64,000 bases of DNA, from NCBI GenBank assembly GCA_003223325.1, contig QHYS01000010.1, positions 1 through 64,000 of the forward strand, given 5' to 3'. Positions 1 to 64,000 of this stretch are shown piece by piece. This stretch comes from Acidobacteriota bacterium. Its GTDB lineage: Bacteria; Acidobacteriota; Terriglobia; Acidiferrales; UBA7541. A program made the position numbers and the translations under genes. How positions within the stretch are numbered: position 1 is the first letter of the stretch; each line of letters starts with the position of its first letter. The notes under the pieces are model-generated. The model searched no databases, was not told the origin of the DNA, and worked only from the letters and a program-made list of their open reading frames with translations.

Positions 1-76
1 GGCGATATTTGGGACACCAAACGACGTGATATTTGTTGCTGTACACGACATGGTTATTGGACTTGTATCCCAGCAT
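1..76 (-). CDS. tnpA: IS200/IS605 TnpA transposase, N-terminus (partial)
   Basis: The minus strand from an ATG at 74-76 reads MLGYKSNNHVVYSNKYHVVW and continues CPKYR to the window edge. The pattern YKSNN-VVYS-KYHVVW-PKYR is the usual start of Y1-family (HUH) TnpA transposases of IS200/IS605 elements, which move single-stranded DNA using hairpins at their ends. Only 25 codons are present, so the HUH motif and catalytic Tyr lie outside. A bulged hairpin about 60 bases upstream of the start fits the element's left end. Whether the remainder is intact cannot be seen. Confidence 0.8.
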   Translation of the reverse strand, partial: MLGYKSNNHVVYSNKYHVVWCPKYR

Positions 77-137
77 CACGGGGAAAGGTGTACATCTTCG
101 CTTTCTCTTTGTCAACAGATAACTATGAGCCTTATAT

Positions 138-158
138 CCCCATACCTGAAGGCAGGGG
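138..158 (-). mobile_element. IS200/IS605 left-end hairpin
   Basis: On the minus strand CCCCTGCC, loop TTCA, then GGTATGGGG folds into a stem of about eight pairs with one unpaired T on the 3' side and a G-T pair. Imperfect palindromes with a bulged T near the end are what TnpA of this family recognises. The position, about 60 bases upstream of the tnpA start, is normal for a left end. The exact cleavage site was not determined. Confidence 0.6.
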
Positions 159-438
159 CTCTACGGCTCCGTTTGGTAGCGCGGGCGCCGTACAGGGACA
201 ACTCAAAGGGTGGAGGATAAGGTGAGGTACTTCGGCCACAAACGGACCCATCAGGAGAGTTCTAAAATGCCCCCCAGCACACCAGTCCTCTCTAATTAGA
301 ACGTGCCCCGCGACCCGATCCCCAGCCTCAAATCCCCGCAATTGACGTTGGAGAAAACTTTGAGGTTGCCGATGGCTAACGCGACCTCGCATCGCAGAAG
401 ACGGAGGCTATCTCTTTTCAAACAGGGGCAGGCTACCT

Positions 439-633
439 TCAGAGAGGGTGACTTGGTCCCGCATATTTGAAGTAGGTTTCGATGGAAGCTACCACCATGC
501 GGGCTTCCACCCTGATTCCGAGGTCGACACCAGCTAGGGCAACCCGAGCCCAGACCTCAACGACAATGCCCTTGTCCAAAATCCGGTCGAGCAAGTCGAC
601 CAGATGGGTCTCGGTAGCACGTCGGACCATCAT
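439..633 (-). CDS. gvpA: Gas vesicle structural protein GvpA-like
   Basis: This 64-residue reading frame matches the core of GvpA, the small amphipathic protein that assembles the gas vesicle wall. Visible family segments in order are HLVDLLDRILDKGIV, a VWARVALAGVDL strand, VEARMVVASIETY and FKYA. GvpA is usually about 70 residues, so the ATG at 631-633 (or 628-630) gives the expected size. The frame stays open upstream to 837, but that extension has no family resemblance. No other gvp genes (gvpN, F, L, K) were recognised nearby, and an IS200/IS605 end lies just downstream, so the gene may be a remnant of a lost cluster. GvpJ is the main alternative assignment. Confidence 0.7.
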   Translation of the reverse strand: MMVRRATETHLVDLLDRILDKGIVVEVWARVALAGVDLGIRVEARMVVASIETYFKYAGPSHPL

Positions 634-913
634 GCGGAAAGCTTGGGCTGTAGAAGAGAGGAATACTCCTTGCGCCCTGTCAAACTGTCGCTGGATTCGG
701 GCGCCGCGCCCTCGTCTTTTTGCGAACACCCGATGAAAACCGCTGGTAGAGGAGCTAACAGTGCCCAGGACCGAGTCCATGGCGCGATAGCCCAGAACAG
801 ATCTCGCTCGATCACGTGGGCTGGGAAGCAAGAACAACTCGGGGGTTTTATGTTCCGGTACAGAAAGTCACGACCAGGAAATTCGGGATCGTGGAGTTCG
901 CTACAATTGCCAT

Positions 914-1543
914 GTGGCGAAGCACGCTTGCGCAAACCGAGCGGAATGGCGCCTCCTACAGGGGAAGGCCGCCGTGCGTCTGTCGTCGTACTACCAGCTC
1001 GCGTGCGATTATGGAACCGCGGTGATGATTTCCTGGGAGAGGGGTGGGGTCGCTCCGATTTACCTGTGTGAAAGTCACGTTACCCAGATGGGATGGTCAG
1101 GCAAAAATTGCGAGGGTATCCTAGCAACGACGCCTCAATCGGTTGATAGCAACCATCCGACAGAACAGCCGAAGACGTCCATTCCATCGGGGGGTCCCGC
1201 GGATGCGCAAGTCGGATTGGCGAAGGAGGATTTAGTCGTGGTCAGAGATCCGGTCCGCGGCCTTACGTCCGGCGATTCCGCAAAACCTTTGGTGAATGAA
1301 GCTATTGGCAATACGTCACCTGAAGACTTCGAGGCGTACGGGACCGCCCTGCAGCGTGTGAAGCCCTCCGAGGCGAAGGAAGAAAAAGAGGCGGAGAGTA
1401 AGAACCCGGAGCGCTTATGCGCGTCCCGCTATGGTGAGCGGTGTACATGTCAGGCGACGGTGCACTGTCCGATATGTGGGAGGTGGTTCTGTGATGCCCA
1501 CGCGGAAGATGAGAACTGGCATCGTTGTGTCCTCACGGTCTAG
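914..1543 (+). CDS. Hypothetical protein with C-terminal Cys/His cluster
   Basis: The 209-residue product is not recognised. Its last 35 or so residues hold a dense set of likely zinc ligands (CASRYGERCTC, HCPICGRWFCDAH, WHRC), similar in spacing to treble-clef or B-box/AN1-like zinc fingers. The N-terminal part also has spaced Cys residues (HACANR, LACDYG, YLCESH), suggesting a second metal site. The middle is charged and low in complexity (KPSEAKEEKEAE), a probable linker. The GTG at 914 is the first usable start in this frame, but the frame is open upstream and includes another Cys codon at 908, so the true start may lie further left. Confidence 0.5.
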   Translation: MAKHACANRAEWRLLQGKAAVRLSSYYQLACDYGTAVMISWERGGVAPIYLCESHVTQMGWSGKNCEGILATTPQSVDSNHPTEQPKTSIPSGGPADAQVGLAKEDLVVVRDPVRGLTSGDSAKPLVNEAIGNTSPEDFEAYGTALQRVKPSEAKEEKEAESKNPERLCASRYGERCTCQATVHCPICGRWFCDAHAEDENWHRCVLTV

Positions 1544-1546
1544 AAA

Positions 1547-2518
1547 TTAATCATATACAGCTAATAGGGACCCGCCGCCGGGCGTGAAATTTCCTCCCCC
1601 GACCGCCGTGGCCACCCCAAAACCTGGTTTGTTGGCGCTGTAATCGCCCCAGCGGGATAAACCTCCTGTCTGCGAGCCGGTGCCGTCAATCATACTGACT
1701 TCAGCTTCCAGCGAGCCCAAGGGATCGCCGGGCACGCGCCCAGCATAGCGTATCGCCGGGTGTATGCTGCTGCTCGACGCGCTGTAGCCGATTCCGATGT
1801 CGCCAGATGCATCCATCGCCACGCTGCAAGAACAGGTTGGCCGTGGCCAAATAGGCGCTGTTGGTGGCGGTGGGCCAGACCCCGAACTTGGGGTAGTCGT
1901 TCAGCGTGTTCCCGTAGGAAAAAGAAGAGAGTCAGTACGCCCCCGTGGGATCGGATGTCTGGGAGACGGCAATGCACTCGGAGTAGGGAGCAGACACCCC
2001 GCCCAACTAAGTAACGAGAAAGCGGTCGGCGAGTTTGTCATACTGGGCCACTACATCGCCAGCGTTGTTGGTGGCGCAGCCATTGGCGCTGCCCAGAGGG
2101 GCCCACAAGGAGCTAAGGGAGTTGGGTCCCGCGACCAGCGTTCCACTCTTGGTGTAAATGGCATACCGTGAGTTGACCGTTTGGTGGATGTGGTTCGGTC
2201 CCACCGCCATGTTGGTGTCCGGGGGCGCGTACAAGGTTGCTCCCACACCAGGAAAGCGGGGCCCGTCCCAGGTGTTGGTCAGGGGGCCCACCGAGGTCTG
2301 TACGGCGTCGTCCTGTTCCCCGCCGGTTCCGTGGCTGGGCAAGGGCTGGTGATTGTGAACCTCCTTGTGGTCATTCTCCTGCGAGTCGTCGATGCCGTCG
2401 CGCAGCGGCTTCGAAACCGCCATGACATCACTGTGGGACTCGCGGTCTGAGCCGAGGCACCCACCCCGGCTAGCCACATCGAAGCGAGACCTGCTACGAA
2501 TAACGACGATTGCTTCAT
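1547..2518 (-). pseudogene. Decayed secreted protein
   Basis: A ribosome site (GGAGAGC) and an ATG at 2518 begin a clear signal peptide (MKQSSLFVAGLASMWLAG...ASA). The reading then changes frame near 2440. It continues through TWDGPRFPGVGATLYAPPD, HIHQTVNSRYAIYTKSG and YDKLADRFLVT, and meets an in-frame TAG. After that it still reads ECIAVSQTSDPTGAY, a TGA, then SFSYGNTLNDYPKFGVWPTA. The last recognisable part, GDIGIGYSASSS through RWGDYSA, is in another frame, and the sequence between appears deleted. This is the pattern of a large secreted acidobacterial protein of unknown function, broken by at least two frameshifts, two stops and a deletion. Confidence 0.75.
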
Positions 2519-3103
2519 GGATGCTCTCCGATAGCAGTGTTCGGAAATGTGCGCCTACGTTTGTCCGAAACAGGATCTCCTGGGGCGTTCTGAACCCGTA
2601 ATATCCTTGGCTCCGGATTCTTGGTAAAGACAATGGAGCGAATGCCGCTAGTTCGACTCGCACTTCGAGGTTGGTTCCCCGAACGAGTTTTTCGACTCGA
2701 GCCATGGAGGGCAAATATGAAACATTCCGTTCCGTTGCTTCAACACTCTCCACGCCGCGTAGTCCTTTAAAGTAAAGCGTCCCTGTTTTGGCGCGAAAGA
2801 ATCAGGCCACCGCAGCCCTGCTGTCCGCCTTCATGCCTTCTCGATGCTGGAATCGCGTTCGACAAATCCTAGGCATTCATAGCCGGGAAGGATCTAGCCG
2901 CCCCCCAGTTCCGTATGTGATGCCACTCCGCTGGACCGTTCCTGACTTTGAAGAGAAACACCCACCGTGTCCGTTCCTGAGGGTGTCGCGAGCAATCATG
3001 ATCCTTACTCCGACTGCTGAATGCCCGTAGGTGGAGCGCACACTAAGATTGCAGTGAACCCCGCAGGGCCCCTATCTCAGGCAGCCCTTTCGTCCGTCAA
3101 CTC

Positions 3104-3295
3104 CTATTTGGTTTCCAGCGGATTTTTGGCGCTACCGGTAGCGGTCGGGGGTTTTTCGCGAGGTGAGGGTGAGGCTTTCTCGAGGGTGGTCCACCGCGCA
3201 CCGCAGTTCAAGCATTGTCGGCGCCGCCGCACAAGATCACCGTGCCGGGTCGTCCTGAGAACCTCGGAAGGACGCCCGCAGAGCCTACAACGCAC
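3104..3295 (-). CDS. Small zinc-ribbon protein (NrdR/Ogr-like N-terminal fold)
   Basis: The 63-residue product begins MRCRLCGRPSEV, followed by RRRRQCLNCGARWTTLE. The two CxxC pairs separated by a basic segment and ending in an aromatic-TTLE are the zinc-ribbon arrangement of NrdR N-termini and of phage Ogr/Delta-like activators. The NrdR ATP-cone domain is absent, so it is not NrdR itself; the tail is short and polar. It starts with GTG. The role is unknown; a small DNA- or RNA-binding accessory protein is possible. Confidence 0.5.
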   Translation of the reverse strand: MRCRLCGRPSEVLRTTRHGDLVRRRRQCLNCGARWTTLEKASPSPREKPPTATGSAKNPLETK

Positions 3296-3596
3296 GGCAG
3301 GCCACCAATTGCAGCATGGCTACGAGTCTGCGTTCGACGTGTGTCTGAGCGATACTGCCAGTGCTGCAATCGGCCTGAAAGACTTCTTCAGTGGTTCGAA
3401 ACGTCGCGCCGGAGCAGTTGCAATGCCGCCGACGCGCGGTGTCGCTTACAGCCGTGCCCAACGGCAATTTCATCTCGCTGGCGAGGTGAAGAGAGAAATG
3501 CTCCGCCTTTTTAAAAGTCGCAAAGTGTTCCGCAATATGCCATCGGTGGCTCGCCATATCAGCCCTTCCTACCAGGCATCGAGCGTCATCTTGCAA
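3285..3596 (-). CDS. Uncertain small reading frame upstream of the zinc-ribbon gene
   Basis: This 103-residue frame overlaps the start of the zinc-ribbon gene by 11 bases, as co-transcribed genes often do. The C-terminal half (HCNCSGATFRTTEEV, then THVERRLVAML) looks protein-like and Cys/His containing. A long frame on the opposite strand covers the same DNA, so coding status is doubtful. An ATG at residue 14 (MASHRWH) is an alternative start. No function is suggested. Confidence 0.25.
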   Translation of the reverse strand: MQDDARCLVGRADMASHRWHIAEHFATFKKAEHFSLHLASEMKLPLGTAVSDTARRRHCNCSGATFRTTEEVFQADCSTGSIAQTHVERRLVAMLQLVACRAL

Positions 3597-3644
3597 AGAT
3601 ACTAGGCATACTCAGGTTTCGACATTGCTCTCGCGCAACGGTTC

Positions 3645-3914
3645 GTGTACGGATACAAAGATCGCGGATTCGTAATCAACAGAGACAAGGCTATGGACAT
3701 CTTCGGCCCCGAAGTCCTGAAATCGGATTCCCCTGAGTACGAACCGGCGAATCAAAAGCGGGATTATCCGGACAAGGTAAACCTTGGGGGGCTGCTACCG
3801 ACGCCGTGCCCAATAGATAAGGATAGAGACGGAGACGATGGATCCCAGACGGCTCGTATCGCTGTGTCCCTATGGACCGTCGATGACCGTATCCGGCACG
3901 GATCGCGCGTCTAG
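3645..3914 (+). CDS. Hypothetical protein fragment
   Basis: The first 40 residues (YGYKDRGFVINRDKAMDIFG, then SDSPEYEPAN) have a protein-like composition, and the same frame is open about 30 bases further upstream. The C-terminal half is polar and less convincing. The sequence resembles the last segment of a longer protein more than a complete small one. It may be a relic, in keeping with the decayed neighbourhood. The family was not recognised. Confidence 0.25.
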   Translation: MYGYKDRGFVINRDKAMDIFGPEVLKSDSPEYEPANQKRDYPDKVNLGGLLPTPCPIDKDRDGDDGSQTARIAVSLWTVDDRIRHGSRV

Positions 3915-4182
3915 CCCTCGGCTCAGCGTTCGAGAACCTGTGAAGGGACGTTAACAAGCCTGTAAGCCGGAATGCAGACGCCAATTCCAAAGCCTCAAAG
4001 AAAGCTAGCGAAACCTACTCCCAAAGTTTGGCAGTTAAGACGCAATTCATGCGCGAGCGCGACTACAGAAACGGCAGGCCGGGATACGGGGTCGCTTATA
4101 GGAAATCGCTCGCCTGTGGTGGGTCCGACAGTATCAGTAATCTGTAATAAATCTGTAATAGCTACTGGTTCGTTCCTTGCCA

Positions 4183-6006
4183 CTACTCCGGCGCGAACGC
4201 CAGCAACACGTTCCCCGGAACGCCTCCGTTGCGCGGATAGCCGGAACTGATGAACACCATGCCATTGACAACCACAGGCCCGGGACCGTCGATTGAGCCG
4301 CCGGAGCCCTTCACGCCGTTCACGGTGTGGAAATCGCGCATCGTGTTGAATTCCCAAAGCAGCTCGCCGGTTTCAGCTGAGTGCGCCCGAATGTGCCCAT
4401 CGGTTGAGGTCGCAAATACCACACCCGGAATCTCCGTTACCGCGCCCGGCTGGGAGGGACTGCAGCCCGAGGGCGCGCCTTCAGGACAAGGCTTTGCCGC
4501 AACATGCCACTCCTGGCTGCCGTCGGCAACGCGCAGGGCCGTGAGCCCGCCACCTGCCCCCGGATCGATGATATATCGCCGCGTGTCAGTCTGGCTCGTC
4601 TGCCGCGAGCGCTTAACATCGGATACTGTCGCGAAGACATGCTGCCCATCGGTGGCCATTCCCCATTGCACGCCGCCATTGGTGCCGCCCAGACCCACGC
4701 GCGTCTGCCACACAACCTCACCCTGTTTCGCGGGATCAAGCGCCCACACGATCCCCGATTTCTGTCCGGCGAGCAATAGTTCGCGGGCATCCGGCGCATG
4801 AACCAGAATCGGCGAAGAACCGAAATCGAAATCCGGGCCGCAGGTCTCCTGACCAGCACAACCGCTGTTGTAGGCGTCATTTGCAGTCATCTGGCGGGAC
4901 CACGCGACGCGTCCAGTCGCCAGATCGAGCGCGGTCACGGCGTCGCTCGTGTCCGTCACGGGCGGCGAATAATTGTCTCCGGTGCCCACATAGAGAAGAT
5001 TGCGCTCTGCGTCCACAGTAGGCGTGGACCAGACTCCTACTCCGGAGGGTCCAAAGCTTTTAGTCCCACGTGAATTCTTGCCTCTCTCGGTGGGAACTTC
5101 GGTCATCCAGGTCTTCCATAGCTGCTTACCGTCGCGAATGCGCAGCGCCACCACGCTGCCGCGGAAGGTGCAGCAGGCATACTCCGGATCGCCGGAGCGG
5201 GTTTCCTCCCACGAGGACACCGGCACATAAACCGTTCCCTGGTGGGCGCCAGGTCCGCCGGTGAGCCGTGTGGAATCGTGGGTGTCCACCTGTACTTTCC
5301 AAAGCAACTTGCCCGTTTCCGCCTTAACCGCGTAGAACCAGCCCGTCATATCCCCGAAAAGTAGCGCGTATTCGCTGCCGAGCGGCACCACCAGGATGGA
5401 GGACCGCACCGGTCCGTTCGCCTGAAACACCCATTGCAGGCAGCCGGTCTTGGCACGCATTGCGTGCACCAGTCCGGCGGCACTTCCAACGAACAGCTGG
5501 CCATCGATCACCGTGGGCGGCGCAAAGGCGATTACGTCACCATCGAAGCCAAAAGCCCATTTCAGCTTGAGCCCGCGCACCTGATCGATGCTCAACCGGG
5601 CCGAATTGCCCGGCTGAAACCGTGCATTGTTCGAACCGGGGCTCCATCCGTTCCATGAGGTCTTTGGCGTGGCGGCCAATTTCACCGTGCGGTCGGAGCA
5701 GAACGCCGAGGCCGGTGGCCCGCTCTCGATGGTGCTTGTGCCTAAATAGGAAGCTACCGCTATCCGGTCTTCCCTGCTCAGAGTGAACCCCACGGCCATC
5801 ATCGCCCCAGCGTCGAGCGCCCGAACGATTCGTGCCGAGGACATCTTCTGCAGTACGGTGCGAGGGGGAATGCGGTCGTTCGCTTGCTCGTGACACACGG
5901 CGCAGCGCTTCAGATAAACGGCCTCTCCGGAGGAAGCCGCCAACAAAGGACTCGCCGACATGACCAATGGGAAGACGAAGGCGAGGAGTTTCACGCGCCG
6001 CAACAT
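4183..6006 (-). CDS. Cytochrome c / PQQ-type beta-propeller dehydrogenase (PVA-dehydrogenase-like)
   Basis: The 607-residue exported protein starts at the ATG at 6006, which gives a clean signal peptide (MLRRVKLLAFVFPLVMSASP); a longer upstream frame lacks one. A cytochrome c domain follows with the heme site CAVCH at residues 35-39. The rest is a pyrrolo-quinoline quinone-type eight-bladed propeller with repeated Trp-docking blades (for example GKLLWKVQV, GKQLWKTWM, GRVAWSRQM, GELLWEF). Family members oxidise alcohols or polyvinyl alcohol in the periplasm and pass electrons through the fused heme. The substrate cannot be read from sequence. The next gene to the right is divergent and begins 169 bases away. 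Confidence 0.8.
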   Translation of the reverse strand: MLRRVKLLAFVFPLVMSASPLLAASSGEAVYLKRCAVCHEQANDRIPPRTVLQKMSSARIVRALDAGAMMAVGFTLSREDRIAVASYLGTSTIESGPPASAFCSDRTVKLAATPKTSWNGWSPGSNNARFQPGNSARLSIDQVRGLKLKWAFGFDGDVIAFAPPTVIDGQLFVGSAAGLVHAMRAKTGCLQWVFQANGPVRSSILVVPLGSEYALLFGDMTGWFYAVKAETGKLLWKVQVDTHDSTRLTGGPGAHQGTVYVPVSSWEETRSGDPEYACCTFRGSVVALRIRDGKQLWKTWMTEVPTERGKNSRGTKSFGPSGVGVWSTPTVDAERNLLYVGTGDNYSPPVTDTSDAVTALDLATGRVAWSRQMTANDAYNSGCAGQETCGPDFDFGSSPILVHAPDARELLLAGQKSGIVWALDPAKQGEVVWQTRVGLGGTNGGVQWGMATDGQHVFATVSDVKRSRQTSQTDTRRYIIDPGAGGGLTALRVADGSQEWHVAAKPCPEGAPSGCSPSQPGAVTEIPGVVFATSTDGHIRAHSAETGELLWEFNTMRDFHTVNGVKGSGGSIDGPGPVVVNGMVFISSGYPRNGGVPGNVLLAFAPE

Positions 6007-6174
6007 ATCATAGCGGCCGAATTCGGGTCCATACCAACAAGTTCCGCTGCCGGAACGAATGGTACAGCCGAGATTTTTCTGCCGGGAACCGCAAACAGAA
6101 CACAAACCAGTATACAATCCCGGCTAACTCGGGAACTTAGTGTCAAGACGCGCAAGAAGCAAGGATCTGCGAGC

Positions 6175-7062
6175 ATGAAATACCACAGAGTTCGATTTTT
6201 TCTGACTGCAGCAACTGCGGCCCTCGTATTGGCTGTTCAAGCCTGGAGCGGAGGGGGAACCAGCCCTTCGGCTCCACAAAGCATCCACGTATTTGATTGT
6301 GGCACTCTTCATAACTCGGATGCAGCACGGTACAGATTCAGGAAGGAAGAACTCGCAACGATGGAGATGTCCGTGGCGTGCTTTCTAGTCGCACATCCTA
6401 AGGGAACCTTGGTCTGGGACACCGGCGCCGTTCCTGACAATGCCTGGACCCCCACGGGCACCCCGACGACTCAGCATATCGTCCTCCCGGACTCGCAGCA
6501 GCGAGACATAACCGTTGTTAAGTCCCTGAAGGGGCAACTCGGTGAGTTGGGCTATTCCCCCTCCGACATTACCTACCTCGTGCTCTCGCACTACCATTAT
6601 GACCATACGGCCAATGCGAACGAATTTGGAGGCGCCACGTGGCTTGTGCGGCAAGTCGAACGCGAGGCTATGTTCGGTGAGAAACCTCCCGGCACGACTC
6701 AGCCCTCGACCTATTCAGCCCTTCGCAACAGCAAGACGCTCATCCTCAAGACCGAGGAACACGATGTATTTGGTGATGGTGCCGTCGTCATCAATTCGGC
6801 TCCGGGTCACACACCGGGCCACCAGGTTCTGTATTTGAAGCTGGCCAAAACCGGAGGGGTTGTGCTCTCGGGCGATCTCTATCACTATCCGGAAGAGCGC
6901 AAGCTGGATCGTGTGCCCACCTTCGACTTCAATGCAGAGCAGACACGCGCGAGCAGAGTGATGATCGAGGCATTTTTGAAGCAGAAAAGCGCGCAGCTTT
7001 GGATACAACACGACTTCATCGGCAATGCCAAGCTTAAGAAGTCGCCCAGTTTCTACGAATAG
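6175..7062 (+). CDS. Exported metallo-beta-lactamase-fold hydrolase, AHL-lactonase-like
   Basis: The 295-residue protein begins at 6175 with a signal peptide (MKYHRVRFFLTAATAALVLA). The metal-binding motif of the fold is complete: SHYHYDH at residues 138-144, His in PGHTPGH near 212, Asp in SGDLYHY near 234 and a final His in WIQHDF. The FDCGTLH opening, the DTG strand and the overall order match the N-acyl-homoserine lactonase branch (AttM/AiiA-like), which opens lactone rings of quorum signals. An exported copy would act in the periplasm or outside. Other lactones or esters are possible substrates. Confidence 0.75.
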   Translation: MKYHRVRFFLTAATAALVLAVQAWSGGGTSPSAPQSIHVFDCGTLHNSDAARYRFRKEELATMEMSVACFLVAHPKGTLVWDTGAVPDNAWTPTGTPTTQHIVLPDSQQRDITVVKSLKGQLGELGYSPSDITYLVLSHYHYDHTANANEFGGATWLVRQVEREAMFGEKPPGTTQPSTYSALRNSKTLILKTEEHDVFGDGAVVINSAPGHTPGHQVLYLKLAKTGGVVLSGDLYHYPEERKLDRVPTFDFNAEQTRASRVMIEAFLKQKSAQLWIQHDFIGNAKLKKSPSFYE

Positions 7063-7199
7063 GTTCGGTTCTACGTACTCGCACGCCTTCGAGCGGCAAA
7101 GCCGGCATACGACGTTCCCAAATTTTCGCAGGGGAAGCTCTCCGCAGGGACTATAGAATAGAACTTCACTTGCCTTTTTGCGGTCTCGCAGACTAAAGA

Positions 7200-7227
7200 T
7201 TGTGAGGCATCTCGGAACTATTATAAT
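7200..7227 (+). promoter_or_regulatory. Candidate sigma-70-type promoter
   Basis: TTGTGA (7200-7205) and a perfect TATAAT (7222-7227) are separated by 16 bases. The site lies within the 348-base gap before the response regulator gene and would give a leader of about 175 bases. The match is sequence-only; the -35 hexamer matches consensus at four of six positions. Confidence 0.3.
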
Positions 7228-7410
7228 GGCGCTGGCACGCAGTCCAGGACCTACACATGGCAATCTAAGGTGTGTCGCCTATTGCACAGACGAAGCGGTA
7301 ATTTGAGAATAGCTTCGCTGTACCTTCGCGAAGTCTGGCATGGTCGGTGCGAATAGGGGCGTAATTCGTCCCGGTAAGCGTCTTCCAGCGGCGCCCTTCA
7401 GGAAAATAAA

Positions 7411-8049
7411 ATGTCAAGCGTCCGCCTGCTCGTAGCAGGTAGTCACGAAATTCTTCGGATAGGCGTTCGGGCCGTTCTCGAAAGCAAACCCGACTGGGCA
7501 GTGGTAGCGGAGGCGAGCGACGGCCAGCAGGCAATAGAAAAGGCCAAGGAGTTCAGGCCCGACATAGCAATCTTGGATTACAGTTCGCCAGGCACAAATG
7601 GATTAGACGCCGTGCGAGAGATCGTCAAGAACCTGCCAGACACGAAGGTACTTATGCTTACGATTTATGATAGCGATACGCTGATCGAAGAGATGCAGCA
7701 AGCAGGCGCTCACGGCTGTCTGCGTAAGGCTGATGCCAGCCGTGATCTAATCTGCGCGATTGAAACGCTGTTGCAGCAGAAAAGATTTTATCCATTGGGT
7801 GTGACAACCGTCTCGCACCGAGGGTCGAGAACCGGTGACCAAAAACCGCTGCCGTCGCTGACGGCCCGTCAGAAGGAGATTGTCAGACTATTGGTCCAAG
7901 GACGCACAGGTAAGGAAGTCGCGGCAACGCTCGGCATCAGCGCGAAGACCGTAGAAGTGCACAGGAACAACATCCACCTAAGGACGAACTGCCATACAAT
8001 GGCGCAGTTGGTCCGGTATGCGATTCGAAACGGGATCATCGTGGCTTAG
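7411..8049 (+). CDS. NarL/FixJ-type response regulator with altered acidic pocket
   Basis: The 212-residue protein has a receiver domain (about 1-120) and a C-terminal LuxR-type helix-turn-helix (about 150-210: LTARQKEIVRLLVQGRTGKE, then GISAKTVEVHR). The phospho-acceptor Asp56 (ILDYSSPG), the conserved Thr (MLTIYD) and Lys (CLRKADAS) are present. The two acidic residues after strand 1 that bind Mg2+, usually the DD of an ADDHE motif, are replaced by Gly-Ser (LLVAGSHEI, residues 10-11). Family knowledge says this pair is needed for ordinary phosphorylation, so the protein may act unphosphorylated or by another signal. No histidine kinase gene is adjacent. Confidence 0.85.
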   Translation: MSSVRLLVAGSHEILRIGVRAVLESKPDWAVVAEASDGQQAIEKAKEFRPDIAILDYSSPGTNGLDAVREIVKNLPDTKVLMLTIYDSDTLIEEMQQAGAHGCLRKADASRDLICAIETLLQQKRFYPLGVTTVSHRGSRTGDQKPLPSLTARQKEIVRLLVQGRTGKEVAATLGISAKTVEVHRNNIHLRTNCHTMAQLVRYAIRNGIIVA

Positions 8050-8132
8050 ATGATCGCTGTGATTTGCTCGTCTATCTCCCGTTTGCGGTCTTTATCTTTG
8101 GTTCCAAATCCGCCGCATGGAAGGGACACAAG

Positions 8133-8411
8133 ATGCCTACCGCTGAGGATTTCAGGCGTGAACTATTCCATATGATGGCGAACGCACAGAACAGTGGCCG
8201 GGAATCCATTGAGATAAGTGCGCGTGAGTTACACGCCCGAGTTAGTCCCTCCTCGGAGCGTGCATTTGAGTGTCAGGTATGTTGGCATGATTCATCGTCC
8301 ACAGTTCTGAATCTATGTGCCCTGCGCACCGCGCGTCAACTGTGCTGCAGATATGGGGCGCCTAATCTATCAATTGATTGCTGTACGCAACGTTCACGCG
8401 AACGAATGTGA
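8133..8411 (+). CDS. Hypothetical small protein
   Basis: From the ATG at 8133 the N-terminal part (MPTAEDFRRELFHMMANAQN, then ESIEISARELHARVS) is strongly protein-like, with a helical start. The second half is Cys-rich (CQVCW, LCCRYG, DCC) and reads less well, so the frame may have shifted or the C-terminus eroded. The family is not known to me with certainty. It lies 80 bases after the response regulator on the same strand. Confidence 0.4.
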   Translation: MPTAEDFRRELFHMMANAQNSGRESIEISARELHARVSPSSERAFECQVCWHDSSSTVLNLCALRTARQLCCRYGAPNLSIDCCTQRSRERM

Positions 8412-8543
8412 TATATCATTTTGGCTATATGCGTAGCGCCGTCGCTGCACGTATAACGGGCAACTCAGAAGCGAGCCTCGACAACAATGCCAAAGAGCAC
8501 GGTCACATGAGTCACAAAGTTGAAAGCGGAAAGCGATAGGTGA

Positions 8544-9002
8544 TCAAGCCGGATTGTTTGCGCTAATCTGCACTGGGAACCCGTCCGGATCAAGGACATG
8601 GAAACCAAAGCCACCACCCTGCTGGTCAATCGGAGTGGCTCCCCGCGCCTTGAGATCCGCAGTCACGGAGTCCTTGTTGAAGTTGTCGACTCCGATTGCA
8701 AAATGGTCTACTTTGCCTGGCGGATTACCTGGTCGCAGGACCAAAAAGCCTTTCCCAAACGTTAGCTGGTTGTTCCCTTCCCGTTTGTTCACAGAGCAAC
8801 CGAATACGCGTTGATAGAAATCGGTCGATCGTTGCAGATTGCTGACGAAAAGAGAGACGTGATTGATACTGTTTCCTTGGAATCCCGCCGCCGACGCCGT
8901 AGCAGAGCTGGCCGCCAACAAGGCCAATCCTTGAACCAACTCCCGCCGTGACATTTTCCTGTTCTCGTACGCCTCCAGAAGTCTCGAAATCGTGGTCTTC
9001 AT
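8544..9002 (-). CDS. Exported VOC/glyoxalase-fold protein
   Basis: The start at 9002 is fixed by a strong ribosome site (AAGGAGGA) a few bases upstream; the frame remains open beyond it without meaning. The 152-residue product has a twin-arginine signal (RKMSRRELVQGLALLA, residues about 15-30) and then one vicinal-oxygen-chelate module: NHVSLFVSNLQRSTDFYQRV, FGKGFLVLRPG, DHFAIGVDN and a closing FHVLDPDGFPVQIS. VOC proteins are metal-dependent dioxygenases, lyases or resistance proteins, and the module normally pairs. The His and Glu metal ligands appear partly present. Tat export suggests a folded, cofactor-loaded periplasmic protein; the substrate is unknown. Confidence 0.75.
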   Translation of the reverse strand: MKTTISRLLEAYENRKMSRRELVQGLALLAASSATASAAGFQGNSINHVSLFVSNLQRSTDFYQRVFGCSVNKREGNNQLTFGKGFLVLRPGNPPGKVDHFAIGVDNFNKDSVTADLKARGATPIDQQGGGFGFHVLDPDGFPVQISANNPA

Positions 9003-9165
9003 CGAATCCTCCTTCTGAGGGGAATCAGTATACCGGAACCTCAGGGTATATGGGCTTCGCCCGGTTTCAGAAAAACGGTCCCGGTTTTGCGCGAACGCAG
9101 CGAGACGTTGAACAAATTGCATCGCCTCGGATTGGACCCAAGCACGATTAAGGTATGTACATTCG

Positions 9166-9199
9166 GGAGCAGGAGTCCTCTCGACGAGAGGGATGCTCC
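9166..9199. other. Long two-tier hairpin in the gap upstream of the VOC gene
   Basis: GGAGCA (9166-9171) pairs with TGCTCC (9194-9199), and inside it CCTCTC (9177-9182) pairs with GAGAGG (9186-9191) around a GAC loop, leaving a 5/2 internal loop. On the minus strand it would sit 165-200 bases upstream of the VOC start codon and could be part of its leader. It could also be an independent terminator-like or repeat element. The rest of the 825-base gap (9003-9827) shows no convincing gene. Confidence 0.35.
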
Positions 9200-9827
9200 T
9201 TTGCCGAAACTTGTCTCTGGCGGCGCTTTCGAATTTCTCCGCCACGGTTGGTTTTGGTTGGTTTATAGCCGCTTCGATTCTCCGGTTCGACGTCAGAATC
9301 GCCTCAAAGCTTGACGCTTCTACAAAAATCATCCGGGCCGTTCTTTCATAGTCCACTCAAAGCCTCACCACCATTCCTGCCTTCGGTTCGATAGCCCATG
9401 AACCTCCATGAGCAGATGCAAGATCGAAGGCCGGCCGCTCAAAAAAGAGCCGGGAGTGCATACACATGACTAGGGCCAGCCACGCGCTGAACGGACTCCC
9501 CCCGCAACATCGGCTGCGAGTGCCGCGGGATGCCGCTTTGGAACGGCAAGCAAGTGACGCTGTTTTTGGGTAAACTGTGACGATTAGCGTCGTTCAAGCG
9601 TAGTTCAAGCTCTGTACGTCCCGGTCCTTTGAAAGCCGGAGGGCCGGCAGCCATTTTCTCTTCATATCCAGCAAAGTTCCCTTCGCTATGGACTGCTTTT
9701 GCCCGCTCCTTGAAAACATGTGGCTTACCAATACTTCGCTTGGACTCCTAACTGCACTACACGGGATGTGGCCGAGGCGGGCAACTGAGCTTCTAGAGTG
9801 GATGTTCGCTCACACAAGGGAGAAGGT

Positions 9828-10517
9828 ATGAAGAGAGTAGTTCTACAATTGGTCCTAACTGCATTTCTCGTTGGTTTGGCGCATCTTGCGCATGCGACCA
9901 CCGATGAGTTGAAACTCACGAGCGGCGGAGCAGCCACCGTCACGATTGTAGACAATGGGGTGGGCGATTTGAATCCCGCAGGCGGCACTATTCTTTATAG
10001 CAACACCAACTTCGACGGGTGGGACATCTCATTCGCAGGCGGGACTAGCAATTCGCCGAGCGTGAGTCCGTTCGGGATTGACATCGGTTCGCTTACGGCG
10101 AGGTGCCTATCGGGAGGAGGCTGCACCACGGATGCTCTATCCATCAGCTACAGCGACATCGGTTTTACTGATCCGGTTGCGGCCTTCACGAACACTTTTA
10201 GCTCAACCATTGCTAGTGGGTCTGCTTCACAGATAGCTTGGGACGACACGAGTAATACGATTTTCGGAACTGGAACGCCGATCGGCACGGTAGGTCTACT
10301 TAGCGCTCCCTTTGGGGCAGGGTCAAAATCGGGTGGTGGTCCAGCCGGCCCGGGTACTTATTCTCTGACGCTCAAAGATACCATTGGCGCCAACTCCCAA
10401 GGGGTGAGCCTTGACGGCAGCATAACAGCAGTTCCAGAACCTCAAACGCTGGTTCTGTTTGGATCCGGATTGATCTCTCTGGCTGGCTTGATGCGCCGCA
10501 AGCTTGTCCGGGCTTAG
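9828..10517 (+). CDS. PEP-CTERM surface protein, exosortase substrate
   Basis: The 229-residue protein has a cleavable signal peptide (MKRVVLQLVLTAFLVGLAHL, then AHA) and a C-terminal sorting signal: VPEPQTLVLFGSG, a hydrophobic stretch, then RRKLVRA. In this family an exosortase recognises the PEP motif and cleaves the tail, coupling the protein to export and surface anchoring, usually with exopolysaccharide. The body is Gly/Ser/Thr/Asn-rich, typical of these proteins, and has no catalytic motif. Start 9828 follows GGGAGAAGGT. The cognate exosortase gene lies about 4 kb to the right. This is the only intact PEP-CTERM protein in the window. Confidence 0.85.
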   Translation: MKRVVLQLVLTAFLVGLAHLAHATTDELKLTSGGAATVTIVDNGVGDLNPAGGTILYSNTNFDGWDISFAGGTSNSPSVSPFGIDIGSLTARCLSGGGCTTDALSISYSDIGFTDPVAAFTNTFSSTIASGSASQIAWDDTSNTIFGTGTPIGTVGLLSAPFGAGSKSGGGPAGPGTYSLTLKDTIGANSQGVSLDGSITAVPEPQTLVLFGSGLISLAGLMRRKLVRA

Positions 10518-10681
10518 GGCTTTCGATGGGCAAGTCCTTGATCGGCGCTTGTTTTTCTCTTAACGTGCGAAGGTTATGGATTGGGTCTTACCGTAGCCTT
10601 CGTTGACCTCAAATACCTCTGCGACTGACGCTCCCATCTCTAGCCGCCGAACGGCGGCGAGCTTGAACCCTGGGGGATCAC

Positions 10682-11120
10682 TTCAAAACCGGCCAACTTG
10701 ATCTGTACCAGGGCAAGCTGTGCGCGGCGTTAGATCGTCTGCATGCGAGAGATTTTTTCGATGTGAAGGTCCTCCTAGAAGACACAGGGGATTACAGAGC
10801 CGATTCGCAAAGCCTTCGTTGTGTATTTGGCCAGCAGTGACCAGGCTGCGGATTAATTGACCCTATTTACAAGAACTTTAGGCAGCTCTTCGAGACAGAG
10901 TTTCTGGGGATGGCTCTAGTTCCCATGCGCTATGAAGAACTTGAAGATGTACGAGAAACGCTCGTTTCCAAAATAAGAAAAGGCCTTACTCTGCGAGAGA
11001 GGAGATTCCTTTTGTCTCTGAAGGAAGGAAAGCCGACGTGGAGTTTGCTTCGGACTGGAGGGCGTTGAGAAGTTACCTGCCGAGATGGTCGCCAAGCTTA
11101 GGAAAGTCCTTGATCTCTAG
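10682..11120 (+). pseudogene. AbiEii-like nucleotidyltransferase toxin, C-terminal relic
   Basis: Reading across frames gives a continuous protein: GKLCAALDRLHARDFFDVKV, LLEDTG, ITEPIRKAFVVYLASSDQAA, a TAA stop, then DPIYKNFRQLFETEFLGMAL, VPMRYEELEDVRETLVSKIR, KGLTLRERRFLLSLKEGKPT and GVEKLPA...KLRKVL. This matches the C-terminal half of AbiEii/AbiGii-type nucleotidyltransferases, toxins of abortive-infection toxin-antitoxin pairs. At least two frameshifts and a stop break it. The conserved RWKL-N stretch near the end seems deleted. The N-terminal nucleotidyltransferase core and a partner AbiEi antitoxin are absent. Confidence 0.7.
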
Positions 11121-11185
11121 GTCGCTCAGGCCAGTTCTTCCTCCCATTCGCTGAATTTTGAGTCTTAATCCACAATGGATCCATA

Positions 11186-11545
11186 TTCACTCAGCCTAAT
11201 GGCGCCCTTTCGTATGACAACATCGTCGCCATCAACAACAACAGCCGCCATGCAATCACCAGTCTGACGTTTATCGGAACGGTCGACTCTTGGCTTCGAT
11301 GATGGCGGCGTTTGCGGCACTCTAAGCGATTCTTTTAATGATGCTGGTCCGGGCGGCTCGACATTTTGCTGGTGGTTGCGGGAAGGTAGACTCTATCGAC
11401 TACGACGACAATGGCATCGTAAATTTGGCGGCGCCAGCATAACCGTAGGACCGCTTGGTTCTCGCCCGAAGGCCCAGTCGACGTGTATCTCGCGTCCTAC
11501 CTTGTTCGGAACCCGGCACCCTCTTGATGTTTGGTTCCGGACCGC
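11186..11545 (+). pseudogene. PEP-CTERM protein relic
   Basis: The DNA encodes, with frame changes and stops, FTQPNGALSYDNIVAINNNS, HAITSLTFIGT, a DSFNDAGPGGS segment, SPEGPVDVYLASYLV and SEPGTLLMFGSG. The last piece is a PEP-CTERM sorting signal whose first Pro has become Ser; its transmembrane helix and Arg tail have eroded. Together these describe a short exosortase substrate that has decayed. It sits between the AbiEii relic and the intact prsT gene, close to the exosortase operon. Confidence 0.6.
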
Positions 11546-11645
11546 AAGCGAATCAAATAGCGACGCTGCAGTTTTGCAGGCCTCCTTGTCCCGGCCTGCC
11601 GTGCTTGCCCGCTGACCAAGCGAGTCCTTGGGAACGATTTGAGTT

Positions 11646-13937
11646 CTAGGCCGGGGGGAACTCGGCGAGTGCAGTCTTCACATCAGCCGCATGGTCGAAT
11701 GATGGGTTCAATTGTAAGGTACGCTCCAGGTGAGTCTTGGCCTTGGTCTTCTCATTGATCTTTTGATAGGCCAGGCCCAAGTGGTAATGCAATGACGGGT
11801 CGTCCGGCGCTTTCTTGATCGCTTCCTCTAAAAGGTCAATGGCCAAATTATAAGTTCCCTTCTTGTAGTAAGCCCAAGCTAGGGTATCGGCGACACTAGG
11901 ATTATCGGGCAGCTTCTGGCGAGCCGTTTGCGCCAGAGTGAGTGCCACGTCTGAGTTTCCCCCGTGCTCCAGCATTAAATAAGCCAAGTTGTTCGAAGCT
12001 AATGGGAAGTCTGGCTGCACCTGGAGAGTCTTTTGATACAGCTCTTGCGCTTTTTGCCAATTGCCCTGGCGCTGCTGTAGTGCTCCCGATAGAAAATAGG
12101 CCCGGGGGTCCTTGGGATTATGCTCGATGGCCTCTTGTGTACTGGCCGCTGCTTTATCGGAGGCTCCTCGCGAGGCGTAAACCTGCGACAAAAGCAGCAG
12201 AGGGGTCGCGTCTGATTTGTTTAAGTCGGAGGCCTTCAGCAGAGCTTGCTCAGCCTTGTCAAACTCCGGCGGCTTCCTATTCAGAAGCAAATTAGATTGA
12301 AGAACGTAGTACCCGCTGTTTTCCGGCGCCTTAGCGATCGTTTCAGTAACTTTAGCCAGAGCTTTGTCCGGTTGTTTCTCCGCAAGGAGCAGAATAGCCA
12401 GACCCTGGAGCGCTTGGGTGTAATTAGGATTAAGCGTCAGGGCTTGTTGATAGAATTTCTCCGCGTCCGCATAACGCTTCTGCGACATGCGCAACTGCGC
12501 CATGCCGTTGAATCCGGATGGATCGTGAGGCGCGACTTCCATAGCCTTGTTCAGATCGCCCTCCGCACCCGCGTCGTCATGTCTAGAGTCTTTGGCAATC
12601 GCCCGCAGGACGTATCCGTCAGCCGAATTCGGCCGTGCAGAAATGATCGCTTCTGCTGCATTTGCCACCTCTACCGGGTCCCCTTTTTTCAAGGCAACGG
12701 CAGCAAGCGCGGTCTGCGCTTGGAGGAAGCGGGGATTCAGGCGCACAGCTTCGCGCCATTGTGCCTCCGCCTGCCCGGAGTCGCCGGTCGCATTGAAGGC
12801 TAACCCCAAGTAATAATGGGCCATGACATTGTTGGGATCGTTCTTGATCGCTGCCTGTAATTGGTCAAGGGCCATTGCGGCATGACCTTGCTGCACCAGA
12901 ATCTGATCGTGGGCGATCAAACTCTGCTGGTCCGAGGGATTCGCTTTCAAAATCTCCGCGTTTGCCTGGTCGGCTTCGTCCAAGCGTCCTTGCAGGATAA
13001 GCAGCTGAACTTGATTCTTCTTAACCTGAATATCCTTTGGATGTGCCTTGGATAAGGTTGCATATTCATCGAGCGCTTTGGGCAAGTCACCCACCTGGAA
13101 ATAGACGTCGCCAAGCAAGCGGTACGCTTGAGGCGAATCCTTCAGGGCGTCCTTCGCTGCTCTTGCGGCCTCCTCCGCTTGAGAGATCTGGTTTGCGGCC
13201 AATAACAGCCTACAAAGAGCAATCCGCGGGGCAACATTCTTAGGCTCCAGTTCAACAGCCTGCCGAAATTGAGTCTCAGCGTCTGCCCACCGCTGTTGCC
13301 GAGCATAAAAAGTTGCGAGTCCAAACCGTGCGAAAAGCGATTTCGGGTCAACCTCGACTGCTTTCTTAAAGCTCTCCTCAGCAGCAGCGGCATCCTTAGC
13401 CGAGATTTCCAGGGCAGCCATGTTGAGGTAGGAGGGCGCCCGCTCCGGGTCGAGATCGATCGCCGTCTGCATTTCCTTTAGAGATGCGTCAGTCTGTTGA
13501 AGCTGGGCCATGGCGTTAGCCCGCAGAATATGTGCATCCACATTCTTGGGATCCTTTTGAAGCACTCGGTCAGCGTGCTGCTGAGCTTGATCGAACTGGC
13601 GACCGGCCAGCAGCAGATTGCCCATAGCGATTTGGGCCTTGAAATTGTCGGGTGCGAGATCGATTGTTCGGGTCAATTCCGTATACGCACCCCTCCAATC
13701 GCTCAGCTGTAAGTCGGCCAGAGCGAGCTGAAAGTGGGCGTCAGAATATTTGGGATCGATTTGTATTGCATTCCGGAACTGGATTGATGCCGCGCGATAA
13801 TCCTGCTTTTGAAAATATCGATTTCCGCTCTCGAGATATTTCTGCTTGCGATCATTCGGATCTCGCGAACATCCCGCGAGGAGAGCAACCGCTAGGAGCG
13901 CAGAGAGAATGATCTTATTGAATTCTTTTTTTCCCAT
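11646..13937 (-). CDS. prsT: PrsT-like TPR lipoprotein of the exosortase/EPS system
   Basis: The start at 13937 gives a lipoprotein signal (KIILSALLAVALLAGCSRD; the lipobox Cys is near residue 23). The remaining 740 or so residues are tetratricopeptide repeats, about 20 copies with recurrent A-P-N spacing (for example DYRAASIQFRNAIQIDPKYS). PEP-CTERM systems carry a long TPR lipoprotein of this kind, PrsT, thought to scaffold exopolysaccharide or protein assembly in the periplasm. The gene follows epsI by 19 bases on the same strand and is the last of the operon. Confidence 0.85.
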   Translation of the reverse strand: MGKKEFNKIILSALLAVALLAGCSRDPNDRKQKYLESGNRYFQKQDYRAASIQFRNAIQIDPKYSDAHFQLALADLQLSDWRGAYTELTRTIDLAPDNFKAQIAMGNLLLAGRQFDQAQQHADRVLQKDPKNVDAHILRANAMAQLQQTDASLKEMQTAIDLDPERAPSYLNMAALEISAKDAAAAEESFKKAVEVDPKSLFARFGLATFYARQQRWADAETQFRQAVELEPKNVAPRIALCRLLLAANQISQAEEAARAAKDALKDSPQAYRLLGDVYFQVGDLPKALDEYATLSKAHPKDIQVKKNQVQLLILQGRLDEADQANAEILKANPSDQQSLIAHDQILVQQGHAAMALDQLQAAIKNDPNNVMAHYYLGLAFNATGDSGQAEAQWREAVRLNPRFLQAQTALAAVALKKGDPVEVANAAEAIISARPNSADGYVLRAIAKDSRHDDAGAEGDLNKAMEVAPHDPSGFNGMAQLRMSQKRYADAEKFYQQALTLNPNYTQALQGLAILLLAEKQPDKALAKVTETIAKAPENSGYYVLQSNLLLNRKPPEFDKAEQALLKASDLNKSDATPLLLLSQVYASRGASDKAAASTQEAIEHNPKDPRAYFLSGALQQRQGNWQKAQELYQKTLQVQPDFPLASNNLAYLMLEHGGNSDVALTLAQTARQKLPDNPSVADTLAWAYYKKGTYNLAIDLLEEAIKKAPDDPSLHYHLGLAYQKINEKTKAKTHLERTLQLNPSFDHAADVKTALAEFPPA

Positions 13938-13956
13938 TTCGTCCTTCTTCTTGAAG

Positions 13957-14640
13957 TCAGCGCGGAATGTAGGAATCGAGCGACGGTAGAAAATCATGAA
14001 TGAATGCTACAGCACGGTTTTCAGCGGCCGCTTCGGTCTCCCCTCGGTTGATAGAGGTGACCACCCTCACGAGAGCTCCATCGCTGCGATTCATACGAAT
14101 AGAATCCTCCACTAAGTAGAACTTCGCTGCATATTCACTGGCAACAACACGGCCGTGTGACTGATACCAATAGAGTACTAGTTGCCGGTCCAACCCCTTG
14201 CCGATGACGTAGCGATTGACCAACATCGAGTCGCCGCCCGGCCGCGGCAGAGAAATTCGACTAAACTCGACAGGCGTCCACCCCGAGCCTGGTAGGCAGT
14301 GCTGCGGGGAGTGAATGGTACTGCCGGTTCGTTGCGTCGGAAAGTAAGCAACGAAGAAATCGACTACAGGCTCGGAACCAGACTGATACAATCGCTCAAC
14401 AAACTCTCCATCCCCCAGAACGCTAATAACCTCAGCCGGGATCGGTACATCCCGCCCGAAAGAATCACCTACCAGCAGGGGAAACGAAGATAGACTTTGG
14501 CGCGGCGGCACATTCTCAGGCCGGCTCCGGGCATTAAGAAATACGTAGCTGCCGACGAGAAGGGCGGCCACACAAAAGAAACGAGCCCAGCAATCTTGAG
14601 CTACCCTCAAGCTGCCTTCCTCCCTTTTCCTCTGTGCCAT
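13957..14640 (-). CDS. epsI: EpsI-family exosortase accessory protein
   Basis: The 227-residue protein has one N-terminal membrane helix (FFCVAALLVGSYVFLNA) and the diagnostic EpsI segment RTGSTIHSPQHCLPGSGW at about residues 104-121. EpsI is either fused to or encoded directly after the exosortase, and it accompanies methanolan-type exopolysaccharide loci. Here it overlaps the exosortase gene by 34 bases, indicating translational coupling. It probably acts at the periplasmic face of the membrane; its biochemistry is unknown. Confidence 0.9.
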   Translation of the reverse strand: MAQRKREEGSLRVAQDCWARFFCVAALLVGSYVFLNARSRPENVPPRQSLSSFPLLVGDSFGRDVPIPAEVISVLGDGEFVERLYQSGSEPVVDFFVAYFPTQRTGSTIHSPQHCLPGSGWTPVEFSRISLPRPGGDSMLVNRYVIGKGLDRQLVLYWYQSHGRVVASEYAAKFYLVEDSIRMNRSDGALVRVVTSINRGETEAAAENRAVAFIHDFLPSLDSYIPR

Positions 14641-15596
14641 CGGAAGTTGATCAGCCGGTGAATGGCATACAGCATGAGCAACGAGAGCAGAAAGATCACC
14701 CAGCCTGAAAACTCATGGAAAAATCCTTCTGCCTTGTCGGGATCCCAGTACTGCACCAGTAGACCGGTCCCCATAATGCGTAGTCCATTTGCCGCCACCG
14801 CAATGGGTATCGCGGCAACCACTAAAACCACTCGTTTCCAAATCCGTGCCTCAAAGAAGTAAGTAAAAACAACTGCCAGACTTGTGAGCGAAACGAGCGA
14901 GCGAATTCCGCTGCAGGCTTCGACGACCTCTAATCTCATCGCCGGCAGATGAATCACATTCCCTTCTCTGAGCACAGGTACGCCTGCCAATGATAAGAGT
15001 GAGGTGGCCAGATTGGAGGCCAGGAACTGCAGAGGAAAGGTAAGCTGGTTATATAGGATGGCAGGAATGGGGATCATCAAGAACAGGACTGCCCATGGGA
15101 ATGAAATCGCACCGAAAAACCGCCAACCAAAAAACAAGATCGTCAGGCCGGCGAGGAGCAGAATCAACGAAGAACGCGAAAGGAACAATTCAGCCCCGAG
15201 GACTCCAACGATCAACGTGATCAATGCGGCGCCGACAACTGGCAAGCCGAACCACGAAGGTCTTGAATCTACGCGTGCAAGGTCATGATGCATTCGCCAA
15301 ATGACGAACCCGGAAAAAATAGGCACGAAGAAGCCATGAGAGAAATCGGGGTCATTCCACCACTGGAGAGCCAGATTAGCCAAAATACCGTGGTAGAGAA
15401 TGCCGATGAGTGCGATGACCGCAGCAAGCTGCGACCACTGGAGTGAGCCCACCGGAGTCTCCCCCAGCGCGACCACGGCAGCGGAATCCGAACTGGCTTG
15501 AGTCAAATTTACCTCGTCCGTTAACGGGCTATCTGGTGGGAGCAAGCTAGCTGCCACGAGGCAGGGCCAAAGGCCGGTCGCAGGCAGCCAACCCAA
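14607..15596 (-). CDS. xrt: Exosortase (PEP-CTERM transpeptidase-like protease)
   Basis: The 329-residue polytopic membrane protein has the exosortase catalytic triad: Cys228 in EACSGIRSL, Arg273 in ANGLRIMGTG and His294 in FHEFSGWV. About eight membrane helices are visible, with the typical WWNDPDFSHGFFVP segment near residue 80. It removes the PEP-CTERM tail from exported proteins and links them to surface polysaccharide or lipid. The first roughly 50 residues are not conserved-looking, so a later start is possible. It heads an operon with epsI and prsT and is divergent from the sugar transferase operon. Confidence 0.9.
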   Translation of the reverse strand: MGWLPATGLWPCLVAASLLPPDSPLTDEVNLTQASSDSAAVVALGETPVGSLQWSQLAAVIALIGILYHGILANLALQWWNDPDFSHGFFVPIFSGFVIWRMHHDLARVDSRPSWFGLPVVGAALITLIVGVLGAELFLSRSSLILLLAGLTILFFGWRFFGAISFPWAVLFLMIPIPAILYNQLTFPLQFLASNLATSLLSLAGVPVLREGNVIHLPAMRLEVVEACSGIRSLVSLTSLAVVFTYFFEARIWKRVVLVVAAIPIAVAANGLRIMGTGLLVQYWDPDKAEGFFHEFSGWVIFLLSLLMLYAIHRLINFRWHRGKGRKAA

Positions 15597-15686
15597 ACTC
15601 TAATATAACGAGTTATAAATACAGGAGTTAACCAATTTGGGCTTGGCTTCAAAAGAGACATTTCTCGTCGGTCGTTTTGATTTTTC

Positions 15687-15701
15687 GCAATACGTAATTG
15701 C
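15687..15701. promoter_or_regulatory. Near-palindrome between divergent EPS operons
   Basis: GCAATACGTAATTGC (15687-15701) is an almost perfect inverted repeat in the 306-base gap between the exosortase operon and the sugar transferase gene. It could be a dimeric regulator's operator, shared by both directions. No sigma-54 or strong sigma-70 promoter was recognised in this gap. Its importance is inferred from position only. Confidence 0.25.
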
Positions 15702-15902
15702 CCGAGAGGGTCGCCAAGTGGAATTAGAGTGTATCTGACTACCATCAAGTGGAACTATTTTGGAGTCCTCCCGCAAAAATTTTTCTTCCTAAGAACACTG
15801 CCGCCCTGCTTAGTCCTGTGATTTCAAGAGGATCGAGCCTGAAGGAGTGCCATAAGCAGGAGCTTCAGAGCGGTAGCAGGCGTGCTCTCGCATCACCGAT
15901 CA

Positions 15903-17279
15903 ATGGTTCGTCTATTTCACGTCTATTATCCGGTCCGCACGTTGGTCCTCCTGGCAGGCGAAGCTGTCGCTGTTTGTCTGTCATTTTTAGCGGCAACCCT
16001 GATCCAGTTTGGTCCGGACTCCTACCTCGTACTCAATTACGAAGAAGGTCTTTACAAAATCTTGGCAATTGCTGTCTTGGTTCTGATCTGTTCCTACTAC
16101 TTCGACCTATACGCTCCGCAGTTGCCCCTGTCAGGCGGCGAAACCTCGTTTCGTTTGTTGCTTGTGCTGGGGACCTCTTCGTTTCTGCTGGCCGCCATCG
16201 GGTTCTACTTTCCCGAATTCATGTTGGGAAAGCGTGCTGACCTTTTCGGCGTCGTCATCCTGACCGGAACTCTGCTGTTGTGGCGGGGGGCATATTCGTG
16301 GCTGTTACGCCGACCGTTCCTAAGTGAGCGCGTTTACGTCCTCGGCTCCGGTGATCGAGCGCGTCGAGTCGTGGACGAAATCCGGACACGCAAGGACCTC
16401 GGAATGGAGGTTGTCGGTTGGGCCGGAGCGTTCGGCAACGGTGGATCTGACCGGGAAGACCTCGCGGAGACCGTCCGCGGACTGGTTGGAAAGAGCAATG
16501 TGGACCGTGTCGTCGTTGCACTTTCTGATCGACGCAACACTCTGCCGGTTCGCGAATTGCTTGATCTGCGCTTAGAGGCAATTCAAATCGAGGATGTAAG
16601 TTCACTGCTGGAAAAAATTTCCGGAAAGATCGAAATCGAGAACCTGTACCCGAGCTCATTGATCTATTCCGAAGGCTTTCGCCTCGGAAGTGGTTTCCTA
16701 TTCGTCCGCCGGTGTGTGTCCTTTGTCATTGCTGCGGTCGCGCTGTTACTTTGTCTGCCGGTCATTCCCATCATTGCATTGGCAGTGAAGTTCAGTTCAG
16801 ACGGTCCGATTTTATTCCGACAACAACGGGTGGGCCGGCGCGGGGAAGCATTTGTGCTCTACAAGTTCCGCACCATGCGCCAAGATGCGGAGGCACAAAC
16901 AGGAGCGGTGTGGGCGGGTAAAGATGACCCCAGAGTGACTGGAGTCGGGAAATTCCTCCGCGCGACGCGCCTTGATGAAATTCCTCAGCTCTGGAACGTC
17001 CTTATCGGCGAAATGGGGTTTGTGGGCCCACGGCCTGAACGGCCAGAATTTGTGAACTGGCTCGCCGACAATATTCCTTATTACAACCTGCGGCACATTA
17101 TCCGGCCCGGTATTACTGGTTGGGCGCAGGTCCGCTATCGATACGGGGCTTCACTCGAAGAGACCCGAGAGAAGGTTCAATACGACCTCTACTACATCAA
17201 GCACATGTCGCTGTCCCTGGACCTGCTGATCACTTTTGAAACCATCAAGACGATCTTACTTCGGCGAGGGAGCCAATGA
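15903..17279 (+). CDS. Initiating polyprenyl-phosphate sugar phosphotransferase (exosortase-linked EpsB type)
   Basis: The 458-residue protein has four or five N-terminal helices, a Rossmann-like middle (VYVLGSGDRARRVVDEI) and a C-terminal bacterial sugar transferase domain. The last contains FRQQRVGRRGEAFVLYKFRT, TRLDEIPQLWNVL and MGFVGPRPERP. It attaches the first sugar phosphate to undecaprenyl phosphate at the inner membrane, starting the exopolysaccharide repeat. The ATG at 15903 puts MVRLFHVYYPVR first, the usual opening in the exosortase-associated group; a start 21 bases upstream is possible. It heads the rightward EPS operon. Confidence 0.9.
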   Translation: MVRLFHVYYPVRTLVLLAGEAVAVCLSFLAATLIQFGPDSYLVLNYEEGLYKILAIAVLVLICSYYFDLYAPQLPLSGGETSFRLLLVLGTSSFLLAAIGFYFPEFMLGKRADLFGVVILTGTLLLWRGAYSWLLRRPFLSERVYVLGSGDRARRVVDEIRTRKDLGMEVVGWAGAFGNGGSDREDLAETVRGLVGKSNVDRVVVALSDRRNTLPVRELLDLRLEAIQIEDVSSLLEKISGKIEIENLYPSSLIYSEGFRLGSGFLFVRRCVSFVIAAVALLLCLPVIPIIALAVKFSSDGPILFRQQRVGRRGEAFVLYKFRTMRQDAEAQTGAVWAGKDDPRVTGVGKFLRATRLDEIPQLWNVLIGEMGFVGPRPERPEFVNWLADNIPYYNLRHIIRPGITGWAQVRYRYGASLEETREKVQYDLYYIKHMSLSLDLLITFETIKTILLRRGSQ

Positions 17280-17343
17280 GTTTTCGAGCCGAACGACAAT
17301 TTGCCGAATGGTACCTGCAGATACAGGTACTGAGGACCATCAA

Positions 17344-18501
17344 GTGAATTGGATTTTCTGGATATCGTTTTTGTTGCTGGCTTATACCTATCTCGGCTAT
17401 GCACTATGGTTGTGGTTATATCAGCAGTGGTGTTTCCGACCAGTAGACAAGCGGGCGATTACACCTTCGGTTTCTATTGTAATAGCCGCGCACAACGAAG
17501 CTGCAGTACTTCCTCGGAAGCTGAACAACCTCAGCCAACTTGAGTATCCACAAGAGCTGCTGGAAATCATCGTTGTCTCCGACGGTTCGACCGACGACAC
17601 GGACCAAATACTAAAATCCGCCAGCACGCCTAATTTCCTGTCGCTATCACTCTCTCAACATTCAGGAAAGGTAGCCGCGTTGAATCGGGGCATCGCGACC
17701 GCAAAAGGGGATGTCATTGTCTTCATGGATGCACGACAGGAAATCGAGCCTGATGCCGTCGCAAAGCTCGTTCGGAACTTCGCCGACCCAACTGTGGGAT
17801 GCGTGAGCGGCGAGCTAATGTTGAAAAAAGTGACCAGTAGCGCTGGCCAGGAGGGCTTGGGCCTTTACTGGCGCATCGAGAAAGCGATCCGAAAAATGGA
17901 ATCCAATACGGGATCGGTGGTAGGCGCGACTGGCGCGTTGTATGCCGCACGAAGAGAGCTGTTGGCGCCGATGCCCGAGGGTGCGCTGACCAGTAACGCT
18001 GGAGACTGGAACATCCGCCCCCTATTGGATGATGTTTTCTTGCCGCTCTCCGTCGCTGCCCAAGGTAAGCGGATCGTCTTCGAACCGGAAGCCCGCGCTT
18101 GGGATGAAATGCCTCGGGATGCGATGAAGGAGTTCCGCCGCAAGGTGCGTACCTCGACCGGCAACTATCAGTTAATCTGGCTCGCGCCGTGGTTGCTGAC
18201 TCGGGCCAATCCTTTGCGATTTCGCTTCATAAGCCACAAGCTGTCGCGACTGGTAGCTCCTTTGGCCCTGGCCGCCCTTTTACTGAGCTCGATCTGGCTG
18301 GACGGTGCAGTGTACCGTGCCGCGCTGATCTTTCAGACCTGCTTTTATGCCTCTTCCGCAGGTGCGCTATTTCAAAAGCCCTTTGGAATCGTCACAAAAC
18401 TGGGTAAGGCTACGTCCGCATTTCTCCTCCTGAATGCTGCTGCCGTGCTTGCATTTTTTAATTTTATCGCGCGAAAGAGGCCAGTATGGTTTTGCGCCTA
18501 A
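17344..18501 (+). CDS. Membrane glycosyltransferase, family GT2
   Basis: A GTG at 17344 preceded by CTGAGGA gives a 385-residue protein beginning with a membrane helix (WIFWISFLLLAYTYLGYALW). The GT-A domain shows PSVSIVIAAHNEAAVLPRKL, a nucleotide-binding VVSDGSTDDT and FMDARQEIEPDAV in place of the DXD stretch. Two to three C-terminal helices follow. Such processive-type GT2 proteins add sugars at the cytoplasmic face. An upstream ATG at 17308 in frame is an alternative start. The gene overlaps the deacetylase gene by 16 bases. Confidence 0.85.
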   Translation: MNWIFWISFLLLAYTYLGYALWLWLYQQWCFRPVDKRAITPSVSIVIAAHNEAAVLPRKLNNLSQLEYPQELLEIIVVSDGSTDDTDQILKSASTPNFLSLSLSQHSGKVAALNRGIATAKGDVIVFMDARQEIEPDAVAKLVRNFADPTVGCVSGELMLKKVTSSAGQEGLGLYWRIEKAIRKMESNTGSVVGATGALYAARRELLAPMPEGALTSNAGDWNIRPLLDDVFLPLSVAAQGKRIVFEPEARAWDEMPRDAMKEFRRKVRTSTGNYQLIWLAPWLLTRANPLRFRFISHKLSRLVAPLALAALLLSSIWLDGAVYRAALIFQTCFYASSAGALFQKPFGIVTKLGKATSAFLLLNAAAVLAFFNFIARKRPVWFCA

Positions 18502-19364
18502 GTACTCACCTTTCTAGCAGCCTTCCAGTTGCTTCGCGGCTCGATAAGAAGATCCCGCCGCCGCAGAACACAACCGTCATCCTTAACTATCATCGGCTTC
18601 ACCAGGCAGGTGTAGATGTACACGCTTGCTCCAGTGGGGACTTCTATGCCCTGGGGGTCGAGAATTTCCGCCAGCAGATGGTTTTTTTGAGACGGAATAG
18701 TTTCAAGACACTACTTCTTGGTGAATTCTTGACTTTGCCCGCCTCGGAAAATTCTCGAAATGTCGTGATCACATTCGATGACGGTTACGAATCCGACTTG
18801 ACGATCGCCGTTCCCCTGCTGCGACAGTTGGGGTTTCGTGCGGTTTTCTTCATCTGCGTGGAACACATCGACCGGCCTGGTTATTTATCCCGTGATCAGG
18901 TCAAGCAATTGCTCGCGTCGGGTATGTCGGTTCAATCGCATGGTTTTTTCCACCACGACCTGACAAGACTCTCGTACCGTAAAGCCGTTGAGGAGCTGGC
19001 TCGCGCGCGTCTTGTTTTGGAGCGGATGCTGAACACCAAGATCTCTTACCTGGCTATTCCGGGTGGGTTTACCAATGAGCGAGTTCTCTCCGCAGCCCTG
19101 GCGGCTGGCTATGAGGCCATCTGCACGTCACTACCTGGATTAGCTCGGGGAGGACGGAAATTGAACCGTGTTGCCATTCGGCGGTCCACGACCCAGCCGG
19201 AGTTTGAAGCCTATGTTCGCCGCAAGCGCATACCGATTCTTGCAAATTCCCTAAGGTACCGAGGAGCCTCGCGGCTAAAGCAAATCGTTGGAGTCAACCA
19301 TTATGAAGCAATCAAACTGAGGCTCTGGCAGCGGAAACGGAAATCTTTGGGTCTAGAGAAATGA
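18486..19364 (+). CDS. Polysaccharide deacetylase (NodB domain)
   Basis: The 292-residue protein carries the NodB motifs: VVITFDDGYESD with catalytic and metal Asp98/Asp99, SHGFFHHDL with the metal His pair (residues 151-157), and AIPGG. These enzymes remove N-acetyl groups from polysaccharide sugars using a metal ion. No signal peptide is evident, so it may act in the cytoplasm on lipid-linked intermediates or be exported otherwise. It overlaps the preceding glycosyltransferase gene and lies 7 bases before the ligase/polymerase gene. Confidence 0.85.
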   Translation: MVLRLSTHLSSSLPVASRLDKKIPPPQNTTVILNYHRLHQAGVDVHACSSGDFYALGVENFRQQMVFLRRNSFKTLLLGEFLTLPASENSRNVVITFDDGYESDLTIAVPLLRQLGFRAVFFICVEHIDRPGYLSRDQVKQLLASGMSVQSHGFFHHDLTRLSYRKAVEELARARLVLERMLNTKISYLAIPGGFTNERVLSAALAAGYEAICTSLPGLARGGRKLNRVAIRRSTTQPEFEAYVRRKRIPILANSLRYRGASRLKQIVGVNHYEAIKLRLWQRKRKSLGLEK

Positions 19365-19371
19365 GCGGCGC

Positions 19372-20715
19372 ATGTTAGGCACCGGGCTTGGAGTTTACAT
19401 ACCGGTTGCGCTGTACATCGGATTTCTTGTTGGATGCCTGCTCTCGGTTGCCTGGCGCCCCACGATCGGACTCTACATCCTCATCCTGATAATGCCCCAG
19501 CAGCGGTTGCGTTTTCGAGTTGAGGAAATGCCTCTGGGCAAGCACATCATCGTCCTTCTAGTGCTCAGCGTGCTGCTGGGAGCGTTGATCCAAGGCCGAA
19601 TTCGGCGTTCACGAATAAGCAAGCTGCTCATCGTATTTGGCGCCTTCACGTTTCTCTCTTTATGCTGGGGCGCGTTTTATCTACCGCTTTCCGCGCCTGT
19701 CCTGGAACGTTTTTATCACTGGAAAGACTACATGATGCTGCCGGGGTTGTTCTTCGCTGCTTTGGCGTCCGTGCGTAGCAAAAAGGATTTGCGAACCGCA
19801 TTGGTGCTGGTCTGTCTCTCCGTATTGTTAGTAGGCCGAGGTTTCGGTTTGGAGATCCGCCAGCACGATTTTTCCCATTATGACGACAACAAGCGCGACT
19901 CGGGGCCGTTAGGCCTTGGCTCAAACAATACGGCCGCGTTCGAAGCCGAGATGTCGATTGTCCTGCTCGCCCTGGCTGGCAGCCTGAAGAAGCACGCCAA
20001 ACTACTGCTATATGCGGTAATCGCCCTGTCCTTGTTCTGTTTGCTTTACTCCTTCTCACGGGGCAGCTATCTAGCGTTTTTGGTGAGTGTGATAGCCTAC
20101 GCCTTGGCGCGGCGCCGACTATTATCCATTCTAGTGCCTTTACTCCTCGTGTTGCTTTTTGCTTGGCGCGCCACCCTGCCACAAGCCGTCACAGAGCGGA
20201 TCAGTATGACCGAGGACGCAAATGGGCAGTTGGACAATTCGGCGGCATCCCGTGTTGAACTGTGGAACGATGCTTTAGATCTGATCGCCGCCAATCCTAT
20301 TTTCGGCTCTGGCTATGACACCTATGAATATATGGGGCGAGTAGGCTCATTGCGGGATACTCACAACTACTACGTCAAGGCCATGGTGGAAACCGGCGTT
20401 ATCGGTTTGTTCATCTTTCTAGCGATTTTGGCCAAGTTTTTTCAAATGGGTTGGACTTTGTTTAAGCGCACCCAGGATTCGCTGTTCTCTTCACTCGGGC
20501 TAGGTATGGCGCTTTGCACCATCTGCCTTGCTGTAGGGAATCTTTTTGGAGACCGGTGGACATACGTTGAACTAAACGGGCTCGTGTGGGTGCTCATGGG
20601 ATTGGTGGCGTACGCGCACTACGAACTTGATTCGGCGGATTTGACCGCTGCCTACCAGACATCTGTTCCCGGTTTCTCCGAGGCAGTTTCAGAGCGTACG
20701 CTCTCCCAGGGGTAA
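19372..20715 (+). CDS. O-antigen ligase/polymerase-like membrane protein
   Basis: This 447-residue protein has about ten to twelve membrane helices and a large periplasmic loop near the C-terminus. The Wzy_C-type signatures are visible: LLYSFSRGSYLAF, NPIFGSGYDTYEYMG and DTHNYYVKAMVETG. Family members polymerise or ligate undecaprenyl-linked glycans in the periplasm. Exosortase loci often carry a relative proposed to glycosylate exported proteins. Polymerase versus ligase cannot be decided from sequence. Confidence 0.8.
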   Translation: MLGTGLGVYIPVALYIGFLVGCLLSVAWRPTIGLYILILIMPQQRLRFRVEEMPLGKHIIVLLVLSVLLGALIQGRIRRSRISKLLIVFGAFTFLSLCWGAFYLPLSAPVLERFYHWKDYMMLPGLFFAALASVRSKKDLRTALVLVCLSVLLVGRGFGLEIRQHDFSHYDDNKRDSGPLGLGSNNTAAFEAEMSIVLLALAGSLKKHAKLLLYAVIALSLFCLLYSFSRGSYLAFLVSVIAYALARRRLLSILVPLLLVLLFAWRATLPQAVTERISMTEDANGQLDNSAASRVELWNDALDLIAANPIFGSGYDTYEYMGRVGSLRDTHNYYVKAMVETGVIGLFIFLAILAKFFQMGWTLFKRTQDSLFSSLGLGMALCTICLAVGNLFGDRWTYVELNGLVWVLMGLVAYAHYELDSADLTAAYQTSVPGFSEAVSERTLSQG

Positions 20716-20717
20716 TT

Positions 20718-21980
20718 GTGTCTCCAGTTTATGATCGACGAGCTATGGATCGCCCCTGCCCAGTCCCTCAGCCCGGCGCAGAGGCAGAATACCGCGAAGT
20801 CAGTGCGTCTCGACTCACTCGACCCGCGAATGAGCTCTTGAGCCCCCACATACACGGCAGTGGCCACATCTTGTTCGTCATCGATCAGCTGAAAAAACCG
20901 TTTGGCGGCGCTGAGCACATGCTCCTTAAGATAATCAGGAACTTGCCGCGTTACAGATTCCGATGTTCCGTTTTGACTTTCGCCACTAACCTCACTTCAT
21001 GTGAGCTAAGTTCCTTCCTGTGCCCGTTGTACGTTTTTCCTCTGACGTGCAGCTACGACCTGAACGCCGTCCGTATGGCGATTCGACTGCTGAAGCTAAT
21101 CCGTTCCGAAAGCGTGCAAATTGTCCACTCCTTCTTCGAAACGTCAGATCTATGGGCCGGTACCATTGTCCGTTTGGCATCAAAAGCCAAGCTCGTCTCC
21201 AGTCGACGCGACATGGGCATTCTGCGTTCTGCCAAGCACCGGATGGCGTATCGCGTCCTGGGTCCGCTCGCGCACAAGGTGCTTGCTGTTTCTGAGCAAG
21301 TGCGGCAGTTCGTAGTTGCTGCAGATCACACCCCGCCCCAGAACGTCGTAACACTCTACAACGGCCTGGAATCACCTGATCCAGTCGCTCCTGCCGCCGC
21401 CCTGGCGTTGCGTAGAGAATTGGGATTTCCCGCCACAGCATCGCTGATTACAAGTGTTGGCAATGTTCGACGAGTCAAAGGCTTTGACGTGCTGATCCAG
21501 GCCGCAGCCCACGTCTGCACCTTCATCCCGGAAGCAAAGTTCATGGTCGTTGGTGGTGTTTCTGACCGCCCTTATTACGACGAACTGCTTCGCATGGTTG
21601 AAGCTTGCGGTCTTCGTGACCGGTTCAAATTCATCGGCCACCGGGATAACGTTTTTAGTCTGCTGTGTGCGAGCGACGTTTTCGTGCTGCCCTCCAGAAG
21701 CGAAGGCTTCTCCAACGCTCTACTGGAGGCAATGGCGGCAGGCTTACCTTGCATCGCGACAGGGGTGGGCGGCAACCCGGAAGCGATTCAAGACGGCGAA
21801 ACAGGGTTCCTCGTGGAACCCGAGGATTCACACGCAATGGCTAATCGAATTTGCCGATTGCTTCAAAATCCGTTACAGGCTAAGCAAATTGGCCGCGCCG
21901 CCAAGAAACGGGTTGCAGAAAACTTCAGCCTTAACGTCATGGTGGAAAGACTTGTGGCGGTCTATGAAAGCCTTTTATAG
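20718..21980 (+). CDS. Glycosyltransferase, family GT4
   Basis: The 420-residue GT-B enzyme has an N-terminal acceptor domain (ILFVIDQLKKPFGGAEHMLL) and a C-terminal donor domain. The donor domain shows SVGNVRRVKGFDVLIQAA, FVLPSRSEGFSNALLEAMAA and the EX7E-like GNPEAIQDGETGFLVEPED. It probably adds a hexose from a nucleotide sugar to the growing repeat. An unconserved N-terminal stretch of about 50 residues suggests the true start may be further in. It follows the ligase gene by two bases and ends the first rightward operon. Confidence 0.85.
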   Translation: MSPVYDRRAMDRPCPVPQPGAEAEYREVSASRLTRPANELLSPHIHGSGHILFVIDQLKKPFGGAEHMLLKIIRNLPRYRFRCSVLTFATNLTSCELSSFLCPLYVFPLTCSYDLNAVRMAIRLLKLIRSESVQIVHSFFETSDLWAGTIVRLASKAKLVSSRRDMGILRSAKHRMAYRVLGPLAHKVLAVSEQVRQFVVAADHTPPQNVVTLYNGLESPDPVAPAAALALRRELGFPATASLITSVGNVRRVKGFDVLIQAAAHVCTFIPEAKFMVVGGVSDRPYYDELLRMVEACGLRDRFKFIGHRDNVFSLLCASDVFVLPSRSEGFSNALLEAMAAGLPCIATGVGGNPEAIQDGETGFLVEPEDSHAMANRICRLLQNPLQAKQIGRAAKKRVAENFSLNVMVERLVAVYESLL

Positions 21981-21982
21981 AT

Positions 21983-23266
21983 TTACTCTGCGCGAGAGTG
22001 GATCTTATCTGCTAGGACGCTTAAGTAACACTCCCTAGTTTGTTTCGCAATTGACCTCCAGGCATCGTCACCGGAGCCCAGCTGTTTCGCTCGCGCTCCC
22101 AACTGCAACCGAAATTCGGGCTCACTTGCCAACCTCAAAATGGAGCCAGCGAGGGCCTGGGTATCGCCAGGTTCGACAAGCAACGCGTTCTCTCCGTGCT
22201 CGAGTATCTCGGCAAATGCTTTCAGGTTGGTGGCTATTATGGGCTTGCCTAAGGCGACCCCCGTAAGGAGTGCTCCGCTGGTGGTAACAGCCTTGTAGGG
22301 GTAGACAACCATGTCCACCGCAGAGTACAGGCTAGTCAACTCCTCCAAGGGCAGGAATCGGAAATCGAATGTTACCGAAGCGGAAATGCCCAATGATTCG
22401 GCCTTCCGCACGAGTGCCGATAAGAGTTCGGCACTGCCCGTGCCTGCAACCACCAGCCGTGCCTTCCCGCCCGCTCTTTGCACCTTGACCCATGAATCGA
22501 GGAGGAAGTCTATCCCTTTGTAAGGAAAAATGAGTCCCTGCCATAGCACCAGGCATTCGCCCGGCTCGGCGCTGTACTTGGAGCGAATGTGCTCACGAAA
22601 GGGCGCAGCACAATCGTAAAAAAGAGGCCCGTGTGGAATGATCCAGATTCGCTCCGATGGGATACGAAAGTCATCAACCAACTGCCGCTTAGCAGATTCC
22701 GAGTGGCAGATAAGAGCGTCGCTACTCTGGTACAGTCTGTGAAATCGGCGCCAGTGGCGCTGAGCGGTATCGTGTGGCAATAGGTCGTGAACGGTGTACA
22801 CCATCTTGATACCCAAGCGCTTGCAATAGAACAAGAACCACGTTTCCAGGGGAACCCTCCATCTAAGCAGGGGAAGGAATTGCACGTGTAGCACGTCCGG
22901 ACGCGCATACAGCATGCGCACGGCGCTGCCAAGCAGATTGAGCATTGCTTCGGTGAACTTCAGCGGCCTGCGCAGTAACTTGGGAAGCTGGAATTTGCCG
23001 ACAATGTCAAGCAAACCAGGGCGATTGCGCAGCCCACGCGCTGAGAAGCATTGCGGATCGAGATAATAAGTAATCGACGCCAGTGTAACGAGCACGTTTT
23101 GCGCGAGCAGGGCTCTGCAAAGGTACGCGTCGTAGTAGGGAACGACCGCCCACAAGTCCATCAGGAAGACCTTAAGTGGGGCTCTTTGCTCACTCGCCTG
23201 ACGGCCTAGGTTCGAATCCGCCGGTATCGCGCTCGTCCGAGATTCGCTGATGCTGCTAATGGCCAC
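21983..23266 (-). CDS. Glycosyltransferase, GT-B fold (GT4-like)
   Basis: The 427-residue protein has the GT-B layout. The N-terminal half begins around KVFLMDLWAVVPYYDAYLCR and includes YTVHDLLPHDT. The donor domain contains LVLWQGLIFPYKGIDFLLDS, VVYPYKAVTTSGALLTGVAL and NALLVEPGD. The start GTG at 23266 overlaps the stop of the preceding gene by one base (TAGTG), so the two glycosyltransferases are translationally coupled. It converges with the rightward operon two bases away. Confidence 0.85.
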   Translation of the reverse strand: MAISSISESRTSAIPADSNLGRQASEQRAPLKVFLMDLWAVVPYYDAYLCRALLAQNVLVTLASITYYLDPQCFSARGLRNRPGLLDIVGKFQLPKLLRRPLKFTEAMLNLLGSAVRMLYARPDVLHVQFLPLLRWRVPLETWFLFYCKRLGIKMVYTVHDLLPHDTAQRHWRRFHRLYQSSDALICHSESAKRQLVDDFRIPSERIWIIPHGPLFYDCAAPFREHIRSKYSAEPGECLVLWQGLIFPYKGIDFLLDSWVKVQRAGGKARLVVAGTGSAELLSALVRKAESLGISASVTFDFRFLPLEELTSLYSAVDMVVYPYKAVTTSGALLTGVALGKPIIATNLKAFAEILEHGENALLVEPGDTQALAGSILRLASEPEFRLQLGARAKQLGSGDDAWRSIAKQTRECYLSVLADKIHSRAE

Positions 23267-24492
23267 TAGGCTGCTCTTCGGGCGGCTATCACTTCGCTGT
23301 AAAGCGTAATGTACTGTAACGTCATAGCTTGTGCGGAAAAATGCTCCCGTACGAATCGGCGGCCCTGGGCGGCAAGCGTTTTACCGAATTCGCGGTTGCA
23401 CAACAGAAGTGTAATCTGTTGTGCTAGAGCTTCGGCGTCGCCTGGTGGTACCAAAAGTCCTGTTTGCTCGTGCAAAATCACGCTGGGCACGGCTCCAACT
23501 GACGTAGCGACGACCGGCCTTCCGGCTGCCAGTGCTTCCAGGATGGTCATTGGCAATCCTTCTTTCACTGACGACGAAACCACGACGTCAAACGAAGCAT
23601 AAACCTCGGCCATGTTCTCAAGCTTTCCGACAAAGCGGACCTTATCTTGAATTCCGAAGGTGCGAGCCATGTCCATCAGGCTATCTCGGTCCGCACCGTC
23701 GCCGACGATGACAAATTCAACTTCTGGATCCAGGCGCATGACCGCGGGAGCCGCCTGAAGGAAGTATTGAATTCCCTTTTCCGGTGCGAGCCGGCCGACC
23801 AACCCAACGATCCGCCGATTCGGTGCGATCTCTCGGCGCAGTGCCGGCTGCGCTTGGGAAAAGGCCTCTGTATCGATACCGTTAGCGATGATTCGGATTT
23901 TCCGCTCGTTCACTCCGGCGGCTCGCAAGCGCTGAGCAACTTCTTCCGAGACGGCTACCGCCATCTGAAAGCGGCGCAGTACGGCGCGGTCCAGTACGCC
24001 ATACAAACACAAGCTCCAATCATTGTCGTACCAGGTATGGCAGGTGGAGATGCGAGCAATTTTCGAGCCTCGGGAGGCCAGGTAGCCGTACAAGTCAGCC
24101 TTATAACCGTGAGTGTGTAGGATATCCGGTGACGCCTTTTCGAATGCACCTCTCAATGCCCGGACTGCACCCCAATCGAACCTTCCGTTGCAGGGAATGA
24201 CTTGGACCGGCAAATCCAGTGCCTTGGCCGCGGCGGCTACTTCGGTGTTAGGAGCATGGGAGTTGTGAAATATGCCTATCGTGGCGGCAGACCCCATATC
24301 ATTCAGTGTTTTGGAAAGGGTGAGAATAACGCGTTCGGCGCCGTAGAGTCCGCTGCTGCTGATCAACTGGAAGATTCTCATCGATACTTGGGAAGTGCCC
24401 ACTGCTCCATTTCGGAATCCAGGCGCCGACTGCGCGCTTGTCTGCAACGCACTCTGGCTACTATCAGGGGACCAGTTACTTTTCACTTTCAT
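23266..24492 (-). CDS. Glycosyltransferase, family GT4
   Basis: The 408-residue GT-B protein shows a classic GT4 set: MRIFQLISSSGLYGAERVIL, DILHTHGYKADLYGYLASR, GLVGRLAPEKGIQYFLQAA, FVGKLENMAEVYASFDVVVS, VKEGLPMTILEALAAGRPV and EQTGLLVPPGDAEAL. It acts in the cytoplasm on lipid-linked oligosaccharide. The first 37 residues before MRIF are unconserved, so translation may begin at that Met. It is the first gene of a two-gene leftward unit. Confidence 0.85.
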   Translation of the reverse strand: MKVKSNWSPDSSQSALQTSAQSAPGFRNGAVGTSQVSMRIFQLISSSGLYGAERVILTLSKTLNDMGSAATIGIFHNSHAPNTEVAAAAKALDLPVQVIPCNGRFDWGAVRALRGAFEKASPDILHTHGYKADLYGYLASRGSKIARISTCHTWYDNDWSLCLYGVLDRAVLRRFQMAVAVSEEVAQRLRAAGVNERKIRIIANGIDTEAFSQAQPALRREIAPNRRIVGLVGRLAPEKGIQYFLQAAPAVMRLDPEVEFVIVGDGADRDSLMDMARTFGIQDKVRFVGKLENMAEVYASFDVVVSSSVKEGLPMTILEALAAGRPVVATSVGAVPSVILHEQTGLLVPPGDAEALAQQITLLLCNREFGKTLAAQGRRFVREHFSAQAMTLQYITLYSEVIAARRAA

Positions 24493-24597
24493 TTTAGCCG
24501 CATTAACGGTGACCTTGCTCTTACGACGTGCTAATGTGTCGATCTAATTCCCTCGGGAGAAAGCACTTCCGTATCGCGCAATGAAGGTCGTGGACCT

Positions 24598-25182
24598 ATG
24601 GGCCTAATAGCAGACTTTAGAAGTGATCTTAGATTTTATCGGAAAATGAATCCCCAAAAGGGCTTTATTGGCTTGTTGTTAGATCGACCTTTCTTGATCT
24701 GTGCCAATTACCGCTTGGGCTTTTGGGCCTGCAGGCTCACAAAACCAGTCGTCGGCACGGTAATGCGTGCTGTATATGTGATGACCAACCTAATCGTTTC
24801 CACCATGACGGGAGCCGACATACGGTCCGGCGCAGTGATCGGTCAGCGGTTCAACGTGCACACCAGCTTTGGAATCATGATTGCCGATGGTGTTGTTATT
24901 GGCGACGATTGCCGGATTTACACCGGCGTTTGCGTGGTCAACAAAGCAAACTTCCGGCACGAAGGACAGCCCAGAATTGGAAACAACGTAACACTCGGCG
25001 TGGGTTGCAAGATTATCGGTGGAATTACAGTGGGCGACAGCGCCGTTGTCGGTGCGAACGCGGTGGTCCTCCACGACGTGCCACCATATCATATGGCCGT
25101 CGGAGTGCCTGCGCAGAACAAGCCCTTACCGCAGGACTGGGCAGAACTTCAAGCCGCAGAGCTGGCGGAACTCGCCACCTGA
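24598..25182 (+). CDS. Serine acetyltransferase-like left-handed beta-helix acetyltransferase
   Basis: The 194-residue protein has an N-terminal helical part (FRSDLRFYRKMNPQKGFIG) and then hexapeptide repeats: GADIRSGAVIGQRFNVHTSF, VVIGDDCRIYTGVCV, RIGNNVTLGVGCKIIGGITV and DSAVVGANAVVLHDVPPYHM. The order is that of CysE-type serine acetyltransferases. Relatives inside polysaccharide clusters usually O- or N-acetylate sugars, so I infer acetyl-CoA-dependent acetylation of the exopolysaccharide. It lacks the long N-terminal domain of true CysE. Confidence 0.8.
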   Translation: MGLIADFRSDLRFYRKMNPQKGFIGLLLDRPFLICANYRLGFWACRLTKPVVGTVMRAVYVMTNLIVSTMTGADIRSGAVIGQRFNVHTSFGIMIADGVVIGDDCRIYTGVCVVNKANFRHEGQPRIGNNVTLGVGCKIIGGITVGDSAVVGANAVVLHDVPPYHMAVGVPAQNKPLPQDWAELQAAELAELAT

Positions 25183-25239
25183 ATTTCTCATGCACTTCGA
25201 CTGAACGAAGCGCCGACCTGAACGAATTCCGTCCCCAAA

Positions 25240-26163
25240 ATGTCCCAAGACAATCGAGTTCAGGCTTCAGAGATGCCCACAGTCGACGTTATCGTACCGG
25301 CTTACAACGCTGCCCAATACCTGGCTGCGGCGATCGAAAGCGTTGTCGCGCAGACATTCGGCGATTGGCGAATGATTCTTGTTGACGACGGCAGCACCGA
25401 CGGCACCCCTGAAATTGCCCGTACCTACGTTGAACGACTGGGTGCGAAACTGAAATACGTAAGGCAGCACAACCAGGGGGTGTCGGCTGCTCGCAATACC
25501 GCGATTCGGAATTCTTCGGCCGAATTTCTGGCTCTCCTCGATGGCGATGATGTTTGGTTACCTCACCGGCTGTCCGAATCTCTAAAGGTCTTCGACCATT
25601 GTCCCGAGGTGGGTTTAGCCTACGGTCTAGTTTCGCGTATCGACCCCACCAGCGCCATCATCGATACGCCGCTCACCGACCAGAAACACGGCGAAGGCCG
25701 TATTGCATCTTATATCTACATGCGGCGGGTACATTTGCCCTGTCCGACGATTACTCTTCGTAGGGCTTGCCTTGATGAGGTCGGTCTCTTCGATGAGACC
25801 ATGCGGGCGACCGAAGACCGGGATCTGTGTTTGCGCATAGCGCTGCGCTACGCGATCCGTTTTATACCCAAGGTCTTGGCCTATTATCGAATTTCACCAA
25901 ATTCGATGAGTACCGATCCGGAGCGCATGCTCCAGGCGCAACTACAGTTCATCGAAAAGCACTATGGCCAGCCCGGCTGCGGCTGGCGAGCGAAACATAT
26001 CGCCCTAAGTACCGTGTACCAGGAGCGCGCCGAAACCTTTTCTCGCCGCGGCAACGCCCGGCTTGCCTTGTCGAATGCGATGCGTGCCGTAGCTTTTAAC
26101 CCACTTGATACCCTGGCAGCCGCGTCTCTGACATTAAGTTGGTTCAAATCGAAGACGAGATAG
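25240..26163 (+). CDS. Glycosyltransferase, family GT2
   Basis: The 307-residue soluble GT-A enzyme has TVDVIVPAYNAAQYLAAAIE, the nucleotide-binding LVDDGSTDGT, NQGVSAARNTAIR and the DXD-type ALLDGDDVWLP. A later RATEDRDLCLRIALRY resembles the acceptor-side ED motif. It lies 57 bases after the acetyltransferase on the same strand, so the two probably form one unit. Start choice: the ATG at 25240 is kept, but residue 12 (MPTVDV) is an equally good beginning. Confidence 0.85.
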   Translation: MSQDNRVQASEMPTVDVIVPAYNAAQYLAAAIESVVAQTFGDWRMILVDDGSTDGTPEIARTYVERLGAKLKYVRQHNQGVSAARNTAIRNSSAEFLALLDGDDVWLPHRLSESLKVFDHCPEVGLAYGLVSRIDPTSAIIDTPLTDQKHGEGRIASYIYMRRVHLPCPTITLRRACLDEVGLFDETMRATEDRDLCLRIALRYAIRFIPKVLAYYRISPNSMSTDPERMLQAQLQFIEKHYGQPGCGWRAKHIALSTVYQERAETFSRRGNARLALSNAMRAVAFNPLDTLAAASLTLSWFKSKTR

Positions 26164-26240
26164 GTTCGATTGCTGGTTGCTGAGTAGGAAGTGAAGGTGA
26201 AACGCTTTCGTGGGCGCTTCTCACATAGGGCAATAGAGAC

Positions 26241-28040
26241 CTACTGGTGCTCGGAGGCTCCCACGCTCGGTGGCGTCTGCCAGGGATTGCCCGAATAGTC
26301 GTTCGTCTGGCCGTGGATAACCACCCCCGCGTTGCGAGCGGGGCTGCCGATGCTCAGGTTAAAATTGAAATGATCGAGGCTCGCCTCGCTGACAAATGTT
26401 GGCTCGGTAACAAACAGAGGGTCTGAACAAAACTCGCCGCTGTATCCCGTGCTAGGGCAGCCGTCGTTTCGGGTACCGAAGACCTCATTGTGATCCCGCG
26501 CAATGAAATTACTGGAGGACATCAAGGAGCCAAAGAAAAACAACCCTGGTGCCTGACCAGAATTGTATTTCGAATTGACGTAGCCCAAGACGATGTTGTC
26601 CTCGAAGCTGACCGCCGGAATCGGATTCGTGCCGCAACTGGCGTCATGGCATTGAATGTCGAACACCGTGGCTCCATAGCCGACGAACGTATCGTGCTGA
26701 AGCGTCAGCTTGCTGCCAGAGATCATGGCGAATGTATTTTGGTCGCCAGCCGCACGGCAGAAATCTGACAGATGGGCGTTAAAAGTCGGGGGTGCTCCAA
26801 TGATTGGGGCCGACATGCGGTCGCAGTTGCCTTCTGAAAAGCTATCAGTGAGGCTGGCACTGCTAACCGCACCCTCCTTGAATTGCTGTCCCATGTTCGC
26901 GTAAGACTCCGATTGTGTGATCGAGATCGAACCGCCGGTCGAATGTAGAAAATCCAGGCCATCCTGTGTGTTGTAACGAAAAATACACCGAGTACAGCTT
27001 AGGTTCATCGGTGTATCTGCCGTCGCCATTCCGTCTCCATACCCACCGCTGTTATCGTCGTAACAGGAAATCGCCGGATAAGTGTCTACGATCGGATATT
27101 CTTCGTCGCAACCATTCCACTCAATAGTAAGGTTTGTAGCGTTTATTTGACCATTGACGCTGGCAGTGTCGTTCCCATCATCGAAATTCCAGCCAGAATT
27201 CGTATTGAAGGCTATTCTGACACGCGTTGCGGTGATCGTCCCTCCAACCGGCCCACGAATGCCGGCGTTGTCGAAGCCGTGGAGGTTCATATCCTGCAGC
27301 AGGATATCGTCGGTCCCGGTGTTCGTCATCATGCCGTAGCTGCTGTAGTCGTCCATAGGAGGGCTAGTCCTGCAACTGGCGGGGTACTGAGGACTTCCAG
27401 TTGAGTGTTCGCACTGTGCATAATCGGTGAGTTCCAGACATTCCGCGTCGACGAACGCCGCGGAGCGCAGATCGAGAGTAACCGCCAGTCCGTAACCGCC
27501 ATGCAGTTGTGTGTAGCTAGTGCCACAGTTCTGATAATGCTCACCAAGAATTCTCGTATGTTGACCCGAAGTGCCCGCAGGAATCGTAGGATTCAAGTCA
27601 CCGTTAAACGGGTCACCAGTGCCGCATCCAAACGGAGACGAAGAATTGTTATTGCCATCTCGATAGCCAACACGCCATGGCCCCCCGCGAATAATCACGG
27701 TATCGCCACCTGCGATCACCCACCCACAACTCGGAAAGGAACTGCCTGTCGTGCCATCCGTAAAGAGATAGCGGTAATCGTTGAAGGCGCATGCCCGGTT
27801 CGCACCACTGCCGGGATATGGGGCGTCATGTTTCCCGTCGCATTGACCACTGGTCACATTGGAAGAATAACGAGTCCCGCCGTCATTGCGGATATACCAC
27901 GTGGTTATGGGAGCGGGTGCGGCGGGTACCAGCGGGTCATTGCTGGTCGTGTTCGTACCACGTGCCGAAGTGACAGCGCTGCAGCCATTCATTAGGATGG
28001 TGGCGAATACCGCGGAGCAAACAATCATGAGACGCGTCAT
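26241..28040 (-). CDS. Parallel beta-helix lipoprotein
   Basis: The 599-residue protein starts after AGGTGA with a lipoprotein signal (SAVFATILMNGCSAV, lipobox Cys at residue 20). The body is Asn/Asp/Gly-rich with short repeated strands typical of right-handed parallel beta-helices (TDDILLQDMNLHGFDNAGIR, CTRCIFRYNTQDGLDFLHST, LTLQHDTFVGYGATVFDIQ). Many Cys residues suggest disulfides. The end (GSPARNAGV, SVGASEH) matches the cap seen in secreted beta-helix proteins. Such proteins include polysaccharide lyases and epimerases. Position among glycosyltransferase genes makes an exopolysaccharide-modifying role plausible, but no catalytic residues are identified. Confidence 0.7.
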   Translation of the reverse strand: MTRLMIVCSAVFATILMNGCSAVTSARGTNTTSNDPLVPAAPAPITTWYIRNDGGTRYSSNVTSGQCDGKHDAPYPGSGANRACAFNDYRYLFTDGTTGSSFPSCGWVIAGGDTVIIRGGPWRVGYRDGNNNSSSPFGCGTGDPFNGDLNPTIPAGTSGQHTRILGEHYQNCGTSYTQLHGGYGLAVTLDLRSAAFVDAECLELTDYAQCEHSTGSPQYPASCRTSPPMDDYSSYGMMTNTGTDDILLQDMNLHGFDNAGIRGPVGGTITATRVRIAFNTNSGWNFDDGNDTASVNGQINATNLTIEWNGCDEEYPIVDTYPAISCYDDNSGGYGDGMATADTPMNLSCTRCIFRYNTQDGLDFLHSTGGSISITQSESYANMGQQFKEGAVSSASLTDSFSEGNCDRMSAPIIGAPPTFNAHLSDFCRAAGDQNTFAMISGSKLTLQHDTFVGYGATVFDIQCHDASCGTNPIPAVSFEDNIVLGYVNSKYNSGQAPGLFFFGSLMSSSNFIARDHNEVFGTRNDGCPSTGYSGEFCSDPLFVTEPTFVSEASLDHFNFNLSIGSPARNAGVVIHGQTNDYSGNPWQTPPSVGASEHQ

Positions 28041-28500
28041 TATTTCACCTGCGAGCTCTTATGCAAAGGGCGAGGTTTAAGTCATTTACAACCAGAGACT
28101 TGCGGAAGGGCTCACCGGACCCAAGGTGTTCGGCTGGCCCGATGTAGATCTCCGGCCACGCCGCGATTGTGTGGCAGGAGTTCCGCTCAATCGACTGGTC
28201 GAAAGGGTTGAACTAGGACAGGTGCTCAATCACTAACCCGGCACCCCTAATTACCCACGAACGGCGCCGTCTTGCTGTGTTTTTGCTCGATGATTGATTT
28301 TCCCTGGAAGGCTTCTCCGTCAAACTGTGGACAGCCGAGCAGGGCCACAGCGTACCGGTCTCCTTGAGCGTACTGCACACTGATTCGACAAATCCCTGCT
28401 GGCGGGCAAGTGAGTGGGCCCAGCATAGAATGAGGGGGAGAGATGTTGGATTAGAATTAGCCTGCGGCTCTAGGAAGAGAGGACCAACAGCGAGAGCAGT
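28041..28500. other. 460-base gap without a recognised gene
   Basis: The sequence between the beta-helix gene and the next glycosyltransferase shows no signal peptide, domain or convincing ribosome site on either strand. The promoter of the leftward beta-helix gene should lie at its left end. No RNA gene was recognised. Confidence 0.4.
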
Positions 28501-29559
28501 TTACATGTTGGTTCGAGCATGGGGAAACTTTGCTGCCCACAAGAAATTTTCCCACATTTGCGCCCCGAAAACGGTCAACCGTGGAACGGTCCGCAGCCCC
28601 CAAAGCAGCACGCGAAGCTTTGCTGTTCGGAGCAAAACTGGATTGGTTCTGTGGCGCACGGTAGGTTGCGAATTCGTTTGACATAACGACGTGTAGGCAC
28701 CGAGCAAATAATCTCGCGCCTGATCGAGGTTACCGGAAAGAAGGTGCCGCTTACCCTTTTCCGAATAAACGTAAGTCCTGATGGACGCGAGACGACTAAG
28801 CAGTAAGGACCGGGTTTTCTGAGAAAGCCTTTGGCTTTTGTCCCACTTGGTTAGAACACGTTCCAGACCTTCCAGCATTCTCATGTCATCTGCAGTTAAA
28901 GACTTTGAATGAACGCGGCGCAGGGCAAGCACCCGCGACTGGAACCCTATTTGCGCGCCTCTGTAAGTTATACGTAAACACAAGTCGTAGTCTTCAGGGC
29001 CTCGCAGACTTTCGTCGAAGAGGCCGGCATCAATGACCACCCGCTTGCTTACCACTGTTGCCGAAGGAATAATCTGACTGCCGGCCGCCAGTAAGTCCTC
29101 AAAATTCATGGGAGGGCTGAGGCTCTGCATAAAGGTTTTGCGAGGTAATCGAGTGTCACCGAAATGGACGGCGTCTGTGTAGACGAGGTCCAAGGAGGGC
29201 TTCTGCTCGAATAAACTCATCTGCGCGGCCAGATATTCGGACGGCCAGCGGTCGTCGCCATCCAGAAAGGCGAGATACTTCCCTCGCGCAGCCCTAATTC
29301 CCGTATTGCGAGCCGCGGACGGGCCGCGATTCGTCTGTTTCAGGTATACGATCCGATCCTTGTATGGGCTGATAAGATACTCAAGAATCTGGGTGTCGGG
29401 CGAGCCGTCATTGACGAGGATGATTTCGAAATCGGTGAAAGTCTGTGCAAAGACGGAATCCAGTGCGGCTGGAGTATATTCCACGCAGTTATACACAGGA
29501 ATAATGACACTTACGGTTACAGCGCTACGCCCATAGTCACCCCGTTGATTTATTTCCAT
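28501..29559 (-). CDS. Glycosyltransferase, family GT2
   Basis: The 352-residue protein contains VTVSVIIPVYNCVEYTPAAL, LVNDGSPDTQ, NRGPSAARNTGIRAARGKYL and AFLDGDDRWPSEY (nucleotide and metal-binding DXD stretch), then RGPEDYDLCLRITYRG. It is a soluble GT-A inverting enzyme, most likely adding a hexose during repeat assembly. The C-terminal 100 residues are helical and basic, perhaps for membrane association. The 297 bases between it and the next gene upstream hold no recognised feature. Confidence 0.85.
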   Translation of the reverse strand: MEINQRGDYGRSAVTVSVIIPVYNCVEYTPAALDSVFAQTFTDFEIILVNDGSPDTQILEYLISPYKDRIVYLKQTNRGPSAARNTGIRAARGKYLAFLDGDDRWPSEYLAAQMSLFEQKPSLDLVYTDAVHFGDTRLPRKTFMQSLSPPMNFEDLLAAGSQIIPSATVVSKRVVIDAGLFDESLRGPEDYDLCLRITYRGAQIGFQSRVLALRRVHSKSLTADDMRMLEGLERVLTKWDKSQRLSQKTRSLLLSRLASIRTYVYSEKGKRHLLSGNLDQARDYLLGAYTSLCQTNSQPTVRHRTNPVLLRTAKLRVLLWGLRTVPRLTVFGAQMWENFLWAAKFPHARTNM

Positions 29560-29856
29560 GATCCCTTAGCGGTCGTTAATCAACGTGTGTGATGACATCA
29601 TCCCTGTATTCTGGGCGACATGGGCTGCGGGACGATCCTTATCTCTGAACCTCTGCTATCTGTCCGAGCAAAAGATATAGTAGGTCTTACAGTAAAACCT
29701 CTTCCTCATATCGACCGCGAAGAACCCTCCCGCATTGTTCGTACAAGACGGCGAACGATATGACGAGGGAGGCCGGAGTACAGCACAGCGTCAACCGGCC
29801 AGCCCAGTTCTGCGAGGCTAATTCGAACAGTGCGGCAACAGTCGCTTCGCTCTCTT

Positions 29857-30804
29857 TCATACGGTGTAATCCAGTGCTTCTGCGATCTGGCCCAGAGAAT
29901 GGTACATTTGCGCCTTATAATAAAATTTCTTTTTCCGGTTGAGAGCGACTAGCCACTGCGCGCCATTCCCCAAAAGCTCGCGAAAGAGGTACCGCGGAAC
30001 GCCGAAGTACAAGACAGATTCTGCGGGCCAACGCTCTTGTCGTACGTTTGTTCTGCCCAAGCAAAAGTAATACTCGAGAAAGTAGTTCTTGGTAATCCTC
30101 AGCTGCACCACGGGATGCAAAACAACTGCTTTGGGTGAATAAACAATCTTTTCGCCACCGCGCAGCAACCTGTTCCCAAACTCAGTGTCTCCACCCGTTA
30201 TGCGACGTCGGGATCCTGAGATACCGAGATCGGTTCGGAACAGTCCATATTTTTCAAAAGCCACTCTCCGGAACGCCATATTGAGGCCCCACGGTGCTAC
30301 CCGAAGCTCTCGCGCTTGGTCTCCCAGGTCAAAATCCAGAATGGGACCGGAAACCAAACGGTAACGACCGGCAGTGATGAGCCAGTCTGGTCTGCAGAGC
30401 CCGTTCCAAGTGGGGATGCTCCTCCCTCCCACGCCCATGCAATCAAACTCGGTGAACGCGCCTGCGAGCTCCCGCAGCCACTCGGGCGAAACTTCGACAT
30501 CGTCGTCCGTAAAGGCAATGATTTCACTTGTGCTATTCGCGACACCGGTATTCCGAGCGCGAGAGGATCCCTGGCCCGGCTCGAACATATATCGGACGTT
30601 GAGACCTGAGGTCCGCGCGAATTCCTCGACAACACCGCGAGTGTTATCTGTGGAATTGTTGTCCACCACGACAAGTTCCCACTTGAGATTGGGCGGAACA
30701 CTCATCTGTCTCAGACTTTCGAGCGTTTTCTCGAGGCTCGTGGCGCGATTGTAGCTGCAAAGAATGACGCTAATCGTAAGTAGATCTTCCATCTCTCCCA
30801 CCAA
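29857..30804 (-). CDS. Glycosyltransferase, family GT2
   Basis: The 315-residue protein has LTISVILCSYNRATSLEKTL, VVVDNNSTDNT, GSSRARNTGV and IIAFTDDDVEVSPEWLREL, the GT-A signature with a DDD metal site. GGDTEFGNRLLRGG is the usual C-terminal acceptor motif of the WcaA-like group. The outermost start is a TTG at 30804; an ATG at 30792 preceded by GGGAGAG is at least as likely. It lies 18 bases after galE on the same strand. Confidence 0.85.
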   Translation of the reverse strand: MVGEMEDLLTISVILCSYNRATSLEKTLESLRQMSVPPNLKWELVVVDNNSTDNTRGVVEEFARTSGLNVRYMFEPGQGSSRARNTGVANSTSEIIAFTDDDVEVSPEWLRELAGAFTEFDCMGVGGRSIPTWNGLCRPDWLITAGRYRLVSGPILDFDLGDQARELRVAPWGLNMAFRRVAFEKYGLFRTDLGISGSRRRITGGDTEFGNRLLRGGEKIVYSPKAVVLHPVVQLRITKNYFLEYYFCLGRTNVRQERWPAESVLYFGVPRYLFRELLGNGAQWLVALNRKKKFYYKAQMYHSLGQIAEALDYTV

Positions 30805-30822
30805 TTCTCACGATCGGGACTT

Positions 30823-31836
30823 CTACGATTGGGTAACCAAATTGATATGGACCTGAGCTTGCGAGCGAGAGTGCCAACGCCAAGCGCATTCAACAATGGC
30901 GCCCAGCGCAGAATGGCTGGGCTCCCAGTGCAAGATTCGGCGTGCGCGCTGAGGGTCACCGACTAAGATCGGGGGATCTCCTGCGCGTCTCGGTACTGCA
31001 GTCGCGGGAACACGCTGGCGGCCGACCAATTGCACCATCTCTAGGACCTCGAGCACTGAGGCCCCCTTGCCTGTGCCAAGATTGAGGGCCAGGTTTTCTC
31101 CGCCACGGCTGAGATACTGCAGGGCGGAAACGTGTGCGGAAGCGAGATCGGTGACGTGGACATAGTCGCGAATTGCAGTGCCGTCCGGCGTGGGATAATC
31201 CGTCCCGAAAATCTGGAGGCTCTCGCGCTGCTTTAGCGCTGCGCCGATCGCCAAAGGAATCAAGTGGGTTTCGTGCTCATGCTCTTCTCCCAATTCACCC
31301 TCGGGATCGGCGCCCGCGGCATTAAAGTAGCGAAGAGCTACCCAACGAAGCTGCCCCGCGACGCCCATCCACTCGATCACTCGCTCGATGGACAACTTTG
31401 AATCGCCGTAAGGATTGAGGGGCATCTGAGGCTGACCTTCAGTAATCGGTACTCGAGCCGGCGATCCGTAAGTCGCGCAGGTGGAGGAGAACACGATATC
31501 TTTGATTCCGGCGTCCAGCATAGCTTGGAGCAGGCTGAGAGTTCCTCCCACATTGTTTTGGAAGTAGCTCAGAGGCTGGCGCGCAGACTCGCCAACTAGA
31601 GCACTGCCCGCAAAATGGATTACCGCTTCAATTTGGCATTCCTGTAAAACTGTTCGAACGAAGGCCGTATCGGAGAGACTTGCCCGGACAAGCGGCCCCC
31701 ACTTGACATTGTGCGCATGCCCGGTAGACAGATCATCAATCACAACGGGTCTATACCCGCTCTGGGCCAAAGCCTTTGCCGTATGGCTGCCTATGTAGCC
31801 AGCGCCGCCTGTGACCAAAATGTTCATCGATTTCAA
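30823..31836 (-). CDS. galE: UDP-glucose 4-epimerase
   Basis: The 337-residue extended short-chain dehydrogenase shows the NAD-binding MNILVTGGAGYIGSHTAKAL, DDLSTGH, the catalytic Ser/Thr in FSSTCATYG and the YxxxK pair in NPYGDSKLSIE. IRDYVHVTDLASAH and ALNLGTGKGASVLEV complete the GalE pattern. It interconverts UDP-glucose and UDP-galactose (or the GlcNAc forms), supplying a nucleotide sugar to the surrounding glycosyltransferases. The start could be 31836 or the internal ATG at 31827. It follows the ABC exporter genes in the same direction. Confidence 0.9.
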   Translation of the reverse strand: MKSMNILVTGGAGYIGSHTAKALAQSGYRPVVIDDLSTGHAHNVKWGPLVRASLSDTAFVRTVLQECQIEAVIHFAGSALVGESARQPLSYFQNNVGGTLSLLQAMLDAGIKDIVFSSTCATYGSPARVPITEGQPQMPLNPYGDSKLSIERVIEWMGVAGQLRWVALRYFNAAGADPEGELGEEHEHETHLIPLAIGAALKQRESLQIFGTDYPTPDGTAIRDYVHVTDLASAHVSALQYLSRGGENLALNLGTGKGASVLEVLEMVQLVGRQRVPATAVPRRAGDPPILVGDPQRARRILHWEPSHSALGAIVECAWRWHSRSQAQVHINLVTQS

Positions 31837-31863
31837 ACTCTTAGCTTTCCGAAGCTCGACGCC

Positions 31864-33087
31864 TTAGCCTTTCATGACGGGAGACATCGCAAAGTGGCAG
31901 TCGTCCAACACTCTTGAAACAGTTGGGGCGAGGTGCGCTACTCCCTGCCAGCTAATGGTCTCTTCGACGAAAAAGTTCACAGCACGGTAAGCGCGGGCAA
32001 TGTATCGTGCGGTTGGCACATGATAGATGTGCACCGAGACGACGTATGCGCCTCGAAGCAGGTTCATGCTTAGGTGCACCAAAAGAGAAGTCGCACTCGT
32101 AAATGGCGTAAAAGGGGCTACTTCGGAAAGTGGCAGATTATAGTCGCAAACGGCAAGGCCGTCGGTGGCGCGGTGCACGAGCAGTCCGAGCTGACAGTCT
32201 TCGAGCTCCTCGCTGGGATGAATAGTGAGATGGAGTTGAGCCTTTTCTCCGGTAGCGAAATTTACCTTGAGAGGCCCATCCTCCCCGCGAAGAGAAATGT
32301 CCTCAATCAAAGTTGGGAAGGCCCCCGCACTCGCTGAGGGAATGCAAAGATATTCATTGAGAACCTCGGCGGTCGGGCCAATACGGGCGACCGTGCCTCC
32401 CTTCAGGCATAGGGTACGACTGCAGAGCATCTGCACTGCTTGAAGATTGTGCGAGACAAAGATGACCGTCGTACCGTTCTTAACCACCTGGCGCATGCGA
32501 TCTAAACATTTCTCCTGAAATTGCATGTCGCCGACACTCAAAACCTCGTCAATCAGTAAGATTTCAGGGTCCACATGCGCTGCTACAGCGAAACCGAGCC
32601 GCGCGTACATACCGGAGGAATAGCGTTTGACGGGTGTATCGATAAATTCAGCCATCCCAGCGAATTCAACGATCTCATCGAACTTCCGCGCGATCTCCTG
32701 CCGTTTCATGCCCAAGATGCAGCCGTTCAGATAGACGTTTTCCCTTCCGGTGAGGTCCAGATGGAATCCGGCGCCGACTTCGATGAGCGCGCTCAGCCGG
32801 CCATGCGCCGTCATACGGCCCCGGGTTGGGCGCAGAATGCGGCTCAGCAATTTGAGCGTGGTACTCTTGCCGGCACCGTTGGCACCTATGATGGCGAAGG
32901 CCTCACCGCGCCGGACCTGAAAACTGACGTCCCTTAAAGCCCAGAATTCCCGCTCGTGGAGCTCCCTATCGTCGTTTGAAAAGACTCCTTTCGTGACCGC
33001 GGGGATCAGGTCTCGAAGCGAGTCGTAAATTTCCCCTCTCTTGAACTTCTTCCATATTCGGTCGAACTCGAGTGCGATTTCGCTCAT
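31864..33087 (-). CDS. Polysaccharide ABC exporter ATPase, Wzt-type
   Basis: The 407-residue protein has an ABC domain in the first 240 residues: Walker A IIGANGAGKSTTLKLL, signature YSSGMYARLGFAVAAH, Walker B ILLIDEVLSVGD and a switch His in VIFVSHN. The C-terminal 150 residues form a beta-rich extra domain (ATGEKAQLHLTIHP, LRGAYVVSVHIYH) like the glycan-binding module of Wzt, which reads the end of finished chains. It drives export of lipid-linked polysaccharide with the permease encoded 9 bases upstream. Confidence 0.9.
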   Translation of the reverse strand: MSEIALEFDRIWKKFKRGEIYDSLRDLIPAVTKGVFSNDDRELHEREFWALRDVSFQVRRGEAFAIIGANGAGKSTTLKLLSRILRPTRGRMTAHGRLSALIEVGAGFHLDLTGRENVYLNGCILGMKRQEIARKFDEIVEFAGMAEFIDTPVKRYSSGMYARLGFAVAAHVDPEILLIDEVLSVGDMQFQEKCLDRMRQVVKNGTTVIFVSHNLQAVQMLCSRTLCLKGGTVARIGPTAEVLNEYLCIPSASAGAFPTLIEDISLRGEDGPLKVNFATGEKAQLHLTIHPSEELEDCQLGLLVHRATDGLAVCDYNLPLSEVAPFTPFTSATSLLVHLSMNLLRGAYVVSVHIYHVPTARYIARAYRAVNFFVEETISWQGVAHLAPTVSRVLDDCHFAMSPVMKG

Positions 33088-33096
33088 ATGAGCTTT

Positions 33097-33903
33097 CTAA
33101 ATACTCTCCGCAAAAGATGCCTCTGCGCGGTCGAAAATCCTCCAAGCCGCGAAGAGGCCCAGAATGGCGCAAGACGCTGCGTACGCGAGCCAAGGCAGCG
33201 AAGGACCTTGGTGACGGATGATCGTGGTATTTAGTGCTTCGAGCAACGAACCCAGTGGGTTCAGCAACAGTAATGGCGCCCATTTGCCCATCGTTCGGGC
33301 TTCGTAGAACACCGGCGTAAAAAATATTCCGAACGTTAGCAGAATATCCACGAGGTATTTGACATCTCGGAAGAACAGATTGGCGCAGGAAAGGAACAGC
33401 GCCAAGGCCGCGGTGAAGAGGATAATCAAGCCTAGAATCACCGGCGCCCAGAGCAAATGTATTGTGACGCCCACCTTGCCGAAGACCAGCAAGATAATGA
33501 TCAGCGATGATGCGATGGCGGTGTCGAAAAGGCTCGCCAGCACCGCAGCGAGGGGAAGGACCTCTCGTGGAAAATAAATTTTAGTTACCAGGTTGACATT
33601 CCCTACGAGGCTGTTCGTCGCGAACTTGATGGCGCTTACAAAAAACGCCCACGGAAGTGATTTCAACGCGATGCTGGCAAGGTCAAGGAAGTTAATATGG
33701 TTGCCGGAGCTCATTAAGAAAACGATCCGCACTAGTACCCCGGCTCCCACGATCAGCAAGGGCATTAGAAGCGCCCAAAAAAAGCCCATCATCGACTGCT
33801 TGTACCGGGCCTTGATGTCCCTCCAGGTCAGCATGTAGAGAAGATCCCGATAGTGCACAACCTCCTTCAATGACTCTGCCAGTGTTGGCGTCGCATCGCT
33901 CAT
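33097..33903 (-). CDS. Polysaccharide ABC exporter permease, Wzm-type
   Basis: The 268-residue membrane protein has the ABC-2 polysaccharide permease pattern: RDLLYMLTWRDIKARYKQSM near the N-terminus, six helices, FGIFFTPVFYEARTMG and LLLNPLGSLLEALNTTI. The ATG at 33903 is chosen for its GGAGAGAG ribosome site; an upstream extension is not conserved. It forms the channel for the Wzt ATPase encoded next. It appears to be the first gene of a leftward unit that also holds galE and two glycosyltransferases. Confidence 0.9.
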   Translation of the reverse strand: MSDATPTLAESLKEVVHYRDLLYMLTWRDIKARYKQSMMGFFWALLMPLLIVGAGVLVRIVFLMSSGNHINFLDLASIALKSLPWAFFVSAIKFATNSLVGNVNLVTKIYFPREVLPLAAVLASLFDTAIASSLIIILLVFGKVGVTIHLLWAPVILGLIILFTAALALFLSCANLFFRDVKYLVDILLTFGIFFTPVFYEARTMGKWAPLLLLNPLGSLLEALNTTIIRHQGPSLPWLAYAASCAILGLFAAWRIFDRAEASFAESI

Positions 33904-34790
33904 GCGTTTGCTCTCTCCGTCAAGTTCGAGATAAGGGGTTGCCTGAGCTGCCAGGATCGCTGGGCGAGCCCCCGTCCATCTCAAACAGGAGGTCCAACAC
34001 CTGATGTCGCCCGAGTACCATGTTCCCTTACTTCCGCACTCGTTGTTCCATAACGAGCGTTGTCGCTGGCCTATTCATCGGGCTGATTCTAAGGTGCTTA
34101 TTCTGCAGATCAACGTACGCCTATTCGCCTTTGTTGGAAGGAGATTGTCCATAATAGGCACTAATTTGGCACCTTGAGGGGTCTCGACTCATTTACAAGC
34201 CTGGTCGCGACACTTACCGGTCGGCTTGCAGGGCTCAGCAGTCACTGGTGATTTTCGCCGTGATCGCGTGCGGGGTCGTCAGACTGTCGAAGATCGCGAG
34301 CAAACCAACCGAGGATACGCGTGATCTCAGCCTGGCAGCGCGCCATCAATTTCAAAGTGTCGGAATTATCATCCCGAATGTCGAAACGCACTCTGCGGGA
34401 GCCGGCCTCCCGAGCTTGTTCAAAGGGAGTGCCACATCAACAAGCAATTGGCCCATCCATTCCGATACCCGGGCGAGACCACCCGCGCGTCAACCGACGC
34501 AACATTGTTGCCGTCGTTAAGCTCGCCGAGCAGCATGCCAGCGCACAACGCCGTCAATCATCAGGACTGTCGATCCAGCCATACGCTGGTCACGCAGAGT
34601 CGGCAGCATATAGCCGGGATGGAAATTGCGGGCCTCAGCAATATAATCCATACATTTTTGCAAGTTGATCGTGGGGAGCATCCTCTAGACCAACAAACCT
34701 GGCAGCAGAGGGAATCTTTCTGGACTTAGGCCGTGTTCGCCAATGGCGAGCCAGCTGAAAGTGCCTTCGTCGTGGTATTATTGGTTAGGA
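33904..34790. other. Gap of about 890 bases without a recognised gene
   Basis: Several short frames exist but none shows a family motif, good ribosome site or protein-like composition that I would defend. Promoters of the leftward polysaccharide export unit and of the rightward metal-efflux operon must lie here. The region may contain eroded genes. Confidence 0.4.
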
Positions 34791-35162
34791 ATGAAACTGC
34801 GAAGCACATTCTGGGTGGTCACCTCGCTTCTGGCACTGCTTGGGACACCGAGCCTTTCGTGCTTTGTTCCTCGCCAACTGCTGAATGCCGATGAAAGCGA
34901 CTGCTGCCGTCAGATGGGCGACCAATGCGGCTCAACGAAAATGCCGTCGTCGCATTCTTGCTGCGAATCACCTCGACAAGTCTCGCAACCATACATCAGC
35001 AGCGTCAGCCATCAGGGACGGTCTTCAGCGAGTGTGGTTCTTGCGATTTTGCCGATTGTGCCGGCACTCCTTCCTCTCGCTGTGAATGGCAGTCCAACCA
35101 TTGCAGAATTCCATTCCCCGCCTTTAAGTCCGCCTGAAACGAACTCTGTTCTAAGAATCTAG
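34791..35162 (+). CDS. Exported Cys/Met-rich small protein heading the metal efflux operon
   Basis: The ATG at 34791 gives a signal peptide (MKLRSTFWVVTSLLALLG, ending near PSLSC). A cluster of possible metal ligands follows: DCCRQMGDQCGSTKMP and HSCCESP. A second hydrophobic stretch (VVLAILPIVPALLPLA) may be a membrane helix. An in-frame start at 34743 is possible but weaker. The gene lies 67 bases before the tolC-like gene of a CusCBA-type operon. I infer a periplasmic copper or silver binding role from the Cys/Met/His content and position; no named family was recognised. Confidence 0.55.
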   Translation: MKLRSTFWVVTSLLALLGTPSLSCFVPRQLLNADESDCCRQMGDQCGSTKMPSSHSCCESPRQVSQPYISSVSHQGRSSASVVLAILPIVPALLPLAVNGSPTIAEFHSPPLSPPETNSVLRI

Positions 35163-35228
35163 TTTCGTCTTCCGTTTTCACGCGGTGCCTATGTGTGTCC
35201 GCGTGCATTCCATTGGTAACGGAGGACG

Positions 35229-36587
35229 ATGATGCGAGGTATCTGTTTTCGCGTGCGGGTCCTTACCCAGCGCGAAGGATTTCGGCTGATTGTATTTGGT
35301 TTTCTCACGCTAATTCTCTCGCCCAGGGTATTCGCTGCACCTCAAGAAGTGGTGACAAACGAGCAATCCCCGCAGGCTTCCAGCGAGATGCAACACCAGG
35401 CTGGGAATCCCACGCCATTAAGCGTGCTCATCGAGGAAGCCAAGAAGAATGATCCGGCAATTCGCGTTGCCGAGACCGCAGCGAAGGCCGCGACATTTGG
35501 TGCTCCGCAAATGTCTACGTTGCCAGACCCTCAATTCACGCTTCAGCAGTTCAGTGTGGGCAGTCCCCGCCCATTTGCGGGCTACACGAATAGCGATTTT
35601 GCGTACATGGGCCTCGGCGTTTCTCAGCACTTTCCATATCCCGGAAAACTCAAATTGCGGGGTGCAGTGGCGGACCGTGATACTGAGACGGCAAAGGCAC
35701 ACGTAGAAGTCGTAGTGCAAGACGAAATCGAGACCCTGAAGAGGACTTGTTTTCATCTTGCTTATCTTCAGCAGACGCTAGAAATCCTTCAGCAGAATGC
35801 CGCCTTACTCCAGCAAATAGAACAACAAGCCGGGGCGCAATACTCGACTGGTCACGGGAATCAGCGGGACGTTCTAAAAGCGCAACTTGAGCGGACCAAA
35901 ATTGTTCGTCAAATTTCAATGCATCACCAATTGGTCGGTCAAGATCAGGCCGCACTGAAACGGATTCTGGGGAGGTCTCAGGATTCCCCGGACATTATTC
36001 CCGAACCTCTGTCAGCAACTTTCCTTCGTTACACCGCAAGCGAGCTTCTGGACAAAGTGCGAGGACAGAATCCCAACGTTCACGAGGATCGAACGACGGT
36101 TCAGCGCAACCAAACGGCGGTTGAGTTAGCGCAAAAGGACTTTCGTCCAGATTTCGAAGTCTCCTACATGTACGAGAACACAGACCGCAAGTACCGCGAC
36201 TACTACATGCTCTCGTTCAGCGTGAATTTTCCACGGCGCAAGCCGAGGCGAGCCGCTCTTGCTCAGGCTCAAGTGAACGTTGAACGCGCTCGGCAAGAAG
36301 AGGATTCCCAGGTACAGGCCGCGCTTGCTGAAATTCAGAAGCAATACGTCATCGTGAAGACTTCAGAGGAGCAACTACTGATCTATCGTGACGGACTGAT
36401 TCCACAAGCCCAAGCGACCATCCAAGCCGGATTAGTCGCATACCAGTTCAATCGTGCGGACTTTCAGAGTTTGTTTTCATCCTACATGGATGTTTTGAAT
36501 CTCAACCTCGAATACCAGCAAACCCTTCTTGACCATGAAACCGCGTTAGCCCACATCGAGCGACTCGTCGGGGTGACACTCCCATGA
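35229..36587 (+). CDS. cusC: Outer-membrane efflux protein, TolC/CusC type
   Basis: A GGAGGA site precedes the ATG. The 452-residue protein has a signal peptide ending near FAAPQ and the paired coiled-coil helices of outer-membrane efflux proteins (AALLQQIEQQAGAQYSTG, then NRADFQSLFSSYMDVLNLNL near the C-terminus). It forms the outer-membrane duct of a tripartite pump. Its stop overlaps the start of the adaptor gene by four bases (ATGA), consistent with one operon. The substrate is inferred to be Cu(I)/Ag(I) from the pump gene. Confidence 0.85.
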   Translation: MMRGICFRVRVLTQREGFRLIVFGFLTLILSPRVFAAPQEVVTNEQSPQASSEMQHQAGNPTPLSVLIEEAKKNDPAIRVAETAAKAATFGAPQMSTLPDPQFTLQQFSVGSPRPFAGYTNSDFAYMGLGVSQHFPYPGKLKLRGAVADRDTETAKAHVEVVVQDEIETLKRTCFHLAYLQQTLEILQQNAALLQQIEQQAGAQYSTGHGNQRDVLKAQLERTKIVRQISMHHQLVGQDQAALKRILGRSQDSPDIIPEPLSATFLRYTASELLDKVRGQNPNVHEDRTTVQRNQTAVELAQKDFRPDFEVSYMYENTDRKYRDYYMLSFSVNFPRRKPRRAALAQAQVNVERARQEEDSQVQAALAEIQKQYVIVKTSEEQLLIYRDGLIPQAQATIQAGLVAYQFNRADFQSLFSSYMDVLNLNLEYQQTLLDHETALAHIERLVGVTLP

Positions 36588-38209
36588 TCGACGAAACAAA
36601 AGGAATTGATGGAACGAAGTATCGCCGTGCTTTTCTGCTCACACTTTTCGCGCTAGTCGCCGTTGTCGTTGCGGCCGCTTGGCTCTGGTGGCAATCGCCA
36701 TTCAACCCGCTCACGCACGCCGCACAACAGACGTCTTCCGCAAGCGTTGGCGGTGAGCCGCCGCGTACTACGATCCAGGGAACCGGAACCGAGACCTCTG
36801 ATGGTTCTGCTGCAAGTCCGGCAGAAACGCCACTTGCGCCGATCCAGCTATCGCCACAGCGGATGCAAAGTATCGGCGTAAAAATCGGGAACGTCGAATC
36901 CAGAATAATCAACGACGAAATCCGTTTGTACGGAAACGTACAGCCGAATGAGCGTCGGTTTGCGTATGTGCAGACGCGGTTCGCGGGATGGATTCGCCAA
37001 GTCTATGCCGATGCCACGGGCGATTTCATCCGTAGGGGACAGCCACTGTTCACGATCTACAGCCCCGATCTAGTAGCGACTGAACGCGAGTATCTACTGG
37101 CAAAGAAAAATGCCGGGGCTTTGCAACAGAGCACGGTGAGCGGGGTATCGGACGGGGCCGCGTCTTTGATTGCCGCCGCCAGGGCAAGGCTTCAGCAGTT
37201 TGATATGCCGGACAGCGAGATTGCGAAACTAGAGGAAAGCGGCGAAGCGATTACCGATCTGACCTTCTACTCTCCTGCATCGGGTTACATAACGGAGAGA
37301 AATGCTCTGCCAAATATGTATGTGCAACCGGACACGAAGCTGTATGCGATTGCTGACCTTTCTGATGTGTGGGTGCTCGCCCAGATTTTCCAGAATGATG
37401 CAGGGAGGATCAAGCCAGGTGATCCCGCCGAAGTCACAGTGGATGCGTACCCCGGACAGGTCTTCAGGGGAAAAGTGGATTACTTGTTACCGCAGCTAGA
37501 TGCGGCGACCCGAACCCTGCCCGTCCGCCTCGTATTCCCCAACCCCGATCTGAAGCTTCGACCGGGCATGTATGTAAACGTGAACCTGAAGCTTCCTCTG
37601 GGAAAGCGTCTTGTCGTGCCCGACTCTGCCGTGTTCCACTCAGGAACTAAGAGCCTGGTGTTTACGTACACGGGCAAGGGAAACATAGAGCCGCGTGAAG
37701 TTGAGATGGGTCCTCACGTTGGCAACGAATTAGTGGTTACGAAAGGCATAAAAGCGGGCGAACAGATTGTCACCTCGGCAAACTTCCTGATTGATTCAGA
37801 GGCTCAATTGCAAGCTGCTGCAGGTGCATTCGTGCCTCCGCCTCCTGGTGCAGGCCAAGCCACCGCCATGAATGCACCGGGCCAGACGCAAACCAATGTT
37901 GAACTCACGACTGCACCGTCTCCTCCGCAGAAGGGCAACAATACCGTTCGCGTGAAATTAACGGATCGCCTGGGCAAGCCACTGACCGGAGCACAAGTCA
38001 CCGTCACCTTCTTCATGGCCGCGATGCCTGCTATGGGCATGGCCGCGATGAGAACCGTGGTTCAGACGAGCGATAAAGGCGGCGGTACGTATGAAGGCAG
38101 CGGCCGCTTGGGTTCGGGAGGCACCTGGCAGGTCACCGTCACAGCGATTCAAAATGGCCAAACCATCGCCAACAAACAGGTCACCATCAATGCCACGGGA
38201 GGGATGTAG
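36584..38209 (+). CDS. cusB: RND periplasmic adaptor, CusB type, with FixH-like C-terminal domain
   Basis: The 541-residue protein has an N-terminal membrane anchor (LTLFALVAVVVAAAWLW), then the adaptor layout: a RFAGWIRQVYADATGDFIRR lipoyl half, a coiled-coil hairpin, FYSPASGYITERNALPNMYV and a beta-barrel (KPGDPAEVTVDAYPGQVFRG). From about residue 450 a separate immunoglobulin-like domain follows (NNTVRVKLTDRLGKPLTGAQ), with a Met-rich MAAMPAMGMAAMR loop. This resembles FixH/YtkA-like domains fused to some CusB proteins. The Met cluster is a plausible Cu(I)/Ag(I) site that could hand metal to the pump. Confidence 0.85.
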   Translation: MIDETKGIDGTKYRRAFLLTLFALVAVVVAAAWLWWQSPFNPLTHAAQQTSSASVGGEPPRTTIQGTGTETSDGSAASPAETPLAPIQLSPQRMQSIGVKIGNVESRIINDEIRLYGNVQPNERRFAYVQTRFAGWIRQVYADATGDFIRRGQPLFTIYSPDLVATEREYLLAKKNAGALQQSTVSGVSDGAASLIAAARARLQQFDMPDSEIAKLEESGEAITDLTFYSPASGYITERNALPNMYVQPDTKLYAIADLSDVWVLAQIFQNDAGRIKPGDPAEVTVDAYPGQVFRGKVDYLLPQLDAATRTLPVRLVFPNPDLKLRPGMYVNVNLKLPLGKRLVVPDSAVFHSGTKSLVFTYTGKGNIEPREVEMGPHVGNELVVTKGIKAGEQIVTSANFLIDSEAQLQAAAGAFVPPPPGAGQATAMNAPGQTQTNVELTTAPSPPQKGNNTVRVKLTDRLGKPLTGAQVTVTFFMAAMPAMGMAAMRTVVQTSDKGGGTYEGSGRLGSGGTWQVTVTAIQNGQTIANKQVTINATGGM

Positions 38210-38211
38210 TC

Positions 38212-41200
38212 ATGATTGCTCGCGTTATTGAATGGTGCGCTCGCAATCGCTTTTTTGTCTTCACCGGTGTTGCGCTGTTGACCTTGGCAGGGATTTGGAG
38301 CATGGGGCACATTCCGCTCGATGCCCTGCCGGATATTTCGGACGTAGAAGTCATTATTCATACGAACTGGGAAGGTGAGCCTCCAAGTATCATCGAGGAT
38401 CAGGTCACCTATCCCATTGTGACGGCGCTCTTGGCAGCGCCAAACGTAAAGGCGGTCCGTGCTCAGACAATGTTCAACGATAGCTACGTCTTCGTCATAT
38501 TTGAGGACGGCACAGACATTTACTGGGCACGCTCGCGGGTTGTGGAATATCTGCAAACGATTGCTGGCCGCTTGCCTGCCGATGTGCATCCAGCAATCGG
38601 CCCGGACGCAACGGGTGCGGGCTGGGTCTACGAATACGTTCTGGTTGATCACACGCATAAATACAGTCTCGCCGACCTACGAGCAGTTCAAGACTGGCAC
38701 CTTCGCTACCAATTGGAGACTGTTCCGGGTGTCGCCGAAGTCGCCAGCATGGGCGGTTTTGTTCGTCAGTATCAAGTGAACCTCGACCCCACTAAGCTGC
38801 TTGCATATGGCATTGCTCTCTCGACCGTCATTGACCGGGTGAAATCCAGCACGAACGAAGTGGGTGGGCGCGTTCTGGAGTTAAGTGGAACGCGATACAT
38901 GATCCGCGGCCTGGGTTATCTGAAATCGCTGGATGACTTGAGGAATGTTCCGCTGATGGCAAAGAACGGGACTCCAGTAGTGGTCAAGGACCTCGGCACG
39001 GTGTCATTCGGACCGGATATGCGAGAAGGCGTGGCAGAGTGGCAAGGCGAGGGAGAGACCGTAGGCGGTATTGTGGTGATGCGATACGGACTCAATGCCC
39101 TGACTGTGATCGAAGGAATCAAGAAGAAGTTAGAGGAGATCAAAGGCTCGCTTCCGCCCGGAGTAGAAGTGGTTAGCGGATATGACCGTGCTGGTCTAAT
39201 TCAGGAATCCATCAAGACATTACAACGTGACCTGATCGAGGAGGCAATCATCGTCAGCCTGGTAATTACTATTTTCCTCTTCCACTTTCGTTCCGCACTG
39301 ATTCCCATCATCACGCTTCCCATGGCTGTCGTGGCCTCGTTTATCCCCATGTACTACCTGCATGTCAGTTCGAACATCATGTCGCTCGGTGGCCTGGCAC
39401 TGGCGATTGGCGTCTTGGTTGACGCCGCGATTGTCATGGTCGAGAACGGATACCGCCATCTTTCCGAGGAGGCATCACCGAACGAGGTAGATCGTCGCCG
39501 AGTTCTCATCGGTGCCGCGAAACAAGTCGGGCCAGCGTTGTTCTTGTCGCTCGTAATTATCGTTGTCTCGTTTCTTCCGGTTTTTCTCCTCGAAGCACAA
39601 GAGGGACGAATGTTCAAGCCGCTGGCATGGACGAAGACACTTGCGGTCGGTTTCTCTTCCGTGCTGGCCATCACGCTCGTGCCCGTGCTGATGGTCATGT
39701 TCATAAAGGGCAGGCTGCGGCCTGAATCAGAAAACCCGATTTCGCGGATTACGCAGGCGTTGTACCTGCCTATACTCCGCTTTTGCCTGAAGTATCGGAA
39801 AACGACGCTGCTTCTGAACCTCGCATTCCTTGCGCTGACGTTCCCGCTGATGTTCAGACTGGGCAGCCAATTCATGCCGCCGCTCTATGAAGGCTCCTCG
39901 CTGTATATGCCGACATCTTTGCCCGGAATCTCCATTGTCGAGGCTTCCAAACTATTGCAGGAACAGGATCGGATCATTCGTTCGTTTCCTGAAGTCCAGT
40001 CCGTATTCGGCGCGGTTGGACGTTCGGATAGCGCCACGGATAATGCCCCGCTCGATATGTACGACACAACGGTGATGCTCAAGCCTCGCAAGCAATGGCC
40101 CGCGGGAATGACCTACGAAAAACTGATCCGAGAAATGGATGAGAAACTCCAGTTTCCGGGTCTGAGTAATACCTGGACCATGCCCGTAGAGAATCGGCTA
40201 GACATGGCCTTGACGGGAATCAAGACCCCGGTCGGGATGAAAATCCAAGGTCCCTCGCTTGAGGGCATTCAGCAACTCGGCACGCAACTGCAACAGATTC
40301 TGTCCAGTTTGCCGCAAGTCCGATCTGTGTTTGCGGAGCGCGTATCCCAAGGATTTTACGTGAACGTGGAAGTGAATCGCCCCGAAGCCGCGAAGTATGG
40401 CCTGACCATCGCGGATGTGCAGGCGGCTGTGTCTTCTGGAATAGGCGGCATGAATGTCGCCGAGAATGTTGAAGGCCGCGAACGCTATCCCATCAATGTG
40501 CGTTATGAGCGCGACTTTCGCGATAACCTAGATGAGCTTCGGCGAGTGCTGATCGCGACACCTTCCGGCGCTCAAATTCCGATTGATCAGGTGGCAACGC
40601 TCTCGTTCTCACGAGGTCCCGCCATGATTCGAGACGAGGACGGCCAGTTAACGGGTTACGTTTACGTTGACCTAAACACGACCGACTACGGGGGATTCGT
40701 CCAGCAAGCCTCGAACCTGCTTCCGCAAAAGTTGCGGTTGCCTGCGGGATACACCTACCAATGGTCCGGTGAATATGAATTTGAATTGCGTGCCAGGCAA
40801 CGCCTGAAACTCATTCTCCCCATCGTCTTCTTTGTAATTTTCATGCTCCTCTATAGGGTCTTCCACTCTGTGACCGAAGCCACGGTGCTTATTTTCCCGA
40901 CCTTCTATGCCATGACTGGCGGTCTCATACTGCAATGGCTTCTCAAATACAATTTCAGCGTGGCTGTGTGGGTCGGCTACATCGCCCTTTTCGGAATCGC
41001 TGTCGAGACAGGTGTGGTGATGGTTGTGTATCTACACGACGCGCTTAATCGCCGATTAGCAACGGGCACACCGCTCAGGCACGAGGACATTGAGGCCGCC
41101 GTAATCGAAGGGGCCGTTCAGCGACTCAGACCAAAGTTAATGACCGTGTGCGCCGTTCTCGCTAGCCTCATTCCTATTCTTTGGGAAAGCGGTATCGGCG

Positions 41201-41349
41201 CCGATGTAATGAAGCCCATTGCGGCCCCGATTGTGGGCGGGATGATTACTTCAACCGTTCACGTGCTGATCTTGGTGCCTGTCTTCTTTGCGCTTATGAA
41301 GGAGCGAGCACTACGACGTGGAGCATTATTTGCCACAGAAACGAGATAA
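38212..41349 (+). CDS. cusA: Heavy-metal RND efflux pump, CusA type
   Basis: At 1045 residues it has the full RND length: twelve helices in two halves and two large periplasmic loops. Heavy-metal RND signatures include MGHIPLDALPDISDVEVII, LALAIGVLVDAAIVMVENGY and WTMPVENRLDMALTGIKTPV. The last, with nearby Met residues, matches the CusA/SilA branch that exports Cu(I)/Ag(I) rather than CzcA. It uses the proton gradient and moves metal from cytoplasm or periplasm through CusB and CusC. It starts two bases after cusB. Confidence 0.9.
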   Translation: MIARVIEWCARNRFFVFTGVALLTLAGIWSMGHIPLDALPDISDVEVIIHTNWEGEPPSIIEDQVTYPIVTALLAAPNVKAVRAQTMFNDSYVFVIFEDGTDIYWARSRVVEYLQTIAGRLPADVHPAIGPDATGAGWVYEYVLVDHTHKYSLADLRAVQDWHLRYQLETVPGVAEVASMGGFVRQYQVNLDPTKLLAYGIALSTVIDRVKSSTNEVGGRVLELSGTRYMIRGLGYLKSLDDLRNVPLMAKNGTPVVVKDLGTVSFGPDMREGVAEWQGEGETVGGIVVMRYGLNALTVIEGIKKKLEEIKGSLPPGVEVVSGYDRAGLIQESIKTLQRDLIEEAIIVSLVITIFLFHFRSALIPIITLPMAVVASFIPMYYLHVSSNIMSLGGLALAIGVLVDAAIVMVENGYRHLSEEASPNEVDRRRVLIGAAKQVGPALFLSLVIIVVSFLPVFLLEAQEGRMFKPLAWTKTLAVGFSSVLAITLVPVLMVMFIKGRLRPESENPISRITQALYLPILRFCLKYRKTTLLLNLAFLALTFPLMFRLGSQFMPPLYEGSSLYMPTSLPGISIVEASKLLQEQDRIIRSFPEVQSVFGAVGRSDSATDNAPLDMYDTTVMLKPRKQWPAGMTYEKLIREMDEKLQFPGLSNTWTMPVENRLDMALTGIKTPVGMKIQGPSLEGIQQLGTQLQQILSSLPQVRSVFAERVSQGFYVNVEVNRPEAAKYGLTIADVQAAVSSGIGGMNVAENVEGRERYPINVRYERDFRDNLDELRRVLIATPSGAQIPIDQVATLSFSRGPAMIRDEDGQLTGYVYVDLNTTDYGGFVQQASNLLPQKLRLPAGYTYQWSGEYEFELRARQRLKLILPIVFFVIFMLLYRVFHSVTEATVLIFPTFYAMTGGLILQWLLKYNFSVAVWVGYIALFGIAVETGVVMVVYLHDALNRRLATGTPLRHEDIEAAVIEGAVQRLRPKLMTVCAVLASLIPILWESGIGADVMKPIAAPIVGGMITSTVHVLILVPVFFALMKERALRRGALFATETR

Positions 41350-41393
41350 CCGTTAGCTTGCGCGGCTCTCAAAAACATAAGGGCGCGTGATCT

Positions 41394-41850
41394 TGGCGTC
41401 ACCTTCACGTTGGCCGGCTTCAGGTCGCGGTGCATGATGCCCTTCTCGTGCGGCCGCTTCCAGGGCCTCGGCAATCTGCTTGCAAATCGCGAGAGCTTCT
41501 TCCGCCGGCACCGCGCCTTCTCTCTTGATTCGGTTCGGCAGCCGTCTCGCCGAAAACCAATTCCATGATCAACAAATGTGTTCCGGCGGAATGTTCTATT
41601 CCATAGATCGTGGCGATGTTGGGATGGTTCAGAGAAGCCAGTATCTTCGCTTCGCGCTGGAAGTGGGAGAGCCTCTCGGGATCATGCGCAAAGGCTTCTG
41701 GGAGGACTTCGATGGCCACGTCGCGCCCGAGCTTGGTGTCATGCGCTTTGTAAACTTCCCCCATGCCGCCCGCGCCAATCTGCGCGACGAACCTGGCACG
41801 ATACGAGGAAAATTTGTAGGAACGGTGCGAAATTCCATTCGCCACCCCTT
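41394..41850 (-). pseudogene. Ser/Thr protein kinase (PknB-like) relic
   Basis: The minus strand encodes the N-lobe of a Hanks-type kinase: VAQIGAGGMGEVYKAHDTKL, GRDVAIEVLPEAF, LSHFQREAKILASLNHPNIA, TIYGIEHS and LIMELVFGET. The frame then changes, and further on EKGIMHRDLKPANVKVTP appears. The invariant Lys of VAIKVLP is replaced by Glu (VAIEVLP). Nothing after the catalytic loop remains, and the start and C-terminal domain are missing. Many acidobacterial genomes carry numerous relatives of this kinase; this copy is dead. Confidence 0.75.
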
Positions 41851-41941
41851 TCCGGACTGCGATATCATTTCCCGAACACGGCAAACCGGACCGTCCGAAC
41901 TGGCCGGCGTGAGCAAGACCCTCCAAGCAGGGAGGAATACC

Positions 41942-42382
41942 GTGAAATCCGTTTGGATCGTAATATTCATCCTGATTGCGACCTGGAGTTTTGGACAGAC
42001 CCCATCCGGATCTTTTCCGCCAACCACAAGTATGAAGCAACTCATGCTGGACATGATCTACCCGGCTTCTAATGACATGTTGCTACTTATTTACCGGGGT
42101 GGTCCCAAGGACGAAAACGAGTGGGCGGCGGCGCGGCGGAACGCAATGACCCTGGCGGAATCTGGAAACTTGCTGATGATGCCCGGCCGCATGAGAGATC
42201 AAGGCGACTGGATGAAGCACGTGAAAATGCTGGTTGACATCGGAACTGCCGCCTACAAAGCCGCGGAGGAGAAAAATGTCCAGGCATTAGCCGAAGTCGC
42301 AGGACCGCTCGATGCATCCTGTACGAGCTGTCACAAACTGTACCGCCCGAACGTATTTCCCCGGCAGGGAGGATCGAAATGA
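41942..42382 (+). CDS. Exported c-type cytochrome (class II-like)
   Basis: A strong AGGGAGGA site precedes a GTG at 41942. The 146-residue product has a signal peptide (MKSVWIVIFILIATWSFGQ), a mostly helical body and a single C-terminal heme site CTSCH at residues 127-131. A heme motif near the C-terminus of a four-helix protein is the cytochrome c' arrangement. The stop codon overlaps the next start (ATGA). I infer that it accepts electrons from the molybdenum enzyme encoded next. The long frame upstream of the GTG runs antisense to the kinase relic and is not coding. Confidence 0.8.
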   Translation: MKSVWIVIFILIATWSFGQTPSGSFPPTTSMKQLMLDMIYPASNDMLLLIYRGGPKDENEWAAARRNAMTLAESGNLLMMPGRMRDQGDWMKHVKMLVDIGTAAYKAAEEKNVQALAEVAGPLDASCTSCHKLYRPNVFPRQGGSK

Positions 42383-45300
42383 TTTATTCGCGCAGGAATT
42401 TCCTAAAGGCCGCCGGCTCGGGTGTTGCCCTCACTGTCATCGGAGGGGAGACCATCCTTCTCGTAGCCGCGGCTCCTCCGGCTCTTGCGACGCCGATGAC
42501 CAGAGAGAAAGCGACGTTCATTATTAATGGCAAACTTCACGTTGCCGAATATGAAGCCCGCACGACACTGTGGGAAGTCATTACCATGCAGTTGGGTTTG
42601 GTGGGAACGAACCGGAGCTGTAATCGTGCGAGCTGCGGCGCGTGCAGTGTGCTGGTGGATGGGACGCCGCTCTATTCCTGCCATACGTTGGCGACTGAAG
42701 CGGCCGGAAAAAAGATTCTCACGATCGAAGGGGTGGGGGACGAGAAGAACCTGCATCCCTTGCAACGCGTCGGTTACACGCGCATGGCTGCCGATTGCGG
42801 CTTTTGCACCGCCGGCTGGGTGGTGACCGCGAAGGGGCTGCTCGACAGGAATCTCAATCCGAGCGAGGACGAAGTGAAGGCTGCTTTGGCCGGACACATC
42901 TGCCGGTGCGCGGCTTATCCAAATATCATTCGCGCAGTAATGGATTCGGCGGCGGTGTTGCGAGGAAGCAAGACGGAAGTGGAGCCCGAACCGGATTCGA
43001 TCATTCGGATCAATATGCCGATGGTGCGGGACTATTCGACCACGGGCGGACACCTACCCGGGGCCGAGGTGGTGGAGGGGTCGAGTGGGACCATCACCAA
43101 GAAATGGCAGGGATACCCGCCGGAAGACCTTAAGTTATTGGGCAAGTCGCTGCCCCCTTTGGCGGAAGTCGCCATCCCGAGATTCACGGGCAAGGCCCAA
43201 TACGCCAACCGCGTCTGGTTTCCGGATCTGCTGTACGTGAAGTTCCTCACCTCACCGCACCCACATGCCCGCATCAAGGGCGTGGATACTTCGGCTGCGG
43301 AGAAGATGCCCGGCGTTCACCACATTCTCACGTACAAGAATGCACCGAAATTGCAGCGTCCCGACGTTGCGAGGGGACGGATCTTGCCCGAGCCGCTACC
43401 CCAAGAACTGAACTTGCAAGGAGAGGTGGTCGCTATCGTAGCTGCGGAGGCCGAAGACCTCGCCGAGGATGCCGCCAGCGCGATCCGCGTGGACTATGAA
43501 GTCCTTCCCTTCGCTTCGACGCTGAAGGACACCATGGCACCGGACGCGCCAGATCTTGGTCACGGAAAAGGTAACCTGATCCGACATCCAGATTCGCCCA
43601 AGGACTTTCCACATGCGACTTGGGCGGATCAGCGCGGAGAGCTCGAACAAGGGTTTGCCGAAGCGGATGTCATCAAGGAGTTTACCTACCGCTTTACGGG
43701 AGGGGTTTCGGTTCCTATGCAGCCGAGTGGCAGCGTAGCGAAATGGGACGGCGACCGGCTGACGATCTGGGGTATGGGCCAAGGCATCTATCCACCGCGC
43801 GCAACGCTGGCGGCAGCGCTGGGCATCGATGTATCGAGGATTCGGTTCATCAACAAATGGAACGGCTGCACTTTCGGCGCATCGCGCATGGCCGCGGAGA
43901 GATTTTATCCGATGATCGCCCATTTGGCGAAAGTCACGGGCCGGCCCGTCAAGATCATGCTGCCCAAGGATCAGGAGCTGGCGCAACTGCAGATCAAACC
44001 GGAGACCATCACGAATTTTCGCGTGGGGGCTAAGAAAGACGGCCGCATCGTCGCCATAAATCACGAAGTATTCGTCAGCATTGGTGACCTGGACTTCGGT
44101 GTGCATGCCGACGGCCCGGGCAACGCCTTTAACCAATTGGAACTCTATACGGCGCAGGTTCCTCACTGGCGATCGACGTGGTGCGCCTACCGAACGAACA
44201 CGCCGCGTCCCGGTCCTTCCCGCAGCCATATCCAGCAAGAGACCAAGTGGTCTTGGGAAAACATGATCGACGAGATGGCGGACGCCTTTGGCATCGACCC
44301 GGTGGAGTACCGCTTGATGCACGTCACGCGCCTTACGCCGGCTGACACGCGTCACCCCTACGAATCGATGCCTACAGTCGAGGTGCTGCAAGAGGGGTCC
44401 AAAGCCTTCGGATGGGAGAAGCGAAATCCCGTCCCAGGCGGTGCGCCGGGAAGATTCAAGCGCGGATTCGGCCTTGGCATGTCGCAGCATCATGGCGGCA
44501 ATATGGGTTACCACGAAGGCGAGGAAGAATATGCCAAGCTGGCCGCAGAGCCCGGGGCGAATATTTTTAGCAGCGAACTGGATTTAACCGCCGATGGCAA
44601 CGTGACTATGAAGATCGCGCTGCCCGACAGCGGCTCCAACCACGCCACCGCACTGGCGCACCTTGTTGCGGAGATGCTGGGATTTACGACGCGCGACCAT
44701 GTCCGCCTGATCTGGGGCGATTCCGAGATCGCTCCCTTAAGCGACGAGTGGTTTGGAGGCCGCACCATAACCCTGCAAGGAGCGGCGATTTGCAGTGCCG
44801 CGGATAAGCTGAGAAAAGATCTCTTGGCGCGGGCCGCAAACGTGCTCAAGACTGACGCCTCCCAGCTTCAAGTGCGCGATGGCGTCATCTCTGCGATCGA
44901 AGATCCCAAAAAGAACACAACGTTTGCCATGCTGGCTAAGGCCAACAACGGCTTGATCCGCCAGACAGGCCGTGGCACTACGGGTGGAGAACGGACCGCG
45001 TCGAACAAGGGCGTAGGGGCGTGCTTCGTGGAAGTGGAGGTGGATACCTGGACAGGCAATTGGCGCTTCGTGCGAGCGGTATACACTCACGACACCGGGC
45101 TAGTCATCAATCCGCTGGTGGCAGAATCCGACATGGTCGGATCACTGGTTGAGAGCACGCAAGTAGCTACCGATCCCATTCCGTGGGACCGCGAATTTCC
45201 CGGTACGCGCCACTACAGCGTTGGTTACTTGTCCTACCGGCTTCCCACCATCATGGACATTCCTAAATCGACGCAAGTGTACATCGACAGCTTAGAGCCT

Positions 45301-45465
45301 CGCTGGTTCTATGGCGTGAAGAGTTTCAGCGAGACCAGCATCGGGGCTGTGCCGGGCGCAATCTCCAATGCCATCTATAACGCGTGCGGAGTAAGAATTA
45401 GAGAGCATCCGATTACGCGAGAAAAGATCATGGCAGGCCTGACAGCACAAAGGAGTAGGGCATGA
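42379..45465 (+). CDS. Molybdenum hydroxylase: fused [2Fe-2S] and Mo-cofactor subunit, Tat-exported
   Basis: The 1028-residue protein begins with a twin-arginine signal (YSRRNFLKAAGSG). The iron-sulfur part has Cys81, 86, 89 and 101 (CNRASCGACSV) for the first [2Fe-2S] cluster and Cys140, 143, 175 and 177 (CGFC, CRC) for the second. From about residue 250 the aldehyde oxidase/xanthine dehydrogenase Mo-cofactor domains follow (ARIKGVDTSAAEKMPGVHHI, RWFYGVKSFSETSIGAVPGA; the latter holds the probable catalytic Glu). In most relatives these are two polypeptides; here they are one. Substrates in the family are aldehydes, purines or N-heterocycles. Confidence 0.85.
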   Translation: MIYSRRNFLKAAGSGVALTVIGGETILLVAAAPPALATPMTREKATFIINGKLHVAEYEARTTLWEVITMQLGLVGTNRSCNRASCGACSVLVDGTPLYSCHTLATEAAGKKILTIEGVGDEKNLHPLQRVGYTRMAADCGFCTAGWVVTAKGLLDRNLNPSEDEVKAALAGHICRCAAYPNIIRAVMDSAAVLRGSKTEVEPEPDSIIRINMPMVRDYSTTGGHLPGAEVVEGSSGTITKKWQGYPPEDLKLLGKSLPPLAEVAIPRFTGKAQYANRVWFPDLLYVKFLTSPHPHARIKGVDTSAAEKMPGVHHILTYKNAPKLQRPDVARGRILPEPLPQELNLQGEVVAIVAAEAEDLAEDAASAIRVDYEVLPFASTLKDTMAPDAPDLGHGKGNLIRHPDSPKDFPHATWADQRGELEQGFAEADVIKEFTYRFTGGVSVPMQPSGSVAKWDGDRLTIWGMGQGIYPPRATLAAALGIDVSRIRFINKWNGCTFGASRMAAERFYPMIAHLAKVTGRPVKIMLPKDQELAQLQIKPETITNFRVGAKKDGRIVAINHEVFVSIGDLDFGVHADGPGNAFNQLELYTAQVPHWRSTWCAYRTNTPRPGPSRSHIQQETKWSWENMIDEMADAFGIDPVEYRLMHVTRLTPADTRHPYESMPTVEVLQEGSKAFGWEKRNPVPGGAPGRFKRGFGLGMSQHHGGNMGYHEGEEEYAKLAAEPGANIFSSELDLTADGNVTMKIALPDSGSNHATALAHLVAEMLGFTTRDHVRLIWGDSEIAPLSDEWFGGRTITLQGAAICSAADKLRKDLLARAANVLKTDASQLQVRDGVISAIEDPKKNTTFAMLAKANNGLIRQTGRGTTGGERTASNKGVGACFVEVEVDTWTGNWRFVRAVYTHDTGLVINPLVAESDMVGSLVESTQVATDPIPWDREFPGTRHYSVGYLSYRLPTIMDIPKSTQVYIDSLEPRWFYGVKSFSETSIGAVPGAISNAIYNACGVRIREHPITREKIMAGLTAQRSRA

Positions 45466-46376
45466 AGAAAATATCCATCTACCGCCCCACCAGCATCGAC
45501 GAAGCGATTCAAATTCTGTCGCGGCACGGAAAGGAAGCGGGAGTCTACGCCGGCGGCACCGACCTGCTGATTCGCCTGAAAAGTAGACTCCAGCAAGCGC
45601 CGAGCTATCTGGTCGACATCAAGAAGATCGACAATCTGCGCTATATCAAGGAAGATGCGCAGGGAGGCGTACAAATCGGCGCCGCGACCAAAATAGCCGA
45701 GATCGCGAACTCTGATTTGTTGAAGAGGAAATATCCGATGCTAGTCGAAGCCGTCAACATGATCTCTTCGCCGGAACTGCGCAACGCCTCAACATTAGGC
45801 GGAGACCTGTTGCAAGAGGTCTGGTGCCAGTATCTGCGCGGAGGGTATTCTTGCTGGAGAAACGGCGGGTACATTTGCTATGGGGCGATCGGCGATAACA
45901 GTTATTACCACTCGGCGATGGGAGGACGATTGTGCTATGCCGTCTATCCGGGAGACGCCGCGACGGCGCTGATTCCCTTCGATGCCAGGGTGAAGCTGGC
46001 TACTCCTGCTGGCGTCAAGGAACTGTCCATCGAGCAGCTCGTGCCCGGGGACATGATGGTGGATGGGAGAATCCAATCCCATGTGGTCCGCTACAACGAG
46101 ATCCTCACCGAGGTAGTCATTCCGCCGCCCAAGCCCGGTGTGCGGGCCTCGTTCGAAAAGCTGAGACCGCGCGGCGTTTGGGACTTCGCCATGGCCTCGC
46201 TGGCGATGAGTCTCCAGCTTCGGGATCAGACCATCGACGATGCGCGGGTCGTCTTCGGTGGGATCGCAGGGAAGCCGCTTCGAGAAACGGCAGTTGAAGA
46301 CTTTCTCAAAGGAAAGACGCTGAGCTCCGACTTAAGCGATCATGAAGTACAACGCGACCAAGATCGACATGGCTAA
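45462..46376 (+). CDS. FAD subunit of the molybdenum hydroxylase, with four-Cys insert (C-terminus frameshifted)
   Basis: The 304-residue product has the CoxM-type FAD domain: PTSIDEAIQILSRHGKEAGV, YAGGTDLLIRLKSR and RNASTLGGDLLQ. An insert carries Cys122, 131, 139 and 158 (VWCQYL, SCWRNGG, ICYG, LCYA), matching the [4Fe-4S]-binding insert known from PaoB and 4-hydroxybenzoyl-CoA reductase beta. The start overlaps the previous stop (ATGA). The last residues (HEVQRDQDRHG) look wrong. The +1 frame from 46342 reads MKYNATKIDMAKGLLASALA then KLSAAA before a stop at 46420-46422, a better C-terminus, so one base is probably lost or gained near 46330. Confidence 0.8.
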   Translation: MKKISIYRPTSIDEAIQILSRHGKEAGVYAGGTDLLIRLKSRLQQAPSYLVDIKKIDNLRYIKEDAQGGVQIGAATKIAEIANSDLLKRKYPMLVEAVNMISSPELRNASTLGGDLLQEVWCQYLRGGYSCWRNGGYICYGAIGDNSYYHSAMGGRLCYAVYPGDAATALIPFDARVKLATPAGVKELSIEQLVPGDMMVDGRIQSHVVRYNEILTEVVIPPPKPGVRASFEKLRPRGVWDFAMASLAMSLQLRDQTIDDARVVFGGIAGKPLRETAVEDFLKGKTLSSDLSDHEVQRDQDRHG

Positions 46377-46430
46377 GGGGCTGCTAGCCTCAGCTCTGGC
46401 GAAGCTGAGTGCAGCCGCATAGAAGCACGG

Positions 46431-46861
46431 ATGCAAGCCATTGAGGGCGTATTATTCGAGCCGGTAGGCTGCCTCGCCGAGTTCCCTTCCGGCCCATTCC
46501 TGGAAATTTGGATCGGTATTCCCTAAACCAGTTTTTCTCCGCCGTTTGGAGCAGAGACAACGCGTTAGGAGTCAAAGCTGCACCTCTTCAAGCGGCTATT
46601 GCCGGTGCATCTCTCAAACCAGAGCAGGTGATGTTTATTGCGGACACCTTAGAGGGTTTAAAGACGGCGCAGACCGTGGGCGTCCATTCCATTTTGATGA
46701 TGAATGATCCTGACGAGGCAAGGCGGTTGGCAATGCACAACCCGTCAGGAGGAATTGTTTCGCTTCACGAACTGCCTGACTTTATTCGGCTCGTAACGGC
46801 TGAGAACTCGATCCCGCCAGGCGCAATCAGGTTCTCGTCCAGCGGTCCCACGAGAATTTAG
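46431..46861 (+). pseudogene. HAD-superfamily hydrolase relic
   Basis: An ATG at 46431 begins MQAIEGVLFEPVGCLAEFPS, like the first strand of a HAD-type protein, and stops after about 30 codons. In another frame NQFFSAVWSRDNALGVKAAP, LKPEQVMFIADTLEGLKTAQ and ILMMNDPDEARRLAM give the C-terminal half with the GD-type acidic motif altered. The cap and middle (roughly 100 residues) are deleted. This is a fragment pair left from one gene. Confidence 0.65.
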
Positions 46862-47422
46862 CGCCTAAATACAATCGAAGGTTTCGGCGAAACGGAAACA
46901 CAACAGCGCCGCGACGATAAGGAAGCTGTGGCTGCGCACGCACACGCTCCACAAGACCTTGATCAGATCCCGCCCTGCCAAATTTTTTGCCTCCCTTGCT
47001 ACTGGGTAATGCCCGAGAAAAGGGGATTTCTCGGAGAGTAGGAAACGGCTTCACGCCGCATTCCGAAGCGACTGGGCTGCAATCACGCCTACGGGTCGTT
47101 TGCCTACAACTACAGAGGTTGACAGCTCGAACTAGCTATCTCACTGCCGTTAAGGTAGTTAGGTTTGGAGCACGTTGGAAAACAGGCGCTGCTGAGGCAA
47201 CTTTTGACTCTCGGAAGTCTAGGCCCCAAGACGGGCATGAGATAGAGGGGCTTCGCAAAACTGCAGCAAACAGGGATTAGAACAAAGAAGAAGTTTTTTG
47301 CCACTTTTATGCCCGGCAAGGACTCCCCTTTCAATCGATACGAGCACTTGTCGTGCTTGATCCCTAGATAACACCAACAACTCAAAGGGATTAACCTCGC
47401 GAACAGGCGTCAAGGCCCAGGG
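46862..47422. other. 560-base gap without a recognised gene
   Basis: No frame on either strand shows a family motif or credible start. The right end abuts a sigma-54-type promoter. Earlier parts may hold remnants of the HAD gene's neighbours. Confidence 0.4.
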
Positions 47423-47438
47423 TGGCATCCGCATTGCT
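47423..47438 (+). promoter_or_regulatory. Sigma-54 (-24/-12) promoter
   Basis: TGGCATCCGCATTGCT matches the sigma-54 consensus TGGCAY-N5-TTGCW exactly, with the invariant GG and GC dinucleotides 12 bases apart. Transcription would begin near 47449, at the very start of the regulator gene. This suggests that translation begins at a later Met or is leaderless. It is the only clear sigma-54 site I found in the EPS regions. Confidence 0.6.
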
Positions 47439-47447
47439 CTCCTCAAC

Positions 47448-48446
47448 ATGAACTCATCGGCGTTTCAAGAACGCAGAAGCTCACCTTACATGCAAATGGC
47501 ATCCTTAACCAAAGTGACACCACGATCGGACGATAGTCGATTCTTATTGGGGCAGGCCAACAGCCCGGCGATGCACGCGCTTGAGCGGATGATCGCCAAG
47601 CTCGCGCCGACGAACATCCCTCTGCTGTTAATCGGGGAAAGCGGCACGGGAAAGGAGATCCTCGCACAGCAAATTCACCAACTCTCTCCAAAGGGTAGTC
47701 AGCCCCTCGTCAAGCTGATCTGTGCTTTCCTAAGCGCTGAATCTTTATCCGCTCACTTTAACGGGTGCAGCAATGGCGACGGACAGGCGCGCACCTTATT
47801 CCTCAAGGAGATTAACGAACTGGACGATTCAAGTCAGCGAAACCTTCTGCACTCCCTACCCCCGTCAGACGTGAGTATTACCGAAGGCTTTAACGGTCAG
47901 AGGTTGATCTCCTCGACCACCCGAAACTTGGAAGAGGAAGTGAGGGCCGGTCGATTCCGCGCTGACCTTTATTATCAAATTAGTGCCGTAAGCCTGACGA
48001 TTCCTCCTTTGCGCCAGCGAAAAGAAGACATTCCGGCATTTGTGGAATTGTTCCTGATGAAATATTCGACTCTTTTGGGACGCCCGCGCCCGCACCTCGA
48101 CTCACAAGATTTCATCCTTTTACAGGGATCTCCCTGGCCGGGCAATATTCGGGAACTGGAAAATATGATCAGGAAGATTGTGGTTCTGAACGACCCCAAG
48201 GCTGTTCTTTCGCAACTCGCCGTGCAGATGAACGAGTCCCCCTCTACCGTGACCTGGGGCAAGACCTTTCCATTGAAAACGGCCGCACGAGCGGCTTCTC
48301 ATCGAACTGAACGACAGTTGATTCTGGAGACTCTGGCCAGGACCCGTTGGAATCGGAAGCGTGCGGCTCAGGAGCTGCAAATCAGTTACAAGTCATTACT
48401 CTACAAGCTGAAGCAAATCCACAGCGAAGAACAGGAAAAGGGATAG
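47448..48446 (+). CDS. Sigma-54-activator-like AAA+ regulator lacking the GAFTGA loop
   Basis: The 332-residue protein has a AAA+ domain and a Fis-type helix-turn-helix but no receiver. Walker A is GESGTGKE (63-70), the Arg finger region GRFRADLYYQI and sensor II SPWPGNIRELENMIRK are normal, and the C-terminal NRKRAAQELQISYKSLLYKL binds DNA. Between Cys92 and LFLKEI about 20 residues are missing, removing the GAFTGA loop that contacts sigma-54. The Walker B Asp is Lys120. It therefore probably cannot activate sigma-54 itself and may act as a repressor or partner. It lies 18 bases before the chain-length gene. ATGs at 47490 or 47496 are alternative starts. Confidence 0.8.
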   Translation: MNSSAFQERRSSPYMQMASLTKVTPRSDDSRFLLGQANSPAMHALERMIAKLAPTNIPLLLIGESGTGKEILAQQIHQLSPKGSQPLVKLICAFLSAESLSAHFNGCSNGDGQARTLFLKEINELDDSSQRNLLHSLPPSDVSITEGFNGQRLISSTTRNLEEEVRAGRFRADLYYQISAVSLTIPPLRQRKEDIPAFVELFLMKYSTLLGRPRPHLDSQDFILLQGSPWPGNIRELENMIRKIVVLNDPKAVLSQLAVQMNESPSTVTWGKTFPLKTAARAASHRTERQLILETLARTRWNRKRAAQELQISYKSLLYKLKQIHSEEQEKG

Positions 48447-48464
48447 GCAAGAGGTCCAACCAAA

Positions 48465-49961
48465 ATGAGTGGAATGAGACAACTAGATTTCGACGACTAT
48501 GTCGAGATTTTTCGGCGGCGATGGTGGTTGGTGACGGTTCTCGCCTTGGTAGGTGCCGGAGCAGGCTATGGGTTAGCCCATTTCCTGCCGAAGCGCTACA
48601 CATCCCAGACTTTGGTACTCGTGGAACAACCTACCGTTCCTGGGGATTACGTGAAACCTGTAATTACCCAGGATGTGAACCAGCGCTTGGCAACCATGCA
48701 GCAGCAGATCTTGAGCCGCACGCGTTTAGAACCGGTCATTCAGCAGTTTGGACTATTTCCCGAGGACATTAAGCAACGATCTATGGAAGAGTTAGTACAA
48801 CGTCTGCGCGAGACAATCAGTGTTACACCCATCCGCGCCATGACCGGGACAGAAGGGCGGATGCTTCCCGGATTTTATATCGGTGTGGTCTTCGATGATC
48901 CTCACCTGGCGCAGCAGATTTGCTCCACGATTACCTCCATGTTTATGGAAGAAAATCTGAAGCTGCGGCAGCAACTCTCTGAACAAACGACGCAATTCCT
49001 AAGCAAGCAGCTCGAAGATGCTAAAGCAAGACTCGATGAGCAAGATTCCAAGTTGGCGGATTTTAAGCGCCAGCATATCGGCTCTCTTCCTGACGAGAGC
49101 AATACGAACCTCAACATTCTCACCGGGCTGACCACACAGCTCGATGCAGTAACCCAAGCGCTTGCTCGCGGCCAGCAGGACAAGAGCTTTGCCGAATCCG
49201 TGCTGGCACAGCAACTCGAGGCCTGGCAACCCTCTCAGGTTGGACCGAACCCAGAGACAAGAGAACAACAACTCTCCGCGCGGGAACTGCAGCTCTCGGA
49301 ATTGCAGTCCAAGTACACAGATGACCATCCGGACGTTATCAAGGCCAAAAGTGATGTCGAAGCTCTCAAGAAGAAACTTGCTGAGAGCGAAGCCAGAGAC
49401 AATGCGGCGTACCCTGACAAGTCCGCCAAGACGGCAGCGGAACCGCTGCAGATTCAAAATTTGCGCGCTCAAATCTTCCAAATCGAGCAGGCCATTACGG
49501 AAAGAACGAAACAGCAGGAAGAGATCCAGCGGCAGATCAAATTGTATCGGGAGCGAGTCGAATCCAGTCCGGCGATCGAGCAAGAATATAAAGAACTGAC
49601 CCGAGACTATCAAACAGCCCTGGCCTTTTACAACGATCTGCTTAGCAAGCGCGACCAGTCGGCCATGGCCAACGATCTCGAGCGTCATCAACAGGGGGAG
49701 CAGTTCCAGGTTCTAGATCCTGCTAGTCTTCCTGACAAGCCGTCGTTTCCCAATAAGCAGCTTTTCGCGGTAGGTGGATCCGGTGCCGGCTTGAGCTTAG
49801 GAGTCGGTCTCGTCCTCCTTGTTGAACTACTGGACAAGTCACTGCGCTCAAGGCAAAACGTTGAAACCGCTCTCCGCTTGCCAGTGCTCGCCATGATACC
49901 GGTTATCGGTGCACCTTCAGGCAAGCGAGTAAATAAGTCAGTGTTCGCACTGAAGATATAG
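48465..49961 (+). CDS. Polysaccharide chain-length determinant, Wzz/GumC-like (exosortase-linked)
   Basis: The 498-residue inner-membrane protein has the Wzz opening (DFDDYVEIFRRRWWLVTVLA) with a first helix, then KRYTSQTLVLVEQPTVPG. A long periplasmic coiled coil follows (about 150-420; TTQFLSKQLEDAKARLDEQD), then a Pro-rich exit (LDPASLPDKPSFPNKQ) and a second helix. It has the length of the exosortase-associated GumC-like group. It sets polysaccharide chain length and pairs with the tyrosine kinase encoded 69 bases downstream. Confidence 0.9.
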   Translation: MSGMRQLDFDDYVEIFRRRWWLVTVLALVGAGAGYGLAHFLPKRYTSQTLVLVEQPTVPGDYVKPVITQDVNQRLATMQQQILSRTRLEPVIQQFGLFPEDIKQRSMEELVQRLRETISVTPIRAMTGTEGRMLPGFYIGVVFDDPHLAQQICSTITSMFMEENLKLRQQLSEQTTQFLSKQLEDAKARLDEQDSKLADFKRQHIGSLPDESNTNLNILTGLTTQLDAVTQALARGQQDKSFAESVLAQQLEAWQPSQVGPNPETREQQLSARELQLSELQSKYTDDHPDVIKAKSDVEALKKKLAESEARDNAAYPDKSAKTAAEPLQIQNLRAQIFQIEQAITERTKQQEEIQRQIKLYRERVESSPAIEQEYKELTRDYQTALAFYNDLLSKRDQSAMANDLERHQQGEQFQVLDPASLPDKPSFPNKQLFAVGGSGAGLSLGVGLVLLVELLDKSLRSRQNVETALRLPVLAMIPVIGAPSGKRVNKSVFALKI

Positions 49962-50030
49962 CCCGTTAAGGGAGCAGCCGTTCGATTGACAAGCACTTAG
50001 GCTTTTTGATTCTACGCTGGCAAGGAAATT

Positions 50031-50987
50031 ATGACTCGTATCCACGAAGCGTTGACGAAGGCTGGTCAAGAGTATCCCGCCGCTCAAGCGATCGATAGTC
50101 TGTTTCAGCTGGATTCGACCCGGCCCATTGAGTCGGAGTCGAAAGATGCACCTCCATCCGGGATAGGTTCGCCGAGACGCGTGAACATCCTCGCTCCTGC
50201 TGCAACTGATCCGCTCGAACTGGATGATCTGCGAAAGCGCTGCTCATACCCCGAATGGTCCTTCGACCCGGCTGTGGATGTCTTTTCCGATCAGGGACGG
50301 AGCGCCTTGGGCGCAGAGCAATTCCGTACTTTGCGTTCGCGACTCTGTCAGCTTCGAGGCAACCGACCTGTCCGAACAATTTTGATAACCAGTGCGGTGG
50401 CCGGCGAGGGAAAGACATTTGTGGCCTTCAATCTGGCGCAGGCGATCGTCCGACAGCCCGACCAACGCGTTCTGATTATAGATGCGGACTTACGCTGCTC
50501 GCGCCTGCATGGCATCTTTGGAGCACCGAACGCCCTGGGCCTGAGTGATTATTTGGGAGGAAGAGCAGATGAGCTCGCCATTATTCAGTCAGGTCATGAA
50601 GGCAATTTGTACTTGATTCCAGGCGGAACCAGAATTGCGAATCCGAGCGAGTTGCTTGCGAATGGACGCTTCAAAAGACTTATTGAGCGTGTGGCACCGC
50701 TGTTCGATTGGATCATTGTCGATTCAACCCCCTGCCTTCCGGTCACGGACGCAAATATTGCTGCCAATTCCTGCGATGGTCTGCTTCTCGTGGTGAAAGC
50801 CTATTCGACACCCGCCGAGATTGCTCAGAGAGCGAGGCAAGAACTGCAAGACCGGAACGTCCTAGGGGTAGTGTTTAATTCTGTACAGGAAAGTATTGTG
50901 TCGTATGGCTCCTATTATAACTATCCGCAAAATGGTCACGATGAGGTGAAGAAAACTCAAGCGCATAGGAACAAGTTCAGGCAATAG
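50031..50987 (+). CDS. BY-kinase, CpsD/Wzc-C type tyrosine autokinase
   Basis: The 318-residue cytoplasmic protein shows Walker A TSAVAGEGKTF (120-130), Walker A' LIIDADLRCSRLH (148-160) and Walker B WIIVDSTP (227-234). Its tail contains a tyrosine cluster (YGSYYNY, residues 292-298) where such kinases autophosphorylate. The N-terminal 90 residues are a variable linker. It belongs to the exosortase-associated protein tyrosine kinase group and regulates the Wzz-like partner by cycles of phosphorylation. Confidence 0.9.
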   Translation: MTRIHEALTKAGQEYPAAQAIDSLFQLDSTRPIESESKDAPPSGIGSPRRVNILAPAATDPLELDDLRKRCSYPEWSFDPAVDVFSDQGRSALGAEQFRTLRSRLCQLRGNRPVRTILITSAVAGEGKTFVAFNLAQAIVRQPDQRVLIIDADLRCSRLHGIFGAPNALGLSDYLGGRADELAIIQSGHEGNLYLIPGGTRIANPSELLANGRFKRLIERVAPLFDWIIVDSTPCLPVTDANIAANSCDGLLLVVKAYSTPAEIAQRARQELQDRNVLGVVFNSVQESIVSYGSYYNYPQNGHDEVKKTQAHRNKFRQ

Positions 50988-51035
50988 ACTCTAAATCATT
51001 ATCTCGTCTTCTTGTTCCCGGAGGTAAGTCCGAAA

Positions 51036-51623
51036 GTGTTCAAACGCATAGGCTTGTCGACTCTACTAAGGGTTTTCGTTTTTTTGCTGCTGGTTCTGTC
51101 CGCCGGCGCCCAGAAAGCTGCGGGGGCCACAACCCAAGACCCCAACTATGTGATTGGTTCAGAAGACGTGCTCGACATTAGTGTGTGGAAGGAGCCCGAT
51201 CTTTCCCGCACAGTCCCCGTTCGTCCCGATGGAAACATTTCCCTCCCCCTGCTCAACGACTTGCAGGCCACCGGATTGACTCCCTCACAATTAGCGGCGA
51301 AAGTCACAAAGGGCTTAGCTAAGTTCGTCACCAACCCTCAAGTCACCATCATTGTGACTCAGATTAACAGCCAACGTTTCTACGTTCTAGGGGAGGCCGC
51401 CCGCCCGGGCGCCTATACATTGACTCCCAACATGACGGTTCTACAGGCCCTCTCAAATGCAGGCGGCTTTACGCCCTATGCGAATTCCAAAAAGATCTGT
51501 CTGCTGCGCGAAGAAAATGGCAAACAGCAAAAGCTGCTCTTTAACTACAAAGATGTTATCGCCGGAAAGCGGACCGAGCAGAACATCGTCCTAAAGACCG
51601 GCGATACGATCGTCGTACCATAG
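51036..51623 (+). CDS. Polysaccharide export outer-membrane protein, Wza-like
   Basis: A GGAGGT site fixes a GTG start at 51036. The 195-residue protein has a signal peptide (STLLRVFVFLLLVLSAGAQ), the Poly_export domain (YVIGSEDVLDISVWKEPDLS, RTVPVRPDGNISLPLLNDLQ) and a SLBB repeat (FYVLGEAARPGAYTLTPNMT). It forms the periplasm-to-outside conduit or its lower ring. It is shorter than E. coli Wza, lacking the C-terminal outer-membrane helix, as in other EpsE-like proteins of exosortase loci. Confidence 0.9.
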   Translation: MFKRIGLSTLLRVFVFLLLVLSAGAQKAAGATTQDPNYVIGSEDVLDISVWKEPDLSRTVPVRPDGNISLPLLNDLQATGLTPSQLAAKVTKGLAKFVTNPQVTIIVTQINSQRFYVLGEAARPGAYTLTPNMTVLQALSNAGGFTPYANSKKICLLREENGKQQKLLFNYKDVIAGKRTEQNIVLKTGDTIVVP

Positions 51624-51656
51624 CTCAAAGTGTTGGCATTCGGTGGAAAAATCGAA

Positions 51657-53129
51657 ATGAGACACGCAAGGATCCTAGTTGTCCTGATCCAAACCTTAGC
51701 TGCGGTCGCAGCGCTCTGCTTTTCGGTCGCATGGGCCCAGCAAGCTCCGAAGGCTCCTCTCTCCACCGGCCCACAGGCTCCTGCTCAACCCTTGGCTCCT
51801 CTGCCAAGTGGGAGCAACGGTAGCGCCGGGTCGGGCGCAGCCGGTGGGTCAGTAGCGCAAGACGTCGCGCAGCCAGAACCCTCAACGCAAGTACAGCCCG
51901 ACACGCACGCTCTTGCCAGTGCGGAGATTCTCGGTTTGGGTTCTCTGCGCCGTTTGACCCGTATCTTTGATCCCGCACTGCAATTTTCGGAACTTGCGGA
52001 AACCGGGATCGTGGCCGGACAAACCGTTTCAGTGAGCAGCGTGGGTGGGACGCTTGACGTGGAACGGCGGTGGCGCCGCTATCATTTGGCAGCCACATAC
52101 CGCGGCGCTGAAACGATATACGAGCCCTCCTACTATTATGGCATGCGCTACTTGCCTTATCACGACGGCGGCATCTCGCAGGAAATATCCTTGGGGCGGT
52201 GGACACTGCGGTTGCGCGACGATGTGCTGTATTCATGGGGATCCGGTTTTGGCAGTCTATTCGCAGGTGGGCCTGCACTGGCGAGCCAGAATGGTTCCCT
52301 GGACAGCATCCAGCGATCTTTGGCTTCCAGTGGAACGATCCAGACGGCCCTTGCACGGCAGCTCTCCAATACCGCACTGGGCGAAATCGATTATGCGCAC
52401 AGCCGACGGACAACGCTGACCCTGGTCGGTTCTTACGGATTACTTCACTTTTTGGATCCCGGCTATATCAACAGTCAGAACATTACTGGGCGGGTCGGAT
52501 ACAACTACGCCCTCAGCGCCAAGAACAATGTCGCGCTGACTTACGATCATAACCTCATAACTTTCGTTGGAGCCAACGGCCGCCTTCAGACCGACCTGGC
52601 TCAGATGGCGTTCGGACGCAAAGTTACCGGACGATTGGCTCTCCAGGTGGCGGCCGGACCACGACTTCTCCATTTTGCTTACTTCGGCCCGGCGCACAGA
52701 ACGCAGCTGTCTTGGAGCGCGTCGAGCTCGCTGACGTATCAATGGCGCCGCACCGGCTATTCTCTTTCCTACTTCCGCGGAGTAACCACCGGTTCGGGCG
52801 TGTTCTTTGGTAGCAGCAGTGACACTATTACAGCCATGGCAAGCCGCGAACTCACAAGGTTCTGGTCTGCCTCGGTGAATGGTGGATATGCCAGAAACGA
52901 TGCTTTGGTACCCCGCGCCGTTTTCGCCAGCCGATTCGACGACTGGTTCGTGGGCGCCAGCTTGAACCACCCGTTAGGACGTCAAGTCCGTTTGGGCCTG
53001 AGCTACGCATTTCAACAGCAGACCAGCGGAGGTGGGGGCTGTCCGGTTCTCACTTGCGGGCTCGCGCGACCCTTTAGCCAGTACGGCATTACCTTGCAGT
53101 GGCACCCATTGCTAGTCCGGGCCAGATGA
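51657..53129 (+). CDS. Outer-membrane beta-barrel protein of the EPS locus
   Basis: The ATG at 51657 gives a signal peptide (LVVLIQTLAAVAALCFSVAW). A Pro/Ala/Gly/Ser-rich linker to about residue 85 follows, then alternating amphipathic strands to the end (HLAATYRGAETIYEPSYYYG, LSYFRGVTTGSGVFFG, VRLGLSYAFQQQ). The last strand ends in a hydrophobic position, as barrel proteins do. Exosortase/EPS clusters carry such proteins as presumed secretion pores. It begins 34 bases after the wza-like gene. Confidence 0.7.
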   Translation: MRHARILVVLIQTLAAVAALCFSVAWAQQAPKAPLSTGPQAPAQPLAPLPSGSNGSAGSGAAGGSVAQDVAQPEPSTQVQPDTHALASAEILGLGSLRRLTRIFDPALQFSELAETGIVAGQTVSVSSVGGTLDVERRWRRYHLAATYRGAETIYEPSYYYGMRYLPYHDGGISQEISLGRWTLRLRDDVLYSWGSGFGSLFAGGPALASQNGSLDSIQRSLASSGTIQTALARQLSNTALGEIDYAHSRRTTLTLVGSYGLLHFLDPGYINSQNITGRVGYNYALSAKNNVALTYDHNLITFVGANGRLQTDLAQMAFGRKVTGRLALQVAAGPRLLHFAYFGPAHRTQLSWSASSSLTYQWRRTGYSLSYFRGVTTGSGVFFGSSSDTITAMASRELTRFWSASVNGGYARNDALVPRAVFASRFDDWFVGASLNHPLGRQVRLGLSYAFQQQTSGGGGCPVLTCGLARPFSQYGITLQWHPLLVRAR

Positions 53130-53270
53130 GGCGGCCCAGGATACTTTACGGAGTCGCATACCTTGAGATATCGCTGGTACCAGGATCTTGTGTAGAAACG
53201 GGCCCGTTCACGGGCAAACGGCAATGCAGCACCTCGTGGGCAAAAGGAAATGAAGTGATGAGGAGTCTAT

Positions 53271-54209
53271 ATGTATAAAAAATTCTTTGGACTTCGCGAG
53301 AACCCGTTCAATGTCAATCCCGACCCGCGATACCTCTATCTCACTCGGCACATCCAGGAGGCCCTCGCCTGTTTGATCTACGGAATCCAGGCACGCAAGG
53401 GCTTCGTGTTACTTACCGGCGAGGTAGGCACCGGTAAGACCACCGTCCTCAACAAGCTTCTGGGTTGGTGTCGTCAGGAACGCATCGCCACGGCCTTTAT
53501 GTTCAACCCACGGCTAAGCGAAGCGGAGTTTTTCGATTTCATGCTCGCCGATTTCGGCATTCCCTGCGATTCGACTCTGAAGAGCCGGACCTTACTGAAA
53601 CTGAATCAGTGGCTGCTCGAACAACATCAGCGCGGAAGTCGTGCGATTCTAATCGTCGATGAAGCGCAGAACCTGTCTTTCGAGATGCTCGAAGAGATTC
53701 GACTCTTGACGAATCTCGAGACTTCTACCGAAAAACTCCTGCAAATTGTCCTGGCCGGTCAGCCTGAACTCGAGGATAAAGTGAATGACCCACGACTGCG
53801 GCAGCTTCGGCAGCGCATTACTCTTTGGGCCAAAACGCGCCCGTTGACGCTGCTCGAGACTTCTGGTTATATCAAGGAGCGGCTACGCATCGGCGGCAGC
53901 ACGGGACAGGAGATCTTCAGTCTAGCAGCGGTTGAAGCTGTGCATCGCCATGCTCGAGGCATTCCCCGGATCATCAATTTGATTTGTGAACATGCCCTGA
54001 TCAGCTCTTTCGTAGAACACTCGAAAACCGTTTCGGCAAAGATCGTCGAAGAAGTCGCCGGCGATTTTGACCTGCAGGAAGTGGCCTTCGAGCTAGCCCC
54101 CAAAGCCGCGAATACCGGCCTTCCCATACTCGCGGACCGTGAATTACCCCAGACTGGGCGCCCACCTTCGGTTCCATTGTCCAGAGTCGCAGGGGAACAG
54201 AAGAATTAG
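53271..54209 (+). CDS. ExeA-like AAA ATPase (exosortase-associated)
   Basis: The 312-residue ATPase starts MYKKFFGLRENPFNVNPDPR, the hallmark of the ExeA/GspA-like group found in exosortase loci. Walker A is GEVGTGKTT (50-58), Walker B AILIVDEAQNLS (125-136), and a sensor region follows (RQRITLWAKTRPLTLLETSG). General knowledge links it to assembly of secretion complexes in the cell envelope. It lies 141 bases after the barrel gene, in the same direction. It lacks the C-terminal peptidoglycan-binding domain seen in ExeA itself. Confidence 0.85.
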   Translation: MYKKFFGLRENPFNVNPDPRYLYLTRHIQEALACLIYGIQARKGFVLLTGEVGTGKTTVLNKLLGWCRQERIATAFMFNPRLSEAEFFDFMLADFGIPCDSTLKSRTLLKLNQWLLEQHQRGSRAILIVDEAQNLSFEMLEEIRLLTNLETSTEKLLQIVLAGQPELEDKVNDPRLRQLRQRITLWAKTRPLTLLETSGYIKERLRIGGSTGQEIFSLAAVEAVHRHARGIPRIINLICEHALISSFVEHSKTVSAKIVEEVAGDFDLQEVAFELAPKAANTGLPILADRELPQTGRPPSVPLSRVAGEQKN

Positions 54210-54219
54210 TGATTGAAGG

Positions 54220-55332
54220 CTAGTCCTTCTTCGTCGGGGGAGGCGTCAACCCGGTGAAATCACCAACCACTTTGGCGTCGTACGGACCATTCAACTCGTC
54301 GAATCCGTTCCCAGCCACTGCTATTTGACCCTGTGCGAATACAATTTCCTTGTCGTGAGTCACTTCGATCACTTGATTGTTGAATTGATCGCTGATGAGA
54401 GTATTGCCGTTGCGCAGGCGCACCGCACGCGTTGGAAGTGGAGCCGCAATGGTGCCTAGCCGGGTGTTGGCGAAGTACTCCCAAACGACGTTATCGCTCG
54501 AATCTACTTCGACGATGCGGCTGTTATTCGAATCGGTAATCAGCGTATTTCCATTTGGGAGCCGACTCGCGAATGCCGCGCCACTGACGGTGTTGCCCGC
54601 AGTGAATGAATGTTTGATGTTGTGTTGACGATCGACTTCGATGACCCGGTTGTTATTCTCATCGGCAATCAAGATATGGCCGTTGTCGAGCAACTCAGCG
54701 CTGTTGGGATTGTTGAGTTCGTCGAAACCATCGCTCGCAAGACCGGTGACGCCATAGTGCCAGACGATTTCTTTTTTCCGGTTCACTTCAATGACGCGCT
54801 CATTGGCTTGGTCCGTAATCAAGAAATGGCCGTTCGGCAACACGGTCGCGGCGACAGGAGTATTGAGCTGGTCGGGACCTGCGCCAGACTTGCCGCCATC
54901 TTGGCCGTATTGCCACACAATCTGACCCTCTTCATTCACCAAGATGACGCGGTTGTCCGGGCAGCCGTTGACCGGGTCCGGGCAGCCCGGCAGCGGTGGA
55001 TTGCTGGGTGGAATGCCTGTGCCGGAAATCAGAGTGAACTCGCCAAAGCGTTCAGCGTCATTCGTCCCGACAATGGAGCGCGGCCCGGGAATGCTCGATC
55101 CATCGCCGAAGTGCCAAACGACTTGGTGGTTCTCCGGATCGACTTCAATCACTCGGTTATTGAACTGGTCGGCGATGACAATATGTCCTGGCTTGTTGAA
55201 ACCATCTTCCTCTTGTCCCTGCAGCGTCGGGCCAGAAGCCAACATGATGCCGCCCAAGAGAGCCACAAGGGCCACGCCTCCGAAGCGCTTGAGCAGTTGA
55301 TTGCGCATGACAGATATTTTGAGTTTCGTCAT
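54220..55332 (-). CDS. Exported beta-propeller protein (NHL/PQQ-like repeats)
   Basis: A GGAGAGGGG site precedes the ATG. The 370-residue protein has a signal sequence (GGVALVALLGGIMLASGPT) and six or seven repeats of about 45 residues. Each has a HILIADENNNRVIEVDR type turn followed by a W-hydrophobic strand (IVWHYG, VVWHFG, VVWEYF). Such propellers bind ligands or other proteins in the periplasm. No catalytic residue is evident. It is convergent with the EPS operon, so functional linkage is uncertain. Confidence 0.75.
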   Translation of the reverse strand: MTKLKISVMRNQLLKRFGGVALVALLGGIMLASGPTLQGQEEDGFNKPGHIVIADQFNNRVIEVDPENHQVVWHFGDGSSIPGPRSIVGTNDAERFGEFTLISGTGIPPSNPPLPGCPDPVNGCPDNRVILVNEEGQIVWQYGQDGGKSGAGPDQLNTPVAATVLPNGHFLITDQANERVIEVNRKKEIVWHYGVTGLASDGFDELNNPNSAELLDNGHILIADENNNRVIEVDRQHNIKHSFTAGNTVSGAAFASRLPNGNTLITDSNNSRIVEVDSSDNVVWEYFANTRLGTIAAPLPTRAVRLRNGNTLISDQFNNQVIEVTHDKEIVFAQGQIAVAGNGFDELNGPYDAKVVGDFTGLTPPPTKKD

Positions 55333-55339
55333 CGCCCCT

Positions 55340-55721
55340 CTCCATTATGCCTGGTGGCATTTCTTTGTCCGATTGCCTGGTCGAACGAGTATGGCGAGTC
55401 GGAGGAGGTAAATTGTCGCGATGATGTCTGTCTGTTGTCACTTTCTTGCAAATATCCAGGGCGCGTGCGGTCTTATTAGGGCCCCCGTACTACCACTGCT
55501 GTGGCTTCGCCCAGCAGCGAGGCCCGCCGACCGAAAGAAAAGCAAGAGCCGCACCTTCACCAGGGCGAGAATGCGGCAAACAACATCGCCTCAGAAACTG
55601 GTCCCAAATGGTTCCGTTTGGAAACAAATCTACCGGGCTCGTAAAGATACCCATGAGGCTCAGGTGGTACCGAGACCAAACAAGACTCAGCGAATTGGCG
55701 AGGCTGCTTCTTTGCAATGGC
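55340..55721. other. Gap of about 380 bases without a recognised gene
   Basis: Overlapping frames exist on both strands but none has a motif or credible start. The promoter of the leftward beta-propeller gene should be at the left end. Confidence 0.35.
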
Positions 55722-55898
55722 CTATTGGTCCCGAACAGCCGCACGCACCTTGGCGAGCATCTCTGGCGGGATGCTCTTCATGTTGTGGGTTGCTCCAGCG
55801 TGTTCGGTGGCCCTCTTCAGAACCTCTTGCTCTGTTTCTCCACGGGCCACGAAGTCACACTTCATCCCCACGTCCTGACAGCGAAGGATCTTTGCCAT
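55722..55898 (-). CDS. DUF1059 small protein
   Basis: The 58-residue protein MAKILRCQDVGMKCDFVARG, followed by TEQEVLKRATEHAGATHNM and an IPPEMLAKVRAAV tail, is a complete DUF1059 domain. It has the conserved Cys pair (LRC, MKC) and His residues. The ATG at 55898 gives the family length; the longer frame upstream is spurious. Function is unknown for the family; a metal or stress role has been guessed from the Cys/His pattern only. Confidence 0.8.
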   Translation of the reverse strand: MAKILRCQDVGMKCDFVARGETEQEVLKRATEHAGATHNMKSIPPEMLAKVRAAVRDQ

Positions 55899-56150
55899 TT
55901 GAATGCCTCTTGATCTGAGGGACATGCTGCGGCACAGCCTATGGCCGGTGGCCATCCGAGTCAATCGCATCGATGCGGCCTCCGAGAGATTGCCTCCATG
56001 CCTAAACCTTTCATTTTTGACTCAACCTGTCCATATGGTCAGGTTTTTGAAACTAGCAAGCCTCTATTATTCCGACATCGCCGCAGTTGTAATGCGGGCT
56101 AGAGTGATAGGAAGAGCCACGACAGGTCTCGAGCCTAGGAGCAGACTTCG

Positions 56151-56507
56151 ATGCCTGAAGGAAAAAGTAACTACCCCGCGGAGGTGGTCCGTAGGCGTAG
56201 CGAGCGCGTGCTGTTGGACATGCCCTTGGTTATTCGAGGTGAGCCAGAGCACAAGCCGACTTTCCGTGAACAAACATTCACGCTGACTGTGAGTGCCCAC
56301 GGTGCGCTCATACTCTTGGGGACCACGGTAGTATTGGGGCAGACGGTGGTGCTGATGAACCCAAAAACTTGGGATGAACGTAAAGGCAAGATCACTTATC
56401 TAGGATCATCCCATGCTGGCTTGGCCCAAGTAGGAATCGAATTTGAACAGCCTGCGCCTGACTTTTGGTCCATCAGTTCTCCCCCTGCCGATTGGAACTT
56501 ATGCTGA
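56151..56507 (+). CDS. PilZ-domain protein
   Basis: The 118-residue protein carries the c-di-GMP motif in PilZ form: RRRSERVLLDMPLVIRG near residue 14 and the later TLTVSAHGALIL where [D/N]xSxxG normally lies. The second motif is degenerate (T-V-S-A-H-G). PilZ proteins bind cyclic di-GMP and often regulate exopolysaccharide or motility. A TAGGAG site precedes the ATG. With the altered second motif, binding is likely but not assured. Confidence 0.7.
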   Translation: MPEGKSNYPAEVVRRRSERVLLDMPLVIRGEPEHKPTFREQTFTLTVSAHGALILLGTTVVLGQTVVLMNPKTWDERKGKITYLGSSHAGLAQVGIEFEQPAPDFWSISSPPADWNLC

Positions 56508-56778
56508 CTTGTGGCGTCCGCTCAGACTAAGAAGTCTTGCCTTTCAGCACGGCCTCGATTTCCCGGGCATAACCTGTAAGCCCATGCCGATTTGACTGTG
56601 TGTCGAAAACGTTCCCGATTCGTTCTGGCACAGCCGATGTGGCGGGACAAAATCATCTCTGATTCTGGCAGAGAGATTGTTCTTACCAAGAGGCGCCAAT
56701 AAGTCTCACGGCAGGCCATCGGCAACCTCCGAACGCGCGACGAGTTGCTGACCGAAACATCGGCACGAACCGACGGCG

Positions 56779-56933
56779 CTATCGAGCGTTGTCGTCCGGA
56801 ACCTGCCCAGTACCCGGATCGAGAATCAACCTGCGGTTGGCTGTGCCGTTGTTGCCCACCCTCAACGTCCCGGCTATGACGTTGATCTTGTGATCCGCAC
56901 CGCTCGAGGTCTGGGAAGAGATCAGTAAGCTAG
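56779..56933 (-). CDS. Short coding-like fragment
   Basis: The minus strand reads SGADHKINVIAGTLRVGNNG, then TANRRLILDPGTGQVPDDN and a stop at 56779. The composition is that of a beta-rich secreted repeat, but no start codon or signal peptide is visible in the frame. It directly follows the stop of the next gene upstream. It may be a relic of a longer gene or a false frame. Confidence 0.3.
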
Positions 56934-57250
56934 TTCGGTGTTCTCTTGGAAGCTGAGCGAGGATCTAACTTCAAATGCGCCCGCTTGAAAGTTTCGGCAG
57001 CTAATCTAGCGACCTCCTCACTGGTTGAGCCGTAGATTGTCTGTGCATCTGCTCCGCCCTCAGCCGGAATCTGGAGTCTGAATCTCCCTCCCCACCCGGC
57101 CGTGCCGTGCACCAATTCTTGAATACGGAGTACGCGGGTCTCGGCGCCAATCTGAACGAGGTACCGATGCTCCTTGAGCACGATACACAAGGGAGGCACC
57201 TCCTTTTCCTTACACGCTGCCCTAAAGCGCACTCGTAAGGCTGTGATCAA
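56930..57250 (-). CDS. Hypothetical small protein
   Basis: The 106-residue product is basic and soluble, with a VPPLCIVLKEHRYLVQIGAE strand-like core and a C-terminal helix (STSEEVARLAAETFKRAH). A TTG at 57250 preceded by AGGTGA is the apparent start; a GTG seven codons in is possible. The composition is protein-like, but I recognise no family. Confidence 0.5.
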   Translation of the reverse strand: MITALRVRFRAACKEKEVPPLCIVLKEHRYLVQIGAETRVLRIQELVHGTAGWGGRFRLQIPAEGGADAQTIYGSTSEEVARLAAETFKRAHLKLDPRSASKRTPN

Positions 57251-57380
57251 TCACCTACTGCCGTGACGACCAAGCTGAAGCGTAATCGAGTTTCGAACCG
57301 ACCTCTTTGACGTGCGTCAAAAACTCCCCGATACTTCTCGGGAAGCGACATAGGTAGGCGGTCACCTGCTTTCGCCGAGT

Positions 57381-57447
57381 CGGCCCGGGGAATTGCAACC
57401 CGAGCCGCTCACAGAACCGGACGTAAACCTCTCAGGTTATCCGGCTC
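57381..57447 (-). ncRNA. Group II intron 3' relic: domain V and domain VI
   Basis: Minus-strand positions 57447 down to 57414 are exactly 34 bases and fold as domain V. GAGCCGGA pairs with TCCGGTTC, the AGC triad is at positions 2-4, a GAGA (GNRA) tetraloop is at 15-18 and the two-base CG bulge is at 25-26. One inner pair (12 with 21) is mismatched. A second stem, CGGCTCGGG with CCCGGGCCG (57407 to 57381), follows in the place of domain VI, but no bulged branch A is obvious. No reverse transcriptase gene lies upstream on this strand, so the intron is truncated or ORF-less. Confidence 0.65.
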
Positions 57448-57721
57448 GTGCCACCCCTGTACGGCTGCCGCCTTACGGCAAGACCGTGAGTTCCTCCGAC
57501 TTCCCGCTGACTCAATCTCTCGCGGGGGTGACCTGCTCCCTTCACTCCACGGGAATTAGTCCGCTTCTTTGCTACTCCAGCGCAGTGCGCCCCTGTCGGT
57601 GCTTCGGTACCTTCGGCCTCGTGGGGCTCCCACTTGTACCTTTCCCCTTATTATCACCGTTCAATTTACCCCGTACGCGCCCAAGCCTCGAAGAGTCCTG
57701 AACATCGAGCGGGATATTTCG

Positions 57722-57994
57722 GTGACGAACGACATATCCGGCTGGCAATTTCGAGCTACGGGGAATCCACAACCGTTTGAAAAGTCCGACCGCTATTTAA
57801 CAGAGAAAAAGCCGGAACAATTCACTTCTGAAATGCTGGAAGAATATTGTGGCGCTTTGGGAATCGACCTCTTCGACGAGAGTTTTTATGGCGGCCGCGG
57901 GGCACTCATTCGTTCCCGTTTTTGGTTTTTTCCTCGACCTAAGGGAACGTCCGTGCGCGAAGCCCAAATTGGCTTGGGCATAAATATCGATTGA
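57722..57994 (+). CDS. Hypothetical small protein
   Basis: From the GTG at 57722 the 90-residue product reads VTNDISGWQFRATGNPQPF, then EQFTSEMLEEYCGALGIDLF and FYGGRGALIRSRFWFFPRPK. It is protein-like and balanced in charge. The frame is open further upstream, but that part runs antisense to intron-like sequence and is not credible. The family was not recognised. Confidence 0.4.
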   Translation: MTNDISGWQFRATGNPQPFEKSDRYLTEKKPEQFTSEMLEEYCGALGIDLFDESFYGGRGALIRSRFWFFPRPKGTSVREAQIGLGINID

Positions 57995-58045
57995 AGGCTC
58001 CTGAGAAAATGTTAGTGCCTTATCGGAGCGCGCTTTTGCAAAGAG

Positions 58046-58272
58046 TTATTCGACGATGTTGCCTTGTGTGTCTGTGGCAATGATTCTTGCAGACTTCACG
58101 ACGTCTGTCGGCCCCGCCGACATCGCCCGGACTATTTTCGCTTGCGTTGTCTCGCCCGCATCCGTCGCGTAACTCTGATCAGACGTCCGAGCATGAGCTA
58201 CGCCTCGTGGATGCGTTCCGTTCACGAGTAGCACGCTCGCCGAAAGTGTCAGTAATCCAAGGCTCCGTTTTA
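58046..58272 (-). pseudogene. Truncated exported protein
   Basis: The frame reads KRSLGLLTLSASVLLVNG (a signal-peptide-like start whose ATG seems to be ATA), then SDQSYATDAGETTQAKIVRA, MSAGPTDVVKSARI and DTQGNIVE, followed by a stop. The middle resembles a secreted family found in Acidobacteria and other soil bacteria. In that family the same segment continues for roughly 80 more residues. Both ends therefore appear damaged. Confidence 0.45.
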
Positions 58273-58737
58273 TTAAATGGATTCTAGCGAATTGCCCTTG
58301 GCAGTCATTTCCAGAACGAGATTCTCTCCGGCGAGCAAGGACTCTGCTCGTTTTCGGTCTTCGATGTCGGTGTTCGTGCCGAACCATTTGACAACTCTTC
58401 CGTCAAAACGGCGTAGTCGTCCTTCAATTTCACCTGGCTTGCCAGAAGCCAAAACGGATCGCCAGTAATCAACAAGTCCGCTCAGGTCGTCCGGGTGAAG
58501 GGCAACCGTCCAGCCCCAATCACGCGCCTGTTCGGCCGAAAGGCCGGTATAGTCGAGCCAGCGTTGATTGAAGAAGTCAGCAGAGCCGTCCGAACGAGCG
58601 GACCAGGCGAGCGTGGGGATCGTATCAACCACAATGCGAACGTCGTGTGCCTGCCGAGCCTGTTCGGAACCATGCCCTGCGGATGCCATGACCTGATTAT
58701 AGTCTGCTTGCGCGATTCCGCGCCGTTGGAGACCCAA
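58273..58737 (-). pseudogene. PAS-domain sensor protein, truncated
   Basis: The frame encodes a PAS/PAC domain (VDTIPTLAWSARSDGSADFF, NQRWLDYTGLSAEQARDWGW, HPDDLSGLVDYWRSVLASGK, GRVVKWFGTNTDIEDRKRAE). It ends abruptly after LEMTAKGNSLESI, where relatives run into a GAF domain and kinase. The stop coincides with the first codons of the truncated exported protein, a junction suggesting a deletion. Without an output domain it is unlikely to signal, though a short PAS protein cannot be excluded. Confidence 0.6.
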
Positions 58738-58872
58738 TGCAAACGGAGCACTAAATCATTGCAAACTAGCATAAGGGAATGCCAAACCTTATTGCTCCCC
58801 TAAACCTCCGTCACTTTTTCTCGGCCCTGGGCGCGGCAGGCCGGCCTCTGGATCAATCCAAGCCGTGACATG

Positions 58873-58889
58873 CCTGCCTTGAGGGCAGG
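58873..58889. repeat. IS200/IS605-like end hairpin (orphan)
   Basis: CCTGCC (58873-58878), loop TTGAG, GGCAGG (58884-58889) is a perfect six-base-pair hairpin. It closely resembles the left-end hairpin at 138-158 (CCTGCC stem). The following GAGACTCGACTC is also a kind of flank found next to these elements. No tnpA remains here. It could be an abandoned element end or a REP-like sequence. The rest of 58740-59097 shows nothing further. Confidence 0.35.
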
Positions 58890-59097
58890 AGACTCGACTC
58901 CAACCGCTTCATCCATCACTTCTAACTAGTAACGTTGCCAACAAATCGGAGAATTTACTTTTCGCTTAAAGCTAATCGAATGACTTGAAAACGTTCGATT
59001 TGTGCACAGTTCGTGCACAGACTGTCTCACTGCAGGCGTTCACTTCCGTATCGTGACCAGGAGAACTCGTGACAGATTGTTTCGATGGGAGGTTCAA

Positions 59098-61500
59098 TCA
59101 TTCCACTCGAACGATATAATCCCATCCTTCCCACCGGCCGCTTTCTGGGTAGAAAAATGTGAACCGGATTGGGGCGCGTTGTTCCGGGACGATTGGTATG
59201 TCCAGGAAGTGAACCTTCAATAGCGTTCCAGAGGAATCCATATCATGGATACTTTGCCACTCGTCTTTGGTCCAATGGAGCCTAAAAGCGGCAGGCGCTT
59301 GGATACGCAGCGTATAGCCTTTTCTTACCGTGCGGCATTGCCGGTTGTGCTTCCAAATTTCCAGGCAACGACAGTTCTTGCGTTCGCCTAAGTAACGCTG
59401 GGCGACCGCGGGGATCAGGTCAAAGACTTTGCCGTCCGAGGCGGAACGCAGCAGCTTGATGTATTCGGCGTGGGCCCACATCAGGGGCATGGCGGCTCCG
59501 GTGGGTTTGCCAAGATACATGTGGGCTTCAGGGAGATCGTAGGTGTCCCAAACCTGTTCGGGCAGCAGTCCCGTCGAGGAGGCAAATGCCTCCATGGCAC
59601 GCAGAAAGGGAGCAGCCCCAGCCCCACGGCCGGCGGCCAGTTCGTAGTGGCCTCGTTCGCCCGTCAACAGCGGCCAAGCGCGGCCGGTGCCCCAGCGATC
59701 GTAGCCCGATCCATCGTTGCGCTGACCGTAGCCGTCGTGGTTATAGCGATGCCAGCAAGGGCCGAAGGGAGTTTCAACCTTCAAGACAGCATCTATAACT
59801 TTCAGCGAGTCTACGATGACGGGATCGTCCGGCCTACGGATCCCGTAGCGCACCAGCTCAAGGAATCCGGCATCCACGATCTCTTTGGCTGGAAACTCAT
59901 ATTGCGTTGCTGGAGGACGGTTCGACAGCACCAGGGTCCCTGTATTGGGATCCTCGTCAGGACAGCAGTCGGCAATACTCACCGGATTGATGCGGATGTA
60001 GTGCCGCGCAATGCCCGGCACCAGAGTGCCCTGTGTAGTGACCGTCCAGGCCTCCACGTGGCACTCAAGGAAATCCACGTAGTCCTCTATGAATTGCGCT
60101 GTGGCTTGGTCTCCTCGCTCGCGAGCAAAGCAGGCGGCGCACAGCAAGGCGGCAATTTTTACGGCGATCGTCGAAGGAGAGTACCCGGAAGCCTCTTCCC
60201 ATCTCTCCTGGGCCGTAGCGGGCCCATGCAGAATGAGATTTCCAGCCGCTCCCATCACCATGGAGTATGGATCGAATCCCGCAAGCGCGCAGTATTGGTG
60301 CATCCGCCATGCCAGAACGATCGGGTAGGCGATTTCATCGAGCTGAATGCCCCGCCAGTAAGGCTCACCGTCTAACCAGAAGTTTTGCGGGAACCCGCCG
60401 TCCGCCTGCTGGCAGGCGGCGAGGTAAATCAAAGCTCGCAGGGGCGTTTCCGTGTGACCGCAAGCCAACAGTGCGGTGGCGCTCTGCACCATATCGCGCG
60501 TCCACACCAGGTGATAGCCGCCTGTATCCTCGTCGCCTTTCATTTCTCCCCAGGGGATCGAAAGCGAAGCAATGAAGGCGCCGGGGAAATTCTTGTCTTC
60601 ATGCGCGAGCAGCAGGCTCACGCTGCTGTCGTACAGCCTGCCTTCGTCGCCCGAAGCGCGTTGCAAGGACAACGTCTTGCGGCTGGGTCGCGACCATTGA
60701 TCGACGTAATGCTCTCGTTGCTGATCGAAGGGAAGTCCCAATCCTTGCAAAAGTGTGGTGACGGCATTTTGCAAACTATCTCCCAGGGCCAGACCCAGAG
60801 TGAACTCGTCTTTGCCAGCTAGGTCCAGTTCTCCCGTAAGCGCGATGTTGCCGTCGGGGGCCTGGTCGAACTCCCAATCCATTTGCAGGTTCTCATTCAA
60901 GTCCGTCCAGCCATCACTTTGCCCGACGTAACCGCAGGACAGGCGGCGAAAAGGCAGCGTGGCCGCCAGTGCCAGCCAGGTCCCGTGTTTCTCGGCCGCC
61001 AGAATGCCGCGCCCGGCTGCTTCCACGATGTAACCACTGTTTCCCCACCCTCCGACCTCCAGGTGCGGAGCGCACAAGGCATAGAGGCGAAGCTGAGACA
61101 GAAACTGCGGATCACCCTTCAGCTTGGTATGTTGGAGAACACACGAGAGGTGAGGGTCCGTGATGATCTGCTTTTCAATCTGGTAGCGGCCGTTCGGATC
61201 GGAGTTCACGACGCGATAGGCCAGCGCATTCGTCCAGGGGCGCTCCATCTGCGTCTCGAGGTGGCGCTTCTCTTCATGGAAGAAACTCTTCCCATCGGTG
61301 ATCAGATACTGAAGGTCACGAATCTGGGGCCGGTCAATTGTGGGGTAATAAGTTTCGGTGACAATGCCATTCCAAAGAGTGAACCAGAGGCGACTGGAGG
61401 TAGCGTAGGCGGTCCCTACGCCCTCCTTAGCTCCCTGCGTCCATCGAGGCTCAATACCCGGCCTGCCAAAAGCAATTCGATTGCCACGAAGCTTTGCCAA
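59098..61500 (-). CDS. Glucan 1,4-alpha-glucosidase (glucoamylase), GH15
   Basis: A TTG start with GAGGAG six bases upstream gives 800 residues. The N-terminal beta-sandwich (GTAYATSSRLWFTLWNGIVT, ETYYPTIDRPQIRDLQYLIT) and the alpha/alpha-barrel (GYHLVWTRDMVQSATALLAC, DGGFPQNFWLDGEPYWRGIQ) match bacterial GH15 enzymes. The general-acid Glu region is ERWEEASGYSPST and the base region TGRAWPLLTGERGHYELAAG. It releases glucose from alpha-1,4-glucans. No signal peptide is visible, so it is probably cytoplasmic and involved in glycogen or maltodextrin use. Confidence 0.85.
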   Translation of the reverse strand: MAKLRGNRIAFGRPGIEPRWTQGAKEGVGTAYATSSRLWFTLWNGIVTETYYPTIDRPQIRDLQYLITDGKSFFHEEKRHLETQMERPWTNALAYRVVNSDPNGRYQIEKQIITDPHLSCVLQHTKLKGDPQFLSQLRLYALCAPHLEVGGWGNSGYIVEAAGRGILAAEKHGTWLALAATLPFRRLSCGYVGQSDGWTDLNENLQMDWEFDQAPDGNIALTGELDLAGKDEFTLGLALGDSLQNAVTTLLQGLGLPFDQQREHYVDQWSRPSRKTLSLQRASGDEGRLYDSSVSLLLAHEDKNFPGAFIASLSIPWGEMKGDEDTGGYHLVWTRDMVQSATALLACGHTETPLRALIYLAACQQADGGFPQNFWLDGEPYWRGIQLDEIAYPIVLAWRMHQYCALAGFDPYSMVMGAAGNLILHGPATAQERWEEASGYSPSTIAVKIAALLCAACFARERGDQATAQFIEDYVDFLECHVEAWTVTTQGTLVPGIARHYIRINPVSIADCCPDEDPNTGTLVLSNRPPATQYEFPAKEIVDAGFLELVRYGIRRPDDPVIVDSLKVIDAVLKVETPFGPCWHRYNHDGYGQRNDGSGYDRWGTGRAWPLLTGERGHYELAAGRGAGAAPFLRAMEAFASSTGLLPEQVWDTYDLPEAHMYLGKPTGAAMPLMWAHAEYIKLLRSASDGKVFDLIPAVAQRYLGERKNCRCLEIWKHNRQCRTVRKGYTLRIQAPAAFRLHWTKDEWQSIHDMDSSGTLLKVHFLDIPIVPEQRAPIRFTFFYPESGRWEGWDYIVRVE

Positions 61501-61545
61501 AGGGCTCCTCGCCGCCGATTTTATAAGCGCTCCCGCTTCGCGATC

Positions 61546-62918
61546 TCAGTCCTCGAAACTCCGCACACCACCCTGGAATTTGTTCTTGATCACGTTGGAC
61601 CAGAGCCACTTGATCACACGGGCGTCATTGTAACAGTACGCCAAGTTATGGTTCACGTTGAGAAACAATGGCGTTGACAGGTCGTCTTCATAGAGGAGAG
61701 TTGCGACTGATCGAACTTTGGGTGATCGATGTTCCCCCAGTCGAAGGTTGACGCATACATCGGAAAGCAGGGCGCAACGGTACCGTCGGTACGAATGATC
61801 ACGTTGTTCTGACCGGCGCGGCAGTTCCATTCAGCGAAACGTAACTCGCCGCTCGCGTCCTGGACAATCCCGGGCATCGAAGCAAGCGGCTTGGCTTGAT
61901 GGTCATTTCCATTTGTTCCGTCGCCATTCCAGCCGTATTCCCTTAAATCCAGACCAGAGGACATGCTCATCTCTTGCAGCCGTTGGACCGAGTTCACCAT
62001 CTGGTACCCTGATCTATTTTTCTCAATTAGCCAGTCAATCAGAGCATCGACTTCACGCCAATCTTCCGGGCGGATGTATGTTGGGTTGTCGTAAAGATGC
62101 TTGAAGTGGTCGTCTTGTTCGAGCATCGGGGTTTCGTTGATGTGGTAATCGGTGGCCACGCGATGATCGTGAGCATATTCCGTGAGTTTTCGAACGTCCT
62201 CTGTGTTATTGCGGCAGATATTGATGTTGAAGAAGACTAGGTAACGGTCCACATATTGCTTGCGCAGGATGTGTTCCAGATTTTTCTGCGCTGGGACAAA
62301 AGCTTTCGGCAGGCTGGGCTTGAGGTCCCAGGAATCCATGGCGAAGTTGAAGACGGACGCGCCCGCGTCACCAAGACGATCCGCCACGTCGGGCCGAAGC
62401 AAGCGCCCATTGGTGGCAATGTAGACCCAGAAGCCTTTTTTGGCAGCGTAGTAGACGACTTTGTGCACGAAATCCGGCCGCAGGAGCGGCTCTCCACCCA
62501 TTAATGCGAGCACTCGACATCCATTGTCGTGCAGCCAGTCGATGGAACGTCGGGCCACGTCTTCCGACATGCCCTTCACTTTGTTGTCGTAAGCCCAGCA
62601 GTACCAGCAATCCAGATTACATTTGTACTCGATGAACAGATAGGCGGTGATGGGATGGAACTCCCCGGGCAGGATGCGCGAACGCACGTAGGGAAGCAAC
62701 CATCCGCGTGAGTAGCGGTAGACATCCTTCGGTCCCCATTTGCGCTTCTCAGGGGGAGTCTCCGGTCCCGGATCCTTCAGCCGATCCGGGAATTGGGGGA
62801 AGACAGGTTCTGGGAGCGTTAGCCCCTTGGCTTCAGCGGGTGCTGGAAGTCGCTGGTTGGAATTCATCAACAGATCGTGGATCGCAACGTCGATGGGGAA
62901 TTTTGCAGCCGTGGCCAT
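61546..62918 (-). CDS. Radical SAM protein with SPASM-like C-terminus (single frameshift near 61650)
   Basis: The start at 62918 (MATAAKFPIDVAIHDLLMN) follows GGGGGT. The radical SAM site is CNLDCWYC at residues 100-107, followed by ALMGGEPLLRPDF. A C-terminal Cys set (WNCRAGQNNV, PCFPMY, CQRHCFST) resembles a SPASM or twitch domain that binds extra iron-sulfur clusters. In frame the protein stops at 61653, after HCFST. The next frame continues NHNLAYCYNDARVIKWLWSN, then VIKNKFQGGVRSFED to 61546, the natural end, so one base is missing or extra. It lies 45 bases before the glucoamylase gene. The substrate is unknown. Confidence 0.8.
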
Positions 62919-62986
62919 CGGTACCCCCCATCTATTGAGGTCGCACGCGCCATGCCCACCGTCTTCAGTGCGTTCCTCTGCCCGAA

Positions 62987-63733
62987 GTGAGAGTGAACAC
63001 ACCATGCCATTGCTGGCTAATCTTGGTTTTGTTTTTGAGTATGCAGGTCACCTCTGTCCAGGGACGGAACCTCCAATACCCTCCACTCAGCAAGTACCTG
63101 ATGACGCCTGAAACCGAGGTGACGTTCGCGAGAAGCGCGGCGCCCGCGAACGTCTCTGCGCATGCCACGGTTAAGATTCTTACAGCCTCCGGATACAAGA
63201 TCGCGGCCCAGGGTGACAACGGCTTCGTGTGCCTCGTGTTGCGTGGCTGGTCCGCTCCCACCTATACCGCCCCTCAGTTCCGTGCCTTCGTGTATGACGC
63301 AACCATCCGTGCGCCCATTTGTTTCGACCCGGAAGCATCGCGAAGCGTGCCACCGTATTACGAGCTGCGCAGCAAACTTGGGATGGAGGGAAAGACACCG
63401 GATCAGATAGCCGAAGGTGTCCAGGCGGCTTATGCCAAAGGCGAACTGCCGAAGCGGGATGGCGTCAGTTTCGCCTATATGTGGTCGGCGGACCATAATC
63501 TCGGACCGGCAATCGGCCATTGGCACCCACACATGATGGTTTTCGCTCCGTACTACGATAATTCCATGCTGGGCAACAACGAGTTCGGTAGTCCACTCCC
63601 ACAGTTGTCCGACGACGCAGGAACGCCATTTGCTGTGGTTGTCATCCCGGTTGACGACAAGTTGGCTATCAAGGCTCCCTGGTCACACCAAGCAGCTGAC
63701 AGTAAAACAGCGATGCCGGCAAATCGTCAGTAG
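62987..63733 (+). CDS. Exported hypothetical protein
   Basis: The 248-residue protein has a signal peptide (CWLILVLFLSMQVTSVQG). A mature region follows with MTPETEVTFARSAAPANVSA, NGFVCLVLRGWSAPTY and CFDPEASRSVPPYYELRSKL, plus a His-rich IGHWHPHMMVFAP. The two Cys could form a disulfide. It is divergent from the radical SAM gene. The GTG at 62987 or 62993 may be the start. The family was not recognised by name. Confidence 0.6.
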   Translation: MRVNTPCHCWLILVLFLSMQVTSVQGRNLQYPPLSKYLMTPETEVTFARSAAPANVSAHATVKILTASGYKIAAQGDNGFVCLVLRGWSAPTYTAPQFRAFVYDATIRAPICFDPEASRSVPPYYELRSKLGMEGKTPDQIAEGVQAAYAKGELPKRDGVSFAYMWSADHNLGPAIGHWHPHMMVFAPYYDNSMLGNNEFGSPLPQLSDDAGTPFAVVVIPVDDKLAIKAPWSHQAADSKTAMPANRQ

Positions 63734-63894
63734 GCGCAACAATGCAGAATCAGGGATCGTCTGAAACGCTAACAGCTCAGTACTGAGCCAAGAACAGTGA
63801 GTGAAGGCTTATAATGAACCCAACCAGACTCTAGGGGACTTGGATCTGTGCCGATAGGCTGTCAAAGGGTCGCACTCGTGAGGGGCGGGTCGCT

Positions 63895-64000
63895 ATGAAT
63901 ATTTCGGCCCCTTTTATTAAGCGGCCCGTGGCGACATCCCTACTGAGTATGGCTTTGCTCCTCTTCGGCGCGCTGGCTTACCCCTTTCTTCCAGTGGCTA
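63895..64000 (+). CDS. RND-family efflux transporter, N-terminus (partial)
   Basis: An ATG at 63895 preceded by GAGGGGCGG begins MNISAPFIKRPVATSLLSMA, then LLLFGALAYPFLPVA to the window edge. The N-terminal FI-RPV-T amphipathic lead followed by the first membrane helix ending in LPVA is the usual opening of hydrophobe/amphiphile RND pumps (MdtB/AcrB-like). Only 35 codons are present. No adaptor gene is seen upstream, so it may follow downstream. Confidence 0.8.
   Translation, partial: MNISAPFIKRPVATSLLSMALLLFGALAYPFLPVA

Follow-up and report, generated by a model that had tools for sequence, protein, structure and literature searches.

Sigma-54 promoters depend on their activator, and brakes on these promoters are therefore usually sought in kinases or anti-activators. 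Acidobacteria are a large, poorly studied soil phylum, and the literature searched held no description of a GAFTGA-less regulator in acidobacterial XrtA loci. The loop-less enhancer-binding proteins (EBPs) NtrC of Rhodobacter and Caulobacter and VpsR of V. cholerae are reported to act at sigma-70 promoters (PMC10274813), and TyrR, DhaR, HupR and YplP lack a proper GAFTGA motif as well (PMC3162934). Hetero-oligomers of EBPs are already known (PMC9542535). In proteobacteria, PEP-CTERM genes are preceded by an upstream motif and then a sigma-54 site, an arrangement that has been assigned to PrsR (PMC1569441).

The window analysed here, i.e. the whole stretch of 64,000 nucleotides from an Acidobacteriota bacterium, contains the gene for a GAFTGA-less EBP paralog. 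Its product is built like the other GAFTGA-less EBPs (R. capsulatus and Caulobacter NtrC, VpsR, TyrR, DhaR, HupR and YplP), combining AAA+ and helix-turn-helix (HTH) domains with a deleted or altered L1/GAFTGA segment, and VpsR also governs polysaccharide genes. In contrast to these proteins, it has no N-terminal receiver or sensor domain, its gene opens a sigma-54 operon that has a conserved enhancer of its own, and the loop was lost separately in Acidobacteria, where several lineages have also lost Walker B residues. XrtA polysaccharide loci, sigma-54 promoters with an upstream motif and a recognition helix that barely differs from the one in the PrsR-like regulators identified in this work connect the protein to PrsR (TIGR02915), yet it reaches only 161.1 bits against a cut-off of 502.6 and possesses neither receiver nor GAFTGA. 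As in HrpR/HrpS and FleQ/FleT, there are paralogous pairs of short proteins without regulatory domains, here sometimes in tandem, but one putative partner is entirely devoid of the sigma-54 loop. PspF (TIGR02974) shares the architecture of AAA+ plus Fis HTH without a regulatory domain, whereas the window protein scores 137.7 bits (cut-off 443.55), misses GAFTGA and has polysaccharide genes as neighbours. The new element is a conserved clade whose genes have lost the loop and at the same time take an activator's place in the operon, under a conserved sigma-54 enhancer and promoter.

The loop-less gene and its operon

The gene and the polysaccharide genes used to define the locus are as follows.

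47448..48446, + strand: GAFTGA-less EBP paralog (332 aa from the start first called; 318 aa from the more probable ATG at 47490)
48465..49961, + strand: XrtA-system polysaccharide chain length determinant, Wzz-like (TIGR03007, 280.2 bits, cut-off 278.85)
50031..50987, + strand: polysaccharide tyrosine autokinase (TIGR01007, 154.7 bits, cut-off 108.05)
51012..51623, + strand: polysaccharide export (Wza-like) protein (PF02563; TIGR03027, 163 bits, under the cut-off of 180)
51630..53129, + strand: outer-membrane-protein-like gene (from operon synteny in relatives; no Pfam family)
53271..54209, + strand: XrtA-system-associated ATPase (TIGR03015, 278.7 bits, under the cut-off of 324.5)
14607-15596, - strand: exosortase (TIGR03109, 208.7 bits, cut-off 208; TIGR02602)

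The reading frame 47448-48446 is open throughout. It matches the PF00158 sigma-54 interaction AAA+ domain (93.8 bits, cut-off 20.2), the AAA lid PF25601 (56.8 bits) and the Fis-type HTH_8, and a Pfam search detected no receiver, sensory or other regulatory domain in it. These domains place the product among the AAA+ proteins of NtrC/PspF type that carry a Fis helix-turn-helix. Since the predicted transcription start (~47449) coincides with the ATG at 47448, this codon is disfavoured and the ATG at 47490 is the more likely start, which also agrees better with the promoter-to-start distances of the orthologs; neither ATG is preceded by a good ribosome-binding site.

The initial annotation had described a protein that retains Walker A, the arginine finger and the Fis-type helix but has lost a segment of roughly 20 residues with the GAFTGA loop. 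Indeed, Walker A reads GESGTGK, the recognition helix is ISYKSLLYK, and GAFTGA is missing together with about 17-21 flanking residues; in an alignment to solved relatives the gap coincides with the L1 segment that bears GAFTGA. It is this missing loop that suggests an inability to contact sigma-54. As to the fingers, the description holds for the first arginine, whereas the second (equivalent to PspF R168) is replaced by Q. The switch Asn and the sensor I Asn are both absent, and Walker B reads LFLKEI, with the lysine at position 120 in the 332-aa numbering, as had been noted. An AlphaFold2 model computed from a two-row alignment had a pLDDT of 40 and a pTM of 0.23, values too low for the model to be used.

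Together with PrsT (TIGR02917, 358.7 bits, cut-off 312.2) and the XrtA glycosyltransferase (TIGR03013, 444.1 bits, cut-off 393.35), the gene content marks the surroundings as an XrtA/PEP-CTERM-type polysaccharide locus. Synteny confirmed that the loop-less gene lies next to wzz-like genes in relatives: in about 20 genomes it is the first gene of an operon with export, outer-membrane, chain-length, ATPase and kinase genes, and exosortase and PrsT are often divergent from this operon. The genus of the window has a different downstream gene order, with the loop-less gene still first. The XrtA-system-associated ATPase is 54-74% identical across the orthologous operons. Exosortase and EpsI are two overlapping genes at 13957-15596 (-), and the XrtD and XrtW models (486-494 positions) cover both of them together.

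The window's own genome contains rpoN and about 19 full PF00158 domains. On its contig C363 a PrsR-like regulator is found with a histidine kinase; its recognition helix is ISYKALLYK.

Origin and conservation of the loop-less family

We aligned the window protein with 25 further proteins (41-88% identity) drawn from the genus, family, order and class levels. The GAFTGA segment is absent from each of these 26 acidobacterial orthologs, and four further loop-less members were read from another family of the same class; GAFTGA or near variants are present in the other 28 EBPs aligned. In a tree built without the loop columns, the 26 loop-less proteins form a single clade (support 100/100), which is sister to short GAFTGA-bearing activators that also head similar polysaccharide operons. 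Loop loss is a single change on this tree, which places one loss of the L1 (GAFTGA) loop in an ancestor belonging to this acidobacterial class. A search across 297 genomes of the phylum found loop-less members in the same class only, among the best matches of each genome, so that a very divergent member elsewhere could be missed; 24 other readable best-match loci carry GAFTGA or a near variant. Three family candidates of this search (L096-L098) were missed by the motif filter, two of which (all but L097) were read by eye. A contig scan with the window protein yielded one true ortholog and one 27% match in Pasteurella.

The loop-less gene is under purifying selection, with dN/dS values of 0.08-0.23 for nearest pairs in the family (0.12 for the window and G003), and the reading frames of all members are intact. 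The initial annotation had left room for a single damaged copy among orthologs with a normal GAFTGA segment. This reading is rejected, given the deletion in 26 orthologs and purifying selection. That a decaying pseudogene is being lost, for which one might cite ATPase residues that disappeared repeatedly in different lineages, deserves next to no credence, being contradicted by these values, by the intact frames and by promoter, enhancer and operon position that are conserved across families.

All 26 proteins have the Walker A lysine and the sensor II arginine, and 24 have the first arginine finger. The Walker B Asp is found in 22 and the Glu in 20 of the 26 proteins, whereas the switch Asn and the sensor I Asn are missing almost throughout. 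Most members conserve the ATP site, which points to a continuing role of nucleotide-dependent assembly in them. The Walker B lysine (K-E) is restricted to the window's genus, whose proteins also carry Q at the second arginine finger and are predicted to have lost ATP hydrolysis. The lysine therefore had to be rejected as a family-defining trait and, as a late and genus-specific change, cannot account for the basic function of the family. Members of another family have lost the Walker B Asp separately (S in G131 and G267), and G179 has R-H in place of D-E. A Walker B lysine (TILLKEV) is also seen in another EBP of the window's genome (L090 7117-8073 (-), G000:C334), which retains GAFTGA.

Most family members have the recognition helix ISYKALLYK, identical to that of PrsR-like regulators. 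Mean identity in the HTH is 0.76 in the loop-less family versus 0.64 and 0.86 in two GAFTGA groups, and in the L1 region 0.18 versus 0.79 and 0.92, these means being indicative only as the compared groups differ in divergence. In the loop-less family the region from Walker B to the finger is relaxed as well. The contrast between HTH and L1 suggests that selection has maintained the DNA-binding end while relaxing its hold on the sigma-54 end.

Genes of this kind drop out of surveys restricted to proteins with GAFTGA (as in PMC3162934 and PMC12316311).

Sigma-54 promoters and a predicted palindromic enhancer

The regulatory elements considered in the window are listed here.

47284..47313, + strand: predicted palindromic upstream enhancer (UAS), family consensus aGtGGaAAAatTTTtCCaCTttgTGG, PWM score 27.9
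47423..47438, + strand: sigma-54 -24/-12 promoter TGGCATCCGCATTGCT, predicted transcription start ~47449
15541..15556, - strand: another consensus sigma-54 site, TGGCAGCTAGCTTGCT, within the 5' end of the exosortase gene as called
61471-61486, - strand: consensus sigma-54 site TGGCAATCGAATTGCT, at the 5' end of an 800-aa gene (59098-61500, - strand)

The perfect TGGCAT-N5-TTGCT site reported at the start of the loop-less gene is an exact match and the sole copy in the window, where 0.01 would be expected by chance at its composition; the looser TGGCA-N6-TTGCW has 3 matches versus 0.31 expected. A -24/-12 site with invariant GG and GC lies upstream of the loop-less gene in all 26 cases, although GG, GC and the consensus are part of the site-picking score and the relatives are not independent, so that a pooled p-value is overstated. 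For promoter conservation, more weight attaches to the shuffle values of the single regions and to a position that stays constant from family to family. The sites have A/T in the last position and are usually located 50-80 nt before the gene start. The position of TGGCAGCTAGCTTGCT inside the called 5' end suggests a start codon further downstream for the exosortase gene, and control of that gene by sigma-54. The 800-aa gene behind TGGCAATCGAATTGCT looks glycoside hydrolase-like by eye.

A palindromic motif, not noticed before, was discovered de novo in 22 orthologous regions upstream of the promoter. The predicted enhancer is found at a near-constant distance, mostly 108-122 bp upstream of the promoter, with a PWM score of at least 20 at 24 of the 26 promoters (exceptions L055 and L068), and the window site is the best match of the model in the whole genome, with E-values that are weak, the motif being short. 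The same arrangement of enhancer and promoter recurs in G322 and G131, which belong to another family and were outside the training set. In the fetched loci we counted 34 pairs of enhancer and sigma-54 promoter, whereas five Markov shuffles gave none. About 10 of the 34 pairs precede genes for PrsT, exosortase, sugar or glycosyltransferase functions or canonical short GAFTGA activators. With this conserved pair of elements, an XrtA polysaccharide regulon of Acidobacteria can be searched for in concrete terms. At the remaining EPS promoters of the window, enhancers are weak at best (7.6 on the exosortase side). Two further copies of the palindrome, in L125 (G000:C363 ~22011) and L136 (G012:C44 ~343989), lie between the gene for a 405-aa histidine kinase in a PrsK-like position and a divergent gene.

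In G015 and G032, a GAFTGA activator occupies the same operon slot with the same kind of enhancer and promoter, and no loop-less protein was among the matches found. Where relatives keep a sigma-54 activator in that slot, positive autoregulation is predicted.

Proposed role and alternatives

We see an even chance that the loop-less paralog is retained as a DNA-binding regulator that damps its own and other enhancer-bearing operons; on its own operon it would probably act as a brake or modulator. In this scenario, a GAFTGA-bearing activator, either PrsR-like or a sister short activator, would turn on the XrtA polysaccharide regulon, and the loop-less protein would be produced upon activation. 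It could then bind to the same GGAAA-N-TTTCC enhancers via its near-identical recognition helix. Since it would be unable to remodel sigma-54 polymerase, the real activator would be displaced or diluted, and its own operon and other enhancer-bearing operons would be damped. The shared enhancers and the near-identical helix make the negative feedback proposed in the initial annotation likelier, and we infer the feedback itself, as well as binding, competition and the sign of regulation. Against damping, pure DNA competition would not need an invariant Walker A Lys and sensor II Arg and mostly kept fingers, and the enhancers at the window's other EPS promoters are weak at best. Moreover, known GAFTGA-less relatives act mostly at sigma-70 promoters (PMC10274813, PMC3162934).

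That there is a dedicated family of mute EBPs, in which a loop-deleted paralog in the activator slot turns a predicted positive into a built-in negative feedback, we propose tentatively, at somewhat less than even chances. If true, it would represent a natural, evolved dominant negative that is encoded under the type of promoter it cannot open, and would offer a ready test of how an EBP changes sign following the loss of one loop.

It is rather doubtful that the protein is a sigma-70-type regulator of the VpsR or Rhodobacter/Caulobacter NtrC kind, which would bind DNA, possibly together with ATP, and turn ordinary polysaccharide gene promoters up or down. Precedents with a deleted GAFTGA, including the polysaccharide regulator VpsR, do exist (PMC10274813; PMC3162934), and invariant Walker A and sensor II residues would fit the ATP-binding-dependent action reported for RcNtrC. 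However, the DNA elements found conserved at the protein's own operon are of the sigma-54 type, a non-systematic look identified no sigma-70 target, and the receiver domain of VpsR and NtrC is missing.

In four genomes (G007, G019, G029 and G034) a GAFTGA-bearing short activator lies directly upstream of the loop-less gene. This tandem could indicate a structural partner that forms mixed hexamers with the activator in the style of HrpR/HrpS or FleQ/FleT, tuning or enabling it rather than blocking it. Oligomer-interface and nucleotide residues (Walker A, arginine fingers and sensor II) are kept in most members, and like HrpR/HrpS neither partner has regulatory domains (PMC9542535). We nevertheless consider such a partnership improbable: the tandem is found in only 4 of the 26 cases, the Walker B Asp and the second arginine finger are lost in the window's genus, Walker B acids are lost in other lineages too, and the switch and sensor I asparagines are gone nearly throughout. 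Weak sigma-54 activation that persists through another surface would fit a gene that remains within the sigma-54 regulon, but it is highly improbable because the L1 region is gone, the stretch from Walker B to the finger is relaxed, and changes in GAFTGA mostly abolish activity (PMC7175178, PMC3162934).

A short activator from a polysaccharide locus (L079, G025:C131, 6269-7333) has GALAGA for GAFTGA, possibly another partial loss of the motif.
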